Shown in pieces: positions 1 to 64,000 of a DNA stretch of 64,000 nucleotides (positions are counted from its first letter, which is position 1; each line of letters starts with the position of its first letter). A program made the translations under genes and the position numbers. The stretch spans positions 25,369 to 89,368 of the forward strand of contig WUUP01000006.1 of assembly GCA_009833045.1 (NCBI GenBank). Reading direction: 5' to 3'. A model generated the notes under the pieces. That model saw nothing but the letters and a program-made list of their open reading frames with translations. It did not search any database and was not told the DNA's origin. Source of the stretch: Saprospirales bacterium GYS_P2D (GTDB lineage: Bacteria > Bacteroidota > Bacteroidia > Chitinophagales > Saprospiraceae).

Positions 1-122
1 ACTGCTAACTGCTAACTGCTAACTGCTAACTGCTAACTGCTAACTGCTAACTGCTAACTGCTAACTGCTAACTGCTAACTGCTAACTGCTAACTGCTAAC
101 TGCTAACTGCTAACTGCTAACT
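1..122. repeat. 7-bp microsatellite (actgcta)n
   Basis: About 17.4 perfect head-to-tail copies of the heptamer actgcta start at the window edge, so the true left end may lie outside. The array stops where ACTG becomes ACTT at position 123. Period 7 shifts the reading frame in each copy. The array abuts the neighbouring minus-strand gene and supplies its stop codon (TAG, complement of 117-119). Confidence 0.95.
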
Positions 123-1802
123 TTCCCAAACCACCTTGGACTCAACCTCATGCCATTCAGCTAACTTATGTCCGTAACGATCATTTATGGCGCCACGACG
201 GATTTTGAGTGTTGGAGTCAGTAGATTATTTTGATCCGACCAAGCATCTTTTGCTACGATGATAGTAGATACTCTTTCATGATTTTCGAGCTGTTTATTG
301 GCTTTGTCGAGTTCTTTTTCGAGGGATGATCGTACTTCTTGTTGATCCATCTTTTGGCCGATCTCAGATAGACAGACCAAAGCCACGGGCTGAGGGCAGG
401 TCAGCCCTGCTACACAGATCTGCTCGATATAGTCATTCTCAGCGAAAAGATCCTCTATAGTGGTAGGCACTATGAATTTTCCCTTACTTGTCTTAAATGC
501 ATCTTTGACCCGACCTATGATACTGATGAATCCTTCGTCGTCCATTTTTCCTTTATCACCAGTATGCATCCAGCCGTCTATCACAGTATTGGCAGTGAGC
601 TCTGGTTCTTTATAGTAGCCCGTCATGAGCCATGGCATTTTCATTAGGACTTCTCCAGTGTTCGGATCTATGCGGCCTTCGCTGTTAGTGAGAGGCTTGC
701 CAACTGTATCTGGCTTATGGCGATCTTTAGGCATGAGGGTGAATCCTCCACCATTCTCAGTCATGCCGTATACTTCACGGAGATTGATTCCGAGGCGTCG
801 GTACCACTGCTTGAGTGACTCTGGAGTGATGGACGCTCCAGTCAAAAAAACTTCGCACTCTGAGAGTCCGAGTCCTGCTCTTATTTTCTTTTTCACCATA
901 GATGAGACTATCGGAATTTTCAGCAGTTTATCCATCTTTTTCTGCGGCATTTTGGACAATACTCCCAGCTGAAACTTGGTCCATATTCTTGGTACAGCAA
1001 ACAAAAATGTCGGTTTAGTATCTTGAAGATTCTTGGCAAAAGTGTCTAAGCTTTCTGCAAAAGAAATAGAGCCTCCAAACATTAAAGCACCCATCTCAAC
1101 AGCAGTTCGCTCCGCTATATGATTGAGTGGTAGGAATGAGAAAAACCTCGAGGCTGTGCCTTTTGTGATTCCAATATTTCCGTTTTGGAGTTCATTATTC
1201 ATGATTAGCGCCGCATTTCGGTGAGTATGCATCACACCTTTTGGAGTGCCCGTGGTACCAGAAGTGAATAGTATGGTCCAGAGACCATCAAGATCTGGGC
1301 TTATTTTCTCGGTGATGGGTTCATGTTTGCTTAGTTCTGCCCACTCGATACCCATATCGACTTCAGCATTCCCATCATAATGTGGAAATTTGAATACCTT
1401 GATGTCGCTGCTAATGCCAGACTTTTTTGATTGCCACTCTTCGAGTTTTCCAGCGAACAAGGCTACGCTATCGCTCTTTTCAAGTACAGTTTTTAATTGG
1501 TCGCCGCCAAGACTGGGGTAGAGCGGTACTGATATACACTCAGCTATCATGATGGCTAAATCTGCTATAATCCAGTGGGCGCAGTTTTTACTGCTTATTG
1601 CTATATGGTCTCCTTTATTTATTCCATTGGCCAGCAGACCTGCGGCTACCTTTCGGGCTTCTTCGCCAGCTACTGCGTAGGTCCATGTTTTCCAGATGTC
1701 GCCTTTGGGTTGTCTTAAGAATATATTATCAGGGGTTGTGCTTTCCCAATATTGAAAGTGTTCAATAGTCGAACGGAGGTTTTCAAAAAGAGTGTTAGAC
1801 AT
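117..1802 (-). CDS. AMP-forming long-chain acyl-CoA synthetase
   Basis: This is a 561-residue adenylate-forming ligase that would activate a fatty acid with ATP and CoA at the membrane or in the cytoplasm. The P-loop signature TSGTTGTPKG lies at about residues 180-189. Further on are the adenine-binding region around VYGMTENGG, the motif DGWMHTGDKG, and the hinge region ISIIGRVKDAFKTSKGK. Length fits the family. The start was set at MSNTLFENL because the ten upstream residues are basic and unlike the family. The stop codon TAG falls in the first unit of the heptamer microsatellite, so repeat slippage next to it could alter the C-terminus. The substrate chain length cannot be read from sequence. 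Confidence 0.9.
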   Translation of the reverse strand: MSNTLFENLRSTIEHFQYWESTTPDNIFLRQPKGDIWKTWTYAVAGEEARKVAAGLLANGINKGDHIAISSKNCAHWIIADLAIMIAECISVPLYPSLGGDQLKTVLEKSDSVALFAGKLEEWQSKKSGISSDIKVFKFPHYDGNAEVDMGIEWAELSKHEPITEKISPDLDGLWTILFTSGTTGTPKGVMHTHRNAALIMNNELQNGNIGITKGTASRFFSFLPLNHIAERTAVEMGALMFGGSISFAESLDTFAKNLQDTKPTFLFAVPRIWTKFQLGVLSKMPQKKMDKLLKIPIVSSMVKKKIRAGLGLSECEVFLTGASITPESLKQWYRRLGINLREVYGMTENGGGFTLMPKDRHKPDTVGKPLTNSEGRIDPNTGEVLMKMPWLMTGYYKEPELTANTVIDGWMHTGDKGKMDDEGFISIIGRVKDAFKTSKGKFIVPTTIEDLFAENDYIEQICVAGLTCPQPVALVCLSEIGQKMDQQEVRSSLEKELDKANKQLENHERVSTIIVAKDAWSDQNNLLTPTLKIRRGAINDRYGHKLAEWHEVESKVVWES

Positions 1803-2031
1803 TTTAGTTTGTTTTTTCACGTGAAGTCTCAAAAATAACAGAATGTAAAAATTAAATATTGTCTTTATTGGCAGAATGCAAAATGACCTACTATGTCTCG
1901 ATGTAGTGGCCAGCTTTTATTATGGTCCGGACATTAGTTTTTGATTTGGTATATGTCATGAATGATAATGGCCATCGAGAAGTTGACCCCATGAGTAGTA
2001 TTATTTACAGTAGAGCTTTTATCTTGTTGAT

Positions 2032-2610
2032 ATGGATTTGATTTATGATCAGGTATTTACGAGAGAAAAAGATGATGAGTCTATTCAAATAACATTGGCT
2101 GAATATGACCGATGTCGCTTTGAAGGGGTCGACTTAGTAGGGCAAGATTTTGGTCGATTTAGATTTATAGAATGTGAGTTCGTAGACTGCGATCTTAGTC
2201 AGGTGGATCTGTCTGATACTGTGTTGCAAAATATTAGGATGGTAGACTGTAGAGCCCGTGGTGTGGTATTTGAGCGATGTGACACCTTGGGGCTACAGAT
2301 TTTCTTTGAGCGTTGTCAGCTTGATTTTGCATCGTTTTACGGGATGAATCTCAAGCGATTTTCATTTGTCGACTGTGGTCTTACTGAGGTTGATTTTACT
2401 GAGGCGGATATGAATGGTGTAAATATGACAGGCAGTGATTTAGATAGGGCACAGTTTGAGCGGACTAATCTCTCAGAGGTAGATCTAAGGGGTGCAGTTC
2501 AATACACCATCGATCCAGAGCTCAATCAACTAAAAGGAGCAAAGTTTTCTGCGCCAGAAGTGTTGCGACTATTAGCTAAATATCAAATCAAGATTGAACC
2601 TATAGTTTAG
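2032..2610 (+). CDS. pentapeptide-repeat protein (Qnr-like fold)
   Basis: This 192-residue protein consists mostly of A(D/N)LXX-type pentapeptides, seen as runs such as VDLSDTVLQN, ADMNGVNMTGSDLDRAQF and TNLSEVDLRGA between about residues 27 and 165. The pattern predicts a right-handed quadrilateral beta helix. The C-terminus (TIDPELNQLKGAKFSAPEV, then a helix) resembles the closing cap of small cytoplasmic Qnr-like pentapeptide proteins. Qnr proteins protect DNA gyrase, but that function is not shown here and many relatives have no known role. There is no signal peptide. The gene converges on the next one with a 4-bp overlap at the stop codons. Confidence 0.8.
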   Translation: MDLIYDQVFTREKDDESIQITLAEYDRCRFEGVDLVGQDFGRFRFIECEFVDCDLSQVDLSDTVLQNIRMVDCRARGVVFERCDTLGLQIFFERCQLDFASFYGMNLKRFSFVDCGLTEVDFTEADMNGVNMTGSDLDRAQFERTNLSEVDLRGAVQYTIDPELNQLKGAKFSAPEVLRLLAKYQIKIEPIV

Positions 2611-3044
2611 TTCACTTCGACATTGACGAATAAGGTTTCGCTTTCTATGAGCTTGGGGATGAGCGCATTCCACGATATGATAGGAGCTACGGTAGTCTCA
2701 TCTGTAGTGATTTTGATATTGAGACTGAGCCTCTCTGAGCTACAGTTCATGCGATAGTCTCTTGAGATATCAGCGAGGCCATTTGATAGTCCTATATTTC
2801 CTATGACCAGATCGTACATCATCCAGTCGATCTCAGCGCATTCTATATTTACTAAAGCGTCAAAATCCTCTTGACTACGGATGAGCTCAAATTCATTTTC
2901 AGTGGAGACACGCATATTGTACGGATTGGCGCTACAGCCTATGTCCTCCAATCCCATAGCGATCTGTGTGTCATTGCTACAGCTATCATCGCTACATCCA
3001 TATGCAGCGATCATGATTATAAATATCCAAACAAATCTCCCCAT
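2607..3044 (-). CDS. small hypothetical lipoprotein
   Basis: This 145-residue protein has a hydrophobic N-terminus ending in a lipobox (AAYGC, Cys near residue 17), so it is probably lipidated and held in the periplasm or outer membrane. The mature part contains six further cysteines, which could form disulfides (inference). No family is recognised. It is convergent with the pentapeptide gene (4-bp overlap) and divergent from tex, with which it shares a short promoter region. Confidence 0.65.
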   Translation of the reverse strand: MGRFVWIFIIMIAAYGCSDDSCSNDTQIAMGLEDIGCSANPYNMRVSTENEFELIRSQEDFDALVNIECAEIDWMMYDLVIGNIGLSNGLADISRDYRMNCSSERLSLNIKITTDETTVAPIISWNALIPKLIESETLFVNVEVN

Positions 3045-3054
3045 CTGTAAATAA

Positions 3055-3062
3055 TACCTTTG
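3055..3062 (+). promoter_or_regulatory. candidate Bacteroidota minus-7 box for tex
   Basis: TACCTTTG matches the Bacteroidota minus-7 consensus TAnnTTTG exactly and lies 68 bp before the preferred tex start. No clear TTG minus-33 element stands about 20 bp upstream, so the call rests on one box. Confidence 0.35.
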
Positions 3063-3129
3063 CGGTTAAAACGATTAATAATAGCAATCTGCGTGCTGCA
3101 GAATGGTAGATTATCAAGAATCTGAAAAA

Positions 3130-5256
3130 ATGGATGCAAAAGTAATAGAAAAGTTGAGTCAGCGAGTAGGTGTGTCCTCCCGAATAGTGAAGAATGTCTT
3201 ACAGCTATTAGATGATGGTGCTACAGTCCCATTCATCGCTCGATATCGCAAAGAGCAGACTGGCTCTCTGGATGAAGTCCAGATCAGCGATATCAAGTCT
3301 GAGTATAAGGCGCTACAGGATCTGATCAAGCGTAAAGAATACGTCCTCTCGGTGATCAAAGATCAAGATAAATTGACCCCGCAGTTGGAGTCTCAGATCA
3401 AGGAGACTTGGGATGCGACCCTTCTCGAGGATCTCTACCTGCCCTATAAACCAAAGCGTAAGACCAGAGCCATGAAAGCTAAAGAGCTTGGCCTTGAGCC
3501 ATTGGCTAAGCAAATCATGGCACAGCGACAGCACGATGTGTATCGCATGGCGGATCGATATATCGGTGATGATGTAGCCACGGCAGATGCGGCTATAGCA
3601 GGGGCCCAAGATATCATAGCCGAGTGGATCAGCGAAAATCCGAAGACCAGAGAATCAGTCAGAAAAGCATACCAGCGAAAGGCAGTCCTCACAGCTAAGA
3701 TCAATAAAGGTAAGGAGGCCGATGCGATGAAATATCGTGACTACTTCAACTATGAGGAGAAGCTCAGCAAGTGTCCATCTCATAGGCTCCTGGCGATACG
3801 TCGAGCCGAGGATGAGGGACTGCTGCGAGTCAGGATCACTATCGATGCCGATGAGACGATCGATTGGTTGAGTAGGTTTTATATCAAGGGTGAAGGCGAG
3901 GCCTCGGACATAGTAGCGGAGGCACTGCGTGATGCCTATAAGCGGCTGATCTCGCCATCTATAGAGACGGAGTTTAGACTTTCGTCAAAGATGGCTGCTG
4001 ATCAAGAGGCGATCCAAGTATTTGCTAATAACCTTAAGCAATTGCTCTTAGCATCGCCTCTTGGAGAGAAAAGGGTGCTGGCACTCGATCCAGGCTATAG
4101 GACAGGATGTAAGCTCGTATGTCTGGATGAATCGGGCAAGCTACTGCACAACACTACTATCTACCCACACCCTCCTAAAAATGATAAAAATGATGCTCGC
4201 TATACTATCGAGCACTTGATGGATCAATATCAAGTCGAGGCTGTAGCGATAGGAAACGGTACTGCAGGCCGAGAAACCTATGATTTTGTTCGCTCTTTCG
4301 TAGCTGAGGATGTGGAGGTCTATTTGGTCAATGAAGCAGGAGCGTCGATATATAGTGCATCTGAGGTGGCTCGTGAGGAGTTTCCGGATCACGATATCAC
4401 TGTCAGAGGTGCCGTGTCTATAGGGCGCCGGCTCATGGATCCATTAGCCGAACTGGTCAAAATCGATCCCAAGTCAATAGGAGTGGGTCAGTATCAGCAT
4501 GACGTCAATCAAGTGATGCTACGTGATAGTCTGACAGAGACTGTGGAGCAGTGTGTCAATGCTGTAGGTATCAATGTCAATACGGCCAGTGCCAGTCTCT
4601 TGACCTTTGTGTCTGGTCTTGGACCTGGCTTGGCTCAAAATATTGTAAAATATAGAGATGAACATGGGCCATATACTCAGCGACGAGATCTGCTCGATGT
4701 CTCACGTATGGGTTCTAAGGCCTATGAGCAGAGTGTAGGATTCCTCCGTATCCGTGAGGGGGCTCATCCTCTGGATAATACAGGAGTGCATCCTGAGCGA
4801 TATGAGCTCGTAGAGACTATGGCCCGTGATATGGGTGTGGATTTGGCGGCATTCATAGCGGATACTAAGCTGCAGCGTCAGGTCAAGCTCAGTCAATATG
4901 TAAGTGATGAAGTAGGGATGCCCACGCTCAAGGATATCATGAAAGAGCTCGCTCAGCCAGGTCTCGATCCCAGAGGCACTGCTCAGGAGGTCGCATTTGA
5001 TAAAAACATTTCCTCCATAGATGATCTAGAGGTCGATATGGTGCTCAATGGTGTAGTGACTAATATGACTAATTTTGGTGCATTTGTAGATATCGGGATC
5101 AAAGGCGATGGCTTAGTCCATATATCTCAGATCACTAATCGTTTTATCAAAAATCCTGCAGAGGTGCTCCAACTCGGTCAAGAGGTCAAGGTCAAAGTCA
5201 TAGATCTCGATCTTAAGCGCCAGCGTGTTAATCTAAGTATGAAGGGAGTGAAGTGA
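3130..5256 (+). CDS. tex: Tex-family transcription accessory / S1 RNA-binding protein
   Basis: This protein of about 708 residues has the Tex domain order. First comes an N-terminal helical region containing DDGATVPFIARYRKEQTG. A YqgF-like RNase H fold follows (VLALDPGYRTGCKL and VEAVAIGNGTAGRET), then a helix-hairpin-helix region around LTFVSGLGPGLAQNIVKYR. The C-terminal S1 domain runs from VVTNMTNFGAFVDIG to the end. Tex proteins bind nucleic acids and affect transcription or RNA turnover; the exact role varies. The start MDAKVIEKL matches family N-termini. An in-frame ATG at 3103 would add nine residues (MVDYQESEK). An intrinsic terminator follows at 5290. Confidence 0.93.
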   Translation: MDAKVIEKLSQRVGVSSRIVKNVLQLLDDGATVPFIARYRKEQTGSLDEVQISDIKSEYKALQDLIKRKEYVLSVIKDQDKLTPQLESQIKETWDATLLEDLYLPYKPKRKTRAMKAKELGLEPLAKQIMAQRQHDVYRMADRYIGDDVATADAAIAGAQDIIAEWISENPKTRESVRKAYQRKAVLTAKINKGKEADAMKYRDYFNYEEKLSKCPSHRLLAIRRAEDEGLLRVRITIDADETIDWLSRFYIKGEGEASDIVAEALRDAYKRLISPSIETEFRLSSKMAADQEAIQVFANNLKQLLLASPLGEKRVLALDPGYRTGCKLVCLDESGKLLHNTTIYPHPPKNDKNDARYTIEHLMDQYQVEAVAIGNGTAGRETYDFVRSFVAEDVEVYLVNEAGASIYSASEVAREEFPDHDITVRGAVSIGRRLMDPLAELVKIDPKSIGVGQYQHDVNQVMLRDSLTETVEQCVNAVGINVNTASASLLTFVSGLGPGLAQNIVKYRDEHGPYTQRRDLLDVSRMGSKAYEQSVGFLRIREGAHPLDNTGVHPERYELVETMARDMGVDLAAFIADTKLQRQVKLSQYVSDEVGMPTLKDIMKELAQPGLDPRGTAQEVAFDKNISSIDDLEVDMVLNGVVTNMTNFGAFVDIGIKGDGLVHISQITNRFIKNPAEVLQLGQEVKVKVIDLDLKRQRVNLSMKGVK

Positions 5257-5289
5257 TACGCTCCAATGACTCAGTATGAATTTTATTGA

Positions 5290-5320
5290 GGCGAGCCAGA
5301 TTTTATGGCTCGCCTTTTTT
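5290..5320 (+). terminator. intrinsic terminator after tex
   Basis: A perfect 9-bp stem (GGCGAGCCA / TGGCTCGCC) with a 7-nt loop is followed directly by six T. It ends tex transcription and separates it from the dcw promoter region. Confidence 0.9.
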
Positions 5321-5510
5321 GTCGGGTATAGTGAGCTTACATATATGTGACATGAGTATTCCACATTTTACCACCAGTATATTATTCAGATGATATATGG
5401 GCTGTAGCCAATGTGAGAAGATGTTATTATTCGGGCTTGAGAGTGAGACTTTCATTGTCATGTTGTTAATCTCCATTTTTGGCTCATTTTGACCTGTATT
5501 ATATCAATCT

Positions 5511-5542
5511 ATTGATCTACAGATTATAACACATTATATTTG
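5511..5542 (+). promoter_or_regulatory. candidate distal mraZ promoter
   Basis: ATTG at 5511-5514 and TATATTTG at 5535-5542 are 20 bp apart, matching the Bacteroidota minus-33/minus-7 arrangement, with the minus-7 box exact. Transcription from here would give a leader of about 210 nt before mraZ. The leader region holds a 9-bp direct repeat (TGGTGTAAG at 5621 and TGGTGTGAG at 5635, 14-bp period). I see no gene in 5321-5760. Confidence 0.45.
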
Positions 5543-5696
5543 TGTATAATATGTGTATTTTACTTACACTATTCTGTTAATTCCAACTATCAAGGCTGTT
5601 GTGCTTGACTTTTGCTTATATGGTGTAAGCGAAATGGTGTGAGATTCTGTCACTTTATAAAAAATCATATGTTTTTTATAAATAATGTGTCGATCT

Positions 5697-5729
5697 GTGG
5701 TAAAAAGTGGGAACGTGATTCTATATTTG
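5697..5729 (+). promoter_or_regulatory. candidate MraZ operator overlapping proximal mraZ promoter
   Basis: TGGTA (5698-5702) and TGGGA (5708-5712) are separated by exactly 5 nt. This resembles the TGGGN-N5-TGGGN direct repeats bound by MraZ in other bacteria. Ten bases downstream is an exact minus-7 box, TATATTTG (5722-5729). The repeats therefore occupy the minus-33 zone of this promoter, as expected for autorepression. The third repeat is degenerate. Confidence 0.45.
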
Positions 5730-5760
5730 ACCTGTCGATGCATGACACCTTAATTATTAG

Positions 5761-6225
5761 ATGTACAGATTTACCGGAGAATATGAATGTAAGGTCGACT
5801 CAAAAGGTCGAGTACGAATGCCCTCTGCATTGGTGCGCCAGATCCCAAAAATCGACTTGGGCTTTACATTGAATAGGGGTTTTGAGAAGCATCTAATATT
5901 GTATCCTAAAGAAGTTTGGGATAAGAAAACAATTGAAATAGATCGGTTAAACATTTACAATAAGAAACATCGTCAAGCGATACGATTTTTTTATCGTGGG
6001 GCGACGCAGATATCGATGGATAGTAATGATCGTCTCTTGATGCCTAAGTCGCTCATGGAGTATGCGGGTATTTCTGGAGAGGTGATTTTGTTTGCTTATC
6101 AGGAGCAGGTAGAGATCTGGGCAAAAGATCAATACGAAGCATTCTTGGGTGATGAGCCTGAAGATTTTTCAGCCATAGCAGATGATATTTTTGGAGGACT
6201 GTCAAATGGTGTTGATGAGCATTGA
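5761..6225 (+). CDS. mraZ: MraZ transcriptional regulator
   Basis: This 154-residue protein is the first gene of the dcw cluster. MraZ is an AbrB-fold DNA-binding protein that forms rings and represses its own operon. Two SpoVT-AbrB-like repeats are visible, the first starting FTGEYECKVDSKGRVRMP and the second ISMDSNDRLLMPKSLMEYAG. The length agrees with the family (about 140-155). A candidate autoregulatory site lies 50-60 bp upstream. The 3' end overlaps rsmH by 20 bp, which suggests translational coupling. Confidence 0.95.
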   Translation: MYRFTGEYECKVDSKGRVRMPSALVRQIPKIDLGFTLNRGFEKHLILYPKEVWDKKTIEIDRLNIYNKKHRQAIRFFYRGATQISMDSNDRLLMPKSLMEYAGISGEVILFAYQEQVEIWAKDQYEAFLGDEPEDFSAIADDIFGGLSNGVDEH

Positions 6226-7114
6226 TTATCACGTGCCGGTGCTCTTGCGATCGAGTGTTGATCAGCTCATAGTGGATCCTGACGGGGTCTATGTGGATGT
6301 GACATTTGGTGGCGGAGGTCATTCTCGAGAGATATTATCATGCCTCAGTGATCAGGGTCGATTGTTTGGTTTTGATCAGGATGTGGATGCAGAGTCAAAT
6401 CTCATTGTTGATGACCGCTTCACTTTTGTGAGGTCTAATTTTGAGTATCTGTCCAATTTTGTTGACTACTATGGTCTTGATGGAGTGGATGGTATTCTGG
6501 CGGATCTTGGAGTGTCTTCATTTCATTTTGATGAGGCGAGTCGTGGTTTTTCGTATCGATTTGATGCGGAGCTGGATATGCGGATGAATGTATCTGCACA
6601 GCAGAGTGCTCGAGATGTCTTGATGAATTATGGCTCTGGTGAGTTGCAGCGGATTTTTTCTGAGTATGGAGAGATTAGGAATAGTCGATCGCTGGCTCAG
6701 GAGATAGTGCGACAGCGATCAGTCAGTGCGATTGCTACTGTCGGTGATTTGGATCAGATTATTGCTAAGATGTATCGTGGTGATCGGCAGAGGTATACTT
6801 CGCAGCTATATCAGGCTCTGAGGATCGAGGTGAATGATGAGCTTGGAGTATTGCGCAGGATGTTGGGGCAGGGTCGAGATATTTTGAGATCAGGAGGTAG
6901 TTTTGTGGTGATATCATACCATTCGCTGGAGGATAAGATTGTTAAGCGCTTCTTTAAGGATGGTGGATTTGATGGTCCTGAGGAGGATAGTTTTGGAAGG
7001 GTGATTGATCGATTCAAAGTGTTGACTAAGCGGCCTGCGGAGCCGACGGAAGATGAGATAAAAGAGAATAGTAGGGCGGCCAGTGCTAAGATGCGGGTAG
7101 CTCACAAAATATAA
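6206..7114 (+). CDS. rsmH: 16S rRNA (cytosine1402-N4)-methyltransferase
   Basis: RsmH (MraW) methylates N4 of C1402 in 16S rRNA using S-adenosylmethionine. The family N-terminus YHVPVLL, the SAM motif VDVTFGGGGHS and the motif ILADLGVSSFHFD are clear. The C-terminal region carries ISYHSLEDKIVKRFF. The start at 6206 (MVLMSIDYHVP) was chosen because GGAGG lies 8 nt upstream and the family begins just before YHVPVL. Another in-frame ATG lies at 6215, and a longer reading frame from 6182 lacks support. The product is 302 residues, the normal length. The gene overlaps mraZ by 20 bp. Confidence 0.94.
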   Translation: MVLMSIDYHVPVLLRSSVDQLIVDPDGVYVDVTFGGGGHSREILSCLSDQGRLFGFDQDVDAESNLIVDDRFTFVRSNFEYLSNFVDYYGLDGVDGILADLGVSSFHFDEASRGFSYRFDAELDMRMNVSAQQSARDVLMNYGSGELQRIFSEYGEIRNSRSLAQEIVRQRSVSAIATVGDLDQIIAKMYRGDRQRYTSQLYQALRIEVNDELGVLRRMLGQGRDILRSGGSFVVISYHSLEDKIVKRFFKDGGFDGPEEDSFGRVIDRFKVLTKRPAEPTEDEIKENSRAASAKMRVAHKI

Positions 7115-7122
7115 ATAAGCTG

Positions 7123-7419
7123 ATGGCTAAGGATTCTAAAGTTGGACGATTATACGACTGGTTGCCCTATGGTGCGCTGTTGTGCCTCTTGGTGCTCGTT
7201 TACATCGCCAATGTGCATAGAGTGCAAAAAAAGATCCGAGCGATCAATGAAGAATATAAGCAAATAGAGGAGCTTAAGCGTGAGTATTTCTCTATCAAGC
7301 AGAAGAGTCTGTACGATGGTACACTCAATCAGGTGGCGAAAAAGATTGAGGGATTTGATCTCGAGAGAGAAGTGCCGGTCCCTAAGAAAATCGAAAAAGT
7401 AAAGAAAGTAGATGCCTGA
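7123..7419 (+). CDS. ftsL: FtsL-like division protein
   Basis: This 98-residue bitopic membrane protein has a short basic N-terminus, one transmembrane helix at about residues 15-31 and a charged, probably coiled-coil segment (KKIRAINEEYKQIEELK). It sits between rsmH and ftsI, the standard place of ftsL. Sequence conservation in FtsL is low, so the call rests on topology, size and position. FtsL would bridge FtsB/FtsQ and FtsW/FtsI at the septum. The last 8 bp overlap ftsI. Confidence 0.75.
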   Translation: MAKDSKVGRLYDWLPYGALLCLLVLVYIANVHRVQKKIRAINEEYKQIEELKREYFSIKQKSLYDGTLNQVAKKIEGFDLEREVPVPKKIEKVKKVDA

Positions 7420-9544
7420 AAATGCTAAGAAAAATGAATTGCTCTACAGGGTTTATGTGGTCCTGTTTGTGTTCGTGGCCTTGGCAGCTGTGATAGCCTG
7501 GAAGATCATAGATATATCTGTGGTCGAAGGCGAATACTGGAAAAACAAAAGAGAGGAGCGTTACATGGAGTGGCGTCCTGTGCCGACTCTCCGAGGTAAT
7601 ATTTATGCTGATGATGCGCAGAGTCTTCTGGCTACTTCAGTGGAGTTCTTTGAAATACGAATGGATCCTGTCTCCCCGAGAGAGAGTGAGTTTTATGAGC
7701 AGGTGGATGGTCTGGCGAAAGCCTTGGCTCAATATCCTGGTCGTCGTTCTGCACGTGAGTGGAGAGACTTGTTAGTCTCGGCTCGCAAGGCGTGTATAAA
7801 AGGTCAAAAGGGCTGTAATCGCAACATTTTAATAGCTCGAGACGTCGATCAGTCGGGCTTGGAAAAGCTTTTATCATATCCTCTATTTAAACTCGAAAAA
7901 GTCGCTAAGTATCGTGGGGGATTCAAGAAGATCAAAAGTTTTAAGCGTAAGAAGCCATTCGAGTCACTGGCGGCACGTACAGTAGGCGAGTATCGAGATG
8001 CTAATATGGTAGGTCTTGAGAATAGTTATGATACGGTGCTAAAAGGTGAAGAGAAGGAAGCACTAATGCAGCGTTTTCCAGGCGGTCTATATGTTCCGGT
8101 ATATGATCCTACAGATTTTGAGATCATTAAGGGACGAGATATCGTGACTACTATTAATGTTCCATTGCAGGATATAGTGCACAATGAGCTCTACAAGAGT
8201 GTCCAGGAGCATAATGCCGAAGGTGCGGTGGCAGTCTTAATGGAAGTTAAGACGGGTCGCATCAAAGCAATGTCAAATCTCTCGAGATCTAAGAACGGGT
8301 CGATTGGTGAATATCATAACTATGCATTTGCCGATCGTAGCGAGCCGGGTAGTACTATCAAGGCAGCCAGTGTGTTAGCCTTGCTCGAGGATGGTTTTGC
8401 AGATGAGAATACATTAGTTGATTTTAATTATGGTAAAAAGAAGTTTTGGGATCTCTGGATGAAAGATTCTGGATCTCATGGTCTCAAAACGGGTACGCTT
8501 CAGATGGCATTGGAGAAATCTTCTAATGTCGGTATCGCAAGTGTGATGCAAGAAAAATATGCCGCTAATCCCGAGATGTATTATGATCGCATGATGCAGT
8601 TTGGATTTGATGGTCCTACGGGCCTAGATCTTGAGGGAGAGGGTGCTCCTTATATCAAGCATCCGACTCGAGATAAAAAAATATGGTACGGTACCACTAT
8701 ACCGTGGATGGCTCATGGATATGAACTGTCGATGACTCCTCTTCAGGTGCTCAATTTTTATAATGCTGTAGCCAATGATGGAAAGCTCATGAAGCCGCAG
8801 CTGGTTCAAGCGATCATTTATAACGAAGAGGTAGAGCAAGAATTTAAACCCATAGTGAAGAGAAAAAGCATTGCCAGTCGTGATAATATCAATCGATTGC
8901 AGCGCATGCTGAAAGGTGTAGTTGATAATGGAACTGCTCGCTCATTGAGATCAGATCGATACGAATTTGCTGGTAAAACAGGAACCACAAAAGTAGGTTA
9001 CAGTAAGGCAGATGAAGAGGCTAAGTATAATGCATCTTTCGCAGGGTACTGGCCTGCTGATAATCCTGAGTACTCGATGATTGTAGTAGTCTATGGTCTG
9101 AAAGGAGCTAAATACTATGGTAATGTGGTCGCAGGTCCTGTGTTTAAGCGAATCATGGATTGGACCTTTGCTATCGAAGGTGAAGAATTGATGCGTGATG
9201 AGCAGGTGATAGCGAGTGGAGATGTCAGAGGATATGATGGTGAGATCTATGGATTTGATCCTGATTTTGATCGTGTTTTTGATGATCTGGATGTAGGATA
9301 TGTAGGCTCGGGCCGATGGGTGCGAGGCGGCAATGATCCTGAAGGTGATGTGAGAGCCGGCAAGGCCAAAATCACCGTAGATGCAGTACCTGATTTGTCA
9401 GGCATGGGGGCGAGAGACGCTATATATGTACTTGAAAACTTGGGAATGGACGTAAAATTAGAAGGAGTGGGCAAAGTTTCACGACAATCTATTAGTCCGG
9501 GAAAAAATATTGATAATCAAGTTATTACACTTTATTTAAATTAA
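7412..9544 (+). CDS. ftsI: septal penicillin-binding protein (FtsI/PBP3 type) with PASTA domain
   Basis: This 710-residue class B transpeptidase crosslinks septal peptidoglycan in the periplasm. It has an N-terminal membrane anchor (about residues 12-33), a pedestal domain, and a transpeptidase domain with all three active-site motifs: STIK (Ser314-Lys317), SSN (370-372) and KTG (522-524). A single PASTA domain closes the protein from about residue 650 (VPDLSGMGARDAIYVLENLG). It is longer than E. coli FtsI (588) because of the PASTA tail, which is usual in Bacteroidota. The 8-bp overlap with ftsL suggests coupling. Confidence 0.94.
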   Translation: MPENAKKNELLYRVYVVLFVFVALAAVIAWKIIDISVVEGEYWKNKREERYMEWRPVPTLRGNIYADDAQSLLATSVEFFEIRMDPVSPRESEFYEQVDGLAKALAQYPGRRSAREWRDLLVSARKACIKGQKGCNRNILIARDVDQSGLEKLLSYPLFKLEKVAKYRGGFKKIKSFKRKKPFESLAARTVGEYRDANMVGLENSYDTVLKGEEKEALMQRFPGGLYVPVYDPTDFEIIKGRDIVTTINVPLQDIVHNELYKSVQEHNAEGAVAVLMEVKTGRIKAMSNLSRSKNGSIGEYHNYAFADRSEPGSTIKAASVLALLEDGFADENTLVDFNYGKKKFWDLWMKDSGSHGLKTGTLQMALEKSSNVGIASVMQEKYAANPEMYYDRMMQFGFDGPTGLDLEGEGAPYIKHPTRDKKIWYGTTIPWMAHGYELSMTPLQVLNFYNAVANDGKLMKPQLVQAIIYNEEVEQEFKPIVKRKSIASRDNINRLQRMLKGVVDNGTARSLRSDRYEFAGKTGTTKVGYSKADEEAKYNASFAGYWPADNPEYSMIVVVYGLKGAKYYGNVVAGPVFKRIMDWTFAIEGEELMRDEQVIASGDVRGYDGEIYGFDPDFDRVFDDLDVGYVGSGRWVRGGNDPEGDVRAGKAKITVDAVPDLSGMGARDAIYVLENLGMDVKLEGVGKVSRQSISPGKNIDNQVITLYLN

Positions 9545-9553
9545 TATATATTT

Positions 9554-11011
9554 GTGGAGAAGAATCTCGACAGTGTAATAAAAGGTCTTGATCCAGTTGA
9601 AATAATCGGGAGCGTTGATAAGGTGATAAAAGGTATCACCTCAGACTCTCGAGCAGTGGTAAAGGATGGTGTTTTTGTTGCTATTAAAGGTGTGTCGGTG
9701 GATGGTCATCGATATATGCAGCAGGCAGTTGAGGCTGGTTGTTCGGTTCTGATAGTGCAAGAGGTGATAGAGTCGGTGCCCGATGATTTGACAGTGATTC
9801 GAGTAGTGGATACTCGAGAGGCATATGGTCGAGTGTCGCAAGCATGGTTTGAGGATCCATCCTGTAAAATGAAAGTAATAGGAGTGACAGGGACGAATGG
9901 AAAAACGTCAGTTACTTCGATATTATATCGCCTTTTCAAAGGATTAGGCTATAAGGTAGGTCTCGTATCTACTATTGAAATAATGATTCATGATCGTCGT
10001 CTGGATACTAATCTGACGACGCCTGATGCTTATCGATTGCAAGCCGTATTTGCAGAGATGGAGCGAGAAGGTTGTGATTATGTGTTTATGGAGGTGAGTT
10101 CGCATGCGATTCATCAGCGACGTATTGCTGGGGTGGATTTTGATATTGCGATTTTTACTAATATTACCCATGATCACCTTGATTATCACGGCACATTCAA
10201 AGAGTATATCGCCGCTAAAAAGCGATTTTTTGATGATCTCAAGCCTTCTGCTGTGGCTATCACTAATCTCGATGATAAAAACGGAGAGGTGATGCTACAA
10301 AATACGAAAGCCACAAAGCGGAAGTATAGTCTCAATCGTGTCGCTGACTATAAGGCTAAAGTTCTTTCATCAGATGCTCTTGGGATGCACATAGATATTG
10401 ACGGTGTGGCCTTTATGACTCGGATGGTTGGTAGATTTAATGCTTACAATCTCGCAGCAGTCTTCGCAGTAGCTACGGAGCTCGATGTCGCAGATGGCTA
10501 TCAGATTGCTGAGGTGCTAAGTCAGCTGGGCCCGGCGAAAGGGCGCATGGAGCTCGTAGCATTGGAGCCGAGAGTGGTCGTAGACTACGCTCATACCCCA
10601 GATGCACTTGAGAATGTACTGAGTACACTTAGTGAGATTGATAATCGTGGTAAAGTCATCACGATAGTAGGCTGTGGTGGAGATCGAGATAAGGCTAAAA
10701 GGCCCAAGATGGCTCGGATCTCAGTAACACATAGTGATCAGGTGATCTTGACCAGTGATAATCCTCGCTCAGAAGATCCCTCTACTATTATAGCAGATAT
10801 GCGGGCAGGCTTGACTCAAGACGATATGTCCAAAGTGATCGAAATAATCGATCGAGAGATGGCGATTAAGACAGCATTGATGCTGGCAGGAGATCGAGAT
10901 ATCGTACTGATAGCGGGCAAAGGTCATGAAGAGTATCAAGAGGTCAATGGGGAGCGAAAGTTCTTCAGCGATCAAGAAGTAGTGAAAAACATTTTGTTTA
11001 AAGATATATAA
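9554..11011 (+). CDS. murE: UDP-MurNAc-tripeptide synthetase (DAP-adding MurE)
   Basis: This 485-residue Mur ligase adds the third stem-peptide residue to UDP-MurNAc-L-Ala-D-Glu in the cytoplasm. The ATP-binding motif GTNGKTS lies at about residues 114-120. The DNPR motif (about 402-405, context TSDNPRSED) is the established signature for meso-diaminopimelate recognition, so the wall should be of DAP type. The start is GTG, 9 bp after ftsI; no better in-frame ATG exists near the conserved N-terminus. A strong intrinsic terminator follows 41 bp after the stop. Confidence 0.94.
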   Translation: MEKNLDSVIKGLDPVEIIGSVDKVIKGITSDSRAVVKDGVFVAIKGVSVDGHRYMQQAVEAGCSVLIVQEVIESVPDDLTVIRVVDTREAYGRVSQAWFEDPSCKMKVIGVTGTNGKTSVTSILYRLFKGLGYKVGLVSTIEIMIHDRRLDTNLTTPDAYRLQAVFAEMEREGCDYVFMEVSSHAIHQRRIAGVDFDIAIFTNITHDHLDYHGTFKEYIAAKKRFFDDLKPSAVAITNLDDKNGEVMLQNTKATKRKYSLNRVADYKAKVLSSDALGMHIDIDGVAFMTRMVGRFNAYNLAAVFAVATELDVADGYQIAEVLSQLGPAKGRMELVALEPRVVVDYAHTPDALENVLSTLSEIDNRGKVITIVGCGGDRDKAKRPKMARISVTHSDQVILTSDNPRSEDPSTIIADMRAGLTQDDMSKVIEIIDREMAIKTALMLAGDRDIVLIAGKGHEEYQEVNGERKFFSDQEVVKNILFKDI

Positions 11012-11052
11012 GAGTAGGTTCTATTATCATTCTCAGGTTGGTTTTAACAGTT

Positions 11053-11096
11053 GCAGTGGTGCGCCGGAAAAAGTTTCGGACCCACTGCTTTTTTTT
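11053..11096 (+). terminator. intrinsic terminator inside the dcw cluster
   Basis: GCAGTGG (11053-11059) pairs with CCACTGC (11082-11088) and is followed at once by eight T. The loop can fold further (CCGGAAA against TTTCGG). It separates murE from mraY, so the cluster is probably at least two transcription units or has partial read-through. A weak minus-7-like sequence (TAAGTGTG at about 11126) could restart transcription. Confidence 0.85.
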
Positions 11097-11151
11097 GACT
11101 TGAGAGCAGCGTAGAACGACTGATTTAAGTGTGTGATTTTTTAAGAAGCTT

Positions 11152-12405
11152 ATGCTCTATTACTTATTCGAATTTCTGGAATCTAACTATGATTTGCCCG
11201 GTGCAGGTCTCTACCAGTATGTGAGCTTCAGAGCGGCCATGGCTATGCTGGTATCGCTGCTGATATCGATAGTATGGGGCAATAATATCATACAAAAACT
11301 TCGTAAACTCCAAGTAGGAGAAACAGTCAGAGAGCTCGGGCTCGCTGGCCAAAAACAAAAAGAGGGAACACCGACTATGGGAGGTGTGATCATTGTTTTA
11401 TCCATTTTGCTTCCCTGTTTACTATTTACCCGATTAGAAAATATATACATACAGCTACTCCTCGTAGCGACACTCTGGATGGCTGCGGTCGGAGCTATCG
11501 ATGATTATATCAAAATCTTTAAGAAAGATAAGGCCGGTCTCAAAAGCCGATTTAAAATATTGGGACAGGTTATATTGGGATTGTTTGTAGGTCTTGTGAT
11601 GTGCTTTCACCAAGATATCGTGGTGCGAACCTCATATGACGATGCTGTGGCGCAGGGCTATGAGATCGTCAAACAGACAGAGGTCGAGGCAGAAGATGGG
11701 TCGGTCTATCGCTATGCACATGTCAAGACAGGCCTGACTAATGTCCCTTTTTTTAAGAATAATAACCTCAATTATAGATCGATCCTCTTCTTCTTGAAGG
11801 ACAATGCAGATAGTCTGTACTGGATCATCTTTATCCCCTTTGTGATATTCGTGATCACCGCTGTGTCCAATGCAGCTAACCTTACCGATGGGTTAGACGG
11901 ATTAGCAGCTGGTGTGTCAGCGATTATTGCAGTAGCATTAGCCATTTTCGCTTATGTCTCCAGTAATGTTGTTTTTGCAGATTATCTCGATGTCTTCTAT
12001 ATCCCAAAATCCGAAGAAATCGTGATTTTCTCATCTGCATTCATTGGAGCCTGTGTGGGTTTTCTTTGGTTCAACTCTTTTCCTGCCAAGGTATTTATGG
12101 GAGATACGGGTAGTCTGGCCTTAGGGAGTATTATTGCGACATTGGCTATCGTACTTCGCAAAGAGCTTTTTATCCCACTGCTTTGCGGAGTATTCTTTAT
12201 CGAGGCCCTCTCGGTGACGCTCCAGGTGAGCTACTTCAAGTATACTAAGCGAAAGTATGGCGAAGGTCGTCGGATCTTCAGGATGTCACCCATACATCAC
12301 CATTTTCAAAAACTGGGTATGCATGAGGCTAAGATTGTGACACGATTTTGGATAGTCGGCATACTACTCGCTATCATCACTATAGTAACCCTCAAAGTGA
12401 GATAG
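11152..12405 (+). CDS. mraY: phospho-MurNAc-pentapeptide transferase
   Basis: MraY transfers phospho-MurNAc-pentapeptide to undecaprenyl phosphate, forming lipid I at the inner membrane. The protein is polytopic with the family motifs [18 protein letters not shown] and [13 protein letters not shown], plus the C-terminal histidine motif [12 protein letters not shown]. It has 417 residues, longer than E. coli MraY (360). The extra length is a loop between transmembrane segments around residues 155-200 ([20 protein letters not shown]), as in other Bacteroidota. murD begins 3 bp after the stop. Confidence 0.95.
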
Positions 12406-12408
12406 CGC

Positions 12409-13716
12409 ATGAGAAGAGTAGGTGTCATAGGAGCAGGAGAAAGTGGAGTGGGTGCTGCTATGTTGGCCTTGACGGTAGGAGATGTGCCTTTTCTTAGTGA
12501 GTATGGACAGGTCGCCGAGCCTTATCGTCAAAAACTAATTGAAAACAAGATTCTCTTTGAAGAAGGAGGACATTCTTTTGACAGATTGAGCGAGTCTGAC
12601 GTTATCGTCAAAAGTCCTGGAGTGCCAGATCACGTGCCTGTGGTGCGTCATATGCTGGAGCAGGGTATCGAGGTGATATCAGAGCTCGAGTATGCCTATA
12701 GGCATCGCCATCAGGAGGCTAAAATCATCGCTATTACTGGCTCTAATGGGAAAACAACCACAACTAATTTGGTCCACCACCTGCTCGATACAGCAGGATT
12801 ATCTTCGACTAAGGGTGGCAACTTAGGGATCTGTTTTTCCAATTTATTATTAGGTCCAAAGAGTGAAGTGTATGTGCTGGAGGTGAGCAGTTTTCAGCTG
12901 GATGGGATCAAAGATTTTCGTCCTGATATCGCTGTGCTGCTCAATATCACACCTGATCATTTAGATCGCTATGATTATGATTTTCTGCTTTATGCCAAGA
13001 GTAAAATGCGCATAGCAGAAAATCTTAAATCTGGTGATCGATTCATCTACAATGGTGACGATGAGACGATCTCAGGACTCATGGATCGGCATGTGTCAGC
13101 AGCAGGTCTGATAGCTATCAAGCGAGATGAACTGCGTGTCGCTGACTTTCATTTGGATAATCTGGCATTACGTGGCGAGCACAATGCTATGAACGCTTCT
13201 TTTGCTATCGAGGTGGCTCGTCATCTGGGAGTAGCAGACGATAAGATTCAACTCGGGCTGAATGATTTTGCTAATGATGATCATCGGATGCAGGTCGTCG
13301 GAGTGATCAATGGCGTAGAGTGGATCAATGATAGCAAAGCCACAAATGTAGATGCCACATACTATGCGCTCAAGGCTATGACTAAGCCTGTAATCTGGAT
13401 CGTAGGCGGTACCGATAAGGGTAATGACTACTCTCAGATCCTGCCAATCGTGGTCGACAAGGTGCGTCATATTGTAGCTCTTGGTGTAGATAATGGGCCA
13501 ATTCATGAAGCCTTTGGGGGGAGAGATATACCTATCAGCAATGTGGGTAGTATGAAGGCAGCACTTCATGCTGCCGAGAGCTTGAGTCAGGAGGGTGATG
13601 CGGTATTGCTTTCGCCGGCTTGTGCCAGTTTTGACTTATTCAAAAATTATAAGGATCGAGGAGATCAGTTTGTCGCTGGTGTCTGGAGATTACTCAGAGA
13701 TAAAGCGAGTGGATAG
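12409..13716 (+). CDS. murD: UDP-MurNAc-L-alanine--D-glutamate ligase
   Basis: MurD adds D-glutamate to UDP-MurNAc-L-alanine. The protein has 435 residues with an N-terminal UDP-binding Rossmann region (GVIGAGESGVGAA), the ATP motif GSNGKTTTT at about residues 111-119, the motif NITPDHLDRY, and the C-terminal domain with WINDSKATNVDAT and GGTDKGNDY. It lies 3 bp after mraY and 49 bp before ftsW. Confidence 0.94.
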   Translation: MRRVGVIGAGESGVGAAMLALTVGDVPFLSEYGQVAEPYRQKLIENKILFEEGGHSFDRLSESDVIVKSPGVPDHVPVVRHMLEQGIEVISELEYAYRHRHQEAKIIAITGSNGKTTTTNLVHHLLDTAGLSSTKGGNLGICFSNLLLGPKSEVYVLEVSSFQLDGIKDFRPDIAVLLNITPDHLDRYDYDFLLYAKSKMRIAENLKSGDRFIYNGDDETISGLMDRHVSAAGLIAIKRDELRVADFHLDNLALRGEHNAMNASFAIEVARHLGVADDKIQLGLNDFANDDHRMQVVGVINGVEWINDSKATNVDATYYALKAMTKPVIWIVGGTDKGNDYSQILPIVVDKVRHIVALGVDNGPIHEAFGGRDIPISNVGSMKAALHAAESLSQEGDAVLLSPACASFDLFKNYKDRGDQFVAGVWRLLRDKASG

Positions 13717-13765
13717 ATGGACTATCAGCTCACATATTAATTCTTTAAAAGATGAAAGCGGAATT

Positions 13766-14947
13766 ATGAATGCAGTACATAATATCTATGATCATCTGAA
13801 AGGTGATAAAGCGATATGGTTAATAGTCGGACTATTAGGCATTTTTTCTATTCTGGCAGTATACAGTGCTGCAGGTAGTATGGCCTTCAAAGAGCGTGAT
13901 GGTAATACCGAGTTTTATCTCGTGCAGCAGATTGTCTTCATTACATTGGGTTTCGGGGTGATGTATTTGTGCTATAATTTTCACTATATGCAATACTCAC
14001 GGTTGGCGCCGATCTTACTTTTTCTGACCATACCACTATTAGTTTATACGATAGCTTTTGGTACTGAGATCAATGAGGCTCGTCGCTGGATCAGTATCCC
14101 GTGGATTGATAAGACGATACAGACCTCTGACGTGGCTAAGCTCACGCTTATCATCTTTATTGCCAGATCTTTGTCTATCAGGCAAGAATATATTAAGGAT
14201 TTTAAGAATGCGTTTTTGCCCATACTTATTCCTGTGACCATTGTTTGTATGCTGATTGTACCTGCGGATTTGTCTACAGCAGCATTGTTATTTGGTACTT
14301 GTCTCTTGATGATGTTTATCGGTCGGGTGAGTTTTAAGTATATCTTTTTACTCTTATTATTGGGAGTAGTTGGCATGGCCATTGTTTTTTTGGTGGGGCA
14401 GGTCTTTCCAGAGGTAGTACGTGTAGATACATGGATCTCGAGGATTAATGCCTTCCTCTATACTGATGGGGGCTATCAGATCGAGCAGTCTAAGATCGCT
14501 ATAGCGAATGGTGGTTGGATTGGCTCTGGACCTGGTAATAGCTTTCAAAAGAATTATCTCCCGTATCCATATGCGGACTTCATATATTCGATCATCTGCG
14601 AGGAGTATGGTATAGTGGGTGGACTATTTGTGTTGGGGCTTTACCTCATGCTATTAGTCAGATGTATCGGTATCGTGACGAGATGTCCTAAGGCATTCGG
14701 AGCGATATTAGCGATGGGACTTTGTCTCAATTTGGTGATACAGGCTTTCGCCAACATCATGGTATCTGTACACCTCTTGCCTGTGACTGGATTAACCCTG
14801 CCCTTAGTATCTATGGGAGGGACCTCCATACTATTCACCTGTATGTCACTCGGTATCATCCTCAGTGTGAGTAAATATGTCGAAGAGGCACAGGAGAAAC
14901 ACTTAGACCTCATACAAATCGAAGATAGAGATGCGGATAGTCTTTAG
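13766..14947 (+). CDS. ftsW: FtsW/RodA/SpoVE-family glycan polymerase
   Basis: This 393-residue SEDS protein would polymerise lipid II into septal glycan strands, working with the FtsI encoded upstream. It is strongly hydrophobic with about ten predicted membrane segments. It carries SEDS features such as EARRWISIP, a large loop with NGGWIGSGPGNSFQK, and a C-terminal block around PLVSMGGTSILFT. The start at MNAVHNIYDHLKG was chosen because the longer reading frame from 13595 runs inside murD and looks unlike a SEDS N-terminus. Its last 17 bp overlap murG. Confidence 0.93.
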   Translation: MNAVHNIYDHLKGDKAIWLIVGLLGIFSILAVYSAAGSMAFKERDGNTEFYLVQQIVFITLGFGVMYLCYNFHYMQYSRLAPILLFLTIPLLVYTIAFGTEINEARRWISIPWIDKTIQTSDVAKLTLIIFIARSLSIRQEYIKDFKNAFLPILIPVTIVCMLIVPADLSTAALLFGTCLLMMFIGRVSFKYIFLLLLLGVVGMAIVFLVGQVFPEVVRVDTWISRINAFLYTDGGYQIEQSKIAIANGGWIGSGPGNSFQKNYLPYPYADFIYSIICEEYGIVGGLFVLGLYLMLLVRCIGIVTRCPKAFGAILAMGLCLNLVIQAFANIMVSVHLLPVTGLTLPLVSMGGTSILFTCMSLGIILSVSKYVEEAQEKHLDLIQIEDRDADSL

Positions 14948-16019
14948 TGGAGGCGGTACTGGGGGGCATATCTTTCCTGCAGTGGCGGTCGCTCAGGAAG
15001 TGCAGCGTCGTCATCCCGATGCGGAGATACTTTTCGTCGGGGCGAAAGGTAAGATGGAGATGCAGAAAGTACCCAAAGCTGGATTTGATATAGAGGGACT
15101 ATGGATCAGTGGTTTTCAGCGACAGCTCACTACTCGAAATCTCCTTTTCCCAGTCAAGCTCGTCCATAGTCTATGGTCAGCGCATGGGATCTTGAGACGA
15201 TTCAAGCCTGATGCGGTAGCAGGTTTTGGCGGCTATGCCAGTGGTGCTGCGCTGTATGCAGCCTCACAAAAAGGAATCCCAACCCTCATTCAAGAACAAA
15301 ATTCCTACGCTGGAGTCACTAATAAATTATTGGCTAATCGGGTGGATCGTGTCTGTGTAGCTTATGAAGAAGCTAAGCGTTTTTTCCCAGCTGAAAAGAC
15401 AACTCTCACAGGCAATCCCATTCGTCAAGATCTCACGACGATCAGAGATAAAGCAGCGGCTATGGCTCATTTTGGGCTCGACCCACAAAAAAAGACAGTA
15501 CTCATCGCTGGTGGTAGCCTCGGCGCCCGTACGCTCAATCAAGCTATGCGAGATAATCTCGACAAGATAAAAGCGCATCCTAACACTCAGTATATCTGGC
15601 AGTGTGGTGCGCTATACATTGATAGCTATCAGTCTTGTGACACAGCTCAGCTGGATCATGTACACATCATGGCATTCATCGATGATATGGGAGCAGCCTA
15701 TGCTGCTGCGGATATAGTGCTTTGTCGAGCAGGAGCACTGACAGTCTCTGAGATCTGTGTACAGGAGAAAGTCTCCATACTCGTACCATCGCCAAATGTA
15801 GCAGAAGATCATCAAACTAAAAATGCCATGGCGCTCGTCCGGCAAGATGCAGCACTCATGGTCAAGGATAAAGACGCTCAATCCTCTATGATCGATGAGC
15901 TAGAGCGAGTGCTCGCTGAAGAATCACTACAGCTGCGACTTAAGGAGAATATTGCTAAACTGGCAAAGCCCAAGGCACATATGGATATCACTGATCAACT
16001 TTTATTACTCATCAGATGA
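14931..16019 (+). CDS. murG: UDP-GlcNAc:MurNAc-pentapeptide transferase (lipid II synthesis)
   Basis: MurG adds GlcNAc to lipid I to make lipid II on the cytoplasmic face of the membrane. The 362-residue GT-B glycosyltransferase begins with the glycine-rich motif SGGGTGGHIFPA and carries AGFGGYAS, QEQNSYAGVTNK, the mid-protein loop VLIAGGSLGARTLN and the UDP-GlcNAc site CRAGALTVSE. It overlaps ftsW by 17 bp and murC by 4 bp, so it is tightly packed in the operon. Confidence 0.95.
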   Translation: MRIVFSGGGTGGHIFPAVAVAQEVQRRHPDAEILFVGAKGKMEMQKVPKAGFDIEGLWISGFQRQLTTRNLLFPVKLVHSLWSAHGILRRFKPDAVAGFGGYASGAALYAASQKGIPTLIQEQNSYAGVTNKLLANRVDRVCVAYEEAKRFFPAEKTTLTGNPIRQDLTTIRDKAAAMAHFGLDPQKKTVLIAGGSLGARTLNQAMRDNLDKIKAHPNTQYIWQCGALYIDSYQSCDTAQLDHVHIMAFIDDMGAAYAAADIVLCRAGALTVSEICVQEKVSILVPSPNVAEDHQTKNAMALVRQDAALMVKDKDAQSSMIDELERVLAEESLQLRLKENIAKLAKPKAHMDITDQLLLLIR

Positions 16020-17398
16020 CACCGAGTATCGACATATCAGCTATGAAGCATATTTATTTCATTGGGATAGGTGGGATAGGTATGAGTGCGCTGGCACGTT
16101 ACTTCCTGCATGAGGGCGTACGGGTCAGCGGATATGATCGGGATGATAACACCCTCACTCGTCAGCTCATGGAGGAAGGTATGGATGTCCACTTTGAGGA
16201 TCGAGGTGATGACCTACCAGAGGATTTAGATCTGGTAGTATACACGCCTGCGATACCTGATCACCATGGTGAGCTGTCTTATCTCCGCTCCACAGTTATC
16301 CCCGTGCTCAAGCGCTCTGAGGCACTCAAGGAACTGTTTTGGCAGAAAAGGGTCATTGGAGTAGCTGGTACACATGGCAAAACGAGTACCTCAGCCATCT
16401 TGGCCCATGTGCTGCATAGTCAGGGATTTGCGATGACTGCATTCATCGGTGGTATACTGAAGAATTATGACTCCAACTTCATCTATGGTGATAGCGACTG
16501 GGTAGTCGTGGAGGCTGATGAATATGATCGATCATTTTTGCGACTATATCCTGAGATCGCTGTAGTGCAGGCTATGGATGCTGATCATCTCGATATCTAT
16601 GGAGAGAAGTCTGCTATGATTGATTCATTCAGAGCCTATACAGATCAGATCCGAGAGGGTGGAGTAGCGCTCATACGTCAGGGCATTGGGGAGTTTTGGT
16701 CTCAGTCAGAGTGGCAAAAGTCTCTATCGTCCAAAGGTATTGATGTAAAAGGCTTTGGTCAAGAAGCAGAAGCGGCGGTGCGATGGACAGACTATCATGT
16801 AGAGGACGGCTGGACCGTATTCACGATACATCATGCTGGAGAGCTACAGGAGTGTCGTATGCTCATGGCTGGCGCTCACAATATCAATAACGCTACCGCT
16901 GCAGCTGGAGTGGCATTGCATCTGGGACTATCTCTGGAGCAGGTCGCTGCTGGGTTAGAGTCCTTTAGAGGGATAGAAAGGCGATTTGAGGTGCTGAGGC
17001 ATGATACTATCACTATCGTGGATGACTATGCTCATCATCCCGTAGAGATAGATGCGGCGATATCTGCAGCTCGTATGCAATATCCGAATAGACATCTGAC
17101 TGTGGTATTTCAGCCACACTTATTTACTCGTACTCGTGATTTTCAGGAGGGATTTGCGGAGGCGCTGGATCAGGCAGACGATGTGGTCTTGCTACCGATC
17201 TATTCTGCAAGAGAGGAACCAATAGATGGAGTGACGACCGAGATCATACTGGATCGGATGCAGTCAGATAGTAAGCGACTGCTGTCAAAAGAGAAGATGA
17301 TTGACTATCTGGATCGAGAAAAAATTGATGTTTTGCTCACTTTAGGTGCCGGTGATATCAACAAACTTCTGTCTAAAATTTTGCTAAAGCTGGAATAA
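16016..17398 (+). CDS. murC: UDP-MurNAc--L-alanine ligase
   Basis: MurC performs the first peptide addition in the Mur ligase series. The 460-residue protein has the N-terminal motif FIGIGGIGMSALARYF, the ATP-binding GTHGKTST at about residues 118-125, the motif VVEADEYDRSFL, the EXXXR-like GIERRFEVL and DDYAHHPVEI. Translation may start at 16016 (ATGA overlap with murG) or at the ATG of MKHIYF nine residues later; the overlap favours the former. ftsQ follows with no gap. Confidence 0.94.
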   Translation: MTPSIDISAMKHIYFIGIGGIGMSALARYFLHEGVRVSGYDRDDNTLTRQLMEEGMDVHFEDRGDDLPEDLDLVVYTPAIPDHHGELSYLRSTVIPVLKRSEALKELFWQKRVIGVAGTHGKTSTSAILAHVLHSQGFAMTAFIGGILKNYDSNFIYGDSDWVVVEADEYDRSFLRLYPEIAVVQAMDADHLDIYGEKSAMIDSFRAYTDQIREGGVALIRQGIGEFWSQSEWQKSLSSKGIDVKGFGQEAEAAVRWTDYHVEDGWTVFTIHHAGELQECRMLMAGAHNINNATAAAGVALHLGLSLEQVAAGLESFRGIERRFEVLRHDTITIVDDYAHHPVEIDAAISAARMQYPNRHLTVVFQPHLFTRTRDFQEGFAEALDQADDVVLLPIYSAREEPIDGVTTEIILDRMQSDSKRLLSKEKMIDYLDREKIDVLLTLGAGDINKLLSKILLKLE

Positions 17399-18199
17399 AT
17401 GGCTAATATTAAAGAAAAATTTAATATGTTAGCGCTCAGGAAGGTTTTGATCAACCTTGCGATGATCGGTCTCCTGGCGGTGTGGGTCATCTCGATACAG
17501 AAAACGAACAGTGAATCTGTCAAAAGTGTAGACATCAATATCGCCAGTGTCGAAGGCATAAAAGACCTGGTCGTCAAGAAAGATGTCTATCAGATGATGA
17601 AAGCGAGCTCACCTGTAGATATCCAAAACATACCACTGAGAAAGCTGGATATCGCTGATATCGAGGCAAGACTGAATAGCGATAATCGCATACATAATGC
17701 CGAAGTATATATCGATGCCCAGCAAAACCTAAGAGTAGATGTAGTCCAGCGCCGTCCGATACTACGAGTAAAGGATAAGCGAGGTCAGGATTTTTATCTC
17801 GATCAAGAAGGTAACTATGTCAACAAGAGCCAATACCGAGCGGTGAGAGTGCCTATAGTGACAGGCTATCTCGAAGAGTATGAGCCCGGATGGAAAAAGA
17901 AAGCCGATAATAGAATCAAAACAGCGTACCAGATAGGTCAGATCATCTATCAGGATGAATTTTTAAGTGCTCTCATCGAGCAGATTCATTTTGAGAGAGA
18001 TGGTAGGATCGTATTCACTCCTAAAATAGGAGATGAAAAAATCGTAATGCGCTATACTGAAGAAGCAGAAAAGAAATTGACTTATAACCTTAAACAGTAT
18101 TACAAAAGAATGGCGGAAGAGAATAGTTGGGGTGAATATGATGAGCTCGACATCTCTTACAAAAATCAAGTAATCGGAAAAAGATCTGTCAAACCCTAA
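17399..18199 (+). CDS. ftsQ: FtsQ/DivIB-like division protein
   Basis: This 266-residue bitopic protein has a single N-terminal transmembrane helix (about residues 14-30), followed by a periplasmic region. That region fits a POTRA domain (VDINIASVEGIKDLVVKKDVYQMM) and the FtsQ beta domain (RRPILRVKDKRGQDFYLDQE). Similarity between FtsQ proteins of different phyla is weak. The position between murC and ftsA, the topology and the motif RVDVVQRRPI support the call. It starts on the base after the murC stop. Confidence 0.85.
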   Translation: MANIKEKFNMLALRKVLINLAMIGLLAVWVISIQKTNSESVKSVDINIASVEGIKDLVVKKDVYQMMKASSPVDIQNIPLRKLDIADIEARLNSDNRIHNAEVYIDAQQNLRVDVVQRRPILRVKDKRGQDFYLDQEGNYVNKSQYRAVRVPIVTGYLEEYEPGWKKKADNRIKTAYQIGQIIYQDEFLSALIEQIHFERDGRIVFTPKIGDEKIVMRYTEEAEKKLTYNLKQYYKRMAEENSWGEYDELDISYKNQVIGKRSVKP

Positions 18200-18209
18200 T
18201 AATGAAAAT

Positions 18210-19544
18210 ATGAGTGCAGAGTCCACATTCGACCAAAATGACGTGGTAGTAGCGATCGATATCGGTACTACCAAGGTGTGTGCTATTGCGGGTCGTAAAA
18301 ACGAATATGATAAGATCGAGATCATCGGAGTAGGTACGGTAGTGTCTGAGGGTGTATCTCGTGGAGTAGTATCTAATATCGACAAGACCGTGAAAGCAAT
18401 CCGTGAGGCGATCGAGATCGCTGAGCGCAATGCTGGGATGAAGTTTGACAATATCCATGTGGGTATCGCAGGTCAGCACATCAAGAGTCTACATCATCGA
18501 GGACTCCTCGTACGTAGCGATGTGAATACTGAGATCAGCGAAGATGACGTCGATAAGCTCATCAATGATATGTATCGATTAGTATTGCCTCCGGGCGATA
18601 AGATCTTACATGTGATACCGCAGGAGTTCACCGTAGATGATGAGCGAGATATCATCGATCCAGTAGGGATGAGTGGAGTACGCCTGGAGGCGAATTTTCA
18701 TATTATCACAGGACAGATATCTGCGAGTAAGAATATCATGAGATGTGTAGAGAAAGTCGGTCTCAATGTAGTCGACATCACCCTCGAGCCTATAGCATCA
18801 GCATCAGCTGTCCTGTCTAATGAAGAAAAGGAAGCTGGTGTCGTATTAGTAGATATCGGAGGTGGTACTACAGATATTACCATATTCAAGGATGGCATCA
18901 TACGTCATACTGCTGTGATTCCTTTTGGTGGCAATGTCATCACGAAGGATATTCAAGAAGGCTGTACAGTGATGCACGATCAGGCTGAGAAGCTGAAAGT
19001 AAAGTTTGGTTCTGCACTGGCAGAAGAGATATATGATAATCGTATTATCACAATACCGGGATTCAGAGGCAAGGAGCATAAGGAGATATCAGAGAAAAAT
19101 CTGGCTCGCATCATACAGGCGAGAGTAGAGGAGATCTTTGACTATGTCTTCTGGGAGATCAGACGCTCTGGCTATGAGAAGAAGCTGATCGCTGGTATGG
19201 TGTTGACAGGTGGAGGATCTCTGCTTAAGCATATCAACCTATTAGCCGAGTATCACACTGGTATGGACTGTCGCAAAGGACAGCCAAACGAACACCTCGC
19301 ACATGGCTATAGCAGTGCGCTGGCGAGTCCGATATATGCTACAGGCATAGGACTCCTCATCCATGCGATCAATAATGAAGATCTCAAGAAAGAGATCAAA
19401 GAGTCTATCCAATCGGAGGATCCAGATGCACCGATCGATATGGATGATATGGACATGGATGCCGAGCAAAAGAATAAATGGATTAAAAAGATATTCACCT
19501 ATACCAAGGAGTTCTTTGAAGCAGCTCCGGATACTGAATTATAA
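18210..19544 (+). CDS. ftsA: cell division actin-like protein FtsA
   Basis: This 444-residue actin-fold ATPase tethers FtsZ to the membrane. The phosphate-1 motif AIDIGTTKVCAIAG, the 1C domain, the phosphate-2 motif VLVDIGGGTTDIT and the adenosine motif GMVLTGGGSLLKHI are present in order. The acidic stretch near residues 405-425 (DPDAPIDMDDMDMDAEQ) precedes a C-terminal amphipathic segment (NKWIKKIFTYTKEFFE), the likely membrane-targeting helix. It lies 10 bp after ftsQ and 23 bp before ftsZ. Confidence 0.95.
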   Translation: MSAESTFDQNDVVVAIDIGTTKVCAIAGRKNEYDKIEIIGVGTVVSEGVSRGVVSNIDKTVKAIREAIEIAERNAGMKFDNIHVGIAGQHIKSLHHRGLLVRSDVNTEISEDDVDKLINDMYRLVLPPGDKILHVIPQEFTVDDERDIIDPVGMSGVRLEANFHIITGQISASKNIMRCVEKVGLNVVDITLEPIASASAVLSNEEKEAGVVLVDIGGGTTDITIFKDGIIRHTAVIPFGGNVITKDIQEGCTVMHDQAEKLKVKFGSALAEEIYDNRIITIPGFRGKEHKEISEKNLARIIQARVEEIFDYVFWEIRRSGYEKKLIAGMVLTGGGSLLKHINLLAEYHTGMDCRKGQPNEHLAHGYSSALASPIYATGIGLLIHAINNEDLKKEIKESIQSEDPDAPIDMDDMDMDAEQKNKWIKKIFTYTKEFFEAAPDTEL

Positions 19545-19567
19545 CTCATAACATTAATGATGAAGCT

Positions 19568-21034
19568 ATGTCTTTAGAATTTGATTTTAAGAAAAGAAAT
19601 GGATCGATCATAAAAGTAATCGGTGTAGGTGGCGGAGGAGGAAATGCCGTGGCCAACATGTTTAGAGAGGGCATCCAAGGTGTGGACTTCGCAGTCTGCA
19701 ATACGGATATCCAAGCTCTGGACAACAGTCCTGTGGACATGAAAATACAGCTCGGGCCACACCTGACAGATGGTCGTGGTGCAGGATCTAAGCCCGAGGT
19801 AGGACGTCAGGCATGTTTAGAGTCTATCGATGATATCAAGCAGTTTCTGGATGATGGTACTAAGATGCTATTCGTCACTGCAGGTATGGGCGGTGGTACT
19901 GGTACAGGTGCCGCTCCGATAGTAGCTAAGGCGGCTAAAGAAATGGGCGTTCTCACCGTAGCGATCGTCACACTTCCGTTCAAATTTGAAGGAAATCGTC
20001 GTCAGTCATACGCTCTTGAGGGACTCGAAGAACTCAAGAATAACGTAGATGCATTCCTCGTCATCTCTAATGATCGACTGAGTAAGATCCATGGTAATCT
20101 GGCACTCTCAGCGGCATTCGGCGAGGCGGACAATATACTCACGACTGCAGCGAAAGGTATCGCCGAGATCATCACAGTCCCAGGATATATCAATGTGGAC
20201 TTTGAGGATGTCAATACAGTCATGAGAGGATCAGGTATCGCTATCATGGGTAGTGCTCAGGCAGAAGGAGAGGAGCGTGCTCGCAAAGCTATCGATGCAG
20301 CTATGAACTCGCCATTACTCGAAGAAAATGACATACGAGGTGCTCAGCATATCTTACTCAATATCACATCGGGTCGCAAAGAAGTGACCATGGATGAGAT
20401 CGTAGAGATCACTGACTATGTACAAGAAGAAGCAGGATATGGTACCAATATCATCTGGGGTAACTGTCATGATGAGACGCTCGGAGAAGAAATTAGTGTC
20501 ACGCTGATCGCCACAGGATTCAGAGCTACTAATACTGTCAAAAAAGAACTTGCTACTGAAGATGTAAAAGTGCGTATACCTCTTGATGAGACTTCAGAAC
20601 TCTCAGAAGAGAATGGTGTCGTGATGGGTATCGCTGAGGGCGATGACTCTCGTACTATTGACTTTGAGGAGGATGACGTGCGTAAGACTATTGAGTCGCT
20701 CAATAGTGATTTCTCATTCAAGGCTCCGGAACCAGTATCGTCTACACCCGTTGAGCCAGTGAAAGAATCTGGAGCATTCGCTGATGATAGATATCGCAAA
20801 ATGGAAGAAGCTCGACGCAACTATATGCGTAATAGCATCGCTCCTAACTTTGATAATCCGAAGGCCATTAATGATATGGAAAACGAGCCGGCCTATAAGC
20901 GTCGAAATGTATCTCTCGAGAATGTAGATGAGTTGAGAAATAGTACTCGTCTCTCAAAATTTGAGATCGGACCAGATAGCGATAGACCATTAGGTCAGTC
21001 GCAGAATAGTTTTTTGCATGAAAATGTAGATTAA
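19568..21034 (+). CDS. ftsZ: cell division GTPase FtsZ
   Basis: This 488-residue tubulin homologue forms the Z ring. The N-terminal GTPase domain has IGVGGGGGNAVANM and the tubulin signature GGGTGTGAAP (about residues 108-117), followed by the T7 region. A long acidic linker (about residues 330-410) follows. The C-terminal peptide contains EPAYKRRNVSLENV, the likely FtsA-binding element, and the final NSFLHENVD, a tail typical of Bacteroidota FtsZ. It is the last protein gene of the cluster; the terminator at 21368 is 330 bp downstream. Confidence 0.96.
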   Translation: MSLEFDFKKRNGSIIKVIGVGGGGGNAVANMFREGIQGVDFAVCNTDIQALDNSPVDMKIQLGPHLTDGRGAGSKPEVGRQACLESIDDIKQFLDDGTKMLFVTAGMGGGTGTGAAPIVAKAAKEMGVLTVAIVTLPFKFEGNRRQSYALEGLEELKNNVDAFLVISNDRLSKIHGNLALSAAFGEADNILTTAAKGIAEIITVPGYINVDFEDVNTVMRGSGIAIMGSAQAEGEERARKAIDAAMNSPLLEENDIRGAQHILLNITSGRKEVTMDEIVEITDYVQEEAGYGTNIIWGNCHDETLGEEISVTLIATGFRATNTVKKELATEDVKVRIPLDETSELSEENGVVMGIAEGDDSRTIDFEEDDVRKTIESLNSDFSFKAPEPVSSTPVEPVKESGAFADDRYRKMEEARRNYMRNSIAPNFDNPKAINDMENEPAYKRRNVSLENVDELRNSTRLSKFEIGPDSDRPLGQSQNSFLHENVD

Positions 21035-21137
21035 GCAAAAAAAATGAGGCGATATATATATTATAAAAAATAATATGTGTATCTTGCTCTCAGTTAGAGA
21101 AAGATGTATTCAATAAAGATTGAATATTTAAGATAAA

Positions 21138-21323
21138 TAAACTTGGCAGTTTAGTAGAAATCGCTTAGGCGATTTAATTTAAGGACGAAGACGTACTCTT
21201 TTTATCTACTATCATATTAAGGAAAGGCTACTAAATCTGCTCTGGGTGTGACCTGATGGTTTTAAACTGTGCCTGATGGGAGCGCCTGAAGTTCATGGAC
21301 TAATGATGGATTTCGTCTTTTTA
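21138..21323 (+). ncRNA. candidate structured non-coding RNA downstream of ftsZ
   Basis: This gene-free stretch folds well by eye. A 12-bp helix (21146-21157 with 21228-21240, one bulged U) encloses a perfect 7-bp hairpin, AAATCGC-TTAG-GCGATTT (21158-21175). A further 9-bp pairing (21181-21189 with 21312-21320) crosses the first helix. It is either a pseudoknot or an alternative fold, and it ends in a short T run. TAAACTTG at 21138-21145 differs from the TAnnTTTG minus-7 box at one base and would start transcription at about the base of the helix. I cannot assign a family; a 6S-type RNA is one possibility. It could also be an ftsZ 3' UTR element. Confidence 0.4.
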
Positions 21324-21367
21324 TTATAATCTTTTCCTTTTTATGAGATTGGTTTATTAAAAAGTTG

Positions 21368-21393
21368 CCCCGACTCCCAGTCGGGGTTTTTTT
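21368..21393 (+). terminator. intrinsic terminator closing the dcw cluster
   Basis: CCCCGACT pairs with AGTCGGGG (8 bp, 3-nt loop), followed by seven T. It lies between the plus-strand dcw cluster or candidate RNA and the convergent minus-strand gene starting at 21427. On the minus strand the T run is offset, so it may work weakly there too. Confidence 0.9.
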
Positions 21394-21426
21394 ATGTCCA
21401 GCTGTCAAAGTCTGAATTAGGTATTC

Positions 21427-22299
21427 TTAGTTTCTTCTCAAATAGATATACTCTCTGGATCCATCAAATATGATATCGAATCTCCTCAGAATATCGCATC
21501 CTAATACACTCATTTTTTGCCTGCCGATGGCTCCCTCAAAAAAGCCTATTAATGGCTCATCGATAGATAGAGAGCCGATGATTAACTGATCTGTAGTTCC
21601 TTTTTTCGTGATGATTTCATTGCCATAGGAGTCTTTGAGCACTTGTTCTGAGCTGACGGTGATGACATTTGATAGATGATGATCTGCTACATACTGGTCA
21701 TCCAGAAGAAGGCCTCCACCATAGCCTGAGTGTATCAGGTATTGATGTTGATAGCTATTTGCTCCAGCGATGATATCCAGGCTGATAAAATATAGACCTT
21801 CTTTATTTTCGATAGGGTGGCGCTGATATTGAGATATATCTTTGGGTAGATCATCACTGATGATCAGCATTTGATCGGTGTAATGGATGCTTACCACTTT
21901 GTTTTCAAATAGATTTAGTCCAAACTTTCCATCGGACTGATGACCAGAATATTGACTTGCCCATATTTTTAGACTGTCTTTTTTTATAGAGCTGATAGTC
22001 AGTGTGTTATGCGAGCTGGTCATGCTCTGAGTCTTGCCTCCCCAGCTTCTGACATCGGTACTGTCATCCCACATAATAGAGGGCATTTTGAGCGTCGTGC
22101 TATCATAGATGAGACTTACATCATTCACCGCAGTATGGAGCATCAGATCTACTGAGTCAGTATCATTGAGGATGCACGTGATGATGATATTGTGATCCAT
22201 ATTGAGGGCAAACGGAATGGTATCTGGCTGAGCGAGTAAACTGATACTGTGTAAACAATTGATAATCAAAAATATCAAGATAGGGTAGAAACGTGTCAT
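21427..22299 (-). CDS. secreted retropepsin-like protein with degenerate catalytic motifs
   Basis: This 290-residue protein has a signal peptide (cleavage probably after LLAQ). The layout resembles two-domain aspartyl-protease-like proteins of Bacteroidota: a first lobe with FALNMDHNIIITCILND and a second with YLIHSGYGGGLLLDD. Where a protease would have DTG or DSG, the sequence reads HTA (LMLHTAVND) and HSG (LIHSGYGGG), so both catalytic aspartates appear to be lost. The final GCDILRRFDIIFD fits the second-lobe hydrophobic-glycine motif. It is probably a non-catalytic relative. The assignment rests on pattern only. Confidence 0.55.
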   Translation of the reverse strand: MTRFYPILIFLIINCLHSISLLAQPDTIPFALNMDHNIIITCILNDTDSVDLMLHTAVNDVSLIYDSTTLKMPSIMWDDSTDVRSWGGKTQSMTSSHNTLTISSIKKDSLKIWASQYSGHQSDGKFGLNLFENKVVSIHYTDQMLIISDDLPKDISQYQRHPIENKEGLYFISLDIIAGANSYQHQYLIHSGYGGGLLLDDQYVADHHLSNVITVSSEQVLKDSYGNEIITKKGTTDQLIIGSLSIDEPLIGFFEGAIGRQKMSVLGCDILRRFDIIFDGSREYIYLRRN

Positions 22300-22378
22300 A
22301 CCTCTAAGATAACACTATACACGAGGTAGAATTTTGAAGAATGTAAAGCTGCTAAGAGCAATCAAATAAGAATGAATA

Positions 22379-23512
22379 CTAAGCTCCTATGCTGAATGTA
22401 GTAGAATACTTTTTACCAGTATCATGATTGATGAGATGTACGAAGTAGAGTCCTTCTTTTACATTCCACATATTGATAGTATTAAAGTAATCTAAGCGCT
22501 CATTGATATCATACATTTTCTTTCCTGACTGGTCAAAAATGCGGAGCGAGTAGTTATGCGGCTTGATATTGCTGATATCGAGTTTGAATATACCTTCGTT
22601 TGGATTAGGTAGTACTTGAATCTGTGGATCAAAGTCCTCAGCAAGGTCTAAGCTGGTCTCAATAGTGCTCGTGCTTAGGTCCTGACAGTTAGGTGGATTG
22701 TTTTCGCAGTACATTCTGCTGGCGAGCGTACAGTCCGCTACGAATGGATTTGCTTTACCATCCTGATATACTGCTATAGCCTGCGTACGGCTGAGCTCCA
22801 GCTCATCTACTGGATCATTAGCCTGCCACTCACAGAGATCAGCTTTCATATCTTCAAAAAAGTCTGGATCTGCCTCTAATGCAGCCTCTCTGTACATGGT
22901 GTAGAAATAGAATACCGCTCTGGCGATATCACCTTTTACTTCTTCTCTTGGCTCGAAATAGCCAAAGTTGTTAGGGTAGACATCTACCTCGCTATACTTT
23001 TGGATTTCTTCATTTGATAGCTCATCAGGATTTGAGAGCTTGGTATCTTTATAAAACCATTGATCAGTATCTGTGTCTAATATTTCTGCGAAAGCAAAAT
23101 TAGATCGAGCTTCATTGACCTCCCAGCGGCATGGTGCGAGATTGTGCATGTCGCTGAATGCATTTCCATTAGTTTCTCTGGCGCCTTTTGATCTTGGGTA
23201 GATATGCTCTGCGTTGATGCCATTTGGCTGAGCATTCATGGCTAAAAACTGAATAGGGTATTCTTCTGAAGGTGGGAGATAGAGCGTATGATCTGTGTAG
23301 ATCGTGTGGACGCTGTCATCGATATTGTAGATCTCTGTGTAGAGGATCTCTCGGGCTCGAGAGTACATCTCTACGAAGTTTGGTTTGTAGTCTTCTACTA
23401 CAGCCTGCTCCAGTCGGCTACCCATGAGATCGGGATGGATCATCTCTTGAGCCTCAGTCGTCATTACAGTCAAAACTATCAGTACAAACAGCCAAATACG
23501 CTTCATAGCCAA
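22379..23512 (-). CDS. secreted endonuclease I family nuclease with T9SS sorting domain
   Basis: This 377-residue protein has a signal peptide (MKRIWLFVLIVLTVMTTEAQ), then an EndA/NucM-type nuclease domain with the expected metal and catalytic block. That block reads NAEHIYPRSKGA, followed by SDMHNLAPC and NEARSNFAF. The last 80 residues (VLPNPNEGIFKLDI to the end, with GKKMYDI and GLYFVHL) match a type A T9SS C-terminal sorting domain, so the enzyme should be exported to the surface or medium. The likely role is degrading extracellular DNA or RNA for nutrients. Confidence 0.88.
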   Translation of the reverse strand: MAMKRIWLFVLIVLTVMTTEAQEMIHPDLMGSRLEQAVVEDYKPNFVEMYSRAREILYTEIYNIDDSVHTIYTDHTLYLPPSEEYPIQFLAMNAQPNGINAEHIYPRSKGARETNGNAFSDMHNLAPCRWEVNEARSNFAFAEILDTDTDQWFYKDTKLSNPDELSNEEIQKYSEVDVYPNNFGYFEPREEVKGDIARAVFYFYTMYREAALEADPDFFEDMKADLCEWQANDPVDELELSRTQAIAVYQDGKANPFVADCTLASRMYCENNPPNCQDLSTSTIETSLDLAEDFDPQIQVLPNPNEGIFKLDISNIKPHNYSLRIFDQSGKKMYDINERLDYFNTINMWNVKEGLYFVHLINHDTGKKYSTTFSIGA

Positions 23513-23647
23513 AGTGTAGCACAGCAGGATATAGCCCGCTTAGCTAATGTTTTAGAATTAGTAAGTGAAATTGAAAAACTGGATATGAAATACAGGGATG
23601 ACGCTAAGATAGAAAATGATTTAATCTGCGAAAGAATTAATCAATAA
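23513..23647 (+). pseudogene. possible 3' remnant of an unknown gene
   Basis: One open frame here gives a coding-like charged helical tail (ARLANVLELVSEIEKLDMK, later KIENDLICERINQ and stop). No plausible start exists in the intergenic space, because the frame continues backwards only as antisense of the nuclease gene. It looks like the truncated end of a lost gene. The product is unknown, and chance coding potential is not excluded. Confidence 0.25.
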
Positions 23648-23692
23648 ATTTTGTGAGACGTAGAGTGTGAAAGTTTTACATATCTCTAATTG

Positions 23693-23809
23693 TTATATAT
23701 TATCTACCAGATATTTCCTTTCTTTCGGGTCGATTCGTTTCCCTGTTTTGAGTTCTTCTATAGGATTGCCATTCATATTTTGAATAAAGTTCATGTATTG
23801 TTTACCCAT
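23693..23809 (-). CDS. small ORF or relic, 38 residues
   Basis: A 38-codon frame, starting MGKQYMNFIQNMNG and ending RKYLVDNI, has a natural-looking composition with a TGKRIDPKERKYL core. An in-frame stop lies three codons upstream. A different frame reads on from upstream (RGYKYKPRWVNNT), so this may be a frameshifted piece of a larger lost gene. It lies between the nuclease and the WYL gene; nothing else is seen in 23648-23857. Confidence 0.25.
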   Translation of the reverse strand: MGKQYMNFIQNMNGNPIEELKTGKRIDPKERKYLVDNI

Positions 23810-23857
23810 CTTGGCTTATACTTGTAGCCTCGATATTTACTGCCAAGTACATCATTT

Positions 23858-24886
23858 ATGCCCACTAATAAGCACGCTATAATTCGCTACCGTACCATCG
23901 ATCAATGTCTCCGGACACCTGATCTGATCTGGAACTGGAAGAAACTGGCTACAGAATGTGCTCGAGCGATACATGAGTCGACAGGGCATGAAGTAGAGCT
24001 CTCAGAGCGTACGATCAAAGGAGATCTCGCAGCTATGCGTCACAATGAAGTGCTCAATTATAAGGCATCTATCATTTATGATCGTGGATCAAAGTCCTAT
24101 CGATATTCTGATAGTTCTTACAGGCTAAAAGAAGCGGCCATAGATGAAAGGGAAACGGTATCACTTCATGATGCACTGAAGCTGCTCAAGCAGTTTTCGG
24201 GATTCTCCGAGATACTCGGTATCGAGTCGATCCTGACGAAGCTCCATCATACGATAGATCAAGAAGATAGCGAGAGAGGGAGTGTCATCCACTTTGATCA
24301 TCCGCTCGATGCGCCTGGACAAGAGTGGCTCTACGAGGCCTACAGTGCGATCAATGATCAGCGGACGATCCAGCTGACCTATCAGAAGTTTGGCGAGGAG
24401 CCTCAAGGTGTCATCATGAGTCCCTACCTCCTAAAGGAATATCAAAAACGATGGTATCTCCTCGGCTATGAGCATAAGAAAAATGAGCTCAGGACTTACG
24501 CTCTCGATCGGATCAAGGACATTAAAGAAAGTCTTAAGGACTATCACGCCATGGAGGATTTTGATCCAGATCAGTATTTTAATGATGTGATCGGTATCAT
24601 CGTCGATACCGAAAAGGGGACTGAGCCAATAGAGATCAAAGTATATGGAAAACAGATAGACTACTTCATGACTCGTCCTCTACATCGCTCTCAGCGACTC
24701 AAAAGTGAAGGAGAAGACAATGGGCGTAGATGTGCCCTCTTTCATTATGAACTCATGATAAACTATGAGCTGGTCAGTGAGCTGCTGTCCTATCGAGAAA
24801 ATATCGAGGTCATAAGTCCTCTTTCTCTACGAGAAGAAATCAAACGGTCACTGCAGCAGAGTATAAAGAGGTATGAGGGGGAGTAA
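23858..24886 (+). CDS. WYL-domain transcriptional regulator
   Basis: This 342-residue protein has an N-terminal DNA-binding region (about residues 1-75, including LSERTIKGDLAAMRH). A WYL domain follows from about residue 145, with the signature region YLLKEYQKRWYLLGYE and the later ALDRIKDI. A WCX-type C-terminal domain follows. WYL regulators sense ligands, often nucleic acids or nucleotides, and frequently control stress or defence genes. No partner operon is attached: the downstream region is a repeat, and the next gene (a vWA protein) starts almost 600 bp away. Its target is unknown. Confidence 0.88.
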   Translation: MPTNKHAIIRYRTIDQCLRTPDLIWNWKKLATECARAIHESTGHEVELSERTIKGDLAAMRHNEVLNYKASIIYDRGSKSYRYSDSSYRLKEAAIDERETVSLHDALKLLKQFSGFSEILGIESILTKLHHTIDQEDSERGSVIHFDHPLDAPGQEWLYEAYSAINDQRTIQLTYQKFGEEPQGVIMSPYLLKEYQKRWYLLGYEHKKNELRTYALDRIKDIKESLKDYHAMEDFDPDQYFNDVIGIIVDTEKGTEPIEIKVYGKQIDYFMTRPLHRSQRLKSEGEDNGRRCALFHYELMINYELVSELLSYRENIEVISPLSLREEIKRSLQQSIKRYEGE

Positions 24887-25140
24887 TGAGTAGTGAGAAG
24901 TGAGTAGCGAGTATTGAGGCTTTAGGTCAGATGTCGATCCGAGTATCAAGTGAAAAGTGAGAAAGTCGAAAGTTCTTTTATTCTGTCATCGGATTCATCC
25001 TCCTGTCCTTCTATTGCGAAGAGAAGGATGAAACATTGTGTTTTCAATAGAGACGACTACCGTAATCATCTTAGGTAATCATAAGATCAGTCCTCCATGT
25101 TAAGGGAGGTGCCCGTAGGGCGGAGGGTTCCGAAAGCAGA
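24887..25140 (-). repeat. inverted single copy of the hairpin-rich repeat family
   Basis: Read on the minus strand, this stretch contains the same ordered blocks as the tandem array at 33430-34369. These are the GCCC..GGGC hairpin with CACCTCCCTT and ATGGAGGACTGAT, the phrase AAGATGATTACGG, the junction ATTGAAAAC, the TCCTTCT..GAAGGA hairpin with ACAGGAGGATGA, and a purine-rich GAGTA/GTGAG stretch. It begins directly after the WYL stop codon. It carries no gene. Confidence 0.7.
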
Positions 25141-25473
25141 AAGGAAGGAAAGATCATGGGGGGTAACGTTGGCCTACTTACTCAGGATGTCCAAGTAGGT
25201 AGTATAGCGTGGAGTCTGCGACACCCTTTCAGGCACTCCAAACTTCAAACTTTCCAACCTGATACTTTCAAACTCTCATATAAGAGTACAGATATGGGTG
25301 TTTACCCTTGTATAGGAAAGTGACTGCCTGAATATCTTAGAGCAGTGCTCATGGACATTTGATAAAAAACATATTAAATATTTTTATCATGCAAAATGGC
25401 TGCACGATAGCCTTCATATTTGTCACTGTAATTATTAACGATCAACAACCATTATTAAGAAAAATCATCCCAA
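25141..25473. other. gene-free stretch before the vWA gene
   Basis: No credible gene is seen. A 7-bp inverted repeat is present (CCTACTT and AAGTAGG, about 25172-25200), as is a 6-bp one (TGGAGT and ACTCCA). The CAAACTTTCC-type stretch at about 25245-25275 resembles, on the other strand, the degenerate AAGTT/GAAAG stretches at 33385-33430 and 41810-41850. The last 100 bp are AT-rich and should hold the vWA promoter; CATATTTG at about 25417 is one base off the minus-7 consensus. Confidence 0.5.
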
Positions 25474-26109
25474 ATGAAAGCTAATCCAACACCAAGCACC
25501 TACGTACACAATCTCATCCTCATCGACGAGAGCGCATCCATGCAGCGACTGCATCATGCCGCTATAGATAGTGTGAATGATACGCTCCGAGCTATCGCCG
25601 ACTGCCAAGAGCGACTCAGTCAGCAGCAGCAGGTGAGCATTTTCTCGTTCAATGGGAAAGGCACTCGTATGCACGCCTTTGACCAAAATGTATCTACCGT
25701 CTCCGCCCTACAGTACGACCAATACCGCCCTGACTCCACCACGCCACTCATGGACTGCATAGGACAGACCATCGGCATGCTCAAAGCTCGCCAGAGCCAA
25801 AAGCTCAATGATGAGCAGGTGATCGTCACCATACTCACCGATGGCAGCGAAAATGGCTCTAAGAAATATTGCCAGCTGTCTATCTCTCGACTGATCAGTG
25901 TGATGAGGAGTGCTGGCTGGATATTTAATTATGTCGGAGCCAATCACGATGTAGCCCGTACCTGTGAGCGACTCAATATCGCTAATCACTATGAGTTCAA
26001 ACCGACGCCTCAGGACCTCCAGCAGCAGATGTTGCTGGAGCGCATGGCTCGGATGAATATGTATCGTACGATCGCCACGCAGCAGACTCAGTATGTCCAC
26101 GCAGCATAA
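25474..26109 (+). CDS. stand-alone von Willebrand factor A domain protein
   Basis: This 211-residue protein is essentially one vWA domain. The MIDAS metal-binding elements are present: DESAS at residues 18-22, the threonine in DSTTPLMD, and the aspartate in ILTDGSENG. There is no signal peptide or membrane segment, so it should act in the cytoplasm as a metal-dependent protein-binding module. It is single and not followed by an AAA ATPase or kinase, the usual partners of such proteins. Function unknown. Confidence 0.82.
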   Translation: MKANPTPSTYVHNLILIDESASMQRLHHAAIDSVNDTLRAIADCQERLSQQQQVSIFSFNGKGTRMHAFDQNVSTVSALQYDQYRPDSTTPLMDCIGQTIGMLKARQSQKLNDEQVIVTILTDGSENGSKKYCQLSISRLISVMRSAGWIFNYVGANHDVARTCERLNIANHYEFKPTPQDLQQQMLLERMARMNMYRTIATQQTQYVHAA

Positions 26110-26171
26110 GGACTATGTAAACTGATGGCAGTACCTTATCTTAGGTCTTATTTCATTTATACGAATGTCTT

Positions 26172-26687
26172 ATGCTAATGCGATTTAGTTTACTTTTCAT
26201 TTTGCAGGGCCTCTATAGCTGTAGCTCTGCTCAGACGATGGTAAGTGAGCATATCATGAGTGTCGATAGCAGCTATGTGTATCCTACAGACATCACAGTA
26301 GACCAGCTTAACTGGATAGCAGGGTCATGGATAGGAGAGGGTCTCGGAGGCCAATGTGAGGAGATCTGGTCTCCACCAAAGAATGGTCATATGCTATGTC
26401 TATTCCGATTTGATCAGGAGGGAGAGCTGGTATTCAGCGAGCACTGCTCTATCTCAGAGCAGGAGGATGGTATCCATTATAGGGTTAGACATTTCAGCGC
26501 TGACTTCTCAGCTTGGGAAGATGAAGAGACCTATGTAGACTTCCCATTGATCCGTCTCGACGGACAGACAGCTTACTTTGAGGGAGCTACTATCAACCGC
26601 ACCGAAGATACGCTCACCATATACGTCATGATCGACTCCAAAGACGGGGCTCACGAAGTGCCGTTTGTGTATGAATTGAGAGAGTAG
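26172..26687 (+). CDS. DUF6265-like lipoprotein
   Basis: This 171-residue protein has a hydrophobic leader ending in a possible lipobox (LYSC, near residue 17). The core has the block WIAGSWIGEGLGGQCEEIW followed by GHMLCLFRF and FSEHCSISEQEDGIHYRV, matching the DUF6265 pattern of a small lipocalin-like beta barrel. The biochemical role is not known. The start at 26172 could equally be the next ATG two codons on. It is convergent with the next gene, with a palindrome between them. Confidence 0.65.
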   Translation: MLMRFSLLFILQGLYSCSSAQTMVSEHIMSVDSSYVYPTDITVDQLNWIAGSWIGEGLGGQCEEIWSPPKNGHMLCLFRFDQEGELVFSEHCSISEQEDGIHYRVRHFSADFSAWEDEETYVDFPLIRLDGQTAYFEGATINRTEDTLTIYVMIDSKDGAHEVPFVYELRE

Positions 26688-26724
26688 AGGCTATCGATGC
26701 TCTGTAAGTTTTTTGGTCCTTAGC

Positions 26725-26742
26725 AAGGGGCTGAAGCCCCTT
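26725..26742. terminator. perfect palindrome between convergent genes
   Basis: AAGGGGC-TGAA-GCCCCTT is a perfect 7-bp GC-rich stem with a 4-nt loop, located between two convergent genes. No T run follows on either strand, so it may act as a transcript end stabiliser or a partial bidirectional terminator. Confidence 0.45.
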
Positions 26743-26765
26743 GGAAGATATCAGAGGACTAACAA

Positions 26766-27929
26766 TCATTTTTTTAGAGTCTCAATTAAGTTCTGAATAG
26801 ATTTGAATCGCTCAATAATTGCATTGTCCTTGATCAGTATGTATGTGGGATAGCTTAAGACATCTATTCCTATACCTCCTACATCGTCATCAAAGTCGAA
26901 ATAAATATGTTGCCAATTGAGATTGAATTTTTCAGCTGTTTTCAAAGCAGGTTCTTTACTTCTGTCCTGGCATATTCCAATTAGTTCAATATCTGGATGT
27001 TGTTTTTCCAGTTCAACAAGTTTGGGAAAATTCTTGATGCATCCAGCACACCAAGATCCCCAAAAGTGTAATAGTTGAGTTCCGGTTGTATCCATTTTGA
27101 TTATGTCATCAGAATAAAGAGATTCACCTTGGATTTGCAGTTTTTCGATTTCCTTGATTGGACCTATCAATATCTTATTATTTATTAAGTCAAGTGAATC
27201 GATTATATACTTTGAATCATTTTTTTTTAAGGTAAATGGAGTCTTGATGTCCACTCTTTTGTTAATAGAGTCAGTATTTATATTAAATGTTATAGCCGAT
27301 ATCCAAGGGAAGAAATCATAGCAAGTAAGTTTACAATCATGACCATCTATATCGGTTCTTAACTGTAGTTTTTGATTGAAGCAAATGCTGAACTTATTGT
27401 CATATTTGAGTTCTCCTGAAGCTTTATCCAAGTAGTGTTTTACTGTAATTCCTATATTCGATGTCTTGCTATGTATACTTCCATCCACTAATACTTCATA
27501 AGTCAATTCATGATTATAGTTGATATCTGAAGGGAAAAAATCAAACTGCTCGTATGGAATTGATTCGTCCTTTTCAAGCTGGGGTAAGAAAATTACTTTC
27601 TCATCTATCAATGACAAATCCATATCACTATCGATGATTAGTATCGGCTGGCCACTGATATTTCCACGTAATCCCACTAAATGACTCTTGATTGAGCCAT
27701 TCATTTCATTATCTCCACCACTTAGATTAAAAGTTGATAAAACTGGATTTTCTATGTAATCGAATTTTTCAATTGTATTCTCAAAGTATGTGTTTTCCAA
27801 TATTGTTGATGAATAGGGACACCAAGAACTCTCATTATCGACATAGGATTCCAGAGGATGCCATTTTAGAGCCTGGCCAATCAGATGTGCTGTACTTAGA
27901 ATTAGTATTGAGAGAAGTCTTCCTTTCAT
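26766..27929 (-). CDS. secreted TlpA-like thioredoxin-fold protein
   Basis: This 387-residue protein has an N-terminal signal peptide (cleavage after about residue 20), a long N-terminal region of unknown fold (about 20-280) and a C-terminal thioredoxin domain. The active site is WCAGC (context LHFWGSWCAGCIKNFP), and the cis-proline region is VLSYPTYILI. It should be a periplasmic thiol-disulfide reductase of the TlpA/ResA type. Base composition is visibly richer in A and T than the genes before 26.7 kb, like the TPR gene at 28551, which hints at a different origin. Confidence 0.82.
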   Translation of the reverse strand: MKGRLLSILILSTAHLIGQALKWHPLESYVDNESSWCPYSSTILENTYFENTIEKFDYIENPVLSTFNLSGGDNEMNGSIKSHLVGLRGNISGQPILIIDSDMDLSLIDEKVIFLPQLEKDESIPYEQFDFFPSDINYNHELTYEVLVDGSIHSKTSNIGITVKHYLDKASGELKYDNKFSICFNQKLQLRTDIDGHDCKLTCYDFFPWISAITFNINTDSINKRVDIKTPFTLKKNDSKYIIDSLDLINNKILIGPIKEIEKLQIQGESLYSDDIIKMDTTGTQLLHFWGSWCAGCIKNFPKLVELEKQHPDIELIGICQDRSKEPALKTAEKFNLNWQHIYFDFDDDVGGIGIDVLSYPTYILIKDNAIIERFKSIQNLIETLKK

Positions 27930-28001
27930 TATATGTTCATTTATTCATAACCTGTAAATATCCTTTCATCCCTGTATGAGAATTGATGCAGTATCAAGAT
28001 A

Positions 28002-28256
28002 GTGGAGAGATCTCAGTGTACAAAATATCGTTCTCTATTATTAAGACGGTCGCATGAATCCCTATCGTCTGTAAGGAATCTGATCAAACTGAGCGTGCCT
28101 CACCGTCAAGCCTTTGCATGGAGCCGGACACGAATGGGCGGTTGGGCAGTGGCCCAAAGTCCCATATTAGGAACGACTCTGCGTATCTCGGTGCTAAGAC
28201 GTCGAGGCTACACTTCAATGTTAGAGTATTACTCCCGAATCAATACTTCGATCTAA
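28002..28256 (+). pseudogene. truncated group II intron reverse transcriptase/maturase, C-terminal fragment
   Basis: From about 28050 the frame reads RNLIKLSVPHRQAFAWSRTR, then MGGWAVAQSPILGTTL and LRRRGYTSMLEYYSRIN. This matches the end of Bacteroidota group II intron-encoded proteins (pattern KAW.W..TRKGGW..AQSPIL.TT....L.RRGY.S....Y). The GTG at 28002 is only the first available codon and is not a true start. Roughly 60 residues of a protein normally above 400 remain. Confidence 0.8.
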
Positions 28257-28461
28257 TGAACCGTCATATACCTGAGCGAGCGGTATCCGCAGGAGTAGAT
28301 GTCTGGGAGACATCTAAGTGAGCGAACCGCAAAGCGGGTGGGTATGCCTGCCATGCTCGAGTTTTTGTTTTCGGTTCATTCATTGTGTGATACTGACGTT
28401 GTAGGATCTTTGTGTGAGAGGCGCACCGTGGGCTTTAATGCTCACGGCCGTCTACTCGATT
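28002..28461 (+). mobile_element. 3' remnant of a group II intron
   Basis: The fragment contains the C-terminal end of an intron-encoded maturase (to 28256), then intron 3' structure. GTGTGAGAGG (28412-28421) leads into a hairpin, CCGTGGGC-tttaat-GCTCACGG (28426-28447), and CTACTCGAT (28452-28460). This is the usual layout of the domain V/VI junction, domain VI and 3' splice end. The 5' ribozyme domains and almost all of the reverse transcriptase are absent. Domain V is not recognisable as the usual 34-nt hairpin. Between about 28270 and 28405 lies extra sequence with a perfect 9-bp hairpin (28296-28316). It is an immobile relic. Confidence 0.75.
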
Positions 28462-28550
28462 GGGTGCTGCCTTCTTTTTTTATTATTCTAATGATTTGCT
28501 ATTTAAATTTCAAACGCTACAAGCATTCATGAAAATTAATTCTGAAAAAA

Positions 28551-30392
28551 TTAATCACCTTGTGAGGTATCATTAAACAATTTATAAATGCTTTCAAGCT
28601 CTTTTCTTGAAGAATTATATTCCTCTCCCAAAGAAGGGTAAATGGAACAAAGTTCAATCACTTCATCTATGATAATTAATATCTCCCCTGAAATATTAGA
28701 TTCACCTAAAATTAACATCATTAATAATTTGGAATTCACTAAATTGACCCTATCTCTTGGCTCAGAAGTATGCTCAAAAATTTCTTGACGTAAATCTATC
28801 GCTTCACAAATATTATTATTTATGTCCTGATTTTCTTCCACTTGGAATTGCAAATATCCTACTGCTTCTAAGTTATTGGCTAGTTTTCGCAGTTGTTGCA
28901 ATTCGTATGAGTTTTTGTCTTCCCTATTTTCGAAACCTCTTATACTCAGTGAGTCATTTAATATGGCAATTATTGAACGTCTAAGGGGTGTGCTTTGGCG
29001 AAATAAATTGAGTGCTTCAGCCAAGTTTCCCTGCTCATTCCTTATTTCGCCTAAATTTTCTAAATAATCAGCTAAGTAACTGTCTAAGCCAGGGATTTGG
29101 GTTTCTTCGAACTGCTGTTTTGAAAGGCTAATACTTTTTTCATATGTAAGTGCGGCATCTTCAAAACATCCATCTTGTCGAAACATTTCCCCTTTAAGTT
29201 GTAAAGCTTCTATCAATTGAAACCTATATATAATTACCATTGCATCTGCTGTCAATGCCTCAGCGGCTATAAAAAATTTGGTTGAATCAGTTGTTGATAT
29301 TTCATAGGATGCGGCAATATTTCCATCATAAAATATTGAAATATATGTGTATTTTTCGTTTTCACGAGTTTTACTTGTGCGCTTCAGCCCAATTTCCATT
29401 AAATCATTATATGATTTCCTTTCTTCCAAAGCGTTGTAATACTTTTTATTTGTTTGATTCTCCAATATGTTTACAATGCCCGCCAAATTTGAAAGGTCGC
29501 CTCTGGCCAGTTGAACCTTGCCAAGCTGCATTAATGCAAATCTCTTATTCCAATCCGAGGGTGATTCTCTTTCTACAACTGAAACTGCATCTTTTGCTGC
29601 ACTTAAAGCTAGTTCCATATCTCCAACTTCTAGTGCAAGTTCACTCAAAGTGACATGACCTTGATAATAGTCAGGGTTAAGACGTGAAGCCTCTTTATAA
29701 GCTAAAATTGCCTTTTCTATGTTTTGGGCTACTAAATATGCAGAACCAGCCTGTCTGTAATCTTCTGCGGCTTCAACACTAAGCGATTTAATTACTGATG
29801 CTCGTTTATTAGCTATCAGATGAAGTTCATTTGCTCCTTCAATCTCTAATTTTGGATTTCCTGAATTAATTTTTTCTTTTGCAGCTTTCTTTTTAATATC
29901 TTCTTCTTTAGCCAAAGAAGCAAGGTCCTTTAATGGTCCTTCTTCTCGGATAGCTGCATCCATGCCAATTAATTCTGCCATTCTTTCAACAGTGGATTCT
30001 GGCACTTGATTTATTTCTAATTCGTTTTCTCTTTGTAGTGTCTCTATTTGTTTTCTTCCCTTCCGTGATTCGCTAGCAAAATAAATGGCCAGTGAAATAC
30101 TTATAAGTGACAATATGATACCTAATGGAATACTTCTTACCAATAAATGTCGCTTGTTTCTGGTTACTTTTTTTGAATTTGAAGTATTTTGATTTGGCTT
30201 GTTAATAGAAATTGAACCATCATTTTCTTCCTCAGTCTGAATATATGAACTTTCAAATAATGTATTACTAAACTCACAATTTGCTCCAGATGGATTTCCT
30301 TTTGGAGGATGAATGGGGATAGTTCCATTAGCCCTTAATTCCACTCTTCTATTGCATTTGGGGCATCCAACTCTAATGCGATTTTTTTTCAT
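28551..30392 (-). CDS. zinc-ribbon/transmembrane/TPR protein of unknown function
   Basis: This 613-residue protein opens with a zinc-ribbon-like start (CPKC at residues 10-13, with only one further Cys near 39, so possibly incomplete). A polar linker precedes a single membrane helix at about residues 82-105 and a coiled coil (about 110-200). TPR-like helical pairs follow; the clearest are AYKEASRLNPDYYQGHVTLS (about 230) and ALTYEKSISLSKQQFEE (about 420). The layout predicts a cytoplasmic zinc ribbon and an exported TPR platform. No named family is recognised. The gene is AT-rich relative to the flanks and stands alone beside an intron relic, suggesting accessory DNA. Confidence 0.7.
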   Translation of the reverse strand: MKKNRIRVGCPKCNRRVELRANGTIPIHPPKGNPSGANCEFSNTLFESSYIQTEEENDGSISINKPNQNTSNSKKVTRNKRHLLVRSIPLGIILSLISISLAIYFASESRKGRKQIETLQRENELEINQVPESTVERMAELIGMDAAIREEGPLKDLASLAKEEDIKKKAAKEKINSGNPKLEIEGANELHLIANKRASVIKSLSVEAAEDYRQAGSAYLVAQNIEKAILAYKEASRLNPDYYQGHVTLSELALEVGDMELALSAAKDAVSVVERESPSDWNKRFALMQLGKVQLARGDLSNLAGIVNILENQTNKKYYNALEERKSYNDLMEIGLKRTSKTRENEKYTYISIFYDGNIAASYEISTTDSTKFFIAAEALTADAMVIIYRFQLIEALQLKGEMFRQDGCFEDAALTYEKSISLSKQQFEETQIPGLDSYLADYLENLGEIRNEQGNLAEALNLFRQSTPLRRSIIAILNDSLSIRGFENREDKNSYELQQLRKLANNLEAVGYLQFQVEENQDINNNICEAIDLRQEIFEHTSEPRDRVNLVNSKLLMMLILGESNISGEILIIIDEVIELCSIYPSLGEEYNSSRKELESIYKLFNDTSQGD

Positions 30393-30411
30393 ACGAGAAA
30401 ATTAGAAGTGA

Positions 30412-30600
30412 TTGTCTATCCAAATTAAACAAGCCTCGATATTTATAAGTTTATTTATTTTTTTGGTGGCACCCAACTTGTTTATACCTGATCAAATCCC
30501 TTGTTTTGATCTACTTTTCATACCTACATTTGTATTAGTACTCCTTAAAGATAGGCGGTTTGAGCTCAGTGTACAAAAAATACTGACTTCCCAAATCTGA
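30412..30600 (+). CDS. possible small membrane protein
   Basis: A 62-residue frame starting at TTG has two hydrophobic segments (about residues 9-26 and 33-46) and a basic C-terminus. It is divergent from the TPR gene, with 19 bp between. The start codon is weak and no ribosome binding site is evident, so it may be chance. The rest of 30393-30639 shows nothing else. Confidence 0.2.
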   Translation: MSIQIKQASIFISLFIFLVAPNLFIPDQIPCFDLLFIPTFVLVLLKDRRFELSVQKILTSQI

Positions 30601-30639
30601 ATAACAGAAAGAGCTCCCTTTGGCTACAGCCATCCCCTC

Positions 30640-31185
30640 TCAATCTATAAAAGACAAAGGCATCTCAAAGTAGGGATCGAGCTCCTCCTCATCGTGCAGG
30701 ATGATGTACTGTATGAGCGCACGGCCCTCTCGATAGATACAGAGGATACGTCCCTTAGGATAGGCGCTGAAGGCTTCTTTGGGCTTGAAGTCGGCGTACA
30801 AGGCCCAGTCGGCATTATAGTTTTCTACGACCCAGCGATGATTGATCTGGCTGACTCGTATGTCGGCCTCAGGATCATTAGTCGAGATATGAGCGATGGT
30901 GCGCATCACCTCGATATGTGGCGCTCTGCTGTAGGCTTTTTCATCAGGGATGAGTCGGATACGGATCTCGAGCTCGGCCTCATCGTGTAGCACGGCATCA
31001 TACTCCATATACTCATCCTCCTGAGTATCAGCAATATGTAGCCATCGCTCGACGGGCTGATAGAAGTCGATACGATGCTGTCGCAGCTTATTAGTGAAGC
31101 TCCGAGTATAGATCATCGGATCATCGACCTGCCCATAGACAGCGCTCACCAGCGATAGAAGTGATATGATCAGTAGGCCCCTCAT
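30640..31185 (-). CDS. secreted protein of unknown function
   Basis: This 181-residue protein has a clear signal peptide ([19 protein letters not shown]). The mature part alternates charged and aromatic residues and probably forms a beta-rich domain; no family is recognised. Its start overlaps the end of the upstream DUF255-type gene by 4 bp (ATGA), so the two are very likely co-transcribed and translationally coupled. It may serve the same process. Confidence 0.65.
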
Positions 31186-33308
31186 CGCATCAGTGTCAGC
31201 GCTTTATCGACCTCTTGGACCGGGAGTTTACAGACTTTATTTTGGCAGACGTAGATCATGTTTTGGCCATCGACATACTTGTACTCGAGGAGTGGGAGTG
31301 TGCTGATGGCATTGCCGCCGAGGTAGAAGCTATTCGCCTGATAGCTCTGCATCATCTCATGAGATAGGGCAGTAGCGTCTGGACCCATGACCACGACCTC
31401 GTAGGGCGCATAGACCTGATCGAGGAGTAGCTGTAGCCAGTTAGAGTAGAAGCTGGGCTGCTGGATCTGTGTGATGGTCGGCATCATATTAGCCAGCATC
31501 TGGTCAGCCATCTCGATATAGGGCTTCTCGTAGTAGATCTCGCCGAGACGAGCCAGATTGCGAGCCATCATACTATTAGACCCAGGGATGACATTGTCTC
31601 CGAGTACTTTTTTGCGAGCGATAAGCGGCGGATCGACATCGCTGGTGTAGTAGTACATCCGAGTCTCCTCGTCATAGAAGTGCGCTATGGCATAGTCGAG
31701 CAGGTCTCGAGACACATTGAGCCAGCTCTCATCAAAGGTCACCTCATAGAGCGCTGTGAGTGCCTGTATCAGCTGTGCATAGTCATCGAGGAATGCATTG
31801 ATCGATGATTTCCCGTCTTTATAGTTTCGATTGAGCCGAGCGTCATCCTGCATCTGTGCTCCGATGATGAAGTGTGCTTGTAGGATTGCTTCTTCCAGAT
31901 AGTCGGGATTGCCGAGTGCTTTATAGGCGTCGACATAGCCTTTGATCATGAGCGCATTCCATGAGGTCAGGATCTTATCATCGAGCCCTGGACGCTCCCG
32001 CTTAGCTCTTAGTTCGTGCAGTTTTTCATTGAGCGCAGAGATCTGAGAGATGAGCTCTTCTTCTGAGAGTTGATATTTTTTGGCTATAGCCAAAGGAGAC
32101 TCTGTGATATGTAAGATGTTGTTACCATGCTCCCAGTTGCCCTCAACAGTGACACTATAGTAGTCTTTATAGAGTTGAGCTTGATCACCGAGTAGCTGAT
32201 CGAGCTCGGCAGTTGTCCAGATATAGTATTTTCCTTCTTCCCCTTCGCTATCGGCATCGAGCGAAGAGTAGTAGCCGCCATCTGGCGAAGTCAGTTCTCG
32301 CTGTACGAAAGTCAAAGTCTCCTCGATGACTCGACGATATTGAGGATTTTTAGTCTTAGAGTAGGCCTGGGCATAGAGGGAGACGAGCTGTGCATTGTCG
32401 TAAAGCATCTTCTCAAAGTGAGGCACTTTCCACACGCCGTCTACCGAGTATCGAGCGAATCCGCCACCGACATGATCATAGATGCCTCCATTGGCCATTT
32501 TGTCCAGTGTCGTGGTGACAGCTTGGAGCGCTTCTGCATTATTCGCTCGATCGGCATATTTGAGGAGATATTCCCAGTTATTGGGCATGGGAAATTTTGG
32601 TGCTCCTCGGCGTCCACCCTCGACGATATCTACCTGATCTAAAAATCTCCCGCTGATATCATGGATCAGCTGCTCCTCATACTGCACTTCAGCTGTGACG
32701 AGTTCTACGGCATCGAGATTTCCGATACCGGAGGTGAGCTGCTCGGCAGAGCTGAGCAGTCGCTCATAGTCATTCTCTTTGAGCTCGACGAATCTCTCCA
32801 AAATCTTAATCCACTGATCCTGAGGGAAGTAGGTCCCAGCCCATACCGGGCGTCCATCAGGCAGCGCAAAAGCATTGAGCGGCCATCCTCCGCTCCCTGT
32901 CATGAGCTGAGCGGCAGACATATAGATATCATCGACGTCGGGTCGTTCCTCTCGGTCGACCTTGATCGGGATGAAATGCTCATTCATCATGGCAGCGACG
33001 GTACTGTCTTCAAAAGACTCGTGCTCCATCACATGACACCAGTGGCAGGCCGCATAGCCGATACTCACGATGAGTAGTTTATTTTCTTTCTCTGCTTTCT
33101 CCAGTGCCTCTGGCCCCCAAGGGTGCCAGTCTACGGGATTGTGCGCATGCTGTAAGAGGTAGGGACTGCTCTCATGGATGAGTGCATTGGTGTATTCGTG
33201 ATGAGTATCAGACACTTGGCTTTGATTTTTGCAGCTGTAGAGTAGTGCTGCGGTCAGTACGATGAGGCTGAAGAGGTTTCGGGATATTGATCTGCTGATC
33301 TTTGACAT
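31182..33308 (-). CDS. thioredoxin-domain (DUF255/YyaL) lipoprotein
   Basis: This protein of about 708 residues has a lipoprotein signal (LLYSC). Its N-terminal thioredoxin-like domain starts at [19 protein letters not shown] and has CHWC in the context [17 protein letters not shown] long alpha/alpha-barrel-like region follows ([46 protein letters not shown]). This is the YyaL/SPATA20 family, whose biochemical role is unsettled. The start MSKISRSIS was preferred because it puts the lipobox at the normal distance; the upstream extension to 33377 is not signal-like. It is followed directly by the secreted protein at 30640. Confidence 0.85.
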
Positions 33309-33429
33309 ATTCAGTTTTGGCTTACTACATCCGAAGGTAACAGGGACTAAGTAAGTAGGCAAGTAACAAGTCCACATTAAGTGTTAAGTTGAAAAGTAAA
33401 AAGTCGTAAAGTGACTGACAGATAGTCAA

Positions 33430-34369
33430 TTGAAACGTAAATTACCATCCTTAATTTTTAAGAGAAGGACAGGAGGGAGAGTTCGAAATCAGATAGACGG
33501 CATTATGCTCAAAAGAGAAACTTACTCAATACTCACTTCTCGCTACACACTACTCGGATTGAACCCTCCGCCCTTCGGGCACCTCCCTCAAAATGGAGGA
33601 CTGATTTTGTGCTTACCTAAGATGATTACGGCAATCGTCTCAGTTGAAAACATGCAGTACCATCCTTCTTTTTCAAGAGAAGGACAGGAGGATGAGTTCG
33701 ATGACCGAAAGAACGCAATTCCCGCAAAACAGAATTTTGCGGAACACTACGACGTAGATGATTCTACGCCGAACGAAGGGAAAGAAACCTCGCTACTCAC
33801 GACTCACCACTCAATACTCGCATCGAACCCTCCGCCCTTCGGGCATCTCCCTTAAAATGGAGGACTGATTTTATGCAGGCCTAAGATGATTACGGCAATC
33901 GTCTCAGTTGAAAACGTGTAGTACCATCCTTCTTTTTCAAGAGAAGGACAGGAGGAAGAGTTCGCTGACCGAAAGAACGCAATTCCCGCAAAACAGAATT
34001 TTGCGGAACACTACGACGTAGATTATTCTACGCCGAACGAAGGTGACTCGCTACTCACTTCTCGCTACAAACTACTCGGATCGAGCCCTCCGCCCTTCGG
34101 GTACCTCCCTTAAAATGAAGTATTAAGTTGGCAAGTTTTAAAGTTTTAAAGTGACTGATAGGCTCTCACTTGAAAACGTGTAGTACCATCCTTCTTTTTT
34201 AAAGAGAAGGACAGGAGGAAGAGTTCGCTGACCGAAATAATGCAATACACGCAAAACAGAATTTTGTGAATACTGCGACCGTAGATGATTCTACGCCGAA
34301 CCAAAGGGAAAGACATCCTCGCTACTCATGACTCGCCACTCACTACTCAAATCCGTACACCTCTGTCCG
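33430..34369 (+). repeat. four tandem copies of a 200-265 bp hairpin-rich repeat
   Basis: Units start at 33430, 33644, 33909 and 34170, each with TTGAAA. They share ordered blocks: CCATCCTT..AGAGAAGGACAGGAGG, CGCAAAA-cagaa-TTTTGCG, CGTAGA-tgat-TCTACG, a run of ACTCA/CTCGC phrases, CCCTCCGCCCTTCGGG with a small stem, and AAGATGATTACGGCAATCG. The blocks are short inverted repeats that can fold one after another. The first unit lacks the two central hairpins and the last lacks the 3' third. The flank before the first unit (33385-33429) resembles the end of the third (34122-34169). A single inverted copy lies at 24887-25140. No gene is supported in 33309-34430. Confidence 0.85.
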
Positions 34370-34430
34370 AAATCGCACAATATATTATTTATTAAAATAT
34401 GTAAGTAGCAGTAAATCAATAATATAATTC

Positions 34431-34446
34431 TTGGCACGGGCTTGGT
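34431..34446 (+). promoter_or_regulatory. candidate sigma-54 promoter of the efflux operon
   Basis: TTGGCACG at 34431-34438 is an exact minus-24 element. It is followed after two bases by CTTGGT, close to the minus-12 TTGC(A/T) element. At the canonical spacing the conserved G of GC is kept and the C is replaced by T. Transcription would begin at about 34456, leaving a leader of about 33 nt before the ATG at 34490. An NtrC-type sigma-54 activator is encoded in the same cluster (40457-41818), which strengthens the call. Confidence 0.6.
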
Positions 34447-34489
34447 CTTAATGATGACTGTCAATACATCCGAAACTAAAAGAACTATG

Positions 34490-35734
34490 GACCGACAGAT
34501 ATCATCCGACCAAATCAAAAGCCAAAATCGCTCCAAGTGGCTTAAGATCATTGCTGCTATCGCAGTGGTGGCCTTGGCGATCTGGGGCGCTCGTCACTTC
34601 CTGACACGCAAAGCCAGTAAATCCGAATTTCACATCGCCCGAGTAGAAAGGGGAGACCTGCAGAACACCCTCACTGCTTCTGGGCTGGTGGTCCCATCCT
34701 ACGAGCGAGAGATCAATGCTCCAGTGACTACCGAGATCAAAAAAGTACATCGCCGGAGCGGAGATGTCGTCGAGCAAGGAAATATCATATTAGATCTTGA
34801 CGCAGAGTTCACTCAGCTATCTTATGATCAGCTATATGATGAGCTGCAGCTCAAGAGGAATAATGTAGATAAGCTCAAATTAGAATATGATAAAAATCTC
34901 ACAGATCTGGGCTATCAAGATCAGATCAAAGGGCTACAGCTCGATGAGCTGAGAGCAGAGGTCACTGATCAAAAGCGTCTCAACGAAGTTGGCGGTGCTA
35001 CGGCAGAAGAAGTAGAACAAGCCATACTCAATCTCAAAATCGCTGAACTCGAAAAGAAGATGCTCGAAAACGAACTGCAATACCGCAAGAGCGTCAATGC
35101 TAATGAAAAGCAAGGACTCGAACTCGAATATGCTATCCAGCAGAAAAAGCTCAAAGAATTCAGCCGAAAGCTCAGAGAGACCCAAGTCAAGGCACCTCAG
35201 TCGGGCGTGATCACTTGGGTCAATGAAGATATCGGACGTAAAGTATCAGAAGGGGAGCCTCTCGTCCGAATTGCTAATCTCAATAGCTTCACTATCGAGT
35301 CAACGACCTCTGATCGCAATGCTGGTAAGCTCAATATCGGTCAAGCTGTGAATGTCCGTATCAATCGTCAAGATTTCCCTGGCCGTATCACGGCCATACT
35401 TCCTGAGGTGGTCAATAATACCATCAAGTTTTTAGTAGAGCTGGATGAGCAGGACAATGAGCTACTCCGACCTAATCTACGAGCAGAAGTCTACATCATC
35501 ACTGACAATAAAGAGAATGTGCTCCGCATCAAGAATGGATCGGCATTCAGAGGAGCGCAGAGCCAAGACATATTCGTCGTAGAGGGGGGCAAAGCTGTCA
35601 AGCGTCGCATCACTAAAGGTATCTCCAATAGCGACTATGTAGAGATCGTGAATAATCTCGCAGAAGGGGAGCAAGTCATTATCTCTGCTACCGAGGATTT
35701 CGATCACTTAGACGAATTCATAATCCAAGAATAA
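34490..35734 (+). CDS. HlyD/MacA-type periplasmic adaptor subunit
   Basis: This protein of about 414 residues has a single N-terminal transmembrane helix (WLKIIAAIAVVALAIWG). It continues with a lipoyl-type half motif (VVPSYEREINAPVTTEI), a long coiled-coil hairpin (about residues 90-225), the returning half motif (KAPQSGVITWVNEDIGRKV) and beta-barrel domains. It would link the inner-membrane ABC exporter to the outer-membrane TolC channel. The ATG at 34490 is preferred because it lies downstream of the predicted sigma-54 start site; ATGs at 34451 and 34454 are in frame and cannot be excluded. The last base overlaps the tolC-like start. Confidence 0.9.
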   Translation, partial: DRQISSDQIKSQNRSKWLKIIAAIAVVALAIWGARHFLTRKASKSEFHIARVERGDLQNTLTASGLVVPSYEREINAPVTTEIKKVHRRSGDVVEQGNIILDLDAEFTQLSYDQLYDELQLKRNNVDKLKLEYDKNLTDLGYQDQIKGLQLDELRAEVTDQKRLNEVGGATAEEVEQAILNLKIAELEKKMLENELQYRKSVNANEKQGLELEYAIQQKKLKEFSRKLRETQVKAPQSGVITWVNEDIGRKVSEGEPLVRIANLNSFTIESTTSDRNAGKLNIGQAVNVRINRQDFPGRITAILPEVVNNTIKFLVELDEQDNELLRPNLRAEVYIITDNKENVLRIKNGSAFRGAQSQDIFVVEGGKAVKRRITKGISNSDYVEIVNNLAEGEQVIISATEDFDHLDEFIIQE

Positions 35735-37185
35735 TGAAGCAGATAGGAACACTCATAGCATTTTTCCTTTGGCAGCTCATGATCGCTGATGCGCAGAGCA
35801 GCTATAGCCTCCGTGATATACTGGATATAGCCGAGACGCAGAGCATCTTTCATCATCAGGCTGTAGCGGACAATGCACGAGCTCAGGCACAGTGGGGACT
35901 TCATCAAGCTAATCTTAAGCCTTCAGCTCGACTGAATGTATTAGCGCCCAATTTTAGTAAAACCTCTCGAGAGATCGTACAGCCGGATGGATCGATCAGA
36001 TTTCAGTCTGTGAGTCAGAATAATTCATCGATAGGACTGACACTGCAGCAGCCTTTATTAGCTACGGGAGCTACACTATTTGCTCAGTCAGACTTGCAGC
36101 GTTTTGACGACTTCTCTGCGGATAGCAAATTTTATAATGGAGTACCATTCAGAGTGGGGATTTTTCAGCCGATCGGCGGGATGAATACGCTCAAGTGGGA
36201 TAATCAGATACGACCGCTGGAGCTGAAAATTGCTAATAAGCAGTACATCATCGATATGGAGCGTATCCATCTCTTGGCAGCGGAGCGCTATTTTGATCTG
36301 CTACTCGCTCAGGTCAATCATCAGACAGCCTCGGCTAATACGGAGGTTAATCAGCAACTGGTCAATATTGCCGAGGAGCGCTATGAGTTGGGTAAGATCT
36401 CTCGGAGTGAACTCCTTCAGCTACAGCTGGAGCTAAAAAGCGCCGCTCGATCTAAGTCCGCTGCACAATACCAGGTGGATTTTGCGGAGGGCGCACTATG
36501 GACTTTCTTGGCTCAGACGCCTGAGGATTCGATAGCCTTGGTTTTCCCAGAGCCTATGGAGGAGATCATCGAGATCGATGCGATGCAGGCACTACGCTAT
36601 GCTCAGGACAATCGCCCAGAGATAATAGATTTTGAGCGACAGCTCCTCGAGTCTAATCGGGCTATCAAGCAGGCTCAAGTTGACTATGGCATACAGGCAG
36701 ATCTATTTGCGAGTTTTGGATATGCTCGTGGGAGTGATCAGCTGTCTGATATATATGGAGACCCGATATCGGAGCAGCAGGTACAGCTCAGTGTATCAAT
36801 ACCCATCCTCGACTGGGGTCGAAAGAAAAATGCTGTAGCCATCGCTCAGGCGCAAAAGGAATTCACCGTACAGCAGATAGCTCAGGATAGACTCACATTT
36901 GAGAATGACATCCTACAGATGGTCAATAGCTTTATGCAGTTACAGCAAGAGGTCAGACTCCAAAAAGACATTCGTGATGTGGCAATCGAGCGATTCAGCA
37001 TCGCACGTGAGCGCTATGTGCTGGGTGATATCAGTATCACTGATCTCACTATCGCTCAGCGAGAGAAAGATGGAGCACTCACAGACTATATCGCATCACT
37101 CCGTAGCTACTGGGTGAGCTACTATCAGCTCAGAGTCCTGACAGGCTATGACTTTATCAATAATCAGACGATCAGCTATCAATAA
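35734..37185 (+). CDS. TolC-family outer membrane efflux protein
   Basis: This 483-residue protein has a signal peptide (cleavage after about residue 21, MIADAQS) and two similar halves rich in long amphipathic helices. The repeats begin SLRDILDIAETQSI and ALRYAQDNRPEIIDFERQL, with YELGKISRSELLQLQLEL and YVLGDISITDLTIAQREK marking the helix-return segments in each half. It would form the outer-membrane exit duct for the ABC pump encoded next to it. The start overlaps the adaptor stop (TAATG). Confidence 0.9.
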   Translation: MKQIGTLIAFFLWQLMIADAQSSYSLRDILDIAETQSIFHHQAVADNARAQAQWGLHQANLKPSARLNVLAPNFSKTSREIVQPDGSIRFQSVSQNNSSIGLTLQQPLLATGATLFAQSDLQRFDDFSADSKFYNGVPFRVGIFQPIGGMNTLKWDNQIRPLELKIANKQYIIDMERIHLLAAERYFDLLLAQVNHQTASANTEVNQQLVNIAEERYELGKISRSELLQLQLELKSAARSKSAAQYQVDFAEGALWTFLAQTPEDSIALVFPEPMEEIIEIDAMQALRYAQDNRPEIIDFERQLLESNRAIKQAQVDYGIQADLFASFGYARGSDQLSDIYGDPISEQQVQLSVSIPILDWGRKKNAVAIAQAQKEFTVQQIAQDRLTFENDILQMVNSFMQLQQEVRLQKDIRDVAIERFSIARERYVLGDISITDLTIAQREKDGALTDYIASLRSYWVSYYQLRVLTGYDFINNQTISYQ

Positions 37186-37232
37186 ATCATATCTATCCAA
37201 ACACATATACCTAAACACTAAAAATCTAAATC

Positions 37233-37898
37233 ATGATACATCTCTCTAATATCGAAAAGGTCTATCGTACCAAGACTATCGAGACCACTGCGCTCCACCA
37301 TGTTAATTTAACAGTTCCTAAGGGGGAGTTTCTCTCTATCATGGGCCCCTCAGGCTGCGGCAAGAGTACGCTGCTCAATATCATGGGCCTCATCGATGAG
37401 CCATCATCAGGAGTCGTCACCATAGATGGACAGTCGATCACTAAGTATAATACTAAGTCTATTGCAAAATTCAGAAATGAGAAACTGGGATTCATTTTTC
37501 AGAGCTTTCATCTCATCCCTGATCTCTCAGTGATCGATAATGTGGAGCTCCCCTTACTTTATCGCAGAATCGGAGGTAAAGAAAGACGCCGTCTTGCCGC
37601 CGAAGCACTCGAGTCGGTAGGACTGAAAAATCGGATGAAGCACTTCCCATCGCAGCTGTCAGGAGGACAAAAACAACGTGTCGCTATAGCCCGTGCTATA
37701 GTGGGGAATCCTGAAATCATATTGGCCGATGAGCCCACTGGAAATCTCGACAGTGTCATGGGAAATGAAGTCATGGATATACTACATGATCTCAATAAGA
37801 ATCGCAATACCACGATCGTCATGGTGACTCACGATGAGACGATGGCACAGCGTACAGACCGATTAGTCAGACTATATGACGGTAGCCAAGTGCTCTAA
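37233..37898 (+). CDS. MacB/LolD-type ABC transporter ATPase
   Basis: This 221-residue ATP-binding subunit has Walker A GPSGCGKST (residues 38-46), a Q loop (FIFQSFHLIPDLSV), the signature LSGGQKQR, Walker B with ILADEPTGNLDS, and the switch histidine in MVTHDE. The LDS after the Walker B glutamate and the short length are typical of the MacB/LolD/FtsE group of mechanotransmission-type transporters. Its membrane partners are the two FtsX-like permeases that follow. Confidence 0.94.
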   Translation: MIHLSNIEKVYRTKTIETTALHHVNLTVPKGEFLSIMGPSGCGKSTLLNIMGLIDEPSSGVVTIDGQSITKYNTKSIAKFRNEKLGFIFQSFHLIPDLSVIDNVELPLLYRRIGGKERRRLAAEALESVGLKNRMKHFPSQLSGGQKQRVAIARAIVGNPEIILADEPTGNLDSVMGNEVMDILHDLNKNRNTTIVMVTHDETMAQRTDRLVRLYDGSQVL

Positions 37899-37928
37899 GC
37901 ATCATTCTCTAATCTAAATCCAAATATT

Positions 37929-39272
37929 ATGATTTCTAATTATATAAAAATGGCGCTGAGGGTGATGGGACGTAAGAAGTTCTTCACTGCCATTACACTT
38001 TTTGGGATCAGTTTTACGCTGGCGATACTGATGATCTTAGTCTCCTTTCTCGAGACGGAGGTCGGACAGACTAAGCCGCTCACGGACAAGGAGAGCATCG
38101 TAGTACTCCCTACACTGGAGCTGAGACAGATGTACTATGATACGATTTATACCTATGACACCTCCTATGTGAATGGCGAGATGGTACTCGACTCGAGTTA
38201 TACAGTGGATGAGGCCGGTCAGAGCAACTCTAATAGTGAGCTTGCTATGACCTATCTCCAGCGACACTTTGATGATCTCCCAAATGTGCGACTGAAGACC
38301 TTTTTTAGTGATGCTAATGTATTCAATGCATATGTCAACAATAGTAAAGTAGTCATGAGTACGGTGTATGCTGATGCCGGATTTTGGGATGTTTTTGATT
38401 TTGAGTTTACTGAGGGATTTGGCTTTAGCCAATCTGCTATCGATCAGGCGGAGCCCGTAGCTGTCATCACTACAGAGCTGGCTGACCAGTACTTTGGTAA
38501 AGAAGAAAACGTATTGGGAGAATTCGTAGAGTTGGACGGTCAAGATCTTAAAGTGATCGGAGTAGTCGAGCCTGCGGGAGTCTCCTTATTGAGTTTTGGT
38601 ATAGTCGTACCTCATACCCTCGAGACTACCGTCAATCGACAGGAAGAAGTAGGATTTGGAAGCTATATTGCTGTTTTTAAAGGGGATGGAGCTGCTGGGG
38701 CAGCACGGATAAAGGACGATATCAAATTTGTGAACTCTACACTGGAGGTACATCCCTCTTATCAAGAGTATTTTAATGAAGTGATTCTTCGACCTTCTAC
38801 CTATCATGAGATCTATGCAGATGCACTCCTCGATATGGACTATAATGATGGAGCCGGCACGAGCCTGGGTGTGATGAAGTGGATCTTACTCGGATTGATC
38901 AGTTTTTTCATACTTCTGCCTACGCTCAATCTCATCAATCTCAATGTGTCTCGTATCCTCGAGCGGAGTAGCGAGATCGGCGTGAGAAAGTCATTTGGTG
39001 CTACACAGGGTACGATCTTATCCCAATTTATCATAGAGAATGTCATCCAGACTATCCTCGGTGGAGTCATCGGTATCGCTCTGGCGATGCTCGGGATCAA
39101 GCTCATCAACGATGCTAAAATGCTCGGAGATGTAGTGCTCAAGCTAAATATGAGATTCTTTCTTTTCAGTCTTCTCATCTGTCTATTATTTGGTCTTTTG
39201 TCAGGTCTATTGCCTGCTTATCGTATGTCCAAAGTCCATATTGTCAATGCTCTCAAAAAGAATAAGATATGA
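37929..39272 (+). CDS. MacB-like ABC permease with periplasmic domain (subunit 1)
   Basis: This 447-residue protein has one N-terminal membrane helix (about residues 19-38), a large MacB-type periplasmic domain, and three C-terminal membrane helices with the FtsX-family stretch SSEIGVRKSFGATQGTILSQF. It is a half transporter. The ATG overlap with the next permease (4 bp) suggests that the two form a heterodimer. The motif RMSKVHIVNALK near the end fits the family. Confidence 0.9.
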   Translation: MISNYIKMALRVMGRKKFFTAITLFGISFTLAILMILVSFLETEVGQTKPLTDKESIVVLPTLELRQMYYDTIYTYDTSYVNGEMVLDSSYTVDEAGQSNSNSELAMTYLQRHFDDLPNVRLKTFFSDANVFNAYVNNSKVVMSTVYADAGFWDVFDFEFTEGFGFSQSAIDQAEPVAVITTELADQYFGKEENVLGEFVELDGQDLKVIGVVEPAGVSLLSFGIVVPHTLETTVNRQEEVGFGSYIAVFKGDGAAGAARIKDDIKFVNSTLEVHPSYQEYFNEVILRPSTYHEIYADALLDMDYNDGAGTSLGVMKWILLGLISFFILLPTLNLINLNVSRILERSSEIGVRKSFGATQGTILSQFIIENVIQTILGGVIGIALAMLGIKLINDAKMLGDVVLKLNMRFFLFSLLICLLFGLLSGLLPAYRMSKVHIVNALKKNKI

Positions 39273-40441
39273 TCAAGCATATATTAAAACTCAACTGGAA
39301 TAAAAAAGGCGCCAATAGCTTAGTGATCTTAGAGATCTTCTTAGCCTTTTTGGTACTATTTGCTGTGCTCAGCTTTGTATTTTACAATACCGACCGACTT
39401 AATAATCCTTTGGGATTTGAGGTGGAAAATCGAAAGTATGTCCGATTTGGAGAGCTCGAAGGGCGTGACTCCACTGAGCGAGCCGAGATCTATCGTCAGC
39501 TCAAGCTACAGTTGGGCGAGCTCGATCTCGTCGAAAAGGTAGGGCTCTCTCATGATGTAAGCCCTTTCGCAGGGAGTAACTGGTGTCATGGCAATGACGA
39601 TAATGGTGTCCATATCCAGGCTTGCTATTCTGTAGTGGATCATGACTTCATCGAGGCTAATGGTATGAATGTCATCGAGGGCCGAGGATTTATAGAGGAT
39701 GATTTCAATGCGCCCTATCCACCCATCATGCCCAATAAGCACTTTATGGATGAGTTTTTTCCTGGACAGAGTATGGTAGATAGTCTGATCATATTTCAGG
39801 GTGAGCAGAGTCGTATAGTCGGAGTAGTAGAGGCATTTAAGTACAATGGGGAGTTTGAAGAATCTGATAATAGAATGCTTCTTATGTATCATCCTAAAAA
39901 TATGAATCGACTTACCAATGCCTATCTTAAGATGGATCCATCAGCAGATGTCGCTTATGAAGAGAAAATCAGCGATATCGTCGAGGGCATCCTCAAGTCC
40001 AGCAATTTTGTGATCCAGGATGCAGAGGCACTCAGTCGCAGAGCTAATCTCGAGACTTGGATACCGATGATAGCGCTACTCAGTATTTGTGGATTCTTAT
40101 GTGTTAATGTGGCATTAGGACTATTCGGAGTACTATCTTATGCGATCAGTAAGCGTCGAGCGGAGGTAGGACTACGCAGAGCGATAGGTGCTTCGCAGGG
40201 CAGTATTAGCTCACAGTTTACTATGGAGATTGTAAGTTTGGCCGCATTTGCGGTATTGCTCGGTACATTCTTTGCCATCCAAGTGCCATTACTCAAAGTA
40301 TTAGATGTCAATCAAAGTATCTTTTATCGAGGGATCATCTATTCAGCTTTGATTATTTTGGCGATCGTGACGATCTGTGCGTTATATCCGAGTTGGCAGG
40401 CGAGTCGTATCCAGCCGGCCATAGCCTTACATGAAGACTAA
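39269..40441 (+). CDS. MacB-like ABC permease (subunit 2)
   Basis: This 390-residue second permease has the same architecture: an N-terminal helix (FLAFLVLFAVLSFVFY), a shorter periplasmic domain, and three C-terminal helices with RRAEVGLRRAIGASQGSISS. The final SRIQPAIALHED matches the FtsX end motif. The periplasmic domain differs clearly from the partner's, so the assembled pump should be asymmetric. The regulator gene begins 15 bp downstream. Confidence 0.9.
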   Translation: MIKHILKLNWNKKGANSLVILEIFLAFLVLFAVLSFVFYNTDRLNNPLGFEVENRKYVRFGELEGRDSTERAEIYRQLKLQLGELDLVEKVGLSHDVSPFAGSNWCHGNDDNGVHIQACYSVVDHDFIEANGMNVIEGRGFIEDDFNAPYPPIMPNKHFMDEFFPGQSMVDSLIIFQGEQSRIVGVVEAFKYNGEFEESDNRMLLMYHPKNMNRLTNAYLKMDPSADVAYEEKISDIVEGILKSSNFVIQDAEALSRRANLETWIPMIALLSICGFLCVNVALGLFGVLSYAISKRRAEVGLRRAIGASQGSISSQFTMEIVSLAAFAVLLGTFFAIQVPLLKVLDVNQSIFYRGIIYSALIILAIVTICALYPSWQASRIQPAIALHED

Positions 40442-40456
40442 GTCACGGCGGAATAG

Positions 40457-41818
40457 ATGGAGAAAAAAATATTAGTCATAGATGATGATCGTACGGTCTG
40501 TGCGAGTCTGAAGTTGCTGCTGAAGCGCTCTGGCTACTCCGTCCGTACGATCCACCATCCGACAGAAGCTATGGATATGACGGCCGAGTTTCGCCCACAT
40601 GTGGTTTTGCTGGATATGAATTTTACTATCGACACCAGTGGTAAGCATGGGCTCAAGATGCTGGATCGACTTATGGCTCAGTATCCGCAGGTTTCTGTCA
40701 TACTGATCACTGGTTGGGCCACATTACAGCTCGCTGTCGAGGGGATGAAAAGGGGCGCCAAGGACTTTCTCGCTAAGCCTTGGGATAATAAGCAACTCCT
40801 AAGCTCTATTAGCACCATCTTTCAGCTCTACCATACTAAGATGACGTCGGATGATCCTGGATCAGAGGAGACAGTTATAGTAGGTGACAGTTTGGCTCTC
40901 AGCCGTGTCATGGATATAGTCGATCGGGTAGCACCTACAGATGCCAGTGTACTCGTCACAGGAGAGAGCGGTACGGGTAAGGAGCTCATAGCTGAGGCAA
41001 TACACCAGCGTAGTAAACGTGCCGATGGCCCTTTCGTCAGAGTTAATCTTGGAGGGATATCTACTACACTTTTTGAGAGTGAGCTATTTGGTCATGTCAA
41101 GGGGGCTTTCACTGGAGCGCACAGTGATAGAGAGGGGAGATTTACCTTGGCGCAGGGTGGCACACTATTTCTCGATGAGATCGGTGAGCTCAGTCTCGAG
41201 AGTCAGGTCAAGCTGCTCCGAGTCCTCCAAGAGAAGACCTATGAAGTGCTCGGATCGAGTCGTTCCAGGCGCCTCGATGCTCGTATAGTCTGTGCAACTA
41301 ATCGATCACTACCAGAGATGGTCGCTGAGGGTACATTCAGAGAGGATCTTTACTACAGGATAAATCTTATCGAGATGAGGCTCCCATCACTGAGTGAGCG
41401 CAGAGATGATATACCACTGCTGGTCAAGCACTTCCTCAAGAAAGTACAGTCACTCTATGATATCGAAGTGCCCTATGTGCCAGACGAAACCTATCAGTGG
41501 CTCTCGCAGCAGAGCTACAGTGGCAATATCCGACAGCTTAAAAATCTCGTAGAGCGTACCGCCTTACTTAACTATCATGAGAAAGAACTCACTTACAAGT
41601 CATTTCAGTCTATCATGAGCGTCGAGCCCAGTGCTACTGCTCGCATCAAACTGCCGCAGGTAGGTAGTGTCACACTCGAGGAGATGGAGCGGCAGATGAT
41701 CATCAAGACCCTGCAGTATCACAATCAGTCTATCAGTAAAACCTCTCGATCCCTCGGTCTGACCCGCAGTAGCCTTTATCGCCGTATCGAGAAGTATGGG
41801 ATAGAAGTCGAAAGTTAG
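40457..41818 (+). CDS. NtrC-family sigma-54-dependent response regulator
   Basis: This 453-residue protein has three domains. The receiver has DDD at residues 9-11 and phospho-acceptor Asp53 in LLDMNF. The AAA+ domain has Walker A GESGTGKE, the sigma-54 contact loop GAFTGA (in ELFGHVKGAFTGAHSD) and a Walker B aspartate in LFLDEIGEL. The C-terminal Fis-type helix-turn-helix includes SKTSRSLGLTRSSLYRRIEK. It should bind upstream elements and open sigma-54 promoters. The closest candidate target is the promoter at 34431. Its kinase follows at 42004. Confidence 0.94.
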   Translation: MEKKILVIDDDRTVCASLKLLLKRSGYSVRTIHHPTEAMDMTAEFRPHVVLLDMNFTIDTSGKHGLKMLDRLMAQYPQVSVILITGWATLQLAVEGMKRGAKDFLAKPWDNKQLLSSISTIFQLYHTKMTSDDPGSEETVIVGDSLALSRVMDIVDRVAPTDASVLVTGESGTGKELIAEAIHQRSKRADGPFVRVNLGGISTTLFESELFGHVKGAFTGAHSDREGRFTLAQGGTLFLDEIGELSLESQVKLLRVLQEKTYEVLGSSRSRRLDARIVCATNRSLPEMVAEGTFREDLYYRINLIEMRLPSLSERRDDIPLLVKHFLKKVQSLYDIEVPYVPDETYQWLSQQSYSGNIRQLKNLVERTALLNYHEKELTYKSFQSIMSVEPSATARIKLPQVGSVTLEEMERQMIIKTLQYHNQSISKTSRSLGLTRSSLYRRIEKYGIEVES

Positions 41819-42003
41819 AAGGTTGAAAGTTAGAAAGTATTAAGTTAAAAATTCCTTTTTCAATCGACAGCCTCTTTATCGAAGGGGGACAAAAAAGGAT
41901 GTCTTCCCTGGCAGGGGAGCGGAGGGTTGAATTTGATATATTTATCCATTTTTAAGCTTTGAGAAATAAAAAAGCAGTGTCTTGATGAAATGACACAACA
42001 TAT
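41819..42003. other. gap between regulator and kinase genes with degenerate repeat
   Basis: The first 30 bp are degenerate GAAAGTTAGAA-type repeats like those flanking the palindromic array. The segment 41880-41935 (CTTCCCTGGCAGGGGAG and GCGGAGGGTTGAA) may be a decayed piece of the same repeat family in inverted orientation. No terminator or gene is seen. Confidence 0.4.
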
Positions 42004-43290
42004 ATGACACTAAAGGTCAAATACATACTATTCATCGGGCTGATCCATTTGATCTTCACGGGATTGCTGTATATGCTTTTGAAGGATAATATCTATTGGT
42101 TCATCGCATCAGAGCTATTGATACTGCTGTCGCTATATATCAGCGTACGACTGTATATGGCACTGATTCGACCGCTGGCCTTGATGAAATCCGGTATCGA
42201 TGCTATCAAGGATGAAGATTTCAATGTGACCTTCCTCAAGACGGGGAGTAGAGATATGGATGAGCTCATAGATGTGTTCAATACTATGCTGACTAAACTA
42301 CGAGAGGAAAGTGTTAGGACAGAGGAGCAGGCTTATTTTTTAGAAAATTTGATTAAGATTTTGCCAATAGGCATCATTATACTCGATTACGATGACGAGA
42401 TCGATCAGATCAATCCTAAAGCTCGAAAATATCTTGGACTCAGCGAAATGACTGAGTCAATCGAAAGAATAGAGCATCCACTTGCTGATGGGTTACGAGA
42501 TCTGGAGGATGGGCAGACAGAAGTAATCAGCGTTCATGGGATTGAGAAGTTTAGATGTCATCTATCCAAAGTGTTTCACAAGGGTTTTTATCGAAAGTTC
42601 ATTATGATCGAGGAGCTCACAGACGAACTGCTGAAATCCGAGAAAGCTGCATTTGGCAAGGTAATACGCATCATGGCGCACGAGGTCAATAACTCTATAG
42701 GGGCGGTCAATTCTATCCTCGATACGGTCATAGAGTTTGGATTTAGCAATGATGACGATCAGGCTGATCTTAAGGAGAGTTTGGTGGTCGCTCATGAGCG
42801 TAATAAATCGCTGAGCGACTTCGTGAGTAGCTATGCTGACTTGATCAAGCTGCCGTCACCACAACGAACCCAGATAGATCTCGTCGCTCTGATCGATAGA
42901 TGCATAGGCCTCGATATCTATGATCGAGAAAAAAGAAATATTGACTGCCATGTCAAGTCCACCGATAAATCTATCCTCATATCTGCCGATCAAGTCCTCC
43001 TCGAGCAGGTCTTTGTCAATATCCTCAAAAATGCCAAGGAGTCGATCGGTCAAAATGGAAATATCCGAATCACGCTACAGGAAGCCTCACCGCAAATCGT
43101 CATAGCTGATGATGGTCCTGGTATTGATCCTGAGGTCGCTGATCAGCTCTTTAGCCCCTTCTTTTCGACTAAGCACAATGGTCAGGGGATAGGCCTCATG
43201 CTCATCCGTGAGATTCTCAATGGGCACGATGCGAGCTACTCGCTCCTCACAGATGAGGATGGCTGGACACGGTTTAGGATTGGATTTTAG
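42004..43290 (+). CDS. NtrY-like sensor histidine kinase
   Basis: This 428-residue membrane kinase has two N-terminal helices separated by a very short loop (about residues 7-25 and 32-50), a HAMP-like linker, and a PAS-like segment (about 110-190). The H box contains His226 in RIMAHEVNNS, and the ATPase domain has N box KNAKES and G boxes DDGPGID and GQGIGLML. The near absence of a periplasmic loop suggests that it senses a membrane or cytoplasmic signal. It is the obvious partner of the NtrC-type regulator upstream. Confidence 0.92.
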   Translation: MTLKVKYILFIGLIHLIFTGLLYMLLKDNIYWFIASELLILLSLYISVRLYMALIRPLALMKSGIDAIKDEDFNVTFLKTGSRDMDELIDVFNTMLTKLREESVRTEEQAYFLENLIKILPIGIIILDYDDEIDQINPKARKYLGLSEMTESIERIEHPLADGLRDLEDGQTEVISVHGIEKFRCHLSKVFHKGFYRKFIMIEELTDELLKSEKAAFGKVIRIMAHEVNNSIGAVNSILDTVIEFGFSNDDDQADLKESLVVAHERNKSLSDFVSSYADLIKLPSPQRTQIDLVALIDRCIGLDIYDREKRNIDCHVKSTDKSILISADQVLLEQVFVNILKNAKESIGQNGNIRITLQEASPQIVIADDGPGIDPEVADQLFSPFFSTKHNGQGIGLMLIREILNGHDASYSLLTDEDGWTRFRIGF

Positions 43291-43487
43291 TGATTTTTGG
43301 CCAATGAATATTGGATAAGAAGGTGGTTTTGCCCAATATTAACATGAAATATGCGCTTTGGTAATGATTTATTTACCTATAGTTGATATATGAGAGAATC
43401 ATAATAGGTAGCTTAGTGTCATGGCCGTGTAGCACGACGTAAGAGGAAAAAGCGCCACTTTATTAAGCTGAATAATCCTTACGTATC

Positions 43488-43973
43488 ATGCATATTATAG
43501 ACAAGAAATGGAGGCGTCTCGATGGTCGTCGCATAGAGCTACCTATCAAAGAGGCGGTAGAGCAAGCTCTCATCAGAGAAAAAGCAGCAGGCCATCGACT
43601 CAAAGTCTGTATTGGCTCCGACTCACAGGTCAAAGGGAAGACCACAGAGTTTGCATCAGTGATCGTATTCCTCAGAGAGCATAAGGGCGGCTTTATGTAT
43701 ATCCATAATGAAAAAACGAAGCAAAAGATGTCACTAAAAGAGCGTATGCTGCTCGAGGTGTCTATGTCTGTCAATGTAGCCTATGCGCTATGCGATCTAT
43801 TGGATCAGCATAATGTAGAGCTGGAGGTGCACGCTGATATCAACACAGATCCGGCATTTAAGTCAAATACTGCACTGAGAGATGCGATGGGCTATATATT
43901 AGGGATGGGCTTCGTTTTCAAAGCCAAACCAAATGCATTTGCCAGTAGCTCCTGTGCGGACAAGGTGATCTGA
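43488..43973 (+). CDS. YkuK-family RNase H-like protein
   Basis: This 161-residue protein matches the YkuK (DUF458) family. It begins with KWRRLDGRRIELPI, then KVCIGSDSQVKG, where SDSQ gives the first acidic residue of an RNase H-like fold, followed by FASVIVFLREHKGG, VEVHADINTDPAFKS and a C-terminal KPNAFASSSCADK. The conserved acidic and serine residues suggest a nuclease-like site, but its activity is not established. It stands alone with its own 200-bp upstream region, in which I see no clear regulatory site. Confidence 0.85.
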   Translation: MHIIDKKWRRLDGRRIELPIKEAVEQALIREKAAGHRLKVCIGSDSQVKGKTTEFASVIVFLREHKGGFMYIHNEKTKQKMSLKERMLLEVSMSVNVAYALCDLLDQHNVELEVHADINTDPAFKSNTALRDAMGYILGMGFVFKAKPNAFASSSCADKVI

Positions 43974-44040
43974 TAGATTCCGATTATTTTTTTCGCACTC
44001 TGTAAGGCCTTTAGTCGCATTCGACTATTTTTAGAGCTCC

Positions 44041-44802
44041 ATGAGCGCACGTCGAGAAAAATACTATGTCGATCCTGCGGACCATCTGCGAGATGTGTCT
44101 GTGGATGTAGTGATCGTAGGCTATGAGGAAGGGCACCTTAAGTGTCTATTGCTCAGGGTCAGAGATCGATGGATGTTGCAAGGGGGATTCGTTGGGATAA
44201 GTGAGTCTACCGATGCTGCAGCACAGCGAGTATTGGTAGAGCGGACAGGACTGATAGAGCCATATCTCAAGTTCTTGACCGTCTTTGGTAAAGAAGATCG
44301 AAATTTTGACAAGGACTGGCATAAATTGATAGAGGCTAATTATACAGACACTGAGTTTATCTCTTGGATGAAATTGCGTCGGGTGACATTGGGCTACTAT
44401 TCATTAGTCAATATTGTAGAGACCCACCCCCAATTGACCTCTATTGATGATGAGATTGCCTGGTTTAGCTTTGATGAGCTGCCAGTGATGTGGATGGATC
44501 ATCGAGAGATCGCCATGGCTGCACGTACCCATCTCAAGAATTCTATTCGCCAGAATCTTGAGACTTATAATCTCTTGACAAGTCCATTCACCATGCCAGA
44601 GTTGCACAGACTGCATCAGGTCATATTAGGCGAGGAGATCGATCGCAGCAGGTTTCAGAAGAAAATGCTGAGTACAGGCCTATTCAAGCGACTACCTAAG
44701 CGGCAAAAAGAATCTCCTGGCCGTAATCCCTATCAGTATGAGGTGATAGATCCAATCTGTACCAGCTGCGACGAAAATAGCGTAGATAAGACGTGTGAGT
44801 AG
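44041..44802 (+). CDS. NrtR-like NUDIX/winged-helix protein, probable regulator
   Basis: This 253-residue protein has a NUDIX fold at about residues 18-150 and a C-terminal winged helix (SPFTMPELHRLHQVILGEEI then KRLPKRQKESPGRNPYQYEV), the NrtR architecture. The Nudix box aligns as GGFVGISESTDAAAQRVLVERTGL. The invariant REUXEE core reads RVLVER, so at least two metal-binding glutamates are missing. Hydrolysis is unlikely, and the domain probably binds a nucleotide-sugar or ADP-ribose-type effector. The regulated gene is not obvious. Confidence 0.82.
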   Translation: MSARREKYYVDPADHLRDVSVDVVIVGYEEGHLKCLLLRVRDRWMLQGGFVGISESTDAAAQRVLVERTGLIEPYLKFLTVFGKEDRNFDKDWHKLIEANYTDTEFISWMKLRRVTLGYYSLVNIVETHPQLTSIDDEIAWFSFDELPVMWMDHREIAMAARTHLKNSIRQNLETYNLLTSPFTMPELHRLHQVILGEEIDRSRFQKKMLSTGLFKRLPKRQKESPGRNPYQYEVIDPICTSCDENSVDKTCE

Positions 44803-44903
44803 TACGCTTATAGAGCAGTTGCTTTGTCCTCTATTTCGTATCTTTCCATCACTTGATGTGTCTTTCGCATCCTATCAACCATGCTTTTTTTAAATCCTCT
44901 TAG

Positions 44904-45305
44904 ATGAATAGCAGTGTCAAGATCGGTCGTATTGTAGCTCCTTACTTCTTAGTGACAGGGATAGGATTCGCAGTGTCGAGAGATTTCTATGCAGATATGA
45001 TAGCACATACAGGTACTGATCCAGTATTGATTAATTTATCAGGCATGGTTCACTTTTTTATTGGGATTTGTATTCTGGTATTTCACTGGCGTTGGCGAGG
45101 TGTCTTGGCACTTTTAGTATCACTTATTGGGGTCATGTTTTTGTTGAAAGGGATATTTCTGATCGCTTTGCCTGAGCTCACTCTCCAGACTAATGATAAT
45201 CCCGCTCAGCTGCCTTGGGCTATGTCCATCGGCTTTATATCCATGGGCATAGTGGTGGGATATTTAGCTTATTTCAGATCATCTACTACCCAGATTTCAT
45301 CTTAA
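44904..45305 (+). CDS. small four-helix membrane protein
   Basis: This 133-residue integral membrane protein has four predicted helices (about residues 8-25, 43-62, 68-90 and 104-124). No named family is assigned with confidence. It ends 5 bp before the BNR-4 lipoprotein gene, so it could be transcribed with that cluster, although it is not typical of polysaccharide loci. Confidence 0.6.
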   Translation: MNSSVKIGRIVAPYFLVTGIGFAVSRDFYADMIAHTGTDPVLINLSGMVHFFIGICILVFHWRWRGVLALLVSLIGVMFLLKGIFLIALPELTLQTNDNPAQLPWAMSIGFISMGIVVGYLAYFRSSTTQISS

Positions 45306-45310
45306 GACCT

Positions 45311-46618
45311 ATGCGCATCTATTGGATTTGTATTGGTTTCATCTTTTTGACAGGATGTGTCGCTCATCGGGATATTGAGGTATCGGTGCCTGAGTCAACT
45401 ATAGGATTTGCTTGGGCGCAAAATTCTATCAATGCGGTGATATTCAGAAAAAATGCGGTAGTGAGTCATGGTGATCATCAGTATGTAGCTTACTATGATG
45501 CAGATGGATCGGTCATTCTCGCCAAGAGAAACCTAAAAGACAATGTATGGCAAACTCATAAAACTCAATATCGTGGAGATGTGGCAGACGCTCATCGGTC
45601 GATCAGCATCATGATAGACGGAGCTGGCTATCTACACATGTCGTGGGATCATCATGATACTCGATTGCGCTATGTAAGATCCATCGGGCCTGGCGGCCTG
45701 GAGCTGAGTGAAGAACAGCAGATGGTCGGTGATCGAGAGGAGCATGTCAGCTATCCTGAGTTTTATAAATTGCCTGATGGAGATTTATTCTTTTTGTACA
45801 GGGACGGAGGATCGGGCCGTGGAGACCTCATCATCAATCGCTATGACACTGAGAGTCAGCAGTGGACTCGGGTCCAAAATAAACTCATAGACGGAGAAGA
45901 AGAAAGGAGTGCCTACTGGCAGGCCGCAGTAGATGACGATGGTCATCTCCATCTATCATGGGTATGGCGGGAGACCTGGGATGTCTCGACTAATCATGAT
46001 ATGTGCTACGCTGTATCTCGTGACGGAGGAGTCAGCTGGGTGCGATCAGATGGCACTGCCTACTCACTCCCGATCACGGTGGAGTCTGCCGAGGTGATCA
46101 TGATTATCCCTCAGCAGAGTGAACTGATCAATCAAACCTCGATGTATGTCTCAGAGGGTAAGCCCTACATAGCTACTTACTATCGCAAGTCGGGTGACAT
46201 CAGTCCGCAGTACTATCTGATCCATCAGGACGAAAGAGGCTGGAGCGAATATAGAATGACATATCGACAGACACCATTCTCACTCAGTGGTGGAGGGACT
46301 AAGCGGATACCCATCTCTCGACCTCAGATCGTAGTAGACCGCACAGGGCAGATCACTATGATATCTCGTGATGCCGAGTATAATGATCAGATAGTAATCA
46401 CCAAAAACATAGACAAGTCCTATCATAAATGGGAGTCAAATGCTCTCTCAGTAGGACGAGTAGATAGCTGGGAGCCCTGCTACGATACTGAGCTCTGGCG
46501 TGATCGTGAGAGTCTACATATCTACGTACAGCGAGTAGGGCAAGGCGATGGGGAGACACTCGAGCAGATGCCTCCACAGCCCGTCCGCATTATAGAAGTC
46601 AAAAACCAAAAAGAATAA
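45311..46618 (+). CDS. BNR-4 repeat lipoprotein, candidate polysaccharide lyase
   Basis: This 435-residue protein has a lipobox (FLTGC, Cys near residue 15) followed by a BNR-4-type beta propeller. The family blocks are clear: QNSINAVIFRKNAVVSHGDH, YVAYYDADGSVILAKR, DAHRSISIMIDGAGYLHMSW and DHHDTRLRYV. Propellers of this type occur in ulvan-lyase-like and related polysaccharide lyases, so a lyase role on an acidic glycan is plausible but not proven. The start was set at 45311 (MRIYWICIG); the longer frame lacks a signal peptide. The next gene, 14 bp on, has a related domain plus a hydrolase. Confidence 0.78.
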   Translation: MRIYWICIGFIFLTGCVAHRDIEVSVPESTIGFAWAQNSINAVIFRKNAVVSHGDHQYVAYYDADGSVILAKRNLKDNVWQTHKTQYRGDVADAHRSISIMIDGAGYLHMSWDHHDTRLRYVRSIGPGGLELSEEQQMVGDREEHVSYPEFYKLPDGDLFFLYRDGGSGRGDLIINRYDTESQQWTRVQNKLIDGEEERSAYWQAAVDDDGHLHLSWVWRETWDVSTNHDMCYAVSRDGGVSWVRSDGTAYSLPITVESAEVIMIIPQQSELINQTSMYVSEGKPYIATYYRKSGDISPQYYLIHQDERGWSEYRMTYRQTPFSLSGGGTKRIPISRPQIVVDRTGQITMISRDAEYNDQIVITKNIDKSYHKWESNALSVGRVDSWEPCYDTELWRDRESLHIYVQRVGQGDGETLEQMPPQPVRIIEVKNQKE

Positions 46619-46632
46619 AGAAATCTATCACT

Positions 46633-48993
46633 ATGAAATACATAAACAATATCTATCTGACCACTTTATTGGCATTGGCTATCCTTATTCCGATGAGCAT
46701 GGATGCGCAGCGTGGGGAGGATTTCGAGACCTTAGTCGATGACGGCACATGGTGCTGGTTTAGCGATCCGAGAGCGGTATATCACGATGGACATCGCACC
46801 CAGACCTATACCGGATATATCAGTTCTACAGGGGATGTACAGGTGACTGCCATGGATCATAAGACTGGCCATACTGAGACTGCTATGCTTTATGAAAATT
46901 TTGAAGTAGATGACCATGACAATCCATCTTTGCTCGTTCTACCAGATGGTCGATTGATGGTGTTTTTTACTAAGCACGGAGGTCAGATCTACTACAGTAC
47001 CACCAGTACGGCAGAGGATATCAGTAGCTTCGCTCCGGTGGATTCCATGGATCTCGGCCGTCGCTTATGCTATACTAATCCTGTCCTGCTATCCGCCGAG
47101 GACGACCGTATTTACTTGTTTTTCAGAGGTGGCGAAAATTGGAAACCATCCTATATCACCTCTGATGATCTCGGAAAGACATGGTCCGCACCCAAAGTAA
47201 TAGTCAGTCGTACCGGAAGTAACAATATGAATCGCCCTTACACCAAAGTGGTAAGTGATGGTGAGTCGAAGATACATTTTGCGTTTACGGATGGGCATCC
47301 ACGATTAGAAAATCATAACTCAATCTACTATTTGCGCTATGAGGATGGAGCGTTTTACGATGCAGCTGGAGCTAAAATGGGTGGAGTGATTGATCTACCA
47401 TTAGCCCAAGAATCACTCCCTAAAGCCTTTGACGGCGTCGCAGAAAATAAACGAGCATGGATCTGGGATATAGCCGTCGATGGAGATAGACCAGTGATCG
47501 CATATACCACACTCCCAGAAGAGACCAGCCATTACTATCACTATGGATACTGGGACGGATCTGTCTGGCAGCATGTACGACTCACAGATGGAGGGAGCGC
47601 ATTTCCACGGATCAAGAGAAACAAATCACAGAGAGATCCAGAACCTCACTACTCGGGCGGTATAGCCATAGATCATGATGATCCGACTCAGGTATATCTA
47701 TCACGACCACATGGAGATCGATATGAGATAGAGCATTGGGATCTGTCGGATGTGGGTGCGCCAGTGGGTCAACCATTGACCCAGGCTTCTCTGCATGATA
47801 ATATTCGACCATTCGTAGTGAGAGGGGCACCGGATACACAGATTGATAGAGTCCAGTGGCTGAGTGTAGATGAGTATGTCCACTATACTGACTACCATAC
47901 AGCTATCAAGACAAGTAGACCAGCAGAACGATATACTTCTGAGCTCGATGTCGCTGGTATCACCACTGTCATGGGGGCAGTGGCTGACTGGCAGATTGAT
48001 CATTTTCATGAAGTCAAGCATCATCTCCTCGATTGGACTAATGGAGCCTTGTATACGGGTATGATGGCTTGGGCCAAAATCGCAGGAAAAGATAAATATC
48101 TCAAGTGGCTCCAAGATATTGGCTGGAAATATAAATGGCAGCCTTACTATCGCATGTACCATGCTGATGATATCGTCGTGAGTCAGATGTATCTGGATAT
48201 GTATGAGTACCTACAGGATGAAGACTACAGCTATCGCATTTTGGGTCCGACTAAGGCTCGCACTGACTATGTAGTGAGTCATCCCTCTGAGGGTACACTA
48301 TATCTGGACTATGGAGATGCACAGACATTGGAGAGGTGGTCATGGTGTGATGCCCTATTCATGGCGCCGCCTGTGTATGTCAAAATGTATAATATCACTG
48401 GCGATGAGAAGTATCTCGACTTCATGCATGAGGAGTTTTTGGCTACATATGAGTTTCTATATGATGAGATCGAGCATCTGTTCTATAGAGACTATCGGTT
48501 CTTTCCATCCGCTAAGCGAGAAGCCAATGGAGAAAAGATATTCTGGGGACGTGGCAATGGCTGGGTGATGGGTGGATTAGTTTCTATCTTGAGGGACCTA
48601 CCTGAGGATGCAGAGATTAGACCATTTTATGAGCAGCTATTCATAGAGATGGCTGAGAAGGTAGCGGACTGCCAAGATGATAGTGGCTACTGGCATGCGA
48701 GCATGTTGGATCATGGTAGTTTTCCTAATCCTGAGACGAGCTCTACGGGCTTTTTCTGCTATGCATTAGCCTATGGAGTGAATGCTGGCTTGCTCGATAG
48801 AGATACCTATGGACCTCGAGCGATCAAGGCCTGGGAAGGTCTCGTGCAGGCTGTCTATGCAGATGGTAAGCTCGGATGGGTACAGCCTATAGGCGAAGAT
48901 CCTAAGGACGTCACAGCTCAGATGACCGAGGTCTATGGGGTGGGTGCATTTTTATTAGCAGGTAGCGAGATATTGCAGTTGGTAGGAGAGTGA
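46633..48993 (+). CDS. BNR-4 propeller fused to GH105-type unsaturated glycuronyl hydrolase
   Basis: This 786-residue secreted protein has a signal peptide (cleavage after MSMDAQ), an N-terminal BNR-4 propeller (about residues 28-420, opening DGTWCWFSDPRAVYHDG), and a C-terminal alpha6/alpha6 barrel (about 440-786) of the GH105/GH88 type. Barrel landmarks are WSWCDALFMAPPVYVKM (catalytic Asp near residue 570), FWGRGNGWVMGG (about 638), GYWHASMLD and ETSSTGFF. GH105 enzymes remove the unsaturated uronic acid that lyases leave. Together with the upstream propeller this suggests a lyase-then-hydrolase sequence on one substrate. Confidence 0.85.
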   Translation: MKYINNIYLTTLLALAILIPMSMDAQRGEDFETLVDDGTWCWFSDPRAVYHDGHRTQTYTGYISSTGDVQVTAMDHKTGHTETAMLYENFEVDDHDNPSLLVLPDGRLMVFFTKHGGQIYYSTTSTAEDISSFAPVDSMDLGRRLCYTNPVLLSAEDDRIYLFFRGGENWKPSYITSDDLGKTWSAPKVIVSRTGSNNMNRPYTKVVSDGESKIHFAFTDGHPRLENHNSIYYLRYEDGAFYDAAGAKMGGVIDLPLAQESLPKAFDGVAENKRAWIWDIAVDGDRPVIAYTTLPEETSHYYHYGYWDGSVWQHVRLTDGGSAFPRIKRNKSQRDPEPHYSGGIAIDHDDPTQVYLSRPHGDRYEIEHWDLSDVGAPVGQPLTQASLHDNIRPFVVRGAPDTQIDRVQWLSVDEYVHYTDYHTAIKTSRPAERYTSELDVAGITTVMGAVADWQIDHFHEVKHHLLDWTNGALYTGMMAWAKIAGKDKYLKWLQDIGWKYKWQPYYRMYHADDIVVSQMYLDMYEYLQDEDYSYRILGPTKARTDYVVSHPSEGTLYLDYGDAQTLERWSWCDALFMAPPVYVKMYNITGDEKYLDFMHEEFLATYEFLYDEIEHLFYRDYRFFPSAKREANGEKIFWGRGNGWVMGGLVSILRDLPEDAEIRPFYEQLFIEMAEKVADCQDDSGYWHASMLDHGSFPNPETSSTGFFCYALAYGVNAGLLDRDTYGPRAIKAWEGLVQAVYADGKLGWVQPIGEDPKDVTAQMTEVYGVGAFLLAGSEILQLVGE

Positions 48994-49013
48994 TATGCTC
49001 TCCTTATGACATA

Positions 49014-49376
49014 TTAGTCAGCTTTCATCACTTCAGCACGGTGATCGAGCCCCCACTGGACCATCGAGTCTAACACTTTCAGAATGTTGTGCCCTGAGGG
49101 CGTGAGCTCATACTCTATCAATATGGGTGTGCTATCATATACCCTTCGAGCTACGACACCATTCAGCTCGAGCTCTTTTAGTTCTTTAGATAGCATCCTC
49201 GGTGTGATTTTTTCTATGTTTTGCTGTAACTCTTTGAATCTACACTTCCCAAATAGTAGTGTTCCGATGATAGGTAGCTTCCATTTGCCACTGATGACAT
49301 TGAGGGCATCATTTACGGCGAGTACGTACTGTCGTGGGCACTTCTTGATGTCTTGGAGAGCTGCTAATTCTGTCAT
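49014..49376 (-). CDS. HxlR-family transcriptional regulator
   Basis: This 120-residue winged-helix regulator has the family core ALNVISGKWKLPIIGTLLFG, followed by RFKELQQNIEKITPRMLSKE and LTPSGHNILKVLDSM. The N-terminal cysteine (CPRQYV) is the residue that senses oxidants or quinones in several HxlR proteins. It is divergent from the quinone-oxidoreductase-like gene at 49503, and two palindromes lie between them. It very probably represses both genes and responds to electrophile or redox stress. Confidence 0.92.
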   Translation of the reverse strand: MTELAALQDIKKCPRQYVLAVNDALNVISGKWKLPIIGTLLFGKCRFKELQQNIEKITPRMLSKELKELELNGVVARRVYDSTPILIEYELTPSGHNILKVLDSMVQWGLDHRAEVMKAD

Positions 49377-49402
49377 GAATTATAAATGTTTAGTAAATCA
49401 AG

Positions 49403-49452
49403 GTATACAAAAGTATACTAATATAATTTAAGTATCTACTATACTTTGTATA
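49403..49452. promoter_or_regulatory. pair of palindromic operators in the HxlR divergent region
   Basis: GTATAC-aaaa-GTATAC (49403-49418) and TATAC-ttt-GTATA (49440-49452) are two related palindromes about 36 bp centre to centre. The region is 126 bp long, between the HxlR gene and its divergent neighbour. The spacing fits two regulator dimers, one per promoter. Confidence 0.6.
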
Positions 49453-49502
49453 TTAAATGAGCGAGTATTGTACTGTATTAATTAACCATCAATAAAAACA
49501 AT

Positions 49503-50384
49503 TTGATACTTATCACAGGAGCTACTGGCGAATATGGACGCAGAGTCTTAGACGCTTTGATCGAAGAGGGAACCGATACCAGAGAGATCACAGCATTGGT
49601 CAGAGATGCGGAAAAGGCAGAATCTATACTACCAAAAGGAATAGGCCTGAGAATAGCTGACTATGGAAATCCTCAAAGTCTCGAGAAAGCATTTGAGAAA
49701 GTCGATGAATTATTGTTCGTCTCAGGGAGCGATATCGCTCAGCGAGAAGCCCAGCATCAGTATATCGTCCATGCGGCCCAGTCGGCTGGAGTAGGGCACA
49801 TACTCTATACCTCTTTTCTCAGATCGGTACCGGCTGATGATTCTGCCATAGGATTCTTACAAAAGACTCATGAGCAAACCGAAAAGTGGATCCAAGAGAG
49901 TGGTATACCGTACACTATTTTGAGACATGCATTGTATCTGGATCTACTTCCTTTGTTCATCGGAGAGGCAGTAGCAGAGACAGGTCAGATCGTTTTACCC
50001 GCTCAGGATGGTCGATCGAGTGCAGTGACACGAGATGATTTAGCATTAGCTGCAGCTAAAATACTCCGATCAAAAGGACATGAAAACAAGATCTATGACC
50101 TGGCGAGTGTTGAATCATATAACATGAAGGAAGTCGCTACCCAAGTATCCAAATCACTGGGTCAAGAAATAGGCTACGTATCCCCAGATCCAAAGCAATA
50201 TCAGACTCAGTTAAGATCATTTGGTGTGCCTGAAGAATATATTGGGATGCTCAATGGATTTGGCGTAGCTCAGGCTAAAGGAGAGCTATACAGCGAAGAT
50301 GATACGCTCGAGAAGATGATTGGTCGAAAACCATTATCTATGTCTGACTTTATCTCTCAAGTATACGGCTCACATGAATCGTAA
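49503..50384 (+). CDS. NmrA/QOR2-like NAD(P)H:quinone oxidoreductase
   Basis: This 293-residue atypical short-chain dehydrogenase has the N-terminal nucleotide motif ITGATGEYGRRVLDAL. It continues with VSGSDIAQREAQHQ, HILYTSFLRS and PYTILRHALYLD, the pattern of QOR2/NmrA-like proteins that reduce quinones with NAD(P)H. The only usable start is TTG at 49503: an in-frame stop lies eight codons upstream and no ATG precedes the Rossmann motif. It is divergent from an HxlR regulator and overlaps the next gene by 11 bp. Confidence 0.85.
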   Translation: MILITGATGEYGRRVLDALIEEGTDTREITALVRDAEKAESILPKGIGLRIADYGNPQSLEKAFEKVDELLFVSGSDIAQREAQHQYIVHAAQSAGVGHILYTSFLRSVPADDSAIGFLQKTHEQTEKWIQESGIPYTILRHALYLDLLPLFIGEAVAETGQIVLPAQDGRSSAVTRDDLALAAAKILRSKGHENKIYDLASVESYNMKEVATQVSKSLGQEIGYVSPDPKQYQTQLRSFGVPEEYIGMLNGFGVAQAKGELYSEDDTLEKMIGRKPLSMSDFISQVYGSHES

Positions 50385-51261
50385 ATTATTCTTAAAAAAT
50401 CTTGGCATCGCCACAATTTCTATTCCTATGGTAGCTACTTTGGATCGACTATCTCATATGTCTGATCAGCTTGCTCAGACTGACACTATGCCCGTATTCT
50501 TCTTAGGTCATGGCTCCCCGATGAATGGAATAGAAGAAAATGAATTTGTCAAAGGATTCAGAGATCAGGCGACAGAGCTACCTCGGCCTAATGCTATCCT
50601 GGTCATCTCTGCGCACTGGGAAACTCGAGGTACCTATGTCACCGCTATGGATCAGCCACGGACGATTCATGATTTTGGTGGATTTCCTGAGACGCTCTAT
50701 GAGGTGCAGTATCCCGCACCTGGGAGTCCTCAGCTCGCTCAGCAGGTAGTAGACTTAGTAGAGCCTGCGGGTACTGTCGGGCTGGATGATCAGTGGGGGC
50801 TGGATCATGGATCGTGGACAGTCATCAAGCATTTTTATCCTGAGGCCGATGTGCCGGTCATCCAGATGAGCATCGACTATACTCGGCCACCAGCCTATCA
50901 CTATCAGCTGGCTCAGCAGCTACAATCACTACGACAAAGAGGAGTGCTCATCGTAGGCAGTGGCAACATGGTCCACAATCTCCGCAAAGTAGCGTGGCAT
51001 AAGCTCAATGAAAACTATGCTTATGACTGGGCTATAGAGGCGGATGAAAAATTGAAATCTTGGATACGATCACAAGATCATGAGAAACTCATCAACTACC
51101 AGTCACAGGGTACAGCCTTTCAGCTCGCTATACCTACTCCCGAGCACTATCTGCCACTCATCTACAGCCTTGCGCTCCAGCGAAAAAATGAGGAGATTCA
51201 GCTATTCAATGATAAAGCACTGGGAGGCTCACTGACTATGACTTCTGTTAAGATAGGATAG
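50374..51261 (+). CDS. LigB-family extradiol dioxygenase (DODA/YgiD type)
   Basis: This 295-residue protein is of the 4,5-DOPA extradiol dioxygenase type. The metal-ligand blocks are MPVFFLGHGSPMN, VISAHWETRG and WGLDHGSWTV; NMVHNLRKV and the C-terminal TPEHYLPLIYS also fit. The N-terminus (MNRKLFLKNLGIATISIP) looks like a twin-arginine-type or cleaved leader, unusual for the cytoplasmic relatives; a later Met (MSDQLAQTD) would give the leaderless form. The 11-bp overlap with the quinone reductase gene suggests co-regulation by HxlR. Confidence 0.85.
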   Translation: MNRKLFLKNLGIATISIPMVATLDRLSHMSDQLAQTDTMPVFFLGHGSPMNGIEENEFVKGFRDQATELPRPNAILVISAHWETRGTYVTAMDQPRTIHDFGGFPETLYEVQYPAPGSPQLAQQVVDLVEPAGTVGLDDQWGLDHGSWTVIKHFYPEADVPVIQMSIDYTRPPAYHYQLAQQLQSLRQRGVLIVGSGNMVHNLRKVAWHKLNENYAYDWAIEADEKLKSWIRSQDHEKLINYQSQGTAFQLAIPTPEHYLPLIYSLALQRKNEEIQLFNDKALGGSLTMTSVKIG

Positions 51262-51269
51262 GGCGAGGT

Positions 51270-52886
51270 TTATCTTGTTTTTTCGTGCATATTCACTCTG
51301 AACCAATCAAAATCAACATAGCCTCCGAGCTCCTCAGTGGCATAGTTGAATAAACAGAATTTGTTTCCGGTGAAGACTGTGAGTTTAAACTCCATTTGCA
51401 CCACTTCACCGAGCGTATGATATTGCTGATCATCGGTACTGTAGGAAAAGCTGACTGTGCCAGAGTCCTCCACTGGTGCTCCGTCATAGTAGATGGCAGC
51501 ACCAGATCCATGATAGGGATCAGCTCGGAGATAGATGATATCTGTATTAATCTCAACAGTCTCAACGACTCTGCCATTGTTGACCATAATGATGTTAGTA
51601 CGATTGTCATCTTTTTTGACAGCGATATAGCTGTAGGGGTCTTGGTAGATAGCGAGCCCTGCGACATCACCATTTTTCATATAGCTGACGTCGATTTTTG
51701 TAGTTCCCACTGTCACTATTTGGTCGTCGTAGCTACCGAATATCCGCTGGGTCAAGGTATTGCGAGCTGCGGGTAGACTGTCTACCACCTTGGCTGTCTC
51801 GAGTCTGAGATACCCAGGTCGATCTGTTAGGGACCATCGTTGGTCATCGGCATTATGGTTCCAGCCCCATTGGGGAGCCAGTTCTGGATGGTCAAATTCG
51901 TCTGAGCTTGGCAGAATCGTCACTGGATGAGGATCGTTGGTCTTAGGCTTAGTGTATCGTTCTATGGCCTTGCCATCCACACCGGCTATTGGCCATCCAT
52001 CCTCCCATCGGATAGGCTGGAGCGAAGGAAACCTCCCCAAAGGTCCGCTGTCTACCATGAGTACCGTCCACCATTCGTCAGCAGGAGTATGTAGCAAAGC
52101 GCCTTGATGAATCCCATAGTTGGGCCCATGCGTCGTATCTCTGATGACTATCCGTTGTTCATAGGGGCCATAGATATCTCGAGATCGGAGAGCCACCTGA
52201 AATCCATCTAATCCGCCATAGGTACAGTAGAGATAGTAGTAGTCATTTATCTTATAGACATGTGCACCCTCCAATCCAGGTCGTATGTCTCCTGAGTAGA
52301 CCAGCGAGTCAGAACCGATCGGAGCGAAGGAAGCATCTACCTCAGTAATGTAGATATCATTATATCCATGTGCTACATAACGTCTCCCATCATTATCAAA
52401 AAACATCCCAGCATCATAGTAGGATTTGGGCAGTTTAGTCACTGTCCATGGACCTTCGGCTCTATCAGCTGTGCAGAGAAAACCTCCTTCATCCAGTGTG
52501 ACAAACATCAGATAAAAGCGACCCTCATGATAGCGCAAGGAGCTGGCCCACTGTCCATGCCTATAGCGTGTACAGCCCTCCATATCGTAGCAAGGGCTAA
52601 AGGGAAATGAATTAACTGCATTCGTACAGTATTCCCAATTGACTAAGTCTTTTGATTTTAGGATGGTCACACCTGGGAATACAAACATCGTAGTCGATAC
52701 GAAATAATACGTATCATCGACTAAGATCACATCAGGATCAGGATAGTCAGCAGGTATGACTGGATTGGTATAAGTGCCGTCCAGATTATCACTATAGGTT
52801 TTTTGCGCTAAGCAAAGTGATACTGGCATGAGAAAAATAATGCAGAGCAATAATCTCGTCAGGTATGTTTTACTTAGGTATCTCAT
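51270..52886 (-). CDS. GH43 family glycosidase (xylosidase/arabinofuranosidase type)
   Basis: This 538-residue secreted protein has a signal peptide (cleavage after LCLAQ), then a five-bladed GH43 propeller. It has NPVIPADYPDPDVI (catalytic base near Asp50), YYDAGMFFDNDG (pKa-modulating Asp) and GLEGAHVYKI (acid Glu). A C-terminal beta-sandwich follows from about residue 340 (DEFDHPELAPQWGWNHN), as in two-domain xylan-active GH43 enzymes. It overlaps the upstream GH115 gene by 17 bp and is co-transcribed with it. The most likely substrates are xylo-oligosaccharides or arabinosyl side chains. Confidence 0.9.
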   Translation of the reverse strand: MRYLSKTYLTRLLLCIIFLMPVSLCLAQKTYSDNLDGTYTNPVIPADYPDPDVILVDDTYYFVSTTMFVFPGVTILKSKDLVNWEYCTNAVNSFPFSPCYDMEGCTRYRHGQWASSLRYHEGRFYLMFVTLDEGGFLCTADRAEGPWTVTKLPKSYYDAGMFFDNDGRRYVAHGYNDIYITEVDASFAPIGSDSLVYSGDIRPGLEGAHVYKINDYYYLYCTYGGLDGFQVALRSRDIYGPYEQRIVIRDTTHGPNYGIHQGALLHTPADEWWTVLMVDSGPLGRFPSLQPIRWEDGWPIAGVDGKAIERYTKPKTNDPHPVTILPSSDEFDHPELAPQWGWNHNADDQRWSLTDRPGYLRLETAKVVDSLPAARNTLTQRIFGSYDDQIVTVGTTKIDVSYMKNGDVAGLAIYQDPYSYIAVKKDDNRTNIIMVNNGRVVETVEINTDIIYLRADPYHGSGAAIYYDGAPVEDSGTVSFSYSTDDQQYHTLGEVVQMEFKLTVFTGNKFCLFNYATEELGGYVDFDWFRVNMHEKTR

Positions 52887-55299
52887 AGTGTGGTGCTTGA
52901 TTTTCTGGATATATGGCGATCTGGTCGATGACGATACCCGTTTGATTTACGGATAGCTTGAGTTCGTGGTGGTCTACTTCTTTGATCTTTACTTTGTGTA
53001 TGGCTTTGACATGATTTTGAAGAATGTTTTGTTTCCAATCCTCGCTGCGACCTTTGGTGTTGAGAGAGATAGGGGCTGATGCTTCTTGATTCATACTGAT
53101 AGATAGCTGGTGGCTATAGTCATCGGCATGTGTGGGGAGACACCTTACCTCTATGATGTATGAACCCGTGTCAGGGATCGATACTTCATATGTGAGTGAT
53201 GGCCATGTCTCAAATTTTTTCTGAGTGAAGGGGTAAAGGCTCACGCTTTCATTACTATAGCCTAAACCTGGGATATGTTTCCATTCATATTGCTCACTGG
53301 CATCGGTAGTTTGATATTTACTGGCATTGATGTAGATGCTTCTGTCTTCACGTACACCGTGATCCGCAGTGCTGGCTGTCGTGTTCAGATGGTAGGTAGG
53401 CATCTGATAAGCGGGTAGATTGCGTGGTGCCATTGACATCATTTTGTTCCATTTGCCATCGGCGATATCTTCATTGTATTGCTCTGTGATTGATTTGATC
53501 TGATCATATGCTTCTACAGCTCTATCATGATATTCTTGACGCTCTTCAGTAGATTCAGCGATAGATGATAGATGCGCATAGAGAAATTTATGATTCATCA
53601 GCGCCGCTCCGATGACTGGGTAGGCGACCAGCTGATAGTAGGCATCTTGCTTGATATCAAGCAGGTCTTGAGCGACTTTTTCGACTCGATTCATGAGTTC
53701 GGTATAGCTATCGATGCGGCGCTGGATCTCGTTACCATTTGACTTGGTAAAAGCCGTCTGACGAGTCTCCGTATTGGGCTCGGTCTGACTCCAGCCCATG
53801 TACTCCGGTTTGCGTAGCACTGCCAGTCGATAGTACTCATCCATGATCGCACTGATCTCGGTTGATACCATTGGTCCAAACTCTCGCTCCGCCCATACTT
53901 CCAGATGCTCACGTATATTATCAGCAGATATACTATTGACATCCCATGCCAAGTCTAAGAAAAACTCCATATCATACTCCGCTGGTTTTATATCACCGAC
54001 ATTGGCGATCCATATTTTTTGGGCACCATTTTGGTAGGCTCTGGTCATCTCGTACCAGATCAGCCCAGGCTGCATAGTCGATAGCCACAGATAGTCATGT
54101 GGACGTCCCCAGTAGCTCAGATGATAGTAGATGCCACTACCTCCGATTCGTTTTTGTTCTTCTGGATTGCTGAGACGTCGGATGTAGCCATAGTTATCAT
54201 CGGTCCACATCAGGGTGATATCTTCTGGCACTTCGAGACCTTCATCGTAGAGGTAGAGTACTTCTTTGTAGGGTATGAATACCTGATGGATCTGATCCGC
54301 TGGGAGTTCGTATACTTCTTCAAGCATCTGTCGCTGATCAGCGAGGATCTGAGCCAACATATCCACCTGTTCTTGTACAGATTCGGCTCCTTCCATCTTG
54401 GAGTCGTGTACGCCTCTCATGCCTGTGGTGATGAGTACATTTCCCGCTTTAGCCTCATGGATACGGTCTCGCCAGTATTTTTTTATGGTTTCACTATTAG
54501 TGAAATAATTGTAGGCGCCCATAGTTTCTTTATCCCACTCACCGACATTATTGCGGAGCATGGGCTCTGCATGTGAGGTGCCAATATAGATACTGTATTT
54601 TTCAGCCATTTCTTTATTGCCAGGTATGCTGTAAAATGCTTTCGTCGAAGGGTGCATGGCTGGCCAAATGATATTTGCCTTTAGGCGCAGTAGCAGTTGA
54701 AATATCTTCTCGTACGTTTTAGGTCCTATGTCACCTGTCTCAGGCTCAAAGGTCTGCGCCGCCCATGGCTGTAGTCCCCAGTCTTCATCATTTAAAAATA
54801 TGCCTCTGAACTGCACCGATGGACTCTCCAGTATGCCCTCTTTGGGTAGGTCGATTCGGATTTTTCCCTTACGAGTAGGGGCTACATCAGCCCACCAGAT
54901 CCATGGTGATATACCCATGCGCTCTGCCAGATCAAATATGCCATATACTGTACCTCTGAGATCAGATCCGGTGATGGATAAGGTGTTTTGATCAATTGAT
55001 AGGGAGTACTGTTCCCAGGCCTCGGTGGGCTTATGAGTGATGCGTATGATTTTATCTGCGATTTCTGCTGATTGATGCCCTTCTTCCACAGAGATCTTTT
55101 TTCCTAATATCAATGACATGCCATCGGCGAGCTCTCCTGCAGCCCATAATATGAGTGAATCCGTCTCAGGGGCTACTACTATGGCAATATTTTCGTCGCT
55201 TGATATCAGGATAGAGGATTCTGTCTTATGATCCGCCGTACAAGACATCATCGTAGATAAAGAAATGAAGAATAGGGCGCTGATGAGCAGAGCTTTCAT
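52870..55299 (-). CDS. GH115 alpha-glucuronidase-type lipoprotein
   Basis: This 809-residue protein has a lipoprotein signal (STMMSC, Cys near 20) and the GH115 layout. An N-terminal domain leads into a barrel with FRGIFLNDEDWGLQPWA, LKANIIWPAMHPSTKAF, IGTSHAEPML, TTGMRGVHDS, LMWTDDNYGYIRRL and GGSGIYYHLSYWGRP. A helical region and a C-terminal beta domain follow. GH115 enzymes release (4-O-methyl-)glucuronic acid from xylan chains. It heads a two-gene unit with GH43 and is divergent from the SSS symporter. Confidence 0.92.
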   Translation of the reverse strand: MKALLISALFFISLSTMMSCTADHKTESSILISSDENIAIVVAPETDSLILWAAGELADGMSLILGKKISVEEGHQSAEIADKIIRITHKPTEAWEQYSLSIDQNTLSITGSDLRGTVYGIFDLAERMGISPWIWWADVAPTRKGKIRIDLPKEGILESPSVQFRGIFLNDEDWGLQPWAAQTFEPETGDIGPKTYEKIFQLLLRLKANIIWPAMHPSTKAFYSIPGNKEMAEKYSIYIGTSHAEPMLRNNVGEWDKETMGAYNYFTNSETIKKYWRDRIHEAKAGNVLITTGMRGVHDSKMEGAESVQEQVDMLAQILADQRQMLEEVYELPADQIHQVFIPYKEVLYLYDEGLEVPEDITLMWTDDNYGYIRRLSNPEEQKRIGGSGIYYHLSYWGRPHDYLWLSTMQPGLIWYEMTRAYQNGAQKIWIANVGDIKPAEYDMEFFLDLAWDVNSISADNIREHLEVWAEREFGPMVSTEISAIMDEYYRLAVLRKPEYMGWSQTEPNTETRQTAFTKSNGNEIQRRIDSYTELMNRVEKVAQDLLDIKQDAYYQLVAYPVIGAALMNHKFLYAHLSSIAESTEERQEYHDRAVEAYDQIKSITEQYNEDIADGKWNKMMSMAPRNLPAYQMPTYHLNTTASTADHGVREDRSIYINASKYQTTDASEQYEWKHIPGLGYSNESVSLYPFTQKKFETWPSLTYEVSIPDTGSYIIEVRCLPTHADDYSHQLSISMNQEASAPISLNTKGRSEDWKQNILQNHVKAIHKVKIKEVDHHELKLSVNQTGIVIDQIAIYPENQAPHYEIPK

Positions 55300-55492
55300 G
55301 TGCGTCTATGTTTTGCATGGCTAAAGTAGCCAAGCAAAAAGACTCTATCGCTTTAATCGCTGGCATTCATTTATACGCTTTTTGCACATCCTCGCACATC
55401 TGGACCCAATAAAATATCATCATTCACAGTACTCCTCTTATTATTCTTTCCCGATTTTTCTTGCTTTATTTATGGGCTGAAAAACTATCTAT

Positions 55493-57076
55493 ATGGCAAT
55501 TTTTACATTTTTAGCCTTCACGCTGGCAGTAGCTGTGATCGCATACATGTCTACTCGCTCTACTGACGAGAATACTTCTGAGGGATATTTCTTAGGAGGG
55601 AGGAGTCTCACCGCTGGTGTCATCGCAGGCTCACTACTATTAACTAATCTATCTACTGAGCAAATCGTCGGGCTCAATGGCTCAGCTTACTCTGAGGGAA
55701 TCCTTGTGATGGCCTGGGAGACCTTGGCTGCGATAGCGATGGTCGTGACAGCGATATTCTTACTCCCCAAATACCTTAAGGGAGGGCTGACTACAGTACC
55801 ACAGTTCCTCGAGGATCGCTACGATACTAAGACTAAGACCATCACCTCAGCTCTATTTCTGTCGGGCTATGCGATTGTATTTTTGCCAGTGGTGCTATAT
55901 ACGGGATCATTGGCGATAGCTACGATGTTTGGCATTCCTGAGGCCACTGGGATGACGCTCACTCAGTCTATTTGGGCCTGTGTATGGGGCATCGGGATCA
56001 TCGGTTCGATCTATGCGATTTTCGGTGGTCTGAAGGCAGTAGCCGTCTCCGATACGGTCAATGCGGTAGGACTCTTAATAGGTGGACTGTTGATACCTTA
56101 CTTTGGTCTACGATATATCGGTGATGGTAGTGTCATGTCTGGTATCTCGACACTCTATGAGACCCATCCTGACAAGTTTGAGTCATTAGGATCGAAGTCT
56201 GCGTCTGTACCATTTTCTACGATTTTCACAGGGATGATGCTCGTGCAGTTATTCTATTGGGGGACTAATCAGGCGATTATTCAGAGAGCCTTAGCGGCAA
56301 AAAATCTACAAGAAGGGCAAAAAGGCTTACTCTTAGCAGCATTTTTAAAGATATTAGGTCCACTCATCGTAGTGCTACCGGGTATCATCGCCTATTACAT
56401 CTTTGAGGGCAATCTCGAGAAAGCAGATCAAGCTTACCCCAAGCTGGTGAGCCAAGTGCTTCCAGTAGGCTTAGTAGGATTCTTCGCAGCAGTGTTATTT
56501 GGAGCGATCTTGAGTTCATTCAATAGTGCGCTCAATAGCTCCGTGACGCTCTTTGGCCTTGACATTTATAAAGAACATATCAATCCCGATGCTGACGAAA
56601 AAACAGTCGTTAAGTATGGTAAAGGATTTGGTATCATACTGGCGATAGCAGCGATGCTCATAGCTCCATTCCTCGAGAAGGCTGAGAGTATATTCTCCTA
56701 CCTACAGGAAATTAATGGCTGCTACAGTATTCCGATATTGACGATCATCGTAGTCGGCTACCTCACTAAGAGAGTACCAGCTATAGCCGCTAAGATCGGG
56801 CTCCTCTCAGGTGTGATCCTATACACGATCAGTCAGTTTATATTGAAGCCATATGTCTTTGGCGATGACAATTATCCTCACTTCTTGCATGTGATGGCGA
56901 TCCTCTTTGTGCTCAATGTAGTCATCATGCTCATCATCGGACGTATGTATCCGAGGGACACTGATTTCACCTTAGAGTATAGTAGAGATGTGGATATCAC
57001 GCCATATCGATATGTCAAAGAAGTAGGAGCTATATTGACCTTAGTAGTGGTAGGAATTTATATCTATTTTGCGTAA
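55493..57076 (+). CDS. SSS-family sodium/solute symporter
   Basis: This 527-residue inner-membrane protein has about 13-14 predicted helices. Family features include the early loop GYFLGGRSLTAGVIAGSLLLTNLSTEQIVGL and a mid-protein stretch (ILSSFNSALNSSVTLFGLDIY) matching the SSS sodium-site region. Position opposite the GH115/GH43 unit suggests uptake of a released sugar such as a uronic acid or pentose. The family also takes up many other solutes. The next gene overlaps by 1 bp. Confidence 0.9.
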   Translation: MAIFTFLAFTLAVAVIAYMSTRSTDENTSEGYFLGGRSLTAGVIAGSLLLTNLSTEQIVGLNGSAYSEGILVMAWETLAAIAMVVTAIFLLPKYLKGGLTTVPQFLEDRYDTKTKTITSALFLSGYAIVFLPVVLYTGSLAIATMFGIPEATGMTLTQSIWACVWGIGIIGSIYAIFGGLKAVAVSDTVNAVGLLIGGLLIPYFGLRYIGDGSVMSGISTLYETHPDKFESLGSKSASVPFSTIFTGMMLVQLFYWGTNQAIIQRALAAKNLQEGQKGLLLAAFLKILGPLIVVLPGIIAYYIFEGNLEKADQAYPKLVSQVLPVGLVGFFAAVLFGAILSSFNSALNSSVTLFGLDIYKEHINPDADEKTVVKYGKGFGIILAIAAMLIAPFLEKAESIFSYLQEINGCYSIPILTIIVVGYLTKRVPAIAAKIGLLSGVILYTISQFILKPYVFGDDNYPHFLHVMAILFVLNVVIMLIIGRMYPRDTDFTLEYSRDVDITPYRYVKEVGAILTLVVVGIYIYFA

Positions 57077-57426
57077 TGGACTCATATGATCAACTCAAGA
57101 AATATGCAGTTGAACTAATAGAAAATGGGGAAACTACTGTAAGAATAAGGGAGCTCTTACAAGCAGAAGGTATGTCAGAAATAGAAAGTAAAAGCCTTCT
57201 GAGACAGGTCGAGCGAGAGCGTATTGCAGATCAAAAGAATTCAATCTTAAGTTCGAATGGTCAAGAGGCTCTATGGATTGGGATCATACTATCGGTGCTG
57301 GGATTGGTGATCACTATTGGTACTAATCTGATGGGGACGGGCCAGTATGTATTTGCTTATGGGTTGATTTTTGGAGGCATTGGATTAGCGCTCTATGGTC
57401 ATAATATGAAAAATGGATCAACGTAG
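57076..57426 (+). CDS. small two-helix membrane protein
   Basis: This 116-residue protein has a soluble helical N-terminus (about residues 1-58, charged) and two membrane helices (about 65-85 and 90-108). Its ATG overlaps the symporter stop (TAATG), so it is translationally coupled to the transporter. No family is recognised. It could be an accessory subunit or an unrelated co-transcribed protein. Confidence 0.6.
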   Translation: MDSYDQLKKYAVELIENGETTVRIRELLQAEGMSEIESKSLLRQVERERIADQKNSILSSNGQEALWIGIILSVLGLVITIGTNLMGTGQYVFAYGLIFGGIGLALYGHNMKNGST

Positions 57427-57440
57427 ATCCGAATCATAAT

Positions 57441-57476
57441 AAAGGGTGAGATCGCAGTAATCTCACCCTTTCTTTA
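57441..57476. terminator. strong intrinsic terminator between convergent genes
   Basis: A perfect 12-bp stem (AAAGGGTGAGAT / ATCTCACCCTTT) with a 7-nt loop is followed by CTTT. It ends the symporter unit and, lying between convergent genes, may also serve the minus strand. Confidence 0.85.
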
Positions 57477-57494
57477 ATGGATTTATACGGAGTA

Positions 57495-58196
57495 TTATGC
57501 CATGACGGGCATAGTACGTAGTGTCTTTTTGACTGCCTCTCCGACTTTAGTGGCGGAGGCTGGATTTTGACCGGTGATCAGACGTCCATCTGCTACGACG
57601 AATGCTTCCCACTTATCAGCTTTCTCATAGGTGGCTCCACGTTCTTTGAGTTCGTCCTCGAGAAGGAATGGTACTACATCCTGTAGGTCTTGAGCTCGTT
57701 CTTCTTCATTAGTGAATCCAGCGACCCTTTTGCCATCTATCAGATTTTTTCCATTACTGAGTTTGATATTGAGTAGGCCTGCTGGACCGTGACATACAGC
57801 ACTCACCACGCCACCATTTTCATAGATATTGCTGGCTATATTAGCGAGTTGTTTGTTTTCTGGAAAGTCCCACATGGTCCCGTGACCACCGACATAGTGT
57901 ATGGCGGTATAGTCATTTGGATTGACCTCATCTGGGGTCATTGTATTCTCTATTTTAGCTTTGTACTTATCATTATTCCAAAACTCATTATTCACCTCAT
58001 CTGAGAGATCATAGCCATCTACTGGCGGCTTACCACCCTGAGGACTGACGAAGTCTATCTCGTACCCTTCTTCATGGAGTATTTTCCATGGATGGGCAGC
58101 CTCACTCAGATACCATCCAGTTTCTTTGCCGGTATCACCGAGCTCTTTGTGACTGGATAGGACGAATAAGATTTTTTCTGCTTTCTGCTTGTTCAT
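57495..58196 (-). CDS. DJ-1/PfpI superfamily (Hsp31-like) protein
   Basis: This 233-residue protein begins MNKQKAEKILFVLSSHKELG and carries the nucleophile elbow VSAVCHGPAGLL. The preceding YVGGHGTMWDFPE supplies the oxyanion region, and LITGQNPASATKVG fits the type 1 amidotransferase-like domain of Hsp31/glyoxalase III relatives. The likely role is carbonyl stress defence (methylglyoxal removal) or protein repair. The start was moved 18 codons inside the longest frame because the upstream part is not conserved-looking. Confidence 0.88.
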   Translation of the reverse strand: MNKQKAEKILFVLSSHKELGDTGKETGWYLSEAAHPWKILHEEGYEIDFVSPQGGKPPVDGYDLSDEVNNEFWNNDKYKAKIENTMTPDEVNPNDYTAIHYVGGHGTMWDFPENKQLANIASNIYENGGVVSAVCHGPAGLLNIKLSNGKNLIDGKRVAGFTNEEERAQDLQDVVPFLLEDELKERGATYEKADKWEAFVVADGRLITGQNPASATKVGEAVKKTLRTMPVMA

Positions 58197-58337
58197 GATA
58201 TGATTTGAGGGTTTAGTCGCTCTGTGCAGGGTGAGGCTCTGATGACGCATGCATAGAGCTTATGTTTGACTATTCTTTGAGCCTCTTAGTGTAGGTGAGA
58301 CGAGTCCAAAGCTCGAGTTTGTTCGATGGTGCTTTGT

Positions 58338-58913
58338 TTACTGGCCTTTGGTGCCTAGCTTTTTGACTTTGTCGAGCCATTTGTTTCGCCATTCATCCTT
58401 TGATAGTCGGACGGGCCCGATGCTTGTGACTTTGACAGGGCTCACACCGACGAATTTCATAGTTAGATCTCGGATGGCTCGAGTACTCGGATGACCATAG
58501 TATAAGCGATAGTACCACGCTGGCTGATCCATAGTGCAGATGATACGACCCGATTTTCCTTTGCAGTACTTATGCCACATGAGCGAGCCTTCTTTCTTCT
58601 GAAATGCAAATCCCGGCAAAAGTACACGATCGAGAAACCCTTTCATCAGAGCGGGTACCTGCCCCCACCATACAGGATAGACGAATACCCAGTGGTCGGC
58701 CCACTTGAGGGTCTCTTGGGCGGTGATGAGGTCAGGCTCGAGCTCAGTCCGCTTTCGATAGCCATATTGGAGATTGGGAATGAACTCCAGCTCAGCGACA
58801 TTGATCTGGCGGATCTCATGACCTGCTGATTTAGCGCCATCAGCGTAGGCTTTCGCCAATGCTGCATTATAGCTGTCTGGATTTGGATGTCCGAGGAGTA
58901 GGAGTATTTTCAT
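58338..58913 (-). CDS. flavodoxin-fold NAD(P)H oxidoreductase
   Basis: This 191-residue protein of the NQO1/KefF/MdaB type has the N-terminal motif KILLLLGHPNPDSYNAALA. The flavin-binding VYPVWWGQVPALMKGFLDRV and GKSGRIICTMDQP are both present. It should bind FMN or FAD and reduce quinones or similar compounds with two electrons, avoiding radical formation. It lies 5 bp downstream of the amidohydrolase gene on the same strand and is likely to be co-transcribed with it. Confidence 0.88.
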   Translation of the reverse strand: MKILLLLGHPNPDSYNAALAKAYADGAKSAGHEIRQINVAELEFIPNLQYGYRKRTELEPDLITAQETLKWADHWVFVYPVWWGQVPALMKGFLDRVLLPGFAFQKKEGSLMWHKYCKGKSGRIICTMDQPAWYYRLYYGHPSTRAIRDLTMKFVGVSPVKVTSIGPVRLSKDEWRNKWLDKVKKLGTKGQ

Positions 58914-58918
58914 GATCT

Positions 58919-61882
58919 CTATGGATGTGTGAGTAGATCTGATTTATTTATGAGGTGACCGTTGAGGAGTATTTTATCTATGCTTTTGAGATGATATATT
59001 GACTGCAATGGATCTTCGTCCAATATGAGTATGTCTGCCAGTTTGCCTCTGCTGATCGTACCCATGTGGTCCTGAGTATTGAGGGCCACAGCAGCATTGA
59101 TAGTAGCTGTGCGGAGGGTCTCCATTGGCGAAAGCCCGCCCTCCTCATAGGAGAGTAGCTCTGTATAGAGTCCAAATCCGTAAGGCAATATCGGCGAGTC
59201 CGTACCTGCTATGATATGAGCGCCGTTTTCGTTTAGTCGTTTCACCATACTGAGCTCTCTATTGAATATTTCGACGGCTACCTCATTATCAATGGCTTGA
59301 TCCATCATGGACTTAGCATAGGCGATGCTCCAGTCGGCTTCTTGTGCGAGGAGTGTCTCGTCTGAGAGGAGCTCTGGATGCCGAGATAGCGTGACGCCAT
59401 AGCTGCCATAGATATTGACTGTCGGGGTGAAATGCATCCCCGTCTCACTGATGATATCGATCACGTCAGCATATGTCTGATAGGTCTGAGACATCTTGGG
59501 CGTATAGCCTCTACGGCTGGTCCCCATGATATGCTCTACTCCATCTACTCCGTATGCAGCGGCAGGGTAGAGCTCATGAGAACTGACAGGTACGCCGAGC
59601 TCGTGAGCATAGTCTACTACCATCTGCTGGACGCTATCAGGTAGGCGCACATAGGTCTTGATCATATCATAGTCGAGCGCTTTTGCCCGTTGTAGCTCAC
59701 GATTGACCTGATCGATAGAATGCTGAGCATAGGTGCCATTATAGTAGACCCGGTTGCCATCGATGGGGCTACCTGTGTAAAATATCCTCGGATGGAGTAA
59801 GTCGCCTGCCTGTTGAGCTTCTTTGCGGTTTTGGGCGTCATAGGGATAGGTCGCAGGATCTCGAGTGCTGGTGACACCCCAGGCGAGCCATTTTCGGCCG
59901 AGTACCTCACCAAGATCACTTCCTTGGTGGGCATGCATGTCGATGAGACCGGGCATGACGTATTGCTCAGAAGCATCGATGAAAATGGTCGACGGACGGT
60001 CTTCCTGATGTGACTCGATCGCATGAATCCTGTGCCCAATAATAACAATATCTTGATCTATGAGGGGCTCATCCGACTCCATCGTGATCACGGTGCCAGC
60101 ATGTATGACGACCGTATCTGTAGGTAGCTCGGGACGATAGCTGAGTCCCAGCGATATCGCTTTGCTTTCACGAGACTCTATATCTAAAATATGGAGCTGA
60201 TCTGTCGCCATATAAAGCAGCTGTCCCTTTCTTGTCCATGAGGGTACGTCCGAGAGATGATCGGTGAGCTGGATCGCTTGGCCTATAGGCTGTAGGCCCT
60301 GATCAATCTGAGTATACCAGAGCAATCCCTGAGAAATGTAGGCCATGTGCTGTCCATCATACGAGATCACGGGGCCGTCATTGGCTCGACCACCAAAACT
60401 CTGATGTCGAGGCTGTGCTTGATTTTTGACAGCTCCAGAGGAGATGTTTACGGATATTATGCGATTGATCCCCTCTCGATACAGCGTAGAGTAGGGCTGC
60501 AGGATCGACAGTAGTAGGTGCTCATCATCACCACTCCAAGAGGGACTACTGATGCTGAATGGAAAGTCTCGACTTATCTGCGTTATCTCTTGTTTAGCCA
60601 GATCGACGGTGAGTAGGCGACCTCGTCTCGGCCCAAGTGCAAAGCTCAGTGCCACCTGTGTACCTGCCTTGTTGACAGCGATGCCACTCGGCATACCGCT
60701 GATCTCAGTGATGGAAGTGAGCAGAGATGATGATAGTTCATAGCTCCAGAGGGCAGTGTGACCTCCGTGATCCGAGGCAAAGTAAACCGTCTCACTATTT
60801 GGCGACCAATTAGGCATGAGCTGTATAGCCAGGTCATGCGTGATGCGCTGATTCTCTCCAGTCTGCAGATCATGTATCCAGAGATCTCCCAGAGCGATAT
60901 AGCTGATGTGCCTACCATTAGGAGAGATTTTCGGACAGTGTATCCCTTTCGCTGGTTGAGCGTTATCGTTATCGAAGTCATACTCTTTTCGCACATAGTC
61001 GTCTCGCAGTATCTCGATAGTCGCCTGCCAAGGGATATAGCTATACTGCCCACTCTGGATATCTCGATGTCGTATCTGTCCATCTGCTGTATATGCGATA
61101 ATGTCCTCATCGATCATCTGTGCCCTGAATGGGAATACATCTTCTGTCATAGCACTGAGGGTAGTGATGGAGGCGTCAGATGTGCTAATCAGCAAGAGTG
61201 AGCTACTGAGGTCTTCGATCTCAACTGTACTGAGGGTGGAGTCGGAGAGTAATGTTGGGCCATAAAGTGGGGCTGAGCTTTGATAGATGCTCTTCTTTTG
61301 GCCGGTAGTGAGATCATGCAGCATAAGATCATAGCGATCTGGAGAGTCTGAGACATAGCATAGCTGCTGATTCAGTACATGAGGTGCGTATTCATTGCCT
61401 ATGTCATCCGTGATTGCCGCAATACGGCCTGTATATCGGTCCATCATCCATATGTCGTAGGTGCCAGCTCGATCGGAGGAGTAGTAGATTTGCTGACCGT
61501 CAGATGACCAGCAGGGCTCTCGATGATCATATCGACCTGTAGTCAGCTGAGTGCTGGACTGAGTCGCTCGATCCCAGAGATAGATATGCCAGTTAAAATC
61601 TCGATATGCTTGATACACGATCTGCTGACCATCTGGGCTCCACTGTGGCTGTCGTGCGTCCCACTTAGGATCGGTGATAGCAGTCGCTATCTCATCATGA
61701 GCAGGTCTGATCCATAGTGTGCCTTGTAGGTCAAATACTACATCTCCATTGGCAGATTGGTGGGCAGCGATATTAGTACCCTCGGTGATATCGATCCGCA
61801 GCGTAGTCGACTCATCTACAGTCGGAGTCGCACACTGACTGAAGACAAAAACTGATAATAAGCTGAAAATGTATAAGCGCAT
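58919..61882 (-). CDS. PD40 propeller-amidohydrolase lipoprotein
   Basis: This 987-residue protein has a lipobox (FVFSQC, Cys17). The N-terminal two thirds contain TolB/PD40-type blades, each with phrases such as PQWSPDGQQIVY, CWSSDGQQIYYSSDRAG and PNWSPNSETVYFASDHGG. From about residue 590 an amidohydrolase domain follows, with the metal motif GLIDMHAHQG, histidines in VSSHELYP and GVEHIMG, and the aspartate in IIAGTDSPILPYG. It is an outer-membrane or periplasmic hydrolase, probably acting on a peptide-like or cyclic amide substrate. The propeller may gate or bind substrate. Confidence 0.9.
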   Translation of the reverse strand: MRLYIFSLLSVFVFSQCATPTVDESTTLRIDITEGTNIAAHQSANGDVVFDLQGTLWIRPAHDEIATAITDPKWDARQPQWSPDGQQIVYQAYRDFNWHIYLWDRATQSSTQLTTGRYDHREPCWSSDGQQIYYSSDRAGTYDIWMMDRYTGRIAAITDDIGNEYAPHVLNQQLCYVSDSPDRYDLMLHDLTTGQKKSIYQSSAPLYGPTLLSDSTLSTVEIEDLSSSLLLISTSDASITTLSAMTEDVFPFRAQMIDEDIIAYTADGQIRHRDIQSGQYSYIPWQATIEILRDDYVRKEYDFDNDNAQPAKGIHCPKISPNGRHISYIALGDLWIHDLQTGENQRITHDLAIQLMPNWSPNSETVYFASDHGGHTALWSYELSSSLLTSITEISGMPSGIAVNKAGTQVALSFALGPRRGRLLTVDLAKQEITQISRDFPFSISSPSWSGDDEHLLLSILQPYSTLYREGINRIISVNISSGAVKNQAQPRHQSFGGRANDGPVISYDGQHMAYISQGLLWYTQIDQGLQPIGQAIQLTDHLSDVPSWTRKGQLLYMATDQLHILDIESRESKAISLGLSYRPELPTDTVVIHAGTVITMESDEPLIDQDIVIIGHRIHAIESHQEDRPSTIFIDASEQYVMPGLIDMHAHQGSDLGEVLGRKWLAWGVTSTRDPATYPYDAQNRKEAQQAGDLLHPRIFYTGSPIDGNRVYYNGTYAQHSIDQVNRELQRAKALDYDMIKTYVRLPDSVQQMVVDYAHELGVPVSSHELYPAAAYGVDGVEHIMGTSRRGYTPKMSQTYQTYADVIDIISETGMHFTPTVNIYGSYGVTLSRHPELLSDETLLAQEADWSIAYAKSMMDQAIDNEVAVEIFNRELSMVKRLNENGAHIIAGTDSPILPYGFGLYTELLSYEEGGLSPMETLRTATINAAVALNTQDHMGTISRGKLADILILDEDPLQSIYHLKSIDKILLNGHLINKSDLLTHP

Positions 61883-62056
61883 ATCAGAAAGATAAGGAAA
61901 TCACTATGCACTTTTAAAGGGACCCTGTTGAATTGCCTATTAATTATACTGGGTAAACATTAGGCGGGGTTTAACTGTGTGATATAAAAATGATAGCCTA
62001 TCCGTGATAGCCCCTATCCACGAGTAAAAACAGCAACCAGTCAGAATAAACTCTCC

Positions 62057-62356
62057 CTACTCAAAAACCTGGATGGTATGTAGATTCATACTCTTGAAGG
62101 TGCCTTCTTTGTAGGAGGCATACCATTCGGCACCATTTGGGATGTTGGCCATATTGGCTTCCGCCATTTTAGCGGCCTCTTTTGATACCCAATAGACGAT
62201 GTCAGTATATCGGCCATCCTCTGTTTTTAGGATTTCCCATTTCATGAATCCTACCTGCTTAATCATCCAGCTATCTACGACCTCTTTCGCTACTTTGAAT
62301 AAGTGCTCCTCAGTGACGCCTGCTGCCAGCTCATAGGTGATTATGTCTTTGTACAT
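62057..62356 (-). CDS. small dimeric alpha/beta-barrel-like protein
   Basis: This 99-residue protein starts MYKDIITYELAAGVTEEHL. The order strand, helix (LFKVAKEVVDSWMIKQ), strand (FMKWEILKTEDGRYTDIVYW), helix and strand fits the ferredoxin-like ABM/dimeric alpha-beta barrel superfamily. The function is unknown. The start at 62356 was preferred; the longer frame to 62392 runs into the end of the next gene, whose stop lies only 19 bp away. Confidence 0.6.
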   Translation of the reverse strand: MYKDIITYELAAGVTEEHLFKVAKEVVDSWMIKQVGFMKWEILKTEDGRYTDIVYWVSKEAAKMAEANMANIPNGAEWYASYKEGTFKSMNLHTIQVFE

Positions 62357-62375
62357 ATTTCGGTTTTTAGTGCCG

Positions 62376-63218
62376 CTAAGGTAATGATTCAAAGTATTCA
62401 GTGACGGTTTCTATGCCGTCTATCTGTAGGATGTATTGTACCTCTGAGAAGTCAGAGAAATCCATGCCGCCCTGATCCATCGCTTCATTGAGATAGCGAC
62501 CGTCGACACCATTGTAGGCCTTGCTGAGGCGATTGGCAGTATTCCAGAGGAGGATTTTCTTTGGCTGTGTGACATAGCGATGCCAGTCGGCGAAGTCCGG
62601 ATCTCTGTATCCTGGCGTGCCATTAGCTTCGGCATTGCCATCAGGGATCTTATGATAGTCGGTCTCGGCCTGTACATAGGCGAGAGCAGCGGGATCAGTG
62701 CTTTCTTCATTCCAGTTACTATGTTGTACGATATGGATGCGATCGGTGGGTTTGATTTTGCTTGACGCTGCCTTTATAGCTTTCACTAATGCTGCTGAAA
62801 AATCGGACTGCCCTGCCTCTGCTATCCAGACATCTCCACCAGTAGAGAGTGTCTCCATAGCTATCAATTTTACATTGGCTACAGCCTGGTCAAAATCTGC
62901 ATGAGCATCTGACCATCTATCTCCAAATGCCAATGGCATGAGCTCCTCTGGAGGCACATAGAGTCCGCCCTGTATACCGTAGGTGCCGGCTACAGCATGA
63001 TACTGGAGGCCCTGTAGATCAGGACGATCTATGACACTCGCAAAAGCTGCAATAGAGTGCAGATCATCGACATCAGTCTTGCAGTCATAGTGTAGCAACA
63101 GGAGGTCTTGGGATATATCAAATCGATTCGAAGCATCAGAAGACTGTATAGCTCGCTGACAGGATATGAGGCTACAGCTGAGGAGGAGTAATAGCTGATA
63201 GACGAAGGAGCTTTTCAT
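62376..63218 (-). CDS. lipoprotein with nucleoside-hydrolase-like start
   Basis: This 280-residue protein has a lipobox (SLISC, Cys20). The mature N-terminus has LLLHYDCKTDVDDLHSIAAF, which resembles the DXDXXXDD metal cluster of inosine-uridine hydrolases (here DCKTDVDD). Later sequences GGDVWIAEAGQSDFSAALV and RIHIVQHSNWNE are compatible with that fold, but the C-terminal histidine motif is not obvious. It could be a nucleoside-hydrolase relative acting outside the cytoplasm on another ribose-like or glycan substrate. Confidence 0.5.
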   Translation of the reverse strand: MKSSFVYQLLLLLSCSLISCQRAIQSSDASNRFDISQDLLLLHYDCKTDVDDLHSIAAFASVIDRPDLQGLQYHAVAGTYGIQGGLYVPPEELMPLAFGDRWSDAHADFDQAVANVKLIAMETLSTGGDVWIAEAGQSDFSAALVKAIKAASSKIKPTDRIHIVQHSNWNEESTDPAALAYVQAETDYHKIPDGNAEANGTPGYRDPDFADWHRYVTQPKKILLWNTANRLSKAYNGVDGRYLNEAMDQGGMDFSDFSEVQYILQIDGIETVTEYFESLP

Positions 63219-63321
63219 AGGCAGTGTTTGATAGGGTAATCCAAAGACTAATGATACTGATAATCTATCTCAGTGATGTTTTTAGGACCCGACTTATTAT
63301 GCTTGATGTGGTTTTGCCGAG

Positions 63322-64000
63322 TTAGAGATTGACAGGCTTCATTTTTTTGTTGAGGCCCAGGGCTTTGATCATCCATCGAGGCAGATCCTTTTTAGGATTT
63401 CGCTTCTTCATATTGAGATACCAGCCGAGCTTTTTGAGTATCGGCACTTTGTGTGTCTCGACGAACTCGATCAGTGTGCCATCAGGATCTTCGATATAGG
63501 CAAAATGTCCTGCTGCCTCTCCCATGTCAAAATCTCCACTGTCTACAGTGAAGGGCGCTCCGATCTGAGCACATCGCTCTCTGAGCGCTGACATGCCTGA
63601 TATGTCAAAACATAAATGGATATAGCCAAGATCTCCCCACATCCGATCGGCGAATATCTGCTGAGGAGATCTGTCCAGCGCCTGCACCAACTCGATCTGT
63701 GATGTCCCGAACAGTCGGCTAAAGGCTCCTGATCTGGGCGTACTATGAGTGAGTATGACTCTACGATATCGCTCAGTACCTCCAGCCAGCTGTGCCCAGT
63801 CTGAGTGCAGATCTGTGCTATCAGCGAGCACCTGATCATAACCGAGTAGCTCTCTGTAGAAGGCGATAGATCTATCCATGTCCGAAACTCCGATGGTGAC
63901 GCCGTATACACCTCCGCAGTGATGACCTTTAGGCTGAAACCAGTTCTGTGATTCTACGATCTCTATGATATTATCAAATGGATCGCTGAGATAGAAGTGG
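63322..64000 (-). CDS. two-domain VOC (glyoxalase-fold) protein, cut by window end
   Basis: The frame continues without a stop to the last base of the window, so the 5' end is missing. The sequence before the first internal Met reads HFYLSDPFDNIIEIVESQ, the end of a first VOC module. A second complete module follows (GVTIGVSDMDRSIAFYRELL, then YIEDPDGTLIEFVE). Paired VOC modules form one active site in dioxygenases and glyoxalase-type enzymes. The tail (MKKRNPKKDLPRWMIKALGL) is basic. The substrate is unknown. Confidence 0.8.
   Translation of the reverse strand, partial: HFYLSDPFDNIIEIVESQNWFQPKGHHCGGVYGVTIGVSDMDRSIAFYRELLGYDQVLADSTDLHSDWAQLAGGTERYRRVILTHSTPRSGAFSRLFGTSQIELVQALDRSPQQIFADRMWGDLGYIHLCFDISGMSALRERCAQIGAPFTVDSGDFDMGEAAGHFAYIEDPDGTLIEFVETHKVPILKKLGWYLNMKKRNPKKDLPRWMIKALGLNKKMKPVNL

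Follow-up and report, generated by a model that had tools for sequence, protein, structure and literature searches.

A tandem array of a palindromic, probably mobile intergenic element in Saprospirales bacterium GYS_P2D

The repeat array at 33443-34353 of the window (the whole 64,000-nt stretch of contig WUUP01000006.1 that was analysed) probably arose by duplication, head to tail, of an interspersed palindromic element that is non-autonomous, was amplified in this lineage and whose mobility we infer. Among the three options raised by an earlier sequence-only reading (a mobilised palindromic element, an integron-like attachment series or a source of small RNAs), the first fits best. The element occurs in many intergenic copies as a doublet bounded by hairpins; it is frequent in this species and lacking in most of the relatives sampled. 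To this extent the proposal stands; movement itself was not seen.

The array consists of four imperfect units, as proposed from the letters alone. This organization is borne out by Tandem Repeats Finder (score 1089, period 264, over 33530-34348), by a repeat search of the window, in which the four copies are spaced by 215, 264 and 263 nt, and by the constant order and orientation of modules A-B-C-D-E, mapped by splitting one unit. Units 2 and 3 share 92% identity across 255 nt. Unit 1 is without module B, and the third D is broken, having GAAGTA instead of GGAGGA. Linkers B and C are variable between units, and this variability explains the apparent modular loss of internal hairpins. The gap that holds the array lies between divergent genes. 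The inverted fifth copy was also confirmed, 8.3 kb distant, with its C linker at ~24881. It lies downstream of the WYL gene (23858-24886; PF13280, E 5.7e-17), which directly precedes it. Coordinates of all features are listed in Table 1.

Table 1. Positions of array modules and related copies in the window
Feature	Coordinates	Strand	Remarks
A half-element 1, diverged (TACCATCCTTAATTTTTAAGAGAAGGACAGGAGGGAGAGTTC)	33443-33484	+	intact D absent upstream
C linker 1, imperfect ACTC-rich heptads	33524-33560	+	
Complete D-75-A doublet 1	33561-33699	+	177.6 bits, the genome's best covariance-model match
D of doublet 1	33561-33600	+	
Spacer of doublet 1		+	contains GATGATTACGGCAATCGTC palindrome
A of doublet 1	33658-33699	+	
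B linker 1, hairpins CCGCAAAA..TTTTGCGG and CGTAGATGATTCTACG	33713-33775	+	twin copy: DNA fold z -4.26
C linker 2, heptads	33788-33824	+	
Complete D-75-A doublet 2	33825-33963	+	covariance model 169.8 bits
B linker 2	33977-34038	+	
C linker 3, heptads	34046-34082	+	
Degraded doublet 3	34083-34226	+	covariance model 107.4 bits
D of doublet 3	34083-34122		broken after TTAAAATG
Linker in doublet 3			AAGTT-rich, replaces spacer
A of doublet 3	34184-34226		intact
B linker 3	34240-34301	+	
C linker 4, heptads	34317-34353	+	array ends here
Fifth copy, complete D-76-A doublet	24985-25133	-	covariance model 154.9 bits
Possible short D-like relative without inner stem (AACCCTCCGCTCCCCTGCCAGGGAAGACATCC on minus strand)	41865-41935	-	by eye, unscored

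The window opens with a perfect array of ACTGCTA (17.4 copies, positions 1-122), the C linkers are likewise composed of imperfect heptads (ACTCGAT, ACTCACT), and a CTCACCA/CTCACTA array was observed in another genus of the family (L053, about 1480-1600).

The core unit is a doublet of ~139 bp, comprised of a D half-element, a near-constant 75-nt spacer and an A half-element inverted relative to D. The D half-element is a GAACCCTCCG-stem-ACCTCCCT..GGAGGA hairpin, while A reads CATCCTTCT..AGAAGGACAGGAGGATGAGTTC. The first impression that terminal inverted repeats are missing has to be corrected: D begins with GAACCCTCC and A ends with GGAGGATGAGTTC, which are imperfect terminal inverted repeats (GAAC-CCTCC against GGAGG-ATGA-GTTC), and CCTCC at the left end of the doublet pairs with GGAGG at its right end. 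According to a scan of all A modules, most doublets have 75 or 76 nt between D and A; the minority comprises a shorter class of 54-56 nt and two doublets at 70 nt. Applied to 23 copies, RNAalifold returned unprompted a closed two-armed fold with CCTCC and GGAGG paired, in which D forms two hairpins and A one. Copies in this genome are too alike to covary, except at one pair (C14-G22 to T-A). Folded singly as DNA, doublets surpass their shuffled versions by only a modest margin (z -1.0 to -1.8), and for linker B the fold is strong (z -4.26). Those A modules that belong to doublets resemble one another more closely than solitary A modules do (79% vs 73%, p about 0.01), a difference inflated by recent tandem duplicates.

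Described in general form, D is CCCTCCG - covarying stem - ACCTCCCT - loop - AGGGAGG. This strict form was found at 19 places in the genome, and the D copies of the window itself come close to it, with a single pair broken (TGGAGG for GGGAGG). In some copies D is substituted by another, longer palindrome, F (TTTCATCTTGAGCGGAGTCGAAAGATCTTCAGC ... GCTGAAGATGTCTCC..GTCGACATGAAA), standing upstream of A (L048, about 12840-12930, 14800-14880 and 16340-16420; also L039 and L049). Palindrome F resembles CGTC-type REPs.

The units are not confined to the window: a BLAST search with one of them revealed 110 pieces in the genome, so that the refuting case named in the earlier reading, units present here alone, does not apply. 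A covariance model built from 23 doublets gave 65 matches on about nine contigs, ~30 of which exceed 100 bits and are strong and full-length. No element was located within any retained ORF, as judged from 32 element-bearing gaps in the stretches fetched, with ORFs shorter than 200 aa that overlap elements discounted as spurious. Sixteen gaps hold two or more copies, and within every one of them the copies share an orientation, a sign of local duplication in tandem. In the largest array (about 1.9 kb) there is a run of N (L032, 13490-13586), probably a gap left in the assembly by the repeats, and copy numbers should therefore be taken as lower bounds.

Exact A-core and strict D patterns were found in none of 119 further genomes of the family, one of which is a congener's, and BLAST of a unit against two congeners gave nothing. 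A covariance search of 299 genomes of the order, under stricter filters, disclosed only two matches beyond this species, both weak. Each can be read as a two-armed doublet of different sequence, for instance ACTCACCCTCTG ... AGGGGATGAGT in L267. The repeat also had no BLAST match among plasmids and phages. At the level of the phylum, the strict D pattern was present in 18 of 395 genomes, with no match for a reversed-pattern control; in one of these genomes (G450) a tandem array of five D copies with a 191-bp period was noticed (L226, 1390-2320).

The most likely account, drawn by analogy with REPINs (PMC3116915), is that the doublet would be exposed as a folded single strand, either at replication or in RNA, that its hairpins would be recognised by an enzyme acting in trans from another locus, and that the doublet would then land in intergenic DNA. 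Between nearby copies and linkers, recombination or replication slippage at direct repeats may then generate tandem arrays and delete internal hairpins. A linked transposase was not detected in ten scanned ORFs located between or beside copies, which encode ordinary enzymes, a transporter or unknowns. Target-site duplications were not visible by eye. An empty site was sought through the HlyD gene that neighbours the array in two congeners, where no orthologue of this gene is present (best identity 24%).

D half-elements were also encountered in very distantly related bacteria. When GTDB genomes were scanned for the D pattern, at least 114 stretches matched, against ~2 chance matches expected in the whole collection by our estimate, which assumes even base composition. 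Hosts among the matches listed include Flavobacteriales (Flavobacteriia), Balneolaceae, Ruminococcus, Oscillospiraceae, Gastranaerophilales, Marinimicrobia, Parcubacteria and Shapirobacteria. A few single matches, such as one in Synergistaceae (L100) without an inner stem, may be due to chance. The search pattern dictates the constant arms but leaves the inner stem free; across 69 distinct sequences, 88% of inner-stem positions are paired. Permuting the right arms lowered this figure to 59%, and none of 2000 permutations exceeded 67%. A conserved structure is thereby well supported, and both common descent and convergence are compatible with it.

In other genomes, a mirrored half-element lies within 250 nt 5' of D in 17 of 156 cases, vs 3.1% of control windows (p 9e-6). 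The partner in ruminococci is of a different subtype (CCCTCAGTC..AGCTCCC), indicating heterodimers, as with D and A here. Constant ends of mirrored pairs in relatives mostly face inward, while those of the D-A unit face outward; inside tandem arrays, junctions of both kinds are present.

In a Balneola-type genus, D elements occupy orthologous places in several species, and movement there is accordingly not frequent. A comparison of G248 and G176 in this genus disclosed a remnant that looks as if it had been left by deletion from hairpin to hairpin, not an empty site, and at the gap of G203 other species carry different genes. In this genus the elements persist and erode by deletion. One locus of this genus (L247, in G203, G187, G310, G248 and G176) is a hypervariable intergenic site, occupied according to species by a D element, by unrelated genes or by a D remnant.

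The family to which D belongs has the look of a passenger mobile element, with its mover presumably encoded elsewhere. We tentatively consider the D half-element a member of an unnamed family of mobile double-hairpin DNA elements, present in several phyla, forming inverted heterodimers, and served by some candidate mover other than a RAYT (REP-associated tyrosine transposase); we put this proposal somewhat below an even chance. The family is apparently unnamed: searches by exact sequence and by keyword, in literature excluding most subscription journals, gave no name for it, and the keyword search returned only general REP papers besides empty results.

An alternative is that the element is a true REPIN, in which a RAYT mobilises a doublet of REPs. 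The inverted palindromes with a preferred spacing, their extragenic position and their tandem clusters match the description of REPINs (PMC3116915), and two Y1_Tnp genes exist in this genome. However, these two RAYT-like genes (L051 and L052) are flanked by their own short palindromes (CAATGGGTTTTAACCCATTG; AACCCTGAAAGGGTGACAT), unrelated to the element. In D-bearing genomes from other groups, 29 Y1_Tnp loci were examined and none has a D element within 1.5 kb, so the search for a RAYT partner suggested along with the array ended with none linked. Further, three of 14 such genomes, which may be incomplete, are without any Y1_Tnp match. REPs are defined by a GTAG or CGTC tag at the foot of the stem (PMC3733652), and the consensus of the element has neither beside either hairpin stem. 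As the tag and the linkage to a RAYT are two defining features, we did not classify the element as a REPIN, and we regard this assignment as unlikely.

Rather improbable, too, is a MITE, that is, an internally deleted relative of a DDE insertion sequence with GAACCCTCC-like terminal repeats. Its expectation of terminal inverted repeats agrees with the imperfect GAACCCTCC / GGAGGATGAGTTC ends, and the size of ~139 bp is suitable. Against it, no full-length parent was seen among the ten ORFs scanned between or beside copies, which are of the kinds listed above, and no target duplications were recognised by eye.

The distribution of gaps bears on the possibility that the hairpins serve the host as transcription terminators, mRNA stabilisers or sites for nucleoid proteins. 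Element-bearing gaps are convergent in 12 cases, co-directional in 11 and divergent in nine. Enrichment in convergent gaps (12/27 vs 20/137 other gaps, p 0.001) and the strength of the hairpins would suit such a function, and co-directional gaps are depleted of elements (p 0.009). Nevertheless, divergent gaps, the one with the array in the window included, are about as numerous as co-directional ones, and convergent gaps would also be enriched by neutral insertions that avoid promoters and operons. Orientation with regard to co-directional genes is unbiased (six same, five opposite), the element is restricted to the species, and several copies can share a gap. The pattern of gap types and the absent orientation bias fit insertion outside operons better than a terminator role, and we find a host function very improbable. 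As to small RNAs, an Rfam scan of the array region brought up nothing that approaches a gathering score.

An integron-like attachment array, suggested by palindromic sites standing in series, was rejected: 33430-34369 has no RYYYAAC or GTTRRRY core (attC) and no gene cassettes, and no integron integrase (IntI) in the genome exceeds the curated cut-off (TIGR02249, best 104.8 bits vs cut-off 265). Nor does the evidence support a decayed transposase gene, because structure is conserved, copies reside in intergenic gaps, and the order contributes only the two weak matches under stricter filters.

Few non-coding features of bacterial genomes are as common as short palindromic repeats, whose best-understood class relies on a single transposase family, the RAYTs. 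If the proposed family is real, a cross-phylum class with covarying structure and no adjoining RAYT in examined copies would imply another mobiliser or another mode of spreading. The D pattern enables a direct census across genomes, together with a search for co-occurring enzymes.

Compared with known systems, the mobile doublet proposed here is closest in layout to REPIN/BIME elements (PMC3116915), which are also inverted doublets of short palindromes with fixed spacing and pairing ends in intergenic DNA, with singlets more diverged than doublets and with tandem clusters that include flanking DNA. It differs from them in sequence, in the absence of a GTAG tag and of a RAYT beside any copy examined, and in its half-element, which consists of two hairpins and has a constant CCCTCC arm. 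Like the D family, CGTC-type REPs (PMC3733652) are palindromes found across several phyla, Bacteroidetes included, for which a dedicated transposase is not known; they are, however, single stems of 8-9 bp tagged with CGTC, while D has two adjacent hairpins and no such tag. With MITEs the element shares short length, non-coding character, multiple copies and inverted ends, although the scan of neighbouring ORFs brought up no parent IS, and inspection by eye no target duplication. BOX elements of Streptococcus pneumoniae are modular intergenic repeats with a variable number of modules. The element described here is likewise modular, intergenic and variable in module number, but it is unrelated in sequence, and its variable parts are the linkers between doublets instead of an internal box.
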